In this document: one piece after another, positions 1-64,000 of the stretch
Position numbering within the stretch: the stretch's first letter is position 1
Layout: each line of letters begins with the position of its first letter
Assembly (NCBI GenBank): GCA_964035545.1
Contig: OZ037773.1
Coordinates: forward strand, 1,322,751-1,386,750
Direction: 5' to 3'
Length of the DNA stretch: 64,000 bases
Source: Bugula neritina
Taxonomy: Eukaryota; Bryozoa; Gymnolaemata; Cheilostomatida; Bugulidae
Notes under the pieces: model-generated
What the model saw: only the letters and a program-made list of their open reading frames with translations
Databases searched by the model: none
Told to the model about the DNA's origin: nothing
Program-made: the position numbers and the translations under genes

Positions 1-290
1 ACAGTAAGTGCTAACGTGTATGCATAGTAAATTTAAAAACTTACATACATAGTAAGTGCTAAAGTACATACATAGTAAGAGCTAAAGTACATACATAGTA
101 AGTGCTAAAGTACATACATAGTAAGTGCAAAAGTACATACATAGTAAGTGCTAAAGTACATACATAGTAAGAGCTAAAGTACATACATAGTAAGTGCTAA
201 AGTACATACATAGTAAGAGCTAAAGTACATACATAGTAAGTGCTAAAGTACATACATGGTAAGTGCTAAAGTATATGCATAGTAAGTATT
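1..290. repeat. 23-bp minisatellite in an intron upstream of the first visible Dicer exon
   Basis: About eleven copies of a 23-bp unit containing GTAAGTGCTAAAG and ACATACATA, with T/A variants (GTAAGAG, GTAAGTGCAAAAG). The unit carries the 5' splice-site consensus GTAAGT. The array probably lies in the Dicer intron before the exon at 559; its other end is outside the window. Confidence 0.85.
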
Positions 291-377
291 ACTGTATACA
301 CCATATGTTAGCTATAGTTAAATTAGTTTTACTGCATTCACTAAGAATTACACACACACTTGTTAGATGCTGTACAA

Positions 378-558
378 TGTTTTACTGTAGTGCTACAATG
401 TTTTACTGTAGTGCTACAATGTTTTACTGCAGTGGTACAATGTTTTACTGCAGTGGTGCAATGTTTTACTGTAGTGGTACAATGTTTTACTGTAGTGGTA
501 CAATGTGTTACTGTAGTGGTACAATGTTTTACTGTAGTGGTACAATGTGTTACTGTAG
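378..558 (+). repeat. 21-bp minisatellite ending at a Dicer 3' splice site
   Basis: About nine copies of a 21-bp unit containing TGTTTTACTGTAGTGGT. Every unit contains a near-copy of the 3' splice site TTACTGTAG used at 558/559. Because 21 is a multiple of three and no unit carries a stop, the frame of the following exon stays open back through the array. Confidence 0.85.
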
Positions 559-3500
559 TGTTGGTTAAAAAAGCTGCCGAGTCTATGATGGACGAGCAAG
601 AGCTCCTTCAGCTCTCTACTCCTAAAGTCAGGAAACTAATTTCCATCCTCAAATCTTTCCTGCCAAAGGTATATCCGTATGATTTTCACTACATTCTGTT
701 CCAATATGTTGATCTGTCAGGTTCAGCTGTAACACACTCCCGGTTCAGTGATTCATCATTCTCTAGTTTCACTTTATACCAGCTGCTTTGCAATTCTCAA
801 ACTCTTACAAAGTCTTTTTTGGACTGACTTTTGCTATTACTCATAATGCTATTTACATAACTGTAGTGTCTCTACTCGCCAGCCATTGCAGTTAATCCGT
901 GACATAACGTTATACTGTCACTCGTAGGTGGAGTTTGAAATCACCTCAGCCGTATCCAGTTACACTAAGAACGCAGACGTCAGTTCAGAAGATGGTTCGG
1001 ACATGTCTGACCTTTCTGATGGAGAATCCAATCAGGACCCGGAGTCGTTCACCATCGCTAGGATGAAACAGGAAGCTTCTAAGGGTATGTGTGACATAAT
1101 ATATAGTGTGACATCATAGTATACAGTGTGACATCATAGTGTATAGTGTGACATCATAGTATGTAGTGTGACATCATAGTATATACTGTGACATCATAGT
1201 GTATAGTGTGACATCATAGTATATAGTGTGACATCATAGTATACAGTGTGACATCATAGTACATATATTGTATATAGTATATAGAGTGATATATCTCCAT
1301 TATTTTATACTGTAGACAATGTAGTGAAAGTCAACCAAGAGGAGACAACACTCATAGGACTCGTGTTTGTAAAAAGAAAACATTCTGCATTCGCTTTACA
1401 CAAGTATATCGAGGAGTTGTGCATCTGGGATATGGATATGTACTTCATTAGAAGCACTTACATGATTGGTCAGTAATCTGTAATAAACTATCTGATTGGT
1501 TAGTATTCTGTAATCAACTATCTGATTGGTTAGTATTCTGTAATCAACTAATCCATTGGTCAGTATGCTGGTCAGATTGCTGTAGCGAACTATATGTTAA
1601 TATTTTGTGCAATATGGTCGACAGTGCCTTACCATCTTGTGAGAAGACACGTGATTGGCTGATATGCGCTGACTGTAGGTGCAGATGCTGAGGAGGAGAA
1701 GAATGACGTGATGAAGAGCAAAAAGCAGGACCAGAAGCTGCTGCAGTTCCGTCAGCGTAAGATCAACTTACTGGTGGGAACACAACTCCTTCACTCTGAC
1801 ATTGACCTTCCCAAGTGTAATCTCATAGCCATGTTTGACCCGCCAGGATCCTACAGAGATTACATCAAGTCAAAGGTTGGTGCTGCCAAGTTGCTGGTGT
1901 ATGGTGATGAGCTTTGTTGACTTTCTCTCCGTTACCTAATAATACTAACCCCATCAATGATGTGTGGCCAAACAACAGCTTGATTATATATTTATATTAT
2001 ATACTGCCAATTGCTCTGTTGATTGAGACTACATCTTTCAATAGTTTTCCATTGCCTGTTCAGGGCACATAACTCCACATATCAATTGTAGGGCAGAGCC
2101 AAGGCCTTCAATGCTCTGTATTACACCATTTGTTCAGTGGAGGAGAAAGACTACCTGGAAAAGTGCCTTAGTAACTTCAGTCAGATCGAAGCAGTAAGTA
2201 CGAAGGGGGGGGGGTGTAGACCCCTTATGTGTTAGTATATAATATACAGTATATAGGCTACTCTATGTGTTAGTATATATAATATATACACTACTATATG
2301 TATAAGTATATGCAGTATATACACTACTATATGTATAAGTATATATAGTATATATACTACTTTTTGTGTTTGTATATATTATAGTATATATTACAGATTC
2401 TGCAGAGAAAGATCCATGAATGCACCTCTCCCACAAAGCCCTTCTCATTGGCTGATTCAGAGTTAGCTCCTCCTTTTGTGGCTCCTCATACTGAAGCTAC
2501 TGTTACTATCAGCAATGCTATTGGCCTCTTGAACAGGTACATTGACCAATATATACTCTTCTGTCATACCTTATATTGTGATGAGTATATCATGTATGTA
2601 ATCACTATATACGTATAGTATATATTATGTATTTGTATGATTTGGTTGAATGCCAAATGCTTTTATATCATTTATAACCCTGTCTACACCCTAAGTGATT
2701 TCTAATTCTGGCGGTAATAAGTTTCGCCTCGAAATATGCCTTCTGCCTTTTTGTCTACAGTGGCGTAGAAGTTACAGTGAGGTGGTAGTTACAGTGATGT
2801 AGTAGTTACAGTGACGTAGTAGTTACAGTGAGGTGGTAGTTACAGTCAGGTGGTAGTTACAGTGAGGTGGTAGTTACAGTGACGTATCAGTTACAGTGAC
2901 GTAACAGTTACAGTGACATAGTAGTTACAGTGACGTGGTAGTTACAGTGATGTAGTAGTTACAGTGGCGTAGCAGTTACAGTGACGTAGCAGTTACAGTG
3001 ACGTAGCAGTTACAGTGACGTAGTAGTTACAGTGACGTGGTAGTTACAGTGACGTGGTAGTTACAGTGGCGTAGCAGTTACAGTGACGTAGTAGTTACAG
3101 TGATGTAGTAGTTACAGTGACGTGGTAGTTAAAGTGAAGTAGTAGTTACAGTGATGTAGTAGTTACAGTGACGTAGTAGTTACAGTGACGTAGTAGTTAT
3201 AGTGATCTAATAGTTACAGTGATGTAGTAGTTACAGTGATGTAATAGTTACAGCAACGTGGTAGTTACAGTAACGTAGTAGTTACAGTGATGTAGTAGTT
3301 ACAGTGACGTGGTAGTTAAAGTGACGTAGTAGTTACAGTGACGTAGCAGTTACAGTGAGGTAGTAGTTACAGTGACGTGGTAGTTAAAGTGACGTAGTAG
3401 TTACAGTGACGTAGCAGTTACAGTGAGGTGGTAGTTACAGTGAGGTAGTAGTTACAGTGACGTGGTAGTTAAAGTGACGTAGTAGTTACAGTGACAGAGT

Positions 3501-6500
3501 AGTTACAGTGAGGTGGTAGTTACAGTGATGTAGTAGTTACAGTGACGTAGTAGTTACAGTGATACAGTAGTTGATTTCATGGTGGTGGAGTTGTCACTTC
3601 ACTCATTTATGAAGATGAAATTACATGTTATCCTTGAGCTCTACAGACGCTCTACTCATACTGTGCTCAATTAGCATTTGATCTCTACAGATACTGTGCC
3701 AAACTACCCAGTGACATGTGTACGCGGCTCATTCCCACTGCAGATGTTAAGAAGTTGTCTTCTGGTTACCAGGCAACCATCTCACTTCCTGTCAACTGCA
3801 GACTCAAGCACACTATAACTGTAAGTGTTGGTGTCAGATTCAAGATGGCTGCTTCTATCATCACAGCTTCTATCACCCCGCAGTTTCTTTCATCTCACTC
3901 AGCTCCTCCATCTTGTTAACTAGACCTAGTTCTTCTAAATGAAAGAATAGACTGAGTTTTTTGCTACCGCAAAATATATTCCTAACTTAGGGTTACTCAA
4001 TATATCTAATCCTATAGCAATTTCATATATTTTTGTATTGAAAGGATAGATTTTGTTGTCCTGTAGATATGCATTAATTCCTGTCTGTTACTTGCTCTGG
4101 TAGTTCTTTCTCTGTTACCAGGGCAACGTGATGCCAACCTACCATCTGGCAGTAGCAGCAGGTGCTTTGGAAACGTGTCGACAGCTCTTCAGAGAAGGTA
4201 AATACTGTAGTACTGGTGTAGTCATACTGTAGTACTAGTGTAGTTATACTGTAGTACTGGTGTAGTTATACTGTAGTGGTAGTGTAGTTATACTGTAGTA
4301 CTAGTGTAGTTATACTGTAGTACTGGTGTAGTTATACTGTAGTACTAGTGTAGTTATACTGTAGTACTAGTGTAGCTATACTGTAGTAATAGTGTAGTTA
4401 TACTGTAGTACTAGTGTAGTTATGCTGTAGTAATAGTGTAGTTATACTGTAGTACTGGTGTAGTTATACTGTAGTATTAGTGTAGTTATACTGTAGTACT
4501 AGTGTAGCTATACTGTAGTAATAGTGTAGTTATACTGTAGTACTAGTGTAGTTATGCTGTAGTAATAGTGTAGTTATACTGTAGTACTGGTGTAGTTATA
4601 CTGTAGTACTAGTGTAGTTATACTGTAGTACTAGTGTAGTTATACTGTAGTACTAGTGTAGTTATACTGTAGTACTGGTGTGGTTATACTGTAGTACTAG
4701 TGTAGTTATACTGTAGTACTGGTGTGGTTATACTGTAGTACTAGTGTAGTTATACTGTAGTACTAGTGTAGTTATACTGTAGTGGTAGTCGTGCTGCAGG
4801 TGAACTCGATGCTAACCTCGCTCCTATTGGCAAAGAGTATTTGAAGAATTCTACTCAAGATGCCGAATGGGAGAGAGAGCGAACCACCCGACAGAGCAAG
4901 GGTGCTCCTGGCAGCTCTAAAGCTAAGCGCTTTTATAACAAGAAGGTGAATACTGCTACAATAATATGTTGTGACTGTCCTGAGATGTTGGTGTATAAGT
5001 GTGCTGTCAAGGCAGATATTGTTGACAAGCAAGTCAGCAGCTGTGGTTGTTTCAGGTGGCAGACATTCTGGGCGAGACATTTGGGCCGGGAGACGAATGC
5101 TATCTCTACTCTGCCAACCTCTCTCTCAGCATAGCCATGGACAAGGATAAACACAACAAAGGGCGGGACGTGTTTGTCACCCAACAGTACCCCTACACTG
5201 TGGGCTTCCTGGTGAAGGAGAAGCTGCCAGCGGTAAGTGTAGGATGGCTGTCATCTGTTGGGTCACCCTGCATCACATGACCTTGACATGTGTGTGACCT
5301 TGACATGTGTGTGACCTTGGCATGCGTAAATCACTACGCTCATTTCTCTTTCAGCTTCGATTCTCTTCTTTCAGTAGCTCTTCTCACTTTCTCTCCTTGA
5401 CTGTAGCTCTTAGCCTAAAGCTAGATTTCAGTAACTTAAGTATTTTAATTTTATTTATAAGATTTATGTCAAATTGTTTAAGTATGATGTGGTTGAGATT
5501 GGTTTACCCTAATATAAATATTTCATAAAAACACAGACTATGCTTTCTGGTTTAGCTTGTAAACTTATCTCTAATAGCAGGGGCAGTTGGAATATTTGAC
5601 CTTGACACTTGCAGGTTGCAGAGTTTCCAGTTTTTACACGCTCCGGCCAGGAAACCGTGGCCATCACGTTCTGCATGGAGTGCCGACTAAACCAGTCTCA
5701 GTACGAAAGGGTCAAGGACTACCACTCCTTTGTCTTCCACAATGTTCTCAGAATAGACAAATTCCCCCTTAAACTCAACACCACAACCTCCACCTTCAAC
5801 TTGCTTGTAGTACCAATAGACTCAGGTGTGTAGAGATCTCTGCTCTGTTGACTTGTTTCTCCGCAATGAAAGTTCATATCGAAGATATGCTAGTATATGT
5901 GTTGTGTTGTTGTATGGCAGGGCAGCAGCAAATAGCCTGGGAGTATCTAGACAGAACTCTGGCTAAGATGGAGGAGTGGTCTGAGCGTCCCCCGCTCTTC
6001 AGCCGAAAGGCGAATGAGTTTGTGTTCAAAGAAGAAGATTTCAAAGACGCAGTAGTCATGCCTTCCTACAGAAATCAAGGTGATGCAATTGTGTTGGGAG
6101 TTTTCTTCACCTGATATTTCACTCTTCGGGTTGGTGAATCTAACTGTGTGTGTCGTTACCATTTTAGACCAGCCTGAGTTCTTCTATGTTGCTGCGATGA
6201 GGTACGACCTGAGTCCTAAGGCTCCATTTCCCTCACCTGAGCTCTACAGCGACTTCTACACTTACTATACTTCCAAGTATGGTCTCGCAATAACCAACAC
6301 CTCTCAGCCTCTACTTGACGTCGACAGGACTTCCGGCAGGTCGGTTACTCTAGAGGTACTTGTATGCTGTATAGTATATACAGTATGTACACTCTAGAGG
6401 TACTTATATGCTGTATAGTTTATACAGTATGTACACTCTCTAGAGGTACTTGTATGCTGTATAGTATATACAGTGTACACACTCTAGAGGTACTTGTATG

Positions 6501-9500
6501 CTGTATAGTTTATACAGTATGTACACTCTAGAGGTACTTGTATGATGTATAGTTTATACAGTGTACACACTCTAGAGGTACTTGTATGCTGTATAGTATA
6601 TACAGTGTACACACTCTAGAGGTACTTGTACGCCGTATAGTTTATACAGTGTACACACTCTAGAGGTACTTGTAGTCTGGAACATATGACTTGCAGGTTG
6701 AACCTATCAACTCCCAGATACATCAATCAGAAGGGAATTCCTTTGGCTGCTGCAACTGCGAATCAGACAAAGAAAAAGAAGCTGGGTACACGGGAGAGAC
6801 AAATCCTGATCCCGGAGCTGTGTGATATTCACCCGTGCACCGCTAGCATGTGGAGGAAGCTGGTGTGTGTGCCCACAATACTCTACCGACTCAACAGTCT
6901 GCTGCTTAGCCACCAGCTTCTCTCCAGGTCTGTTGTCCTTCACTGCTGACTATGAGTCAGAGTGTGATGTCACAGGAAACTGGAGATGTTTATTTATTAT
7001 ATTCTATATTCAATATAATTTTGAGATAGATTTGCCCCTGTTGGAGTTATCTTCCATGAGTTATAGTGCTGAAAAGCTTTGTGATAGCTCAACTGTAATG
7101 CCTCATTCAACATGTGGCCTTTGTTGAATGTTCTTGTTTTGTCACATCTACAGGGAGTAGCTTCTAGTCACTTAGTAATTATAAATATATTATTATATAT
7201 TTTGCATTTATATTATTATTTACTAATGCAATAGTTATAATTGTTGTAGTGCAGTCAATGATTGTATGCCTAATGATTTATTTTTGTTTGTCATATTGAT
7301 TGTATTGACCAAAAGAATTAAGTAATTTATATATGGTCATTATTCTTGGTTCAATAATATTTTATTGATATTCCTGTTGATGATGTAAACTCTATAAAAT
7401 TGGCGTAGCTCATACAGTGTTAGGATAAAATAATAGTAGTTTTCTCACGGAAATCGTAATTGAAAAAGTTTGCTAAACGTATAAGTGGTTGTGTTCCATT
7501 TGATCAAAAAAAAAATCATTTTTTATACCAGAGGTGTCAGTGAATAGTGTGCCTGATGTCAAGGTCAATACAGGCTGAATAGCTCTCATAACTGAGAGGT
7601 AGATTTTTTTTGTAGAATCAACAAAGGCATGAACTTTCCCTCTCTGTCACACACCAATATCCACAGTGGAGGAAAGTTAGATTTGGGAATAGATTTCTCG
7701 TTGCTCCAGGCTCCTTCAAACTTGACCAATCAAACTGATGGAGATAATCTACAGACCAATCAAAATGAAGATGACAATGAGCCAGTAAACCAGTGCGCAA
7801 TTGAGGATCAACAAAGTATGTTAGCTGGGACACTCTAAATAGTAGTGATGTCATTTCCTGCCATCAGTCTCGTGTCTGTGTATCATCTTCTACTTATATT
7901 GAGACACCATATCAGTTGCAGATGTGAAATAGCAGACAACTCCCGTAACATGAGTGGTAATCAAAAGTTGTCTTCTTTTTTTCAGAACAGCTCCATAGGT
8001 TTAAGTAAAGATGAGTAAAATAAGACTCAGAGTTCGAGAGTGTTTCATGCACTCACTTTACACTAATGACAAACAAATAATTTCATAAACCTGGAGCCAA
8101 CACCATTCAATAGTTGACTTACACTTTATTTAAATCAGTTGTTCTGTTACAGAATTGCAGATCAATGGTTCTCTGTTTCTTTTAGTCTGCGTTTTGTTGC
8201 GTTAAGATTATTATTCATTTAGTTGTGTTCCCTTCTCTATAAGTACTACATAAGGGAGAGAAGATGATCCCACCTGTCTTCTTATTCAATCGCGCGTATA
8301 TCTGCAGCTGAGTGCCAATAACTCCAAATGTGTGGCAAGCAATCAATTAATGTGATCTTTGTAGCTCAATGAAACATGATGTAGTTCAATAGTTTTAAGA
8401 TATCGATCATCGCCTTAGGATTTTATTGGTTTAACCGCTGTGAGGTCACTTCCTGTAGAGAATGGACTGGATTCGGCTGCAGCAGGTAGTGAAGAGGAGG
8501 CAGGTGCTAGCAGTGATGAGGATCATAATATCAGTGACATAGACACTGATGTGACCGATGATGAGGTTGAAGAGGATGTAGATAGTATTCCCATTGATTT
8601 AGAGCTGGACAAGGAAGACAACTCCCAGTGTCAAGGTTAGACAGCTTCTCCAAGTAATATATGTGATGTGTGTCAGGGAGCAGCCGTGGTCTAGGGGTTA
8701 GAGCATTTGCTTAGTAAGCACGTAGTCATGGATTTGAACCCTGAAAAGGTCATTTGGGATGTTAGGAAGAGCATCCAGTCATAATTGCTCTTGTGCCCTC
8801 TCTGAACAAGTCCTTAGTCCGATTTAACCAAATAACCCATTCAATCAGGGGTTTCTCACAGGGATGGCAACTATAAGCCTGCCCAAGTTTATATATATGT
8901 GTGTTGTTGAACTGCAGCTGTGCTTGAGGCGCGTAGGCGTAGTACTTTACTTGTTTAGAACTTATGAATATGAATTGTATGAAGTGGTGACAGTTGAAGG
9001 CTGGACACCTGCCATTAGAGTATTTATCTCCCTCTATTCACTAGTTACCAGGTTAAACTTTACTGTGGAGGCGTAGGTGGTGGTTGGTGTAAGCCGTAGT
9101 GTGACCTCCCAACAACCTCTGGAAGGTCTTTCTCATACTCTATAATATAATGGGGTCACAGCGAATACTTCTAAGGGTTACTTCAGGCTGATTTTGTTAA
9201 TCTTCGGCTATATTTCACAGCAACATCCTTTTTATTGATAAAAATCTTTCAATTAGTAAACCGAGTTTGTGTCAGATGTGTGACAAATAGCCGTCCATTT
9301 AGTCTATTAAATTCAACTTAGGTAAATAACTTGATAACTTGGGCCATGTGTTGCAACATAGCAGTTCATGGACTTGCATATTTTTGAGAAAGAAGTCTAT
9401 TGTGATGTAACACCAGGAATAACCAACCAGTAGCTAGATCTCTTCTCACTGCACCATTGGATATCAGATCTGTAGTCACTGTGTTTTCTCTAAATTAATA

Positions 9501-12500
9501 GCTCTTTGCATGTCTATTATGTTCAATGGCTGATCAGATGTGATGAAATTTATTCCTGTTACCTTGTCTTGCCAATTTCTGCAGCCAACCATCTCTCTCC
9601 GTCTCTCACCAGGATATCCATGACTCACCTTCAAATTAATTATTCTATTATTGAAATTCTTGCATCTATTAAAACCATTGGTTTAGTGATTTTTTAGGTG
9701 AAACATTGTTTTTAAATGTTTATTTCTATTCAAATCTACAGCATTCTCTCACCTAAGAGTAAAGGTAACTTTGAATCATGGAAATAAATATAGCATATCT
9801 ACACTGGCATATCTACACTGACATATATACACTGGCATATCTACACTAACATATCTACACTAACATATATACACTGACATATATACACTCGCATATATAT
9901 GCTGACACATCTACACTGGCATATATACACTGACATATCTACACTGACATATATACACTAGCATATATCCACTGACATATATACACTGACCTATATACAC
10001 TGGCCTATCTACACTGGCATATATACACTGACATATATACACTGACATATCTACACTGACATATATACACCGACATATATACACTGACATATATACACTG
10101 ACATATATACACTGACATATATACACTGGCATATATACACTGGCATATATACACTGGCATATATACACTGACATATATACACTGACATATATACACTGGC
10201 ATATATACACTGACATATATACACTGACATATCTACTGCTTTTTAGTCTTTATATATAAGAAGTGCATCTACTCATCTTTAATGGAAAACCTACTATCAA
10301 CAGTTACTTACATGCTTTTTATTCTTTATATTTGGTAATCGGTTTTAATTTTCTTCCTGTTGAAGTATTGAGAGGCTACTGGGTGGTCATTCGTTGTCTT
10401 TGTTGTGGAGTTGTCATCCTTCAGGGGGTTTGGACCATCTTGTTGGACCTGCCAGTCACTTTCTATACAAGCAGCCGCAAAACACAGATGTGTATGTGAC
10501 ACAGTACCAGTGGTACTGTACTGCTGGTACAGGACTAGTGGTACAGTACTGCTGGTACAGGACTAGTGGTACAGTACTAGTGGTACAGGACTAGTGGTAC
10601 AGTACTAGTGGTACAGGACTAGTGGTACCGGACCAGTGGTACAGGACCGCTGGTAGATAGAGAATGCCAATCTCTGTGAATTCTTTAAATGACCCAACTT
10701 ATTTTGTCAACAGTCGAATGAGAAAATGTTGCGTTTCTGTAGGCCATTTCTAAGGTTTAGCTTTTCTTGGATTTGAATTTTATCTTCTGCTGGTAATTTG
10801 GAGACATTTGCAAAGTTCCTGCAGGTAATAATTATTAGTAAATGTTTGTGTTGAATCACCCTGCCCTGGGTCTAGTTTAGAGGCATATTTTTGGCACCTG
10901 TGAAGCTAAAATTATGCACATCAGGTAGAGTCAATTACATAATGTTGGCACGTAATTCGGCCCAGGTGCACCAATATGTTATTCTTGCTATCTTTCTGGA
11001 GCTGAGTGACAGCATAGACAAGCTGTGCAAATGTTAGCATCAAGTCAAGAATGCCTCTCTCTAGTTGTTTCAGCCACCATTGAAAATGTGTTGAACAATA
11101 TTATATATGCTTCAACCTGGGTGCTAAATATCCTGAAAAAGAAACTGCAGATTCATTCCAACAAAGCAAATGTAGCGTAATGTGAAGCAAGGTTCACCTG
11201 TTCTGAACTCAACACGCACCCAGGATAGGTCTCAACCACGTGGTTCTAACTCATCAGCTAAGAATATCATCTTCTAATCTAGTTACATCTGGTGCTGGTG
11301 TACAACAAGCAAACATTGGTACGACCAGCATGGCTTACAGCTAATCCGATTTGTTTTACCCGCTGCATCATCTCCAACTAAACATTCTACATCATCTCAA
11401 CTCTTGTGCTAGCTGCTTCCTGTCATGCAATCTGTGCTAAATGTAGATGACACGCTTGAGCAGGTGAGATAGCCAGCCTGTGAAGTGTGACGGGTGACTG
11501 GAGGTCAATACAATCTCCAGTCAGCTGGGTTTCACCTTCCATATTATAATATGGAGACTCGTGACGAACTCCCCCTCCGCCCGAGATGTCTTATCAACTC
11601 TCAAGTACAGCTTAACTTCCTGAAATACCTGTCAACTCTCGGTTGTTTCTCCAATCGCTCTTTCAGCTATTTGCTTCTCCACCCAAATTTTTTTGAGTAA
11701 GGTTTGGTTAAAGACTGTACTAAGTAGATGAAGAGTTTGAGTTGAGTCACAGAAGGACAACTGCAGTATGGGACCACCTGCTGTCACATTAAACCACCTG
11801 CTGTCACATTAAACCACCTGCGGTCACATATGACACGTGTGACCCCACCTGTTGTCACAGTGTCCCCAAGGAGCTCCAACAGCTTCAACATAACTCCTAT
11901 TTATATTGAACATAACCCAGGCCCGGGCTGGAGGGGGAGGGAGGGGCAGAAGGAGGGGTGTTTGATTGTGTCCTATCTTGGTCCGGTTGACCTATAATTG
12001 CAGGTTTTGCTCATCTCTTGAACTTGAGGATCTTTACAATTGGTCAACCCCTCAGGTTTTGCCCTCAGGTGTTCAACTGGACAGCAACTGTTGAAAGTAT
12101 AGCTTATTGGTAACAAGTGTGTCGCAGTGTTTTGGTAATCCTGGTGAGCATTTCATTATCCTGTCATACTGTCCTGCTTGGACTGATTAATGTGTTGATC
12201 CATAGCCTGAGCTCTTTCTAGCTAATCTCTGTTAGCCTGAGCTCTTTCTAGCTAATCTCTGTTAGCCTTAGCCCTCCCTCTCTAATCTCAGTTAGCCTTA
12301 GCCCTCTCCCTCTCTAATCTCAGTTAGCCTTAGCCCTCTCTCTCTAATCTCAGTCACTCTGTCCCTGTGTGTACCAGCTACCACTAGTGCCTGGATAGTG
12401 TGGGCGTGGATTTGTCTATTATCTCATTCAAGTAGTTTATTAGATAGAATTAAAGTAGGTCATACCACCAGTGCCTTATACTGTGCTGGAATATAATCAC

Positions 12501-15500
12501 CTATATGGTGTATTCTTATATCATTGTATTATCTATTATATTGTATTACTATATTGTATTATTACTATGTTTTATTATCTTACTGCATTATTTTTGAGAC
12601 AATGTCAAGTGGTGGGACTACATGTGACATTGACATAGGTTGGTATCCCGGACCAGGATGTGACCACCCCCCTCCCCCCAAGTTGTCAGCTGACAGATGT
12701 TGCATAATATTTTGTTGTGAAATTAATTCAGTAATTTAGTTTGGCTGAATTAACAGAACCTGGTATTATGCCATTAATCAAGCTCTTAGTGTATTCTAAC
12801 ACTTTGGCAACCATCCTGAACTCAACTCTTGTGGAAGTTATTAAATGACATTTTTTATGGTACAGGCTTAATTTTTTATTTCCCTTTTCCTTACTGCCTA
12901 ATTGGTGGCTGGTCACTCCTGAGATACCACAGTCGTCCCAGTCTAATATACTAATAGATATATATATACACTTATCATGTCTAATATACTACTAGATATA
13001 CATATATACACTTACCATGTCTAATATACTACTAGATACACTTACCATGTATAATATACTACTAGATATACATATATACACTTACCATGTCTAATATACT
13101 ACTAGATACACTTACCATGTATAATATACTACTAGATATACTTGCCATGTCTAATATAATACTATATATATACACTTACCATGTCTAATATACTACTAGA
13201 TACACTTACCATGTCTAATATACTACTAGATATACTTGCCATGTCTAATATACTACTAGATATACTTACCATGTCTAATGTGCTACTAGATATACTTACC
13301 ATGTCTAACACACTACTAGATATACATACACTTGCAGGCCCCTCTGTCACCACGGTGCTGCATGCTCTCACCATGTCTAACGCCGGAGACTTCATCAACC
13401 TGGAGAGGTTGGAGACGGTAGGCGACTCCTTCCTCAAGTTTGCCGTCACCCTTTACCTCTTCTGTACTCACCCCGGGCTACACGAGGGGAGACTCAGCTA
13501 TGGCAGGGGCAAGCAGGTGAGTTCCTGTTTACATATTCATCTGTTGAGTATATAGTGTAGTGTATGTAGTGTTGAGTATGTCCAGTTGCTGATAGACTGA
13601 GTTTCTCTATAGAAAACTACCTCTTCAGCACCCAGGCTAGCTGTTGGATCTTTGTATACCGTCACAACTTGACCTTTAACCTTTTTCCTAAGTGAATTAA
13701 CTTTTTCTGCTGCTGTCTGGCTAACCCAGTGATTCCCAACCTAGGAGGGGGGCGTATGGGCTTTTCAGGGGGGGGGGTTCATTTCTAGAAGTTTCAAGCA
13801 AATTTTAAACAGCTTTTTGAGCTCCTTTCTTGTTTTCCACTCGCTACAGTACTTGTAAACATGTAGTCCTTTTATGTGAATTCTTTTATTTATTCAGCTA
13901 CATTTTGCAATCTAAGCCTACTTTTACATACATGTGTCTAATATTCACTCTACTGGAACTGCTACATGCTCTACTGCGACTGGAAGTTAAAAAGCAAAAA
14001 CCAACAGGAACTTGTAGCAGTAATGCAAGCTAGTTTCTATAAAGCATTAATGCTTTCAAAGTTAAACTGACGTTGTGACAGGCACAAGTCTGTATCGAAA
14101 ATTCCCTGGCGCAATAAATTAATAGTAAAAGAGCCTGTTCCAGATTCCCTTTCAAAAAACATTTCTGCGAATTTCTTTAAACTCTTAACTAGAGCTGTCT
14201 TCAAAAAAAGAGTTACATGAGGATTTCATTTAGCTGGTTAGCAGTGAAGGAAGATTTAATAAAAACATGTTTCCACTTAGAAAACTCTACCCACGCATTG
14301 CTGACAATGCACTAAAAAATTTAGGATCTTACAGCACAACCTAACACTAACAATTAATAATAAGAAAATAAATTGCCTTGACCTGCTAAGTGACCTAAAG
14401 TATGCTTGTCAAAATTAGAGCCAGCCATCGCACACTATTTATTGAACTGCTCCATGTTGTATACATTCCTAATATATACTTGTATTGTATATTATGTCCG
14501 TCAAATAGATTGAGCTTTTAGAAAGAGGAAAATTAATAATGAACATTTATGAAAGGAGGTAATTGTATGAAGAAAGTTGGGAACCACTGGGCGAACATCC
14601 AACATGTTTTTTAGTTTTGTATTGATGTTTTACTCTAAACTACAGGCAAATGCAAAAGCCATGGCTTAATTGCAGTTTTGCTGCTGCTGCTGCAATATTC
14701 AGAGAAGGCATTTGGTGTGGAAGGTAGACGTGTTTGTGTTCTTCACAGATGCAATACGTGGGGGGGGCACATGAGGCCCTAGTCTGTGGTAGTTCTCTAT
14801 AGTCCCATAGGCTAAATCATTTTTGAAGTGGGGCCAATGAATTTAAATAAAATATTATATAATCTCATCAAATTTCAATCAAACTGTTAAAATATTGTCA
14901 AAGTCTATGGAAGTTGTTGAAATGGAAGAGAATATGCATCTCATGGATTTACGTCACGACTATTATTCACTGGTTTGAAGCATTTTTTCGTTAAATTAAC
15001 ACAAAATAGTTGAAAGTTTCATTGAAGAAGGTGACATTTTGGCAGAGGTCTGCCATGTTGCCAGCAGATTTGAATATTTCAGCTGCAAACCTGGGAAGTA
15101 TTTTGGCAGTCGAGTTAAGAAAATTGCATAATAAGCGGTGCAGGGCCTGGGCTCTGGTCTTCCACTTCATCATTTGTCACCTTTTTTGTAATTTTCATCT
15201 GAAACATCAATTTCCCGGGTTTGCAATTTCATGTAAAGCAAGCCTTATGTGCATAATTTTGAATGGTTTAGTTTGAATGTAAGATTCATTCATTCTCCTT
15301 CCCTTTGCCCTAAGACCAATTACACTAAGGCTACATAAAGTTAGGGGTTGTCTCCCTGTCTCTACTACCTAATTACTACTTTTACACTGAGAGTTTACTG
15401 AAGTTGTTATTAGTGTGTGACATATTATAGAGATTTCACTGTATTTCCTAATATTTCAGGGGAAAGCCATATCTGTAATAATGTTACTAAGTATGGTTAT

Positions 15501-18500
15501 AGTTGCTGGTATTTTCCTATATTCCATGCAACACGGGTTTAGCAACATCACATTCCATAGGTATGCTGGGTGCAGGATACCACCTCGCTGTGTCAATACT
15601 ACTGTGTATCCCTCCTGGCCTTGCTCAGTAGCCTGCTGTGGCGTCACGACCCGTGATGTCACAGCATTTCAACACACAACTACCAGCACTTCTCTGTTAT
15701 GTAAGATTTATGCTTTCTGGGAAGGGGGTACTGGGCCACCCACCCCTCCCTGCTACATTGTGAACTCTGAGAACCATAGTCTAGGTCTCTAGGAAATAGA
15801 AAGATCCTGCCTTACAGTTGAGTTGATGTGTTGAAACAATTCGTAATATTATGTAATAATTTGTTGTGCTGTTTGTTGTCCATAACTTTATATCTTCTTC
15901 ATATATTTTCTCTGTTGGTTTCTGAACCCTTTTACTCCTGCCTGTCAGCATAGTGTGAGTTACTCTGTGATAGTTGTACGTCTCAGCCTGTCAGCATAGT
16001 GTTAGCTACTCTGTGATAGTTGTACGTCTCAACCTGTCAGATTACTATTAAGCAGATTATATAATGGTGCAAATGCTTTCTTATAATTTAAGAGTTATCA
16101 TACCACAGCTAAATGTTAGCATGGAGCTACATTGGTTGGTCCAAATTTGTGAACATGACCTACCACACACTGTGTGTTATCTGTGGGATGGGAAAATTTA
16201 TTAGCTAATGATATTTTAGTTTAACTGTACTGCTCCTCTACAGCAGCATGTTTCTGTAGCTACGAGAAGATGACTTTAGATAATATAAACTCAAAGCGTT
16301 ATGACTATTGGAAAAAGTTTCAATTCAGTTCGATAAAAGTTAAAAACTCAAATTACAACTCAAAAAGTATGCTCGTTAATGGCAACCAGTCAGTTAAATC
16401 AAATTCGCACGAGCGAATACTTTCAGTATTTTATCGGTCTGAAATCCTAACACTACAGTTAATTTTTGGGCATTTAAGATTCCTGCTGGAAAATCCGTGT
16501 CGTAGGACCCTGCTCTTAGTTTCTTTAAATAGGAGCCTGCTTGCACAGGTATGCACTTCCTGTTGTAGATGAGTAGCTCAATAGAATATAGGGGACTTAT
16601 AGCTACGGTTCATAACTTCTACTGAATGGAGAACTTCCTCTCTCGTATTGTGTGTCTAGTTAGAGGGTGACTGACTAAATAAAATAGAATATTAGAATAC
16701 GTAGTAGTATACATTGTCGTAATATCCGTAGTATCAATACTACATCTCCTCACATTAAACTCGCCTCGTTTCACTTGTATACCACTTCCTGTGTTAACTA
16801 AACACTCGTGAGTAATGTGCAAGTCATATTAATCTATAATCTTGTAATAAAATATTCCTCTGTATTTCCGTCTCATCGTTAAATTGTCAATTATTGAAAA
16901 TAATCAATAGTAGAATATGTTCCTAGTTTCTCTTTTTCACTTTGCTATCCATGTCAAGTGTGTGTCACCATGCTTTCTATATATTATTAGGTCATATTAT
17001 ATGTAATATGCTACATTATATATAATATATCATGTAATTCTTTTTGATTTATGTTTGGCATTAGAATATTAAAGTTCCATTTGCCAACAATGACTTGATA
17101 AAGTAAATACTGTGACACTATAAATACAAAATCAACTAATTGTCCTGCAGTGTTATTATAAAGGGGTAGGCGCAGTAATAGAGAAATTGAGAAAAGCCTG
17201 CGTTCTAGATTGGAAATGTAGCTAATCACAGTGAAATTTGTGCAAGTTTCTAGCTTTGCTTAGCTATCTTAGCTACATCGAGAGCCGTTGCAGACAATAT
17301 GCCTACAGCACAGTCAGTGCTAGCTTGCAAACTCGGCCACTTGGCAATAGCTGGTGCTAGTTAATTGGTTGTACTTGTTGGAGAGTAAATATAATTCTAA
17401 GTTGTTGATAAATATTCTTTTCTTCAATGTTGTGGAATACAATTGTTTATAACTTTATGTTATTTATTTCAAAGTTTGTGTTATGATTATATAAGTTTTT
17501 GAATTGATTGTAGTCTTTACTGCCCAAATCACAGCCTAGTTCACTGTAGTTATGTCCTCACTAGAATGGCAATCCAAAATTTCCAAACCAAAATATAGCA
17601 CTTGAGCTATATATAGATTTCTTCACTACTGCACCTTAGTGGTTAATAACAACTTTTCCAAAACCCAATGGTGTTCTGATATGGTGGTGCTCTGAGTCAT
17701 TTGCAGAAATCATTAACCAATCATTTTAGCTAACTCAAAATATATAAATATATAATTCCATATTTCCTGGCTCCAATAAAATTACCAGATCGTGGTGCTT
17801 CTATCAAAGTTACTCACTGTCCCAGTTACTCACTATGTCAGTGACTCACTATCTCAGTCATTTACTGTCCCAGTTACTATCTCAGTCACTCTGTATAACT
17901 GCTCTATTAACTAATGTATGCATGCTTTAGTTTTCTAGAATGATATAATGCTTTGATCTGACATGTGGAAGTTTTCCTCAGATTGACACTTCCTGGTGAA
18001 ATCTGCAGACTAATCCTTCAGAATAGACATTTAATTTCTGACTGGCTGTATAGAAATACATGATTTATTTAAAGCTTTATGCAGGTCGAAACCATCAATA
18101 AATATTTACAAAATAAATAGCTATGTACAAAAAAACCACACTTTGGTGATTAAAATAGTTAAAAAATCTGATTAGTTTGTTAGTATATTCATACTGATAC
18201 TACATATGACAAGTTATGTATAGTATAGAAAACACAAGTGTGGTATATACACATATCATTGCCACAAGATAGATTAAATGTTAATGTTGGTAGGAGTTGA
18301 TTCCCCATGGTTGAGATTGTCACTAACTAAATGATTGTAAAATATTCTGTCTGTTACTTGGTTTTCGTGTAAATACAAGGGAACAGCAAACTCTTTAACT
18401 TGTTCAACTTAGTGGAGTTCACTGTTTTCATTCGGGTGACAAATCTCACCGGCCCCACCCACGCTGCATTGAATGTCTCTTGGAACACCGCAAACAGTCC

Positions 18501-21500
18501 GTCTTTAGTAAAAGCAGACGACTCACAGTACTTGTGTATTCGCTGGTCCTGCAGCAGTTTCTGTATGTGACGTACTTTGACTATCTCCCTTCTCTTAACT
18601 CCTGAACTGTGTACCAGGTCTGACTTGGTTCCCACCAGCACTATTGGTGTGTTCAGGCAATACTGTTCCAGTTCCTTTAGCCAGATGTCCTTGACATTTG
18701 TAAAGGATGATTTGTCGACTAGAGAGAAGCAGAGTATGATGACATCTGCTCGGTTGTATGCAGTCACTCTGCTCTCCAGGTCTGTGCAGTTGGTGTCTGT
18801 GATTGTGGCTGTGTGCTCCTTGCCCTGTACCAGCTGCTTCACTGCAATAACAACCATGCAGAGTTAATGAGTGAGTTGCTGTTACTACTATGCACTAGCT
18901 ACTAGCTATTGAGTACTAGTACTACTACCTATTGAGTACTAGTACTACTACCTAGTCACTGGTTACATACTGTTGACTACCAGTCACTACTCACTACCTA
19001 CCAGCTGTGGAGTACTAGTACTACTACCTAGTCACCAGTTACATACCGTTGACTGCTAACAAGCACCTACTGGTAATCAAGTAGAAGTAGTAGATTGCAC
19101 CCATTTCAGCTCAACTACTGACTGCTGACAGAAAAAATACTTAAACTTTCACCAGCTGATGAGATAATGATTTAAAGTAGTATTTAGATATTTGTGTTAT
19201 ATGCTGCCAGTGTACTAGTATGTGCAGTCTATGTTACTGTTGACTGTGATTACTGTAGATTAAGTTCTTACCTGGATACTGTGAAGGAAGGGGCCTAGAG
19301 TACTGCACTGTGTAAGGGAAGGCTAGGTTAGTTGTGTAACTCCGCAGTAAAGATGTCTTCCCACACTGACTATCTCCAACTACTGCACACTTGAAGTGTC
19401 TCTTTCTGGGCGAATTCATACCTCGTAGAGGCACTCTCATTAAACTACCCGTTGAGCTGTAGTTCACCATAATATCTCGTGTCTCTTTCATCTAGCAATC
19501 ACTGAAATAATGTGCATTTGTCACAGTTAGCTTTATTACGCGCTAGTGTGTGCATCGATGTTGCAAATAATAACGTGCTTCGGCGGCTGCTTTATCTTTT
19601 ATACCCGATTAGCAAACTCGAGTAATTTTATTGGCCAACCACCTAAACAACTTGTGGTCTTTGTCCAATCACATAGCAGAGGTTCTGTAAGATGACAGTG
19701 TGCCTCAGACGAAAGTTCACGGTGACAACAAATCAATATTATGCCAATACAATACACTGACTCATTGTATTCAGTCAAATATTATAAAGTAGTTATTAAT
19801 AGAGTGCATATTTATTCCTGCAGCACAATATGCGATTATAAAACATATTAATAATAGTTTCGTTTATTTATAGATCTATTAAATAAATCAAATTGAAATT
19901 TTGAATAAATTTATGGTTAAGGAAGTTGACTTGGCAGGATGACATTTTTATTGATATTCCTATTGATAAAGTGAACTCCGTCTAATGAAAAGGTTATTTG
20001 GTGATACCAGGAAATAGCAATTAACTGTAGCAGGTAGACCCACCTATACTCTGAGTCCAGGTTTCACATTTTCATTTAATGTGTTTTGGAGCAGATAGTA
20101 TTCACCAGGTCTGTAGTTAAACTGGCGCCCATGCAGAAAGTTATGTTTAGTTTAAATGTTTGCATAGTATCTGTATCTCAGAGGTGTAGCACATGTATAG
20201 CAAAGGTATAACACATGTAAAGTAGAGGTGTAGCACATGTACAGCAGAGGTATAGCGTATGTATAGCAGAGGTATAGCAGAGGTATAGCACAGGTGTAGC
20301 AGAGGTGTAGCAGGGTATAGCAGAAGTATAGAAGGATATAACATATTAGGTATATAGCAGCTAGTATAGGTTCTTCCGGTCTTACAGGTTAGTAACTTCA
20401 ATCTCTTCCTGTTGGGAAGGAAGTTGGGCTTAGCCGAGTATCTTATATCTGAGAAGTTTGAGCCAGCGGACAACTGGCTACCCCCCAGTTACCAGACAGA
20501 TGCAGACTATGTTCCTATGGAAGGTGGGTGACAGTGCAATAACCAGTATTAATAGTAACTATAGTAGTTATAGTAACTTGTAGTAATAGTAACTAGTAGT
20601 GTTATAGTAGCTAGTAGTTATAGTAACTACTAGTTATAGTAGCTAGTAGTAATAGTAACTAGTAGTTAAAGTAGCTAGTAGTGTTATAGTAGCTAGTAGT
20701 TATAGTAACTACTAGTTACTATAACTAGTAGTTACTATAACAAGTAGTTACTATAACTAGTAGTTACTATAACAAGTAGTTACTATAACTAGGAGTTATA
20801 GTAACTACTAGTTATAGTAGCTAGTAGTGTTATAGTAGCTAGTAGTTATAGAGGTAGCAACTGCTTACACTCCCTCTGGTACACTCACTCCTGGTGTACT
20901 CAGGAATAGTATGATGCAATGTTGGGGGAGGCCAGGAATTTCCCTCCAGGAAGCTTTCATTATTTCACTGGGATTACCTCCCATGAGTCATGTTTTCCTC
21001 TGAACCGGGCTAATGCATTGCTCTGTACAAACTCCTTGCTGAGACAATTCAATGGGAGATAACTTGGTGGAACCCCCGAGGCTATTTCCTCAAATAACTC
21101 CATGCAAAATAAGCAGGAAATGGGCTCATTAGAGATTACCAATGACCTCTTCAGTTCATAGATACTTGTTAAACTTTTTAGAGTTTTCTGTCAACTCTCC
21201 AGAAAAAGAATCCAAGGAGGTTTCGCCTGAAAGTGGGACTGTCAGGGCCAACAAAAACCCCCTCATCCCGTATAATTTGAGAACACAGCACAGTATAACT
21301 GATAAAGTTAGTACACTCTGTATTTACTAGGTCACCCGTGTCACTGGACAGCATAGGTCATAAGGTCATTACCTTTATGTCTCACACACTTGTTATTTTC
21401 TGTTTATGTTTCTCAGACTATTGCCGACTGTGTGGAGTCACTGATTGGCTGTTACCTCACTTCCTGTGGGCCGTATGCTGCGAGAGTGTTTATGGCTTGG

Positions 21501-24500
21501 CTGGGTATTGATGTGCTCCCCTCAAGGTATGCAGTGGGACTAGGGCTATGGTTTAAGCCTCAAGGCTATGCACTGTGCAATGTGTTGCACTTGCCAACTT
21601 TATACATAATTCAACAGCTTCTGTCATCTTTTGTAATTTTACTTTAGAATGTGCAGCTCCAATATACAATCTATAATTGAAATGAAATGCATCATTCAAT
21701 ATCAATGACTCATTTCATGTGCTGATGTTATATCACCTCACTTGCACCAACCCGCACCAGCCTTATTTGTTACTATATTTAGAATGTTGAGTGAGTGCCA
21801 GGTGTTGTGTCTGCTATTACTAATCCTATTAGATTCTATGACCAGGACAGTGTGCCATCTCCTCCCAGATTACTAAAATACCTTCTCTATTCCTCAAATT
21901 ATATATTATGTATTTACCTGTTTATCAACTACAGCAGCTTTCAATATGGTGTATGGCTTGTGTGAATTTATGTCATCCATTGCTCATTTCCCTGCTTATA
22001 CAACTTTGGAGCTAAAATTGGCAGAGATGACTCTGTGTATTTTAGGCAGCCTGAGGGTCGAGAGAGTGAGCCTCAGAGTCAAGAGAATGAGCCTGAGGTG
22101 TCTGAACTCGACTATGGATTCAAACTACCTCAACCCCCTCCCGGGCTCATCAAAGGAGGTGCTGAGGCTGAAAAGAAGTTGGCTAGGTTATTCACGGGTC
22201 TGGAGCAGTTTGAGGAGAGCATAGGCTACAAGTTCAAGGACAAAGCCTACTTGGTGCAGGCTTTTACTCATTCCAGTTACATACACAACAACGTGACGGA
22301 CTGCTACCAGAGGTGTGTCTATCTATCCACCACTCTAATCAGATATGGGGGGTGCCTTGTGCTTATCCACCACTGTAAGTGTGTGTCATAGGGTACTTTG
22401 TCTGTATCCACCACTGTGTATATTAAGAGATTCTTTGTAATGTGTATCCACCACTGTGTATATTAAGAGATTCTTTGTGATGTGTATACGACACTGTTAC
22501 AGACTGGAGTTCCTGGGAGATGCTGTTCTAGACTACGTAATAACCAGACGGCTGTTTGAAGACAAGAGGAAGCATTCACCAGGAGTTCTCACTGACCTCC
22601 GGTATGACCTTGAACTCTGCATAACACATCCTGTCACCTCACTGTAGTGTGTACCTCACTGTAGTGTATACTGTCACCTCACTGTAGTGTATACTGTCAC
22701 CTCACTGTAGTGTGTACTGTTACCTCACTGTAGTGTGTACTGTCACCTCACTGTAGTGTATACCTCACTGTAGTGTATACCTCACTCTAGTGTGTACCTC
22801 ACTGTAGTGTATACCTCACTGTAGTGTGTACCTCACTGTAGTGTGTACCTCACTGTAGTGTGTACTGTTACCTCACTGTAGTGTGTACTGTCACCTCACT
22901 GTAGTGTGTACTGTCACCTCACTGTAGTGTATACCTCACTGTAGTGTGTACTGTATACTGTAGTGTATACTGTCACCTCACTGTAGTGTGTACTGTATAC
23001 TGTAGTGTATACTGTATACTGTAGTGTATGCTGTATACTGTAGTGTATACTGTATACTGTAGTGTATGCTTGCTGTTGCAGGTCTGCTTTAGTAAACAAC
23101 AATGTGTTTGCTGCCCTTGCAGTAAAGTGGAACTTCCACAAGTACGTCAAGTGCCTCTCCACGCACATGCTCACTGGCATACACAGGTTCGTACAGCACC
23201 AGAAAGCAAGGGGAGACAAGATACAAGCTGAACAGGTAGGCAGGTTCTGTGCTCTGTTATGATGTAATATATTATGTCATGCAGGATACTAGGTTACGTA
23301 ATGTGATGTAATATCTAATAGTACTTGAACTGGAGTTGGCAGAAATTCATGCACTTATGTTTTATTGTTATATTTATATAGATGTGGAAGGAACTCTGTG
23401 TGTCACACCATATTGTAATATATTGTATTGCACTGTATTTTATTATATTGTATTCTACTACATTTTATTGTGTATTGCACTGTATTACATTGCATGTTAT
23501 TGTATTGTGTTATGGTGTATTTCTCATTGACTTATATAATCAAGTCAACAGACCCTGGTGTAAAATATATTGACTTTACATTACAAAGCATAGCCTGTCT
23601 ATTTGTTTGGGCTTATGCTAACCCCTCCCCAACTGTTACATTATAGTACCTCAGACTGAGTGATGAGGGGGAGAGCGATGAGGAAGTGGAGATACCGAAG
23701 GTGCTCGGTGATATATTTGAGTCGGTGGCTGGGGCCATCTACATCGACAGCGGCATGTCTCTAGACGCGACGTGGCGGGTTTACTTCCCTCTCATGCGGC
23801 AGCAGATTGGTGAGTACAGTATTCCCTCTTCAGTTTCCCAAAGGATGATAACTCCATGTCTGTCAGTTGATAAACAAGTAGGGCTTGTTGTTACACTCTA
23901 TTATTCCAGAACATTCCATACCAACATTTCATACACAGATCACATGTTGCTTGTAATTACAAGTGCTTGATGAAATATGCACTGATGGCAAGTTGTTTCC
24001 TGGTACTGGTTATTTCATTCCTCCCTCAAGTATGATACATTCTGAGTCACATATCACTGCTGGTCATCTGTAGAATATATCATATCACTGCTGGTCATCT
24101 GTAGAATATATCATATCACTGCTGGTCATCTGTAGAATAATCACTGCTGGTCATCTGTAGAATATATCATATCACTGCTGGTCATCTGTAGAATATATCA
24201 TATCGCTGCTGGTCATCTGTAGAATATATCATATCGCTGCTGGTCATCTGTAGAATATATCATATCACTGCTGGTCATCTGTAGAATATATCATATCGCT
24301 GCTGGTCATCTGTAGAATATATCATATCACTGCTGGTCATCTGTAGAATATATCATATCACTGCTGGTCATCTGTAGAATATATCATATCACTGTGCCTT
24401 GTAACTGTGGTTAAACTTTTCAGTGTATTTATCTTTCAGTGAGGTTCAGTAAACACATACCCATGTCTCCAGTTCGGGAACTTCTGGAGAGAGAACCAGA

Positions 24501-25013
24501 AACGGCCAAGTTTCAGTGAGTACCAGACCTGTACTAGAGATCAGTGAAAGCTAATTGATCTCTCTCTTGATGTGTTAGTATGTCTGTCTGTGTGTGATGT
24601 GTGTCGGACACATTATAAACCTAACAGTCTTCTAAACAGCTGTTTATACTCTTGTCTGTATCACACTATACTACTGTATGTATCACACTATACTACTGTA
24701 TGTATCACACTATACTACTGTATGTATCACACTATACTACTGTATGTATCACACTATACTACTGTATGTATCACACTATACTACTGTATGTATCACACTA
24801 TACTACTGTCTGTGTCACACTATACTACTGTATGTGTCGGACATGAATTTGTATGCTTGCAGACGCCCCGAGAGAACTAAAGATGGAAGAGCCAGGGTTA
24901 GTGTGACTGTAGCTGGGAAGGACACCTGGTGGGGAGTTGGGCGGAGTTATCGAATAGCCAAGTCTGCTGCGGCTAAAAAGGCTTTAATGGCTCTCAATGC
25001 AATGGAGAGTTGA
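559..25013 (+). CDS. DICER1: Dicer endoribonuclease, 26 exons, 5' part outside window
   Basis: Dicer cuts double-stranded RNA or pre-miRNA hairpins into small RNAs, mainly in the cytoplasm. The exons, chained by matching phase, are 559-668, 928-1084, 1316-1468, 1679-1875, 2092-2193, 2397-2536, 3691-3820, 4122-4197, 4800-4945, 5056-5232, 5615-5825, 5921-6079, 6168-6339, 6697-6927, 7616-7815, 8459-8635, 13338-13516, 20388-20523, 21203-21306, 21417-21526, 22046-22312, 22503-22601, 23082-23235, 23647-23809, 24440-24515 and 24863-25013 (TGA). Together they encode about 1,324 residues in animal Dicer order: helicase-C, dimerisation domain, platform/PAZ, acidic linker, RNase IIIa, RNase IIIb, dsRBD. 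The first exon carries STPKVRKL, which in human Dicer precedes helicase-C, so the DExD half lies upstream. All RNase III carboxylates are present. Exon edges were predicted by eye; the chain is strongly supported because all phases match. Confidence 0.95.
1085..1262 (+). repeat. 20-bp minisatellite in Dicer intron
   Basis: About eight copies of GTGTGACATCATAGTATATA-type units beginning within a few bases of the donor at 1085 and filling most of the 231-bp intron. Confidence 0.85.
1464..1570 (+). repeat. 30-bp repeat duplicating a Dicer 5' splice site
   Basis: Four exactly 30-bp-spaced copies of exon end plus donor, GATTG then GTCAGT or GTTAGT. The GT dinucleotides lie at 1469, 1499, 1529 and 1559. 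The annotated donor is the first; use of a later one would read into an in-frame TAA about 10 bases after 1468. Confidence 0.85.
2225..2395. repeat. Degenerate AT-rich repeat filling Dicer intron
   Basis: Decayed units of the type TGTGTTAGTATATA and ACACTACTATATGTATAAG occupy the intron between exons 2092-2193 and 2397-2536, ending close to the acceptor. Confidence 0.6.
2753..3575. repeat. 17-bp minisatellite in Dicer intron
   Basis: About 48 copies of a 17-bp unit, GTAGTAGTTACAGTGAC with variants, fill most of the 1.15-kb intron between exons 2397-2536 and 3691-3820. Confidence 0.9.
4198..4790. repeat. 22-bp minisatellite filling a Dicer intron
   Basis: About 27 copies of a 22-bp unit containing ACTGTAGTACTAGTGTAG begin directly at the donor (GTAAATACTGTAG) and run to within about 10 bp of the acceptor at 4799. 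The intron is essentially all repeat. Confidence 0.9.
6345..6675. repeat. ~44-bp minisatellite filling a Dicer intron
   Basis: About seven copies of a roughly 44-bp unit containing CTCTAGAGGTACTTGTATG followed by TATACAGTATGTACA occupy nearly the whole intron between exons 6168-6339 and 6697-6927. Confidence 0.85.
6928..7615 (+). other. Dicer intron, no feature seen
   Basis: This AT-rich intron follows exon 6697-6927 (ends AG, donor GTCTGT) and precedes the acceptor TTTTTTTGTAG at 7615. I see no gene, repeat array or mobile element in it. Confidence 0.5.
7616..8635 (+). other. DICER1: Dicer acidic linker exons between PAZ and RNase IIIa
   Basis: Two exons, 7616-7815 and 8459-8635, join in phase (codon AAG across the splice). 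They encode a poorly conserved, Asp/Glu/Asn/Gln-rich segment including [20 protein letters not shown]. Such linkers are variable and probably disordered in animal Dicers. Exon membership rests on splice sites and phase rather than on homology. Confidence 0.75.
8678..8895 (+). mobile_element. tRNA-derived SINE, copy 1
   Basis: The head has a tRNA-like A box (TGGTCTAGGGGTTAGAGC) and B box (GGATTTGAACCC) about 45 bp apart. It is followed by a non-tRNA body with ATCCAGTCATAATTGCTC, AACAAGTCCTTAG and GGGTTTCTCACAGGGATG. A second, diverged copy of the same body and head at 32672-32905 shows that this is a dispersed family. The copy lies in the Dicer intron after exon 8459-8635. Confidence 0.8.
9795..10235. 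repeat. 14-bp minisatellite in Dicer intron
   Basis: About 31 copies of a 14-bp unit ACACTGACATATAT with C/G variants, within the 4.7-kb intron 8636-13337. Confidence 0.9.
10503..10650. repeat. 14-bp GTACAGTACTAGTG-type repeat
   Basis: About ten alternating units of GTACAGTACTAGTG and GTACAGGACTAGTG. The units are rich in the palindromes GTAC and ACTAGT. Confidence 0.8.
11770..11850. repeat. Short 23-bp repeat, three copies
   Basis: Three copies of a unit containing ACCACCTGCTGTCACATTAA in the long Dicer intron. The rest of 10650-12200 shows no recognisable gene. Confidence 0.7.
12206..12360. repeat. ~30-bp tandem repeat in Dicer intron
   Basis: Five copies of a unit containing TAATCTCTGTTAGCCTGAGC or TAATCTCAGTTAGCCTTAGC, with small length variation in the CTCTCTCT part. 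Confidence 0.8.
12940..13330. repeat. Compound minisatellite before the RNase IIIa exon
   Basis: Units of CATGTCTAATATACTACTAG followed by ATACACTTAC, in short and long forms, run up to the acceptor CACTTGCAG of exon 13338-13516. Many units end with ATACACTTAC or ATACTTGCC, resembling the true acceptor region ACACTTGCAG. Confidence 0.85.
13727..14589. mobile_element. hAT-type transposon relic
   Basis: Inverted ends CAGTGATTCCCAACCTAGG (13727) and AAGTTGGGAACCACTG (ending 14589) match the CAGTGGTTCCCAACC termini common in hAT elements. The flanking octamers GGCTAACC and GGCGAACA resemble a decayed 8-bp target duplication. No intact transposase is seen; a G-run and an AT-rich interior remain. 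Confidence 0.7.
14590..18063. other. Dicer intron interior, no gene supported
   Basis: About 3.5 kb of AT-rich sequence with short weak ORFs on both strands, a partial CAGCATAGTGTGAGTTACTC duplication near 15950-16030, and a CTCACTGTCCCAGTTACT-type short repeat at 17810-17890. I see no exon chain, RNA gene or mobile element that I can defend. Confidence 0.5.
18064..18069 (-). promoter_or_regulatory. Poly(A) signal of nested GTPase gene
   Basis: TTTATT on the plus strand reads AATAAA on the minus strand, about 285 bp after the GTPase stop codon. Confidence 0.55.
18354..19491 (-). CDS. Atypical Rho-like small GTPase nested in Dicer intron
   Basis: There are two exons, 19272-19491 and 18354-18841, with GTAAGA donor, TTATTGCAG acceptor and phase 1, encoding 235 residues. 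The P-loop [11 protein letters not shown] followed by SYTTN is Rho/Rac-like. The stretch [13 protein letters not shown] supplies the G4 base-recognition motif and ESSA the G5 motif. The G3 motif DTAGQE is replaced by DTNCTD, so the catalytic glutamine is absent. The Rho insert region is short, and the C terminus ends in IYTKTK without a CAAX box. An N-terminal extension of about 30 residues precedes the G domain. It is probably a GTPase-poor switch or scaffold like other atypical Rho proteins (inference). A TATA box at 19596 and a poly(A) signal at 18064 suggest an independent transcription unit antisense to Dicer. Confidence 0.85.
19596..19603 (-). promoter_or_regulatory. TATA box for nested GTPase
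   Basis: The minus strand reads GGGTATAAAAG about 105 bp upstream of the GTPase start codon, at a suitable distance for a short 5' UTR. Confidence 0.65.
20153..20340. repeat. ~10/11-bp GTATAGCAGAG repeat
   Basis: Degenerate units of GTATAGCAGAG and GTGTAGCACAT occupy the end of the long Dicer intron, about 50 bp before the acceptor at 20387. Confidence 0.75.
20530..20860. repeat. TAGTTATAGTAACTAC repeat with inverted units
   Basis: Units TAGTTATAGTAACTA and GTAGTTACTATAACTA occur on both orientations, giving local hairpin potential, directly after the donor at 20524. Confidence 0.8.
22620..23080. repeat. Minisatellite filling a Dicer intron
   Basis: Units of ACCTCACTGTAGTGTGTACT, with CTGTCACC and CTGTATA variants, fill nearly the entire intron between the two RNase IIIb exons 22503-22601 and 23082-23235. 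Confidence 0.9.
24050..24390. repeat. 31-bp minisatellite in Dicer intron
   Basis: About eleven very similar copies of a 31-bp unit with CTGCTGGTCATCTGTAGAAT followed by ATATCATATC, indicating recent amplification. Confidence 0.9.
24652..24835. repeat. 22-bp minisatellite in last Dicer intron
   Basis: About eight copies of a 22-bp unit containing TGTATGTATCACACTATACT, nearly identical to each other. Confidence 0.9.
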
Positions 25014-25016
25014 TGA

Positions 25017-25190
25017 AGTCTACATGCTCAGACTATACTATATGCATGTGTACCTGCATCTCACTCAGACTATACTATATGCATGTGTACCTGCATCTCA
25101 CTCAGACTATACTGTGTATATGTGTACCTGCGTCTCACTCAGACTATGTATATGTGTACCTGCGTCTCACTCAGACTATACTGTGTATGT
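25017..25190. repeat. Tandem repeat in Dicer 3' UTR
   Basis: About four to five copies of a unit containing CTCACTCAGACTATACT and GTGTACCTGC begin just after the Dicer stop codon and so lie in the predicted 3' UTR. Confidence 0.8.
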
Positions 25191-25459
25191 ATCAGTTTTG
25201 TATCAGTGTCTGGGTGACTTAGTGTGTAATATTCGCTATTTATTAGCCAAATTGACCGATATTGATGCATAGATAAACTTCTTTGCCATCCCAATGTCAA
25301 GACCGATGGTCTATTTAGAGTATAAATGTTGGAGTATAACTGTGTGCTCATGTAATGTTATAAATGCTGGTTGATTAAAACTCACTGACTTGTGCAGTGC
25401 AGTGAATTATAGCACTAGCCCTGCCAGCTAATAATAGCTTTTGGTGAATGTGTTAAAGC

Positions 25460-25465
25460 AATAAA
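25460..25465 (+). promoter_or_regulatory. Poly(A) signal of Dicer
   Basis: AATAAA about 445 bp after the Dicer stop codon; the first clear one downstream. Confidence 0.6.
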
Positions 25466-25469
25466 GTTT

Positions 25470-26240
25470 TAATGATTGGTGGCATGCCAATACAGTGTAT
25501 ATGTGTACATATTATATTTACATTAACAGAGATATAGATTGTAAGTCTGTCCTTGGCCTCCATTCTTCAACTATTGGAGCATTTCCTGTACAATGGTGTA
25601 ATTTATTCTTTATTATGTCCACATATGTCTGTATGAGTAAATTGGTTTAGTAGGGGAGAATATTTCTCTTTATAGCTTATTTATATTGATCTCACTTTAC
25701 ACTAGTATTTTATACCAGTACAGAAGTTTACACGAGTATATTATACTAGTATAAAGGTACATTAGTATATTATACTAGTAAAGAAGTACATTAGTATATT
25801 ACGCCGTATGCTCCACACTGTATATTTTAGACTAGTCATTGATATCTCATTCAAAGTTACGCTCCAATCATTGTAACATGATTCAGATCTGGGGTTTTTA
25901 TTTCTCATTTATTTATAATTCATAATATTATAAAGATATAAATGTACAGTTTTATCTCATCAATTGTCACTTTTTTCTTTTGCTGTACAAATACCATCTT
26001 GTATGTTATGTATTTATGGCTTTCCTTCAGTCAGTATTCAACACCATGTTTATTGGCTACACATTGAAATACCCTAAAATAAAAGGCTGTGACTTTCAAA
26101 TTTCCAAGTTCACACAGTGACATGAGTGCACAACTTCAAACTACAAAGCAATTTCCATTCACTCACAAAACACTTGGTACAGCGTCTAGACTCTAGATTC
26201 TAGAAAATGATTAAAAATACACCAAATATAACAGCACCAT
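25470..26240. other. Intergenic between Dicer and the minus-strand gene
   Basis: AT-rich sequence with a short TTATACTAGTA-type repeat near 25690-25800. No exon or RNA gene was recognised. Confidence 0.5.
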
Positions 26241-26246
26241 TTTATT
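26241..26246 (-). promoter_or_regulatory. Poly(A) signal of minus-strand gene 26518-32285
   Basis: The minus strand reads AATAAA about 270 bp downstream of the predicted stop codon at 26518-26520. Confidence 0.5.
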
Positions 26247-26359
26247 GATGGATGCCAATTTACAAATAATTTCAATTTCATCACCACAATATTATATAAG
26301 GATTAATACCACAAGAAGTAATACATATACACTGGCCATCAGTTCTTGAGGAAAGTTTC

Positions 26360-26505
26360 ACAGATTTATGTGTACTTGTCACCAGTTCTTGTGTACATGT
26401 CACAGGCTTATGTGTCCATATCACAGACTCATGTGTACATATCACAGTTTTATGTGTACATATCACAGTTTTATGTGCACATATCACAGTTTTATGTGTA
26501 CATGT
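26360..26505. repeat. ~21-bp repeat in 3' UTR
   Basis: About six units of ATATCACAGTTTTATGTGTAC with variants lie just past the predicted stop of the minus-strand gene, in its likely 3' UTR. Confidence 0.75.
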
Positions 26506-26517
26506 AACTCATTATTA

Positions 26518-32285
<5,768 letters not shown>

Positions 32286-32671
32286 ACATCACTATCTGCT
32301 TATATGCTAAGAGCCCTTAATATTAGCAGATTAATGGCAAGTCTGACAGTGTTTAGTGGTAGAAATGGAGACTGGATATAATATGGTGAATGGTTGGAAT
32401 GATTATATAACAGTTAATAGGAATTAATGGTCATGGAATGGTTACAGATTGCTTTGTGAATAGTCCTTTGAGGTTATTGAGGTCTTTCTGAATGTTCATA
32501 AATTATAGCAGATCATATGTTTTTATCCTTCATTGTTGCTCTGCTGTTGAAAGATATTCTATTAGTTTGGTGTTGACAAAAATTTTTGACAGATGCAAAT
32601 TCAAGCCTTTTAAAAATCACCATTTTTTCAATCTATAAAAGAATAAAAATTAGTCTATTTAATTGAAAGGG

Positions 32672-32905
32672 AGAAACTGTGGTGTAGTGGTTAGAGCCAC
32701 TTAAAGGGCTGGCCCTTAGTAAACGTATGGTGGTTCGCATCTCAGTAAAGGCCATTAATGATGTTAAAAAATGCATTCAGTCATAATTTTTACTTCCCCA
32801 CAATAAAAAACAAATTCTTAGCCCACTTAACAAGCCCTTTCTATTAATCAAGGATTCTCTCAGAGATAGCGACTATAAACCCACGTTAGTTTTTGAGTTA
32901 AGAGC
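32672..32905 (+). mobile_element. tRNA-derived SINE, copy 2
   Basis: The head TGTGGTGTAGTGGTTAGAGC and a degraded B box (GGTTCGCATC) are followed by the body seen at 8678-8895: ATGCATTCAGTCATAATT, AATTCTTAGCCCACTTAAC, GGATTCTCTCAGAGATAGCG and ACTATAAACCC. It is more diverged than copy 1. Confidence 0.8.
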
Positions 32906-32909
32906 TTTC

Positions 32910-35900
32910 AGCGCAACTCACCTGGTAGATTTGGATTATAACGAAATATTGGTTTAGACTTCAGATGGAAAGCATTTGTTCTGTTGAAGAGAATTTTCTA
33001 CTTACTACTAATAGCATGAGAGACTGAATGTTGTATAATTATTATGTGTACATACAATGCACCAGACACTTGCAGCCTAGCTACAAACCATTGAGCTAAA
33101 GTTTGCTAGAAACTCACTCTACATTACCCAGGTGCCTCACTTTAGGCATATGTAACAATTAGTTATAAAAGCCAAAGATATGTCTATTTCATTAACCCAT
33201 GTCTTTTCTAATTCCAATGTCTGCTTTTCATGATTACGGACATTTCTTTAGTAGGCGTAGCTCTTAATAACTAAATATGCTAAAGTGTACACAAAGTAAG
33301 AAGCTAAACCTATGAGAAATCTACAGTCATGACGAGCTGGCTATTGTAGCAGAACGGTAGGACAACTCCTTGTAAGCGATCTAGCGTTTATTGAGGACAC
33401 ATGCTTTGCTCGCTGTGATTACGCTCATCCATAGATAAGATTTTTAGAAATTCTTGAAGTAAAAAACGACGCTATAGAAAAGGCCCGTTAACTTTCAAAG
33501 AAATTGAGGTTTTGCTCTATAAATTTACAAACTGGAAAAACCATAACTAGAGTTTTTGTTGGCAAAAACATCGCGATTGTTATCTCTTGAAGAAGCAAGT
33601 TTGTTATTATAATTTTAATATAGTCATACCAGTCATAATAAATATTGTGGTACTGTCGAGCTTTAAGTATGCAGATGCTTACTTGTAATTTTACAGAAAT
33701 TTTAGAATTTTGATTTGATTTTATAAGCGATATAACTGTTAGATTTACACTGCTAGTGTTAGTGTTATAGTTATTGTAAATTATTGCTAATGTTACACAC
33801 AATAATGAATAATTATACTAAATGGGTGTATTTATTCGGATAGAATACTGAATATTTGTACTAATATTAATAGTAATACTTTTTATACTTATATTTATAG
33901 TTTTACTGAAGTTGTAATCACGGTGATGATGATAATGGTAATCATTATGATTATGATGTATAGCATTTGATGATATTTATACTGATAGTGATAGTCATGT
34001 TGATACTCATAATGATAATGGTGCATTTTTAACACAAATCTCCTGATTTTCACCGCGGTAGTGATTTTGATTATGATATTGATCGACTTTTACTTGGATG
34101 TGGGCTAAAAGTTAAGGTTAATCACATGGTTGCTAAAGTAAAAGTTATTTATTTGATTCCATTATTATGATTAGCATTTGATGCAACGTTTCCTACCACA
34201 AATATTATGTAATGGCCATAATTATGAAGTGATAATAATCCTACAATGTCATGATTTTTATTATGATTATAGTTGTCAATAATCAATTCAGTTTTATCAT
34301 TGAGATTGGGGGTTGTTGTTTACTCATTATAATTATTCTCAATTGTAGAATATTTTCAGTTACTGAATAAAGTGTCAACTCTTGAATTAAAATGATCATC
34401 ATCTCTTTGTCAATGTAGTTATTATGGGTTTGATTGTAGCAATTCATAACTTTATTTTTAACATAGTCTTCATGTAATGATTTATGGCATGTAACTTTTA
34501 CTTTATGATTATTGATTGTCATAAACTATGATGGTATGTAGTGTTTTTCTTTTAGTATGATGAGGCTGAAGCTGAGTATTGACTGCTACTCATATTGAGT
34601 ATCACTATCAGAATCACTATGATCACATTAGTATTACTCGTAGTTGGCTCTCAAATTTTCAGTGTCTCTGAATATCTAATGTTGTATATGTTGGGATTGG
34701 GTCAACTTGTTGTCTAACTTTTACCAAATAGAGTGTTAGCTACTCACAATTTAATTGACATTTATATTGGTAATGATACTCAATATGAATAGTAAAATGA
34801 AGTTTAACTCATTACTTTTATCAGAGTTAGCATTCATGTATCAGTATGCGTGTGCATGTGTATAATATTTGATTCTTTATCGATCATTAATCATGGTAGC
34901 TGAAAGATTTTGACTTGTAGCTATCAGATATGGTGACACGGCTATTCAAACATGTCATTTGAATAGCACTTATTTTGGAAACGGACAATTCACCAGTAGA
35001 CAACTTGAAAATAAACATTTACAGAATGGAAGAATTGGAAAATAGACGTTTGATAAATGAAGAATATTCAACATGGCCTAGTCCGGAGGGGGCGTTCAGC
35101 ATCTGGCCAGTCAGGCCCAAATAGCTTATTGTAGATGTGTGTAATTATAAATTGAAACAATTCGGTACCTAATTCTACAACCATGATTGCCTAACTGATT
35201 CCGTCTTTATATTTATTGTTGAAAGCTATTTTGAACCCGGCCAGATGCTCCTTCGGACTAGGCCATGTTGAATATTCTCCATTTTCCAAATGTCATTTCC
35301 CAAATGTCTATAATTTTTCAATTGCCTATTTGCTAAGTGTCTATTTTCGAGTTGTCTATTGGTAATTTGTCCGTTTTTAAAATAAGTGTTTTCTAAATGA
35401 CATGTTTCAATAGTCGTGGATTCATCAGGTATTGATTTTCTGTCACACCATCATTTTAATTATAAATAGACTCACCTTGAATTTTATCATTTTTACTTTA
35501 TAGTCACACCTGCTTAAAAGTTTTTTTTAATTCATTCAATTATATTTATATTATGTGCTGTTACTAGCCTATTTTTATGTCTGAAATAAATGATAAATAC
35601 ATTTATAAATATGAATGAATGTTATTAGCAATTTGTTTAAATATATTTTACGTCAGCTCATACTAATTTACTGTATGTGTAACTATTCAATTTATTGTCA
35701 GCATTATATAAATTTAGCTTTCAGTAATAAGTGGGCCTTATTGCATTCTGATTTATTTAAAATAACTTAATCATTTCACTGTACTGAGAATCAACTTTAG
35801 AAATTTCGATATTTTAAAGAAATACTTTTTCAGCTATGATTTGGTGTAATGAAATACAAATAAAATTTAGTTTTATCAAATCGAATCAAAAATTTTAATT

Positions 35901-35930
35901 TTTATACAGTAAGTACTCTATAGATATCGA
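32910..35930. other. Intergenic, low-complexity, no gene seen
   Basis: About 3 kb between the minus-strand gene and the RING gene. From about 33650 to 34860 the sequence is cryptically simple, with many ATTAGT, GATAAT and TATGAT triplet-like words but no coherent ORF. It also contains the foldback at 34937-35418. No RNA gene was found. Confidence 0.6.
34937..35418. mobile_element. Foldback element, 482 bp with internal short repeats
   Basis: Ends CACGGCTATTCAAACATGTC and GACATGTTTCAATAGTCGTG are inverse copies. The arms continue inward through AATATTCAACATGGCCTAGTC and its inverse GACTAGGCCATGTTGAATATT (first 20 bases compared). Arms are built of repeated words such as AAATAGACRTTT and GGAAAATG. 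Non-coding. Confidence 0.88.
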
Positions 35931-35975
35931 TATAATGTCTTCAAATAATATTTACCTGCATATGTTACAGGTGAA

Positions 35976-38900
35976 ATGTCACTAATAAGACTTATTGCCA
36001 TCGGGGCTGTGGTAATAGGAGGCGCAGCCTACATGGCCTGGCAAATATACAAGTAAGATTTATGTATATTTTATTAAATGTTATATATCATTTCTTGTTT
36101 CTGAAAGCCACCTCTAATAGTGAATAGTGAATACCAGTTGTGATTTACATGTGATGTAGAAAGCGCCAGTTGCTGAACTACCAACACCACCACTATGAAG
36201 GAGGAAAGCCAGCCTATTTTGTTCCTGGAGAAGACGGTGTATTATCTCATGTTAGTGGTTATGATTTTTTTGCTTTTTTAGAATTTTTCTATTTTAAATC
36301 AGCTAATATGTGACCTGGCACCACAAAACAAGGGATGTATATAAAATGTTGAAAACTTAGTTATTATTATGAATTGATAGAATAGACTTTTTTGAACATT
36401 TTGCACTTTATTTGAAGTCTCTAGCATAAATAGAACTCGAGATATCAGTATTTAAAAACTTTAACGTTTTTAGAATTTCTAACTTACTGTTTCGAGAAAA
36501 TCGCATTTAAAGTTGGCAACTCTAGAATAAGTTGAGAATTGTTTGTTTACAATTTACAAGCCTTAGCAACGGGTCTTTGTATAATAGGAATAGTGACAAA
36601 TTTGGTATCAAAATAATTGTAAAAGTTTGGGCTTTCTGTTAAACTAAATTTCATGCTGCCTCAACATAAAATTAGGTCAAATATGGCCGCCAAACTTTTT
36701 TGTCTAATTTATTTGTCAATTCGCTTTTTACTTTGTTTAATGGTTGAAAGGTTTAACAATTCCAGCAAAGAAGAGAATGTTTTAGCAAGTTTGTGTGTTG
36801 AGATATTTAAATTAGGCATCTAAGTCAGCAGGAAGTCATATAAAACAAAATGGCAGCTGCTTCCTCTTATACATTGAATATCTTCCTTTCCTCTAATATA
36901 TTGTGTAATATAAAACTGCAGCTATTGAGCTGTGCTGTTTCATAATTATTGCTTAATGAGTAGAACACTTATGAGAAAATTATTTTACTATTATGAGATC
37001 ATGCGAGATTTATTCATAAATATCTTTATAATCTCTAACGGCAACTAAATTTAGCAATTGATTTGGCTGAGATGTTGAAAATATAAACATAAAATCAGCT
37101 AACAGAACTTTTGAGTTTTATTAGGCATTAATATTCACATTTAAAACATCAAATACATTATTTTAAAAAACCAATTAAATGCAGTAAAAAATCCAGCCTG
37201 GATACAACCATTATGCTTGAATTAACTCTTATCAAGAAAAGAAAATAAGGTCGCTTTTATGGTTTTTGCAAAAAAGGCACTTTTCATCTTTCTACTTCCT
37301 TGGTCTTCATAATATGAGTTTACGGAGTATGGACACATAACATCATGTATGTGGCAAAAGCTTCATCACTATCATCAGCTGATTTTCTAGCAATTATAGA
37401 TGCTGCTACTTGACATCCATCCTGCCAATCTACCCACTTATTGTCTATTCCAGAGCTGGAAGTACAATGTTGACTTTTTTTAGATAACAAAAGAAAACCG
37501 TAGCTTGATTAGAAATTATACCCAGTTATATTATAAAAATTTAGTTGGCTAAACACTTTTGTGGTACTATTATGGCAGCAGTTAATTGTGATCCTGCATT
37601 TTATCAACGTTTAAATTTATTAAATTAAACAGAACAACTTAAATTAAAAAAATTCTTGATAATTTTCAAGCACATCATTAAAAGACTGCAAACCTTTTTA
37701 TGAATGAAATAAGCAGAAGCCATAACCTTGCAAGCCAAAATTCAGTGTGTCTACATTAGAAGTATTAGATTGATAGGTAGTAGAGTTGTGTAGGTATAAG
37801 TCTTCACTCTAATGCCCTCGCAAGTCCACTTTCTAAAATGTACAGAATATCGGATTATTCTATATTAACATAGTATTATCAGTAAAATTACACATTATAC
37901 ACTTGAATATCTAGCATATCTGCAATTGGCAATTTTGAAGCAATGTCTTTCGATAACTATTAACCACTCAGGCATTTAATTGAGTAAAAAAGCTAGCTAA
38001 GTGCAACTGAATCTATTAAAGACATTTACTATAAAATCAATTTGAATTCAATAAATTACTTTAAAATATGAATAAATTTTTGCTCATCTTATAATAAAAT
38101 TAAAAAGTTTAGACTCTTTATGCATTCAGTTAGTGTTACTACTCACTAAATAATACTAAAAGTAACTTACTGAAAAACTAAGTCAGTCAACTATAGAATC
38201 ATCATGAACTCGCATTAATATTCCATCATTATACTCATTTACATTTAGTCACATGTATCATTTCAATTTGGTTATAGGTGATGCTTTTATCAATATAAAT
38301 ATAATTATCAATTGAGTTTTGACAGTAACTGTAAGCCTGCATAATGTGATAAAGATTTTATCATTATATTTTAAATCAACCTTTGAGCTAATTTAAAAAT
38401 CACAAAAGAAACCGGTAGTTCGACTAGTATGCCTAATGTTAATAGTAATAGTAATCAGTAACCGTATTGACAAAATCTAAGACAGAGGCTAAAAGTAAAA
38501 GTTACTAAGAGCAAGTCCAATGTAAATTGAAAAATCAACTATAGAATAAATCAATAAATATAATACTATCACTATCAGTATGAGTATCAAGTTTTAAGAG
38601 CAAAGGCGAAACTCAGAGTCAGACTCAAATAGTGAATTTATAATTATTAATTACTTATAGTTATACTATTAAATTTAATATTAATGAGCTACATTTGGTT
38701 TTACTACCAAATGCCAGTATCAGTAAATCATGAATGGTATTCATTATGATTATCATTATGAGTAACCGTACCTCAAACTGTGAGTCATAGTGAGAGTCAT
38801 TTAAATAGTTACTAGTATAGAAATAAAATAGAACAGACTAACTCGAAGACATACTCCTAGTCCTAGTCATAGTGTCAGTGATGGTATAAATTATATTAAT

Positions 38901-40171
38901 AAATTGATAACTACAAATGATCTTGGCAACAATTCTAAGTTAGTAGCGTAAATGATTGTTTTGAGTATAATTACCTGTATTGTTGTGATTTTCAAGCTTG
39001 AACGCTAAAGATAAAGATTAAGTTCAGCATTTATCACCAAAAGGGCAAAACAGCTCAGTAACTTAAAAGCTAACTTTGGATGGAACACGATGAAAAACTA
39101 AAACTAGCCTTCGATCTTAAATACGATGCTTCTGACAATACGAACAAAGAGGTGTAAGCTAAATTTATTTGATAAAAAGAAAATTTGCAAGATCTCACGC
39201 TATGAAAATGACTAAAATTGTCTTCTTTCTTTAATTGATAACTTCGCAATTTTTTCATCATTTAAAAAGTTGAAAGCCTTAGTTACCAACTTTAAATGCA
39301 ATTTTAGAGCTGAAGGAATCATCAAATGCCTACGAAAGTATGATTTTTGAAATCCTTGGATTTTTTTGTATTAGAATAGTTCAAAATCTAAAAATTGGAA
39401 ACTAATTTCAAATTTAAGTATTTCCAAATTAAACCTTCATTTACTACACTTTATAAACGCCGCCACATCCCCGGTTTTGTCGCGACTGGTCACATATTTG
39501 CAACGAGCCAGTCTATTCAATGTGAAGTTATGCTCTTTGTATTATAATGTAGGGGAGCATAAGTGCTCAAGTTATTTGAAATATATAAATTGTGTTCTTG
39601 TATTCACAAAGACGCTTTGTTTATAGACCAACTTCTTCTAAATTTCTTTGTTGTGCTTCTATATTTATGTTAAATTATCAATATATAACCTACATGTAGG
39701 TTATATATTTAAATTAATATATATATACATTTAAATATATCTTTACGGCTAGCAATTTGATTGAAAATAAGTAAACGAGAAATGTTTTGTTTTTATTACT
39801 TTATTAATTAAAGTAAAATGATATTTCAATCACCACTGTGTAAGTACATTGGTGACTGAAATATAAGTTTACCTTGATTAATAAAATGGTGAAAGCAAAA
39901 TGTTTCTCGTTTACTTATTTGTCGTATGTATGTATGTGTTCAAAGGGTGTGTATGTGCCTGTGTTATATATGTACATTTAAATTGGCTTTATTCTGTGTT
40001 GAAATGTTTTAGGAAGAGTGTGCTATATGTCTCAATGAAATGAATATTACTGGAAAAAATCACAAACTACCTTGCCATCACACATTTCATGAACATTGCA
40101 TAAAAATGTGGGCTAGGTATGATCGCACCTGCCCGCTTTGTAGACGAGAGTTTCGGGTCTTCGGTCTATGA
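35976..40171 (+). CDS. Small membrane-anchored RING-H2 protein, probable E3 ubiquitin ligase
   Basis: Three exons: 35976-36052, 36160-36250 and 40013-40171 (TGA), all phases matching, encoding 108 residues. Residues 5-23 (RLIAIGAVVIGGAAYMAWQ) form a transmembrane helix followed by KKR, favouring a cytosolic C terminus. Exon 3 is a RING-H2 finger: CAIC, then CHHTFHEHC, then CPLC, with spacing C-x2-C-x14-C-x1-H-x2-H-x2-C-x10-C-x2-C, which binds two zinc ions and recruits an E2 enzyme. The linker reads GGKPAYFVPGEDG. The start is the first ATG after an acceptor-like TTACAG at 35970, so a 5' UTR exon may lie upstream. The second intron, 3.76 kb, contains two mobile elements. The subfamily was not recognised. 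Confidence 0.88.
36305..39498. mobile_element. ~3.2-kb terminal-inverted-repeat element in RING intron
   Basis: Left end AATATGTGACCTGGCACCAC and right end GTCGCGACTGGTCACATATT are imperfect inverse copies. Subterminal sequences also pair (CGCATTTAAAGTTGGCAAC on the left with ACCAACTTTAAATGC on the right), so the inverted repeats extend over 200 bp with divergence. The interior is very AT-rich without a recognisable transposase. No clear target duplication was seen. Confidence 0.7.
39767..39919. mobile_element. Foldback element, 153 bp
   Basis: Arms AATAAGTAAACGAGAAA and TTTCTCGTTTACTTATT continue inward through GATATTTCAATCACC and GGTGACTGAAATAT, giving a near-complete hairpin of about 65 bp per arm in the RING gene's second intron. 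Confidence 0.88.
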
Positions 40172-40519
40172 AAGTGTAAATCATGCAGACCAAATACTGT
40201 ATAGTTTCATTCTTCTAATTTATTTATAGTATAAGCAATTATTTTATAATCCATGTATATATTAAAGTCTCTGGCAAATCAGATCCATTGACTCCAACAG
40301 TTTAATGATTGCCAATACTTTTCTGTATGTAGTTGTATTTTCAGTCCTTTTGACTATCAGCTGTTTTGTTTATTTAACTGACAATGTGACAGACTATATT
40401 TTTATATAAATATTGCTAAATATTACCTGCACACTGTTACCTGCACATTGTTACTCTGTGCGATTACCTATGTGTATAGATGTTATTTTATGAACTCTAT
40501 AATGATGTGCCATACATTA

Positions 40520-40525
40520 AATAAA
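40520..40525 (+). promoter_or_regulatory. Poly(A) signal of RING gene
   Basis: AATAAA about 350 bp after the RING stop codon. Confidence 0.65.
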
Positions 40526-40559
40526 TCATAAAGTATGTGTCTAATTCAAAAGTGAAGAC

Positions 40560-40565
40560 TTTATT
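40560..40565 (-). promoter_or_regulatory. Poly(A) signal of ten-cysteine protein gene
   Basis: TTTATT on the plus strand is AATAAA on the minus strand, about 305 bp beyond the stop at 40871. Confidence 0.6.
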
Positions 40566-40589
40566 TGTTGATATGATTAGTTTATAACT

Positions 40590-40865
40590 CTTATAGTAGC
40601 AATAGTAAATCTACCAATAGTCAAACTACTACCAATAGTTAAACTACCACCAATAGTTAAACTACCACCAATAGTTAAACTACCACCAATAGTTAAACTA
40701 CCACCAATAGTCGAACTACTACCAATAGTTAAACTACCACCAATAGTCAAACTACTACCAATAGTTAAACTACTACCAATAGTTGAACTACTACCAATAG
40801 TTGAACTACCACCAATAGTCGAACTACTACCAATAGTCGAACTACTACCAGTAGTTAAACTGTAG
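40590..40865. repeat. 18-bp minisatellite in 3' UTR
   Basis: About fourteen copies of CCAATAGTTAAACTACTA-type units end a few bases from the stop codon of the minus-strand ten-cysteine gene and so form most of its 3' UTR. Confidence 0.9.
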
Positions 40866-40870
40866 AAACA

Positions 40871-41457
40871 TTAAGGTCGACAGAATCGGTCCAGTAAGTT
40901 TCTGACTTTGTAATCTCCTTCCAAACTCTTCAGCTCACCGCAAGGTACGACCATGTCTGCATCATACGGCCATGGGGTTGTTGGAGTTGTAGGTTTAGGG
41001 GTGGTTGTAGGTGGCACCCAACCTTCTGGCTTTATGTTGCATCTACCTGGTAGTTTAGTTTTAGAGCTATACTTTTAAAGTACATACGATAGCATATCTT
41101 TGATCTACTGTACTATACACATTACACTATGTAATTCTGTGTTATACATCACATTAAACTATTATATACACGCTGTATTACACTATGTTTCACTTTATTG
41201 CATTATGATATTAGACTGTACAGCACTATAATACTAAACTGTACTACACTATTGCATTGCATTCCATAGTGATGGAGTTGCCTCACCTTCTATGCACACA
41301 AGGCTCTCGGCACAACCACAACCTTTATATTCTTCCAGACCTGTTGGCTTGGCAGAGCAAGGTTCTCCCTGCAACCAGAATTATATTATTAAACTGTGAT
41401 ATATAACATATATAACATAATATATAAAACATCACTAGCTACACACACACACACACG

Positions 41458-41532
<75 letters not shown>

Positions 41533-43271
41533 TGCAATATACCATAAAAGTGTATATTAATAATTTATCACGAAATACATCTTGAGAAAGAAATCAATTA
41601 AAACAAAACTTGTGCCCTCTACATAGTATATACCTCTACATAGTATATCCCTCTACATAGTATATCCCTCTACATATTATATACCTATACATAGTATATC
41701 CCTATACATAGTATATCCCTCTACATAGTATATCCCTCTACATAGTATATCCCTCTACATAGTATATACCTCTACATAGTATATCCCTCTACATAGTATA
41801 TCCCTCTACATAGTATATCCCTCTACATAGTATATCCCTCTACATAGTATATACCTCTACATAGTATATCCCTCTACATAGTATATACCTATACATAGTA
41901 TATACCTCTACATAGTATATCCCTCTACATAGTATATCCCTCTACTTAGTATATACCTAATACCTATTGGCCTACAACGTTGTGTGGTAAGCATATGACA
42001 AAGTTCATACATGACAAAATAGTGCTCTTAGAGGTAAGCTTTTTCAACGTTACTGATTGGGTTACATTAAACCTCTCTAGTCTCTAGGGCCTAGACCAGG
42101 GCTGTCCAACAGGTGGCCCCAGGACCGAATGTGGCCCCCAGCCTACATTTATGCGGCCCTCAAAGGCATAACAGATAAAATTATTTTGCAGATGTATACG
42201 AGTTAGAGTGGGAAAACCACCTTTTAAATGCGTCTTATTTTTAAATAGGCCTATGCTAAAAACATGCATCCCAAGTAGCTATCAGGATAGATTTCATTGT
42301 GTAATGATTCATAGAAATTTATAATAAAGTTATTTAAAAATTACTTTAGATGTGGCTCCTAGCCCAAGCTAAATTTTGCAATGTGGCCCTCGCCATGAAA
42401 AGGTTAGACACCCCTGGCCCTAGACTATATGTAATAAACAATTTTTTTGTAGTACCTGGGAATACTCTAATATTTAGAGGAGGTAACTCTTACCACTTGG
42501 TTGTAAGGCAGGCATTTCTTGTTGTAAGAGTAATATGGAGCACCAATTTTAGCATTGCAACATTCTTCAGCTGTACAGCGGTTGTAGCAGCTGCATGTAG
42601 TAAAACATGTATTATATGCAGTACATATATGTAGTAAAACATGTATTATATGTAGTACATACATGTAGTAAAACATGTATTATATGCAGTACATATATGT
42701 AGTAAAACATATATTATATACAATGCATATATGTAGTTTATATATATTCAGCTACGCACATGACTCTACAGAAACCCTTGTATATGATAACTAGTTAATG
42801 GGGAACATAAAGCTATATATATTATATAAGTAATATAACACATATTATAATGCAGGTCTATATAAAAGCTTATATAGACAAGGAAATATATTATATATTC
42901 AACACATTACATCCTGGAAGATTACACATCAAGAGTTTAAACCATTGACTTCCACAGTCAGTTTGTAGCTCAGTTATACTAAAATGTTACATATTAATGA
43001 TTGCCAGCTTATTTTAAACTAGCAGTTTGGCTGTTGCATGCACGCAGCAAAATTCCTTGCAGCTTTTTTATAAGGCGGTATAACTACTTACTGCACATAA
43101 TTGAAAATTAAGCTAAAATAATATCGACTGAGACATACTTTACCACTAAGAGTGTAAATACTGGAGTTATGCACTCACTGTGACCTACCTCCACCCTGGC
43201 AGCAGAAGTGGGGCTGGACAGAGTTGAATTAGAGCAAAAAGTATTAATAGAATAGAACAGTAGGACTTCAT
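40871..43271 (-). CDS. Secreted ten-cysteine protein, prokineticin/Dickkopf-C2/colipase type
   Basis: Four exons, 43271-43189, 42590-42494, 41368-41287 and 41046-40871 (TAA), join with matching phases into 145 residues. Exon 1 encodes a signal peptide (MKSYCSILLILFALIQLCPA). The mature part has ten cysteines spaced C-x3-C-x4-CC-x14-C-x9-C-x12-C-x-C-x5-C-x4-C. This is the order seen in prokineticins, Dickkopf C2 domains and colipase, and the GEPC and CGCAESLVC stretches are typical. A Pro/Thr-rich tail (PPTTTPKPTTPTTPWP) and a last segment with two more cysteines (PCGELK and DRFCRP) follow. It is probably an extracellular ligand or modulator; receptor and role are unknown. No single ORF covers it, so it is easily missed. 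Confidence 0.82.
41440..41528. repeat. (CA)n microsatellite
   Basis: A CA tract with a few G interruptions near its start, in an intron of the ten-cysteine gene. Confidence 0.97.
41615..41960. repeat. 17-bp minisatellite in intron
   Basis: About twenty units of CCCTCTACATAGTATAT, with ACCTCTACATAGTATAT and ACCTATACATAGTATAT variants. Confidence 0.92.
42097..42416. mobile_element. Non-autonomous hAT element (MITE), 320 bp
   Basis: Ends CAGGGCTGTCCAAC and GTTAGACACCCCTG match hAT termini of the CAGGGGTGTCCAAC type. Subterminal GTGGCCCCAGGACC and AATGTGGCCCTCGCC are GC-rich inverse relatives. The flanks GCCTAGAC and GCCCTAGAC are consistent with an 8-bp target duplication with one indel. It lies in the intron between exons 2 and 3 of the ten-cysteine gene. 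Confidence 0.82.
42596..42730. repeat. ~34-bp tandem repeat
   Basis: Four copies of a unit containing TGTAGTAAAACATGTATTAT lie immediately upstream (in gene sense) of exon 2 of the ten-cysteine gene. On the sense strand the unit reads toward TACTACATGCAG, which resembles the true acceptor. Confidence 0.8.
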
Positions 43272-44497
43272 TTTAGATTGTAAATCTAAGAGCTGTAGCA
43301 TATGGTAGTCGTGAGAAACAAAACAGCTGGGAAGAAATGCTTTGTTTGTTGACAGTGTCATGTGACGTTGCTACACCCTACAAATTATAACTTTGGTAAC
43401 GAACCATATGGACCTTGCATGCTTGGCGCACTTTACACCCATGATTTAGTGTCGTAAAGTAGTTGGTAATTATATAATTAAATCAGCTTCTCAGTCTAAA
43501 AACTAAAAGCTAGCAACTGATGAGCTAAGTACAACATTCAATGCTTTTAGTTGTAATTTGGGGGTATATATTGATTAGCCTGCATGGCATTAAGTTGTTT
43601 GCATTCTTACACAAGCTACTCGAGCTTACTGGAGATGAAGTGGTTATGCTGTGAATAAATAGCAGTATAGAGCAATCGCAGATTACTCGGTCAGTTATAA
43701 TGAGCCAATCTATAGACAGCCACTATGATGAGGGGGGGGGGGAGGGGCTCTACTAAAAAGATAATTTAATCCGAAGTAATGAACTATAATAGCTACACAC
43801 CTAAAAGGCACCAATTTGTTATGGTTACTGTTATCATGCTCATGTTTTACTGCATACAACCATTAATGCTATAAAGTACCACATGCTTATTGTTTAGTTT
43901 TTTTGCTCAGTTTTTACAATATGGTGATGATAAAAAGAAATCCTGATTGACACAAGAACACTCCTAGTTCATTTGGTGGTGAATCTACACATTTATATGT
44001 TTTAAAACCTGCTTGTGGAATAGTCAGTAATTATCTGTATAAAGAGTAATCACGTATTCAATTGCTATATTCAACACAGTGTAACGTGTTTTCATTTGAC
44101 ACTACTATTCCTCTTCACTGAACTGGAATAATTTACCTTTTCAACACTTCTGCCAAGAACAATTATTTCTGAGTTGTCTTTTCTTTGCATTGAAACCGCG
44201 AAAACTTTCAGATGATTGGTTGGGATTGTCTTTCAATTAGCAAATCATCAGTCGGGAAAAAGAAATGCACGGAAATAGTCAGGTTTAAAATTTGCTGCGG
44301 TTCCCGATAACTGATAAGATAAAATAAGAGTATTACTATTTACTTCTACTACTACTACTAGTACTACTAGCAAGGTTCAACCTAATGCTGAGAGACAAGA
44401 GACAAAGTAAATGTAATGGATAATAATAAAAATTGTTAAGAATAGTATTGTACGTTACTCAAACAATAATATCACTTGCCTAATACTAATAGTAATA
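43272..44497. other. Divergent intergenic region
   Basis: The 1.2 kb between the start codons of the ten-cysteine gene (minus) and NUSAP1 (plus) should hold both promoters. No clear TATA box is visible on either side; a G-run lies near 43731-43745. Confidence 0.5.
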
Positions 44498-53302
<8,805 letters not shown>

Positions 53303-53638
53303 GAAAGTGCCATCGTTGCTGACTATGTTTATACAGTTTATTAAACAGTTTAGTTAGTATGTGGAACATGTTATGCCCGTGTTCTAATTATTTTATAAAA
53401 GTTACACTCAGTGATGCCAATCTACTAAACCTTAGAATTCATTTCTGTCTTTTAAATGTCTTGTTAGGAAATAATTGTGATACAGTCTGGCACCAATTTC
53501 TATCCTGGTTTCCCAGCTGGAGATCAGTTTTGTATGTGGGATGACAACTCCTTGTGAGTTTGTAAAGAATAATGTCGTGAATTTTATATTTCATTGTATT
53601 TACATATTTTATTTTATTATTTACACTTGAAAACATTC

Positions 53639-53644
53639 AATAAA
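53639..53644 (+). promoter_or_regulatory. Poly(A) signal of NUSAP1
   Basis: AATAAA about 340 bp after the NUSAP1 stop codon. Confidence 0.65.
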
Positions 53645-54112
53645 TCTGATCCCACTAAGTCAATATTTATTTACCCACTATTCATTTACACTTAAAAGCT
53701 GTATTGGATACAACTTTGTCAACACGTGTAAATCAATCTACCTGGTAAAGTTGGTAAAATGCAAAGTTCAAAGTTTGTCTTTTTCAATTATTTCAGCTAA
53801 GAAAAATTATTGCCCTTTTTCTTTCAAGAGACTTCCTCAAAGTGATGAGACGATTTGGCCACAAATGCCAATATTATATTACAAGATGCTCTTCAGTATG
53901 GCTGTTGCCATGGTAATGTGTCACTCCTGGATGAAACCCAAATACAAGGACTATGCTCATGCCCTCTCACTTGTCATGCAATTTCAGACAGTTTTCCTAC
54001 TGATAGAATGTTACCAGATAGTTGGGATGACATTCTGATTTAGAAGAACTCCTGGTGTCCCGCAATACCACAGACAATGATATTAAGCATTATTGTTGTA
54101 TGTGTCATGATG

Positions 54113-54300
54113 CTAGTGCTGCACCAGCTCACTAGTCCTGCTAGTGCTGCACCAGTTCACTAGTCCTGCTAGTGCTGCACCAGTTCACTAGTTCTGCTAG
54201 TGCTGCACCAGTTCACTAGTCCTGCTAGTGCTGCACCAGTTCACTAGTCCTGCTAGTGCTGCACCAACTCACTAGTTCTGCTAGTGCTGCACCAGTTTTC
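54113..54300. repeat. 28-bp minisatellite
   Basis: About seven copies of a 28-bp unit containing GCTAGTGCTGCACCAGTTCA, highly similar. Confidence 0.92.
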
Positions 54301-55979
54301 TAATTACAATATCGGGTAGCAAATGAAATGGGATTGCCAAAATTGCAAGCTAGCAACAAACTGTAGCATGGAATTAGCTATTTCATGACATCATGCATTT
54401 CTATAGGCACCAATTACCCATCTTTTTCAGGTGGCTCATGATTATTATATCTAGTACATTAATTATAACAACCATAGTATAAACTATAAAATAATATGAA
54501 TGCCTATGTAAGTACTGAAAATGTCTAAATAAAGACTCATCACATATTTTATTCATAAATAGTGACTAAAATTATAATAAATCGGTAAAATCAAGTACAA
54601 TATTGGTAAAGTTTGAATTCTAAATTTTCACTAAACTGTGATGCTTTTGGAATTGCAATTTTCTATTTTTCTGTTATATTTTTAATTAATTTATTTTAGA
54701 AAATTTTGCTTTTTCAACTAACCAGTCGTAACCTTTCAACTTTGAAATAGATATTAGTGATATAAAATGTTGCTTCACAACTTCAGAATATTATCCTTCC
54801 ACACACAATCCTGGGATGTAATGATTTAACTCTTTTTCAGCTAGCAGGGAATTTTGAGTCAATTTATTTAAATGATTTTGAGTAAAGTGTTTGTATCTGA
54901 GGCTGTTTTCTCTTTTTATGGAGGGAATAGCGCTTCTTCTGATGCAACTTATCTTTGACATCTGTTAATTAATGGAGTTACAGCCCGTGCCACCCGTGTC
55001 TTAGTATGAGTTTAACCTACATGACTGCAGTCTGTACGCACTGGTACAACATGCTCCACACTGTTTATTATAGAATTTAACTTTGATTTATCATTCTAAA
55101 ACAATTCTGGTAAAGTTCCAATAAAAAAAATATTTAAATGGTTAGTGTATGGTACTGCAAATGCAATCAAGGACTTCCGTGAAAACTCAAGACGTTATTT
55201 TACTATGTTAGAAATTTGAAATTTACAATTAAAATACACTTTTGAGTAGCCAAGTTAATTGTAAGTGTCACTTATAGTTATTTGCCTTGAATTGTAAGCA
55301 GCTTGTAGTAAATATTCTCTAAAAATACTTCATAGCAAACATGATGCGAGGCACTGCATACACCAGTTGTTTTTAATCAATGATTTAAGATTAGTCTAAA
55401 CTCTAAATAATAAACTTTTCTATAGCCTCTCCGTCTGCTGAACTCAGTTCCTGTCTCCCCACGTAATGCCATTGAAATTTCAAAACATTTATGAATAATT
55501 CTTCAAACTGTAACATTCCTAGTGGTTATTTCTCAACATAAATTAATTATTTATAATAAATCAAGTTGTCATAATACCTTGGCAGTCTCTACGTTATACT
55601 TCTAGAGTAATTATGTAATATATCTACAATATGCATTCTGTACTTCTATATGCGTTCTATATATCTATACTCTACACTCTACAGTATTTATTCTATGCCT
55701 CTACAATATGTATGTTGAACTTCTCCATTATGTATGCTATACATCTGCAATATTTATGCTAAGGTAATATAATTAGAGTGATTCTTTGCTGGCACATGTC
55801 TGCGTGATTTATAAATTGATAGAATTCCTTTGGTTATGAGGAAATCTGATGACATCACCAGCTCACACATGTTACCTGTTTACCATCTAATCCTATGTTA
55901 GTACAATGTATACCTCAACCTCTTCATCTCTCCACCTTTTACCCGAACCTCTACACTGTAGTATTGAGTATATCCAGTG

Positions 55980-56051
55980 GTCCCCGTGGTATAATGGTTA
56001 GCACGATTGCTTGCAAGTCGGAGGTCTAGGGTTTGAATCCCGGTGGAGGCA
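55980..56051 (+). tRNA. tRNA-like gene, possibly pseudogene; anticodon unclear
   Basis: The 72-nt sequence has A box TGGTATAATGGTTAGCAC and B box GGTTTGAATCC. The acceptor GTCCCCG/TGGAGGC pairs with two wobbles and one C-A mismatch. An anticodon stem CGATT/AGTCG pairs fully, with loop GCTTGCA, which would give anticodon TTG (Gln) but with C instead of T before it. Read by loop shape alone, CTTGCAA would give TGC (Ala) but the stem then fails. A TTTTT tract follows at about 56056. It may be a functional unusual tRNA, a pseudogene or a SINE founder. Confidence 0.5.
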
Positions 56052-56144
56052 AAGATTTTTCATATCCACCTTTTATTCAAAGCTCTAAACTTTCACTTTT
56101 TGACCAGAATTACCTGATTATTGTAGCTAGATAAAACATCACAC

Positions 56145-56250
56145 ACCACACTGTGATCTCTTAGTTGGGTGTTCACACACTACACTGTGATCTCTTAGTT
56201 GTGTGTTCACACACCACACTATGATCTCTTAGTTGTGTGTTCACACACTA
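56145..56250. repeat. ~37-bp repeat, three copies
   Basis: Three copies of a unit containing CACTGTGATCTCTTAGTTG and GTGTTCACACAC. Confidence 0.85.
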
Positions 56251-58114
56251 TCTAATGGAATGCTTCAACAGAGGGTGAATAAGTTTTTCAGTAAATGCAT
56301 ATTGTTTATTCACAGGTAATTACTTACTGCCAAAACTTAATTTCCAAGATAGTATTAGCAGGTTTTTAGTAAATGTGCGTTTCCGTCAGATCAATACTCA
56401 ATAGGCTATAATTATTGTTATTGAATATACTTGCACAGTCACACTGGTATTATGTTATTTAAAGTTATAAAGGATAATTTACCCCACAATAGCAATTTAA
56501 AATTCCATTTGAATAGAAATGTGGAAGTCCACTTTTAAATGTACAGGTACTTTAGATTTTGGGCATGCTTCAACCATTATATGTATTTAATCTTGGCCAA
56601 AAAGACTTTTTTTGCTAATTTTGTCAGCACAGTGGTAACAGAGCTGGCTCCACTCCCAAATCTCTCTTAAGTGCTAAGATTTGCACAGATTATCTGCGGG
56701 CGAAGCATCCGGGTGTTTATGGTAATTTATTCTATTTCCTTATACGTAGGTTTAAGCTGACAGCTCCATAGCCATCATGACTATAATGAAGGTGATGCCT
56801 TTCACCATGTAGGCTGGGTTTGAGGAATAGTTTTTATTTTGTTCTGAAGCTTCAATTTACTCTCTTACTAACTTTTAGTAAATCAATAAGGGTTGTATAT
56901 TAGGGCTACCAAGAATACTTTGAATAGTTATAGAACTTAGACTATGAGTTATGTTATTATCACTAGAACACATCAATTTTCAACCAGACATCTGACACGA
57001 AACACAGCTCCTGATTTCCTCTCAATAAATTATCTGAAAATATTTTAAAGAATTTAATTAAACTTGAATTTGTCAAGGAAGTAGAGAATTCCTTGAATAT
57101 CTGCTTGCTTTTTAAGATGGCAAAAACTTCTACTGTTTCTTTGAGACTTTTTTACTAAAAAATTATTGCTTAACATATTTTAAGGGATGAAAAACTTTTG
57201 AAGTTTTATCTTCTATGCTGGTAGTTTTCTAAATTACAGTTTGCACAGTTTGAAGCATTTTGCTTCAACGAAAAATTGTAGAAGTGAATCAGATTTTAGT
57301 TCATGATATTTCTATATTAATTATATTCATATTCCTATATTTTATTAAAGAATATTTCTAAATGCTAGTCAATTTATAAAATTTTACTTTTCAGGCCAAA
57401 TGATGGCTGTAGACATATCAGTGTCTCAAAACAGTAATTTGATGCTAATATTATTAAATCAGCATAGCCTACAGGGTCTGGGTTGACCTCTCATCAAGGT
57501 CATTAGGGTGCCGGAGGCAGCATGAGAATAAAATGCATGAATTTATTTATTTGAAAGCGGTCTCCTTCATTTTGAAATAAACCAAATTGACTAGTCATTG
57601 GTGATGCAGCGTTCAGGTGGATTTTGTTGGTGGTGCGTATTGGTGACTCATAAAGGATTAGGAGAAAACTGAGGGAGGATATATTTTAGTTGATGTAATC
57701 ATAGCAATGACCATCACTGATTCATCTGAACTCCATTCTAAACCCTTAATAATCTCAATAGAGCCTTTACGTGCTAATATACTTGAATTTATAATTAGCT
57801 TTAAGATTCACCTATTAAGTTGTTGATGGGATGAAAAAAATATGATAATGAGATGAAGATTTAGTATGTATCACTCCGTTCATTGCAGCTGTCAATGCTG
57901 TGATGGATAGGGCTCTATTTTAGAATTCTAGCCATAGGTACTTGAAACTTGAATGAGGGTGCCTCGCTTTAAGCCCTATACTTTAGTAATTTCCACCCAT
58001 TAGGTTTCGTGCCAAGTTGGTGATGTACGTAAGTTTGGAGGCGTCAGATGAATGCAGTACTATTTTGCATCAAAACAGTGCTTTGGTGAGGAAATGTGAG
58101 TGAGTGGTGAGAGA

Positions 58115-58123
58115 TTATATAAG
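58115..58123 (+). promoter_or_regulatory. TATA box of TSR gene
   Basis: GATTATATAAGCCG lies about 115 bp upstream of the start codon at 58236, predicting transcription start near 58145-58150. Confidence 0.7.
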
Positions 58124-58235
58124 CCGATGCAGTGGGGAGTTAGCTCAGTAAACACTTGACTTCAGTCAAAGCAAGTGTAGTTTCTGCAATACAGAAGTTT
58201 GAATAACTATTGACAGTTGGAAACCAATTTCCAAC

Positions 58236-61200
58236 ATGGGTATGTTATTTCAGTTAATAATATTTGGGTATGTTATTTCAGTTAATAATATATTATAATG
58301 GGTATGTTATTTCAGTTAATAATATATGGGTATGTTGTTGGAATTAGATTATTAGTCAATTTATGTTGAATTATTCAGAATTATATTTCATTTATGCAAA
58401 CTATTATATAGCAATACATAATTTTGCTCCTAATTCACATTTTGGTTTCATAGCTAAAATATTAGTGCTGTCCTTAAATGATTTGTTTTAAAGTACATAC
58501 TAAACTAAGCGTTCTAATGAAAAACTGCTAAATAATTTCAATAATTGTTGATCACTGCTGCATGGTTGACACTCTTTATGTTCAAACTGTATTTAGTGGT
58601 TTTGTTGCTTCAGTTCATACTAAATTTAAAATATTAAAGTTTTGGCATATGAATTTATTATTTTGTTTATTTATTTATCATAATCTGAATACAAGTCATT
58701 TTATAAGTTATTTCGCAAGTTGTGTTACGTTTAAAATTTGATATCTTACATTAGTTGAAGATACTAGCATTGTATTGTTAAATCAACACTGCTATGATAT
58801 TTTGACTTTCTTCCACTTACTTACACTTGTGATTTATGTTCTGGTAATGTTTCTAGTTATATATTGTAATCCAAGTAACTATCAAAGAAAGCTTGTATTT
58901 TAGGTGTAAAGAAAGAAAGATCTTCGTTAATCATAGCCATAGGCCTGACCCTCTTGTCCTCCTGCATTGGTAAGTAAACTCAAAACCTACTACTTGTTAT
59001 TTTATACAGTATGCATCTGCAACTAGTTCAATAGAGAAAAGTTTAGTGATATGAAGTTGTAACAGAAACTATCTTTGTTGGTAATAGTCATTAGATGATA
59101 CTTCCTTTTGCATGAGCTAACGTTATTAGATTGTCGGCTAAGTGAATAACAGTTTGGAAAACAATAAAAAAACATTATTCTATTTAGTATGGGAATTATA
59201 TTGTAGAGTGAGCTTAATAGCAATTTGTGTAGCTTGGTGATGCATTGCAATAGTCTAGTAGATACTTTCACACAGCTTTTGTATAGCATTTTTATTATTT
59301 TTTGGTGTTTATTGAAAGGTTTTTGTATTGCAGTTGAAAGCAGCTGGTCTAATTGGTCGACCTTCTCTGCTTGTTCAACATCGTGTGGAGCTGGAGTCAA
59401 AACCAAAACTAGAGTATGCTCACCAGACTATTCATACTATGGTAAATCACCCTGTCCAGGATTGGCAGAAGCAACTGTTCCTTGCAATGTAGACGTTCCA
59501 TGCTCAGTTGATGGAGGATGGACTGCATGGACACCATATGGTGATTGTTCAGCCTCATGTGGTGGTGGAGAAAAGACAAGAACCAGAAGCTGTACCTATC
59601 CTGCACCAGCTCATGGAGGTGCCGATTGTGCTGGGTATAACAGTGAAAGCGTGTCTTGCAATGTAGGTGTTTCATGCCCAGTTGATGGAGAATGGACTGC
59701 TTGGACACCATATGGTGATTGCTCAGCCTCATGTGGTGGTGGAGAAAAGACAAGAACCAGAAGCTGTACCTATCCTGCACCAGCTCATGGAGGTGCCGAT
59801 TGTGCTGGATATAACAGTGAAAGCGTGTCTTGCAATGTAGATGTTTCATGCCCAGTTGATGGAGGATGGACTGCTTGGACACCATATGGTGATTGTTCAG
59901 CCTCATGTGGTGGTGGAGAAAAGACAAGAACCAGAAGCTGTACCTATCCTGCACCAGCTTATGGAGGTGCCGATTGTGCTGGATATAACAAGGAAAGCGT
60001 GTCTTGCAATGTAGATGTTTCATGCCCAGTTGATGGAGGATGGACTGCATGGACACCATATGGTGATTGCTCAGCCTCATGTGGTGGTGGAGAAAAGACA
60101 AGAACCAGAAGCTGTACCTATCCTGCACCAGCTCATGGAGGTGCCGATTGTGCTGGATATCTCAGTGAAAGCGTGTCTTGCAATGTAGATGTTTCATGCC
60201 CAGTTGATGGAGGATGGACTGCTTGGACACCATATGGTGATTGCTCAGCCTCATGTGGTGGTGGAGAAAAGACAAGAACCAGAAGCTGTACCTATCCTGC
60301 ACCAGTTTATGGAGGTGCCGATTGTGCTGGATATAACAAGGAAAGCGTGTCTTGCAATGTAGGTGTTTCATGCCCAGTTGATGGAGGATGGACTGCATGG
60401 ACACCATATGGTGATTGTTCAGCCTCATGTGGTGGTGGAGAAAAGACAAGAACCAGAAGCTGTACCTATCCTGCACCAGCTCATGGAGGTGCCAATTGTG
60501 CTGGGTATAACAGTGAAAGCGTGTCTTGCAATGTAGATGTTTCATGCCCAGTTGATGGAGGATGGACTGCTTGGACACCTTATGGTGATTGCTCAGCCTC
60601 ATGTGGTGGTGGAGAAAAGACAAGAACCAGAAGCTGTACCTATCCTGCACCAGCTTATGGAGGTGCCGATTGTGCTGGGTATAACAGTGAAAGCGTGTCT
60701 TGCAATGTAGATGTTTCATGCCCAGTTGATGGAGGATGGACTGCTTGGACACCATATGGTGATTGCTCAGCCTCATGTGGTGGTGGAGAAAAGACAAGAA
60801 CCAGAAGCTGTACCTATCCTGCACCAGCTCATGGAGGTGCCGATTGTGCTGGATATAACAGTGAAAGTGTGTCTTGCAATGTAGATGTTTCATGCCCAGT
60901 TGATGGAGGATGGACTGCATGGACACCATATGGTGATTGCTCAGCCTCATGTGGTGGTGGAGAAAAGACAAGAACCAGAAGCTGTACCTATCCTGCACCA
61001 GCTTATGGAGGTGCCGATTGTGCTGGGTATAACAAGGAAAGTGTGACTTGCAACGAGGATGTCCATTGTGCAGGTTTGTTTAATCTTTTTGTTGCATTCT
61101 GTTGATAGTTTTGTCAAAACTATTATTCATTCAGTGGTTTTGCACAAACAATTTAAATAATGGCTAAATTTCTATTGCAGTTGATGGAGGCTGGACAGAG

Positions 61201-61844
61201 TGGTCATACTGGACCAGTTGCTCTAACACTTGTGGTCACGGGAAACATGTCAGAACTAGAACCTGTTCATCTCCATCTCCTGCTTATGGGGGTCAAGGTT
61301 GCGCTGGTAGTGGTATAGAATACAAGGCCTGCAAACACAGAAACCCTTGCCCATGTAAGTGCTGATATAGTTTCTTGCCTCTTGCCGAGTTCTCTATATG
61401 GATTTTGTATTTCGAAAACTACTTTCAACATTAATTTACTTTCTGAATTGAGTGGTTGTTATTCTAATAACTGGTTAGTCCTTAAGCAATTTCTTTGTCA
61501 CGAAAACTTCATAATTCTATTGTCGGCTTCTGTTAGTTATTTTATATAGCCTGCTGTTTTTTTGTCTAGCTTCAAAACATATTAGTCATGTCATTTGCTT
61601 TTAACACAAAACTTGTATTCTTGTAGTGGATGGCGGGTGGGCAGATTGGGGAGCCTGGACAGTTTGCGCAGGATCGTGTCATCACGCAATGCAGACACGG
61701 ATAAGGACTTGCTCTCATCCAATCCCACTGTTTGGCGGTGCAAGATGCCCAGGAAAATCTGTGTCTTTTCAATCATGTGACCTCTCAAACACATCTCAAT
61801 GTAGAAGCCACAACCCACACTCATCTTTTGACCCAAGATACTAA
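58236..61844 (+). CDS. Secreted protein with twelve thrombospondin type 1 repeats
   Basis: Exons: 58236-58239 (ATG plus one base), 58904-58969, 59334-61073, 61181-61354 and 61627-61844 (TAA), all joined in phase 1; 733 residues. Residues 1-23 (MGVKKERSSLIIAIGLTLLS...) form a signal peptide. Exon 3 holds one divergent TSR (WSNWSTFSACSTSCGAG) and nine nearly identical ones. Exons 4 and 5 hold one diverged TSR each. Each repeat has the WxxW C-mannosylation motif (WTAW) and a CSASCGG O-fucosylation motif, plus six cysteines. There is no membrane anchor or other domain. It is probably an extracellular matrix or cell-surface-binding protein. The four-base coding first exon rests on the ATGG/GTATGT donor and matching phase. 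Confidence 0.9.
58237..58335 (+). repeat. Repeat of a mini-intron-like unit at TSR intron 1
   Basis: Four imperfect copies of GGGTATGTTATTTCAGTTAA start exactly at the exon 1/intron 1 junction. Each unit contains both a donor (GGGTATGT) and an acceptor-like TTATTTCAG; the fourth is truncated. Confidence 0.88.
59507..61073 (+). repeat. 174-bp coding tandem repeat, nine TSR units
   Basis: Nine head-to-tail copies of a 174-bp (58-residue) unit beginning VDGGWTAWTPYGDCSASCGG. They differ mostly at a few codons (AHGG/AYGG/VYGG, NSES/NKES/LSES). The following single-TSR exon, 61181-61354, is also exactly 174 bp. Confidence 0.97.
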
Positions 61845-62094
61845 AATTCTTCATTTGAATTCTGGCAATCTCCCTCGGATAATCTTCTAGTCTGGTAGCA
61901 TAGTCTACTAATACGCAATCACATCTTTGGAAAGGGTTAGGCCAGCCACTTTAACAATAATGTAAATAACTTTAGCTTTAAACTGCAAATGTGCCAAAAC
62001 ACTTTTTATAATTTTATTTACTTGTTTACATTATGATTGATTTTTTAGTATTTTAGCCACTCGTTTACTAACTGATAAACTGTAGATTTTATTT

Positions 62095-62100
62095 AATAAA
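62095..62100 (+). promoter_or_regulatory. Poly(A) signal of TSR gene
   Basis: AATAAA about 250 bp after the stop codon. Confidence 0.65.
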
Positions 62101-64000
62101 GTATTGCAAGTTTCAACCAAATGCTAAGCCATCAGTTGTATTATGCAAACTGCTTTTTAGTGTAGCCTACAAACAAAATGGGCTACCTTGGTGACTATAA
62201 TTATATTTAACTTTGCCACCAACTTTAAGGTTGAATTTTCATATTTAAAATAATATTCAGTCTGCCTAATTATTAAACTTGCAAACACTTCAAAAAAACC
62301 TTTATTTGAATTGTTGTATTAGCTGTGAAAATGAAGATTTTGCAAGGCATGGTTACAGTTGAAACCAATCATAAGTTAACATTTTTGTTGAGGCGAAATG
62401 AAGCATAGTTGGCTGAAATTGGCTGATACAATATTTAAACAAGAGTTCTAATTTAAGCAAAACGTTGACTCCAACAAAATTTTGGATCATAGTTATATTT
62501 TGTGGAGCTTGTTTGTGCAGCTCCATATTTCAACAGATTTTTAATAAGCAGTTGATCAATTAAAAAAGAATAAACCTAAGATGAAAACTTTATTCAAGTT
62601 GCTCATACTAACTATATTGCAAATAGTAAAGTTTTCTTGCAATGAGTAACTTTAAAATGATTAGATTTTGCCATTTTTTGGAACGAGTGTCAGAGCCAGT
62701 GTTGAAGGTTAGTGGTGGACTAGTGGTGGATCAGCCAATGATTGAAACTAGTGGTAGAAGTAGTGTAAATAATAATTATTATATTATTATACTATATCAC
62801 ACTATAATACATCATACTACACTATACCCGTTGTATACTGAACTGCATACCATACTGTATACTATACTGTGTACAGTATAGTATACAGTATATATTATAC
62901 TGTATAGTGTATACTATACTATAATATACTATATAGAACAATACTATATAACACACTCTAATATATATAACATGCTATACTATATAGTATATACTATATA
63001 GTTTATACTATATACACAGTTGGTTTAAGGTCATACTTTTCATTTTCTGGCTCTTTGCCAGGTGCTTTATGTTCTATATGAACAATGTTCCACTGATAGC
63101 TCGAACAGGTTGAATGTCACAGGAACAAAAAAAATATGAAAAGATAAAGAAACTCATGTTCTCCAATATACTTTTTTATTTTTTTCAAAAGCCAATTCAT
63201 GTTTAAGTTATAGCTTGTTGAAAAACATAGTCCCCCTTCCACATTCTTTTCAATTTATACGCTCCTGACTTGTTATTGTGTCTCAATAATATGCCTTGTA
63301 TTTGAGTGCTTGTTAGTCTCGCTTCACTAACTTTGCCTATACTTCACAAGTGCCAGTGCTGCTGGCTCAAAAGCTAAATGTTATAAACTGTCAGCTAAAA
63401 CCCAATCTTGTATTCCTAGGTTGGTTGGCCTAAATAAAACAATAGTCAAATCATGATTTCATGTTTTAAAAATTTACTCTATTCTAACCTGCTGCCTAGC
63501 TAGTTCTCTTTTTGATGTATAATTACAAAATTTGTGATACATTTTTTTGGCAACCATGTGATTTATAAAATGCAGTAATGGTACTTATAATATTATATTA
63601 TTATCATTATAATATATTATATAGTATTATGTGTGTTTTTATTATACTGCATAATATCTATTTTATTATTGTTGTTGCGCAAACAAGTGCAATTAACCTA
63701 GTTTTCAAAATGTACCTCTAAATTATCAGAATATCAGTTTAGATATTTTCATGCTTTGTTAGGTAAACCTAAAAAAAGAGGCTGTATTCCCAAAGTAAAG
63801 GGTGTTGAACTATGAACTATATTAGATTAGCCACTCTGCTACTAAGTGCATCAGTATAATATTATGTGAATAGCTCTGATGCTTTGTCTCCGGTGGCTGG
63901 CTGCGATATGATAACTTGGCCAACTTCCAAGAGTTTAAAATTGGCGAAATTATTCAAGAGGTTACATACTGCACAGAGCTAGCAGTGATAGTAACCTTGC
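62101..64000. other. Right-hand intergenic region, no gene seen
   Basis: AT-rich. At 62760-63010 there is a tract of TATACTATA/TATAGTATA palindromic words. No exon, RNA gene or mobile element could be supported up to the window end. Confidence 0.5.

Follow-up and report, generated by a model that had tools for sequence, protein, structure and literature searches.

A four-exon gene of the bryozoan Bugula neritina for a predicted secreted ten-cysteine protein, probably of the colipase fold class

The window, that is, the whole stretch of 64,000 nucleotides of Bugula neritina DNA analysed here, is contig C9:1322751-1386750; the labels C1 to C196 denote contigs of GCA_964035545.1 when preceded by the word contig, while Cys C1 to Cys C10 denote the core cysteines of the protein. 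On the minus strand of the window, four small exons (43271-43189, 42590-42494, 41368-41287 and 41046-40871) join in phase through GT-AG introns to encode a product of 145 aa, as an earlier note on this DNA had proposed. The features of the gene are listed below, with a slash at each splice junction.

43189..43271, minus strand: exon 1, with the start codon, the predicted signal peptide and residues as far as the last codon ahead of core Cys C1; phase 2 end; donor AG/GTAGGT.
42494..42590, minus strand: exon 2, with core Cys C1-C5 (C-x3-C-x4-CC-x14-C); phase 0 end; acceptor TACATGCAG/C, donor GTG/GTAAGA.
41287..41368, minus strand: exon 3, with core Cys C6-C9 (C-x12-C-x-C-x5-C); phase 1 end; acceptor GGTTGCAG/G, donor GAAG/GTGAGG.
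40871..41046, minus strand: exon 4, with core Cys C10, the Pro/Thr-rich linker, the two-cysteine tail and the stop codon TAA; acceptor AACTACCAG/G.
40560..40565, minus strand: AATAAA as a possible polyadenylation signal (a string match only), some 300 bases downstream of the stop codon, with a tandem repeat in between.

The three introns are 598, 1125 and 240 bases long and lie in phases 2, 0 and 1, with the donors AG/GTAGGT, TG/GTAAGA and AG/GTGAGG and the acceptors CATGCAG/C, GTTGCAG/G and CTACCAG/G. The product contains 14 cysteines, two in the signal peptide, ten in the core and two in the tail. The hydrophobic core of the signal peptide is ILLILFALIQL, and the highest Kyte-Doolittle mean over 11 residues is 3.18, compared to 1.52 after residue 30. 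From Cys C1 to Cys C10 the core gaps are 3-4-0-14-9-12-1-5-4, and the CC, C-x9-C and C-x-C-x5-C spacings named by the earlier note are all present, as are, in the spliced product, the signal peptide and the Pro/Thr-rich tail with two extra cysteines that it had described. A scan of the 145-aa product found no N-glycosylation site. Its sole paired basic site lies within the ten-cysteine core, which has a net charge near zero (8 K+R and 8 D+E).

Within intron 2, a stretch (42090-42430 and 41620-41960) that we take to resemble a dispersed hAT-type repeat adjoins a minisatellite of about 17 bases, as judged by eye. Several other features lie on the plus strand of the window. An exon at 40013-40168 looks RING-finger-like by eye, and its gene ends convergently with the ten-cysteine gene. 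A first exon at 44501-44584, which presumably resembles the N-terminus of NUSAP1, and a KSPSR repeat stretch at 52039-52488 possibly belong to one gene with long repeat-rich introns. A Dicer-like gene is represented by a ribonuclease III exon at 13181-13555, recognised by Pfam match, and by stretches at 22035-22391 and 24678-25013, recognised by eye, with no Pfam match for that at 22035-22391. Furthermore, an open stretch at 59225-61105 contains ten thrombospondin type 1 matches, several of these repeats being nearly identical.

A chain of open stretches could in principle look like a gene by chance. Third-order-Markov simulation of 2516 windows, searched on both strands, produced a loose two-exon pattern of nine cysteines 24 times, and the core pattern with exact spacing was found in 7 window-strands across 2878 simulated windows. 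When an in-phase signal exon (start codon, hydrophobic run and donor) was also demanded, just 1 of the 2878 simulated windows qualified; these patterns were designed after the gene had been seen, and the chance figures are therefore optimistic. The real window contains two minus-strand variants of the core with exact spacing and no plus-strand one, and adding the signal exon leaves a single chain, the four-exon gene. Synonymous codon choice also leans to host usage, trained on 2314 codons from 13 host kinase stretches, with 62 of 5000 synonymous randomisations scoring as high. For exons 2, 3 and 4 the top-scoring frame is in each case the predicted one (73rd, 98th and 94th percentiles), and jointly they rank at the 93rd percentile among 1224 stop-free stretches taken from the window. 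Exon 1 is unremarkable (38th percentile), and another of its frames, with three stops, scores higher. Overall, the frame scores are modest. A chance chain without a gene is also consistent with the unremarkable score of exon 1, with the lack of a homologue in a word-based search of 5.8 billion proteins and with the repeats within intron 2 and around the gene. However, the rarity of the core with a signal exon, the synonymous codon bias and the likeness beyond the cysteines to DKK2 and to a host paralogue, described below, make it very unlikely.

In Pfam searches of the full protein and of the core, no family matched either query at E<=10, and the DKK2, PROK1, PROK2 and colipase reference domains used as controls were all recognised (4/4). 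The prokineticin profile PF06607 gave no match to the 145-aa protein but matched PROK1 and PROK2; the Dickkopf C-terminal subdomain profiles PF21481 and PF21479 gave none but both matched DKK2; and the colipase profiles PF01114 and PF02740 gave none but both matched colipase. A Dickkopf_N or first cysteine-rich domain is absent from the gene model, which holds a single ten-cysteine module without a Pfam match, and the AVITGA motif at the N-terminus of the mature chain is absent from the product sequence. The HMM search that the earlier note had suggested returned no family at E<=10 and does not support membership of a named family. As no Pfam family matches, the protein, judged by its sequence, does not count among the filed prokineticins, Dickkopfs or colipases.

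Similarity to known structures was sought among the 177,635 distinct sequences of the PDB. The best match of the core was the Dickkopf-2 C-terminal domain (2jtk), at a non-significant E=0.29, the only other match being a peptidoglycan-recognition protein (E=1.6), and for the whole protein the Dickkopf-2 C-terminal domain was the only match (E=2.6). The word-based protein search gave 22 candidates, none of them at E<=10. When the protein search was widened with a Dickkopf alignment, 445 of 501 candidates fell at E<=10; all 120 matches listed hold the standard C2, every one listed with an organism is from a vertebrate, and no invertebrate relative is among the matches listed. Likeness beyond the cysteines was measured by shuffling the core with its cysteines fixed, using PROK1, PROK2 and colipase reference letters that were checked by Pfam. 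Among 2000 shuffles, 1 scored as well against DKK2, 4 against DKK1, 34 against PROK2, 66 against PROK1 and 875 against colipase, and 18 did so against a five-sequence family profile. With 5000 shuffles the counts were 3 for DKK2, 183 for PROK1 and 2251 for colipase. The stretch aligned with known domains is mostly Cys C5-C9 and points to Dickkopf C2.

Of the core gaps, 5 of 9 equal those of the Dickkopf and prokineticin references and 4 of 9 equal those of colipase. Of the four gaps unlike the Dickkopf and prokineticin references, three are shorter or longer than in any of the five references: Cys C1-C2 (3, against 5 in all five), Cys C4-C5 (14, against 8-11) and Cys C9-C10 (4, against 9-17), the last of which may not leave enough length for the usual C8-C10 loop. 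With the second cysteine-rich domain (CRD-2) of Dickkopf 1/2/4 (PDB 2jtk), the protein has in common the ten-cysteine order, the gaps 4, 0, 9, 1 and 5 and the motif C-x-P-x(4)-GE-x-C ... GLE-x(4)-C-x-CA-x(2)-L-x-C. It differs in that the Bugula gene model lacks both the first Dickkopf domain and a Pfam match, and in the gaps C1-C2 (3, not 5), C4-C5 (14, not 8) and C9-C10 (4, not 16). Proteins of the prokineticin/astakine family (PF06607) are likewise small and secreted, with ten cysteines in equal order, but the Bugula protein has no Pfam match and no AVITGA and adds a Pro/Thr-rich tail with two cysteines. In the human PROK genes the signal peptide is on its own exon, as in the Bugula gene. 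The likeness to PROK1 beyond the cysteines is weak (183/5000).

The earlier note had placed the protein in a prokineticin/Dickkopf-C2/colipase type. The cysteine order, the 5 of 9 gaps and the likeness to DKK2 (3/5000) support this as a class, but a specific tie to prokineticin (PROK1, 183/5000) or to colipase (2251/5000) is not supported. Judged by these sequence features, the colipase/prokineticin/Dickkopf fold class is probably right. A secreted protein rich in cysteines with a different disulphide fold, whose colipase-like spacing arose by convergence, would account for the empty Pfam result, for the three gaps that match none of the five references in length and for the lack of likeness to colipase in the shuffle assay (2251/5000). 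We consider it unlikely, in view of the likeness beyond the cysteines to DKK2 and to a gene copy on contig C6, termed C6a (3 and 6 of 5000 shuffles, respectively), and of a genome that contains clearer colipase-type genes.

These genes emerged from searches of the 215,847,546 bases and 295 contigs of the assembly. The window protein itself found its own four exons only (4/4 matches), so that this search shows one copy of the gene. Profile searches gave sub-threshold matches, four for Dickkopf C-subdomain-2 and eight for Colipase_C, and the DNA at some of them holds colipase-type genes. Contig C6:7836500-7846400 carries two tandem copies, with one exon for Cys C1-C4 and another for C5-C10. At contig C7:2712976-2729619 there are at least four colipase-type copies (14 of 15 matches), one of which matches the later part of the query only. 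One spliced contig C7 copy, with splice sites picked by eye, encodes two ten-cysteine domains with gaps of 5-4-0-8-9-16-1-5-21 (C7D1) and 5-4-0-12-9-14-1-5-15 (C7D2), and Thr/Pro-rich linkers are present in both contig C7 copies that were read. Against the PDB, C7D1 matched Dickkopf-1 structures (E=9.3e-4) and a solved spider peptide (E=5.3e-5), and C6a matched no entry. As a group, the contig C6 and C7 genes come close to profiles or structures of the MIT-like and Dickkopf kinds.

In the cysteine-fixed shuffle assay (n=5000), 6 shuffles of the window core scored as well against C6a, 319 against C7D1 (weak likeness) and 1243 against C7D2 (none), and C6a was matched to C7D1 with 0 of 5000 shuffles as good. 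The likeness of C6a to the window protein covers the Cys C5-C9 stretch. The Pfam scores of the contig C7 genes and of C6a are also below the curated cut-offs, so the absent Pfam match of the window gene is not unusual for such genes here. All these genes have the ten-cysteine pattern with CC, C-x9-C and C-x-C-x5-C, but intron positions and phases differ: the contig C6 and C7 genes are split between Cys C4-C5 and the window gene between C5-C6, and the intron between Cys C9-C10 common to the window gene and C7D1 differs in phase. In addition, the contig C7 gene that was read has two domains, and C6a has 33 residues between Cys C4-C5.

Human DKK2 and PROK2 queries gave no matches in the host genome, nor did PF06607; absence of such genes is not thereby shown. 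Dickkopf_N gave 34 matches there, many of them on contig C8. One is above the cut-off, an exon within a run of cysteine-rich exons, and the 3.2 kb of DNA read at this place showed no clear C2-type exon. Two matches of Dickkopf subdomain 1 were rejected as chance, that on contig C101 being a retroelement by eye and that on contig C8 lying in a frame with two cysteines, and a scan of their wider loci for cysteine patterns found nothing convincing. Colipase_C or subdomain-2 matches on contigs C5, C2 and C3, and on contig C7 outside the cluster, were unrelated by eye.

The assembly also holds sequences of other kinds. Contig C6:11174072-11175412 is a near-identical nuclear copy of the COX1 region of the 15,248-base mitochondrial contig. 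By our own count, 15 of the 129 protein kinase matches listed in the assembly are stop-free. The remaining ones, nearly all on small contigs (for example contigs C58, C77, C133 and C188), have in-frame TAA or TAG, rarely TGA, a read-through pattern as in a ciliate with reassigned stops that may live with the bryozoan and whose DNA would have stayed in the assembly. Contig C17 contains an apparent bacterial cbb3-type oxidase subunit (by eye), and contigs C196 and C65 each match COX1 as well, in two pieces and with TGA codons; these three contigs are probably co-biont DNA.

As for function, the best similarity of the protein is to Dickkopf 1 and 2, which raises the possibility of a Dickkopf-C2-like Wnt antagonist that binds LRP5/6. 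In DKK1, the Cys C4-C5 stretch carries receptor contacts; in the Bugula protein this stretch is 14 residues long instead of 8 and unlike DKK1 in sequence, and neither Dickkopf C-terminal Pfam subdomain matches. The antagonist would resemble the Hydra Dkk genes without the first domain, CRD-1 being described as absent from Hydra dkk1/2/4 (PMC6425005), and Wnt pathway genes are reported to be expressed during Bugula metamorphosis (PMC3308966). Given the altered Cys C4-C5 stretch and the unmatched subdomains, we regard this role as quite improbable.

A peptide of host defence or protease inhibition is a somewhat better candidate, although still an unlikely one. Hydra NDA-1, described as taxon-restricted, has a signal peptide, a ten-cysteine module with a colipase-like model and a C-terminal piece (PMC5614986), comparable to the C-terminal extension of the Bugula protein, and the spider peptide NcTI inhibits trypsin with an MIT1-like fold (PMC9918498). 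The tandem arrangement of the contig C7 copies is also often seen in effector genes. However, NDA-1, compared here by description, is cationic while the Bugula core is near neutral, and only one copy of the window gene came up in the search of the assembly.

The reading we favour, with reasonable though not high confidence, is a real, divergent, single-domain colipase-fold gene of Bugula neritina, presumably expressed, whose secreted product is likeliest a soluble ligand or cytokine. The signal peptide would direct the chain to the secretory pathway. Five disulphides may then form among the ten core cysteines, C1-C4, C2-C5, C3-C7, C6-C9 and C8-C10, the pairing given for the colipase fold in PMC9918498, and so build two short fingers. 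In the tail, which would be mucin-like, the Pro/Thr-rich linker probably carries O-linked sugars, and the final pair of cysteines probably bonds to close a small sixth loop. Invertebrate prokineticin/astakine proteins have the ten cysteines in common, and in crayfish, shrimp and oyster they are reported to stimulate the production of haemocytes (PMC8398477). On this precedent, our best guess for the role, proposed tentatively and by analogy, is that of a soluble peptide acting outside the cell as a ligand or cytokine, in the manner of the invertebrate prokineticin/astakine proteins. More speculatively, and rather doubtfully as a whole, the window gene, the contig C6 pair and the contig C7 cluster may represent a bryozoan radiation of colipase-fold secreted peptides, in which the window gene would be a subtype with a short C9-C10 loop, a sixth disulphide in a mucin-like tail and a receptor unlike that of vertebrate prokineticin or Dickkopf.

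The earlier note had further supposed an early-branching animal, whose gene would bear on the origin of prokineticin and Dickkopf signalling. This idea was rejected: the mitochondrial contig has AGA/AGG at COX1 serine sites (by eye) and 23 tRNA genes (ARAGORN), its COX1 shows 100% identity with Bugula neritina across 99% of the query, and the host, Bugula neritina, belongs to Bilateria, Lophotrochozoa and Bryozoa. A study that included Ectoprocta described prokineticin-type precursors in nearly every lophotrochozoan phylum it sampled, Platyhelminthes being the exception, and the same source reports genes of prokineticin/Dickkopf type from cnidarians and a Dickkopf from the ectoproct Membranipora (PMC6425005). 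A report of 2013 describes a prokineticin precursor from an annelid (PMC3890597), and work on Xenoturbella aligns cnidarian, ecdysozoan, spiralian and chordate members (PMC11521371). Protostome dkk1/2/4 has since been called into question in a paper that names a dkk5 group (PMC11414264). AVITGA is described as a chordate feature that is missing from non-vertebrate members (PMC8398477, PMC11521371). Since the host is a lophotrochozoan and the type is already reported from cnidarians and lophotrochozoans, the gene is silent on the origin of prokineticin and Dickkopf; it is a divergent further member of an already known type. In the main text of a Bugula neuropeptide survey, no prokineticin, Dickkopf, colipase or astakine is named (PMC4990251). 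The peptide catalogue of the bryozoans is sparse, and the gene contributes to it a colipase-type secreted protein that is probably not yet listed. It also illustrates that short multi-exon genes of this family can escape profile and single-ORF searches, though the same genome has a tandem cluster of clearer ones.
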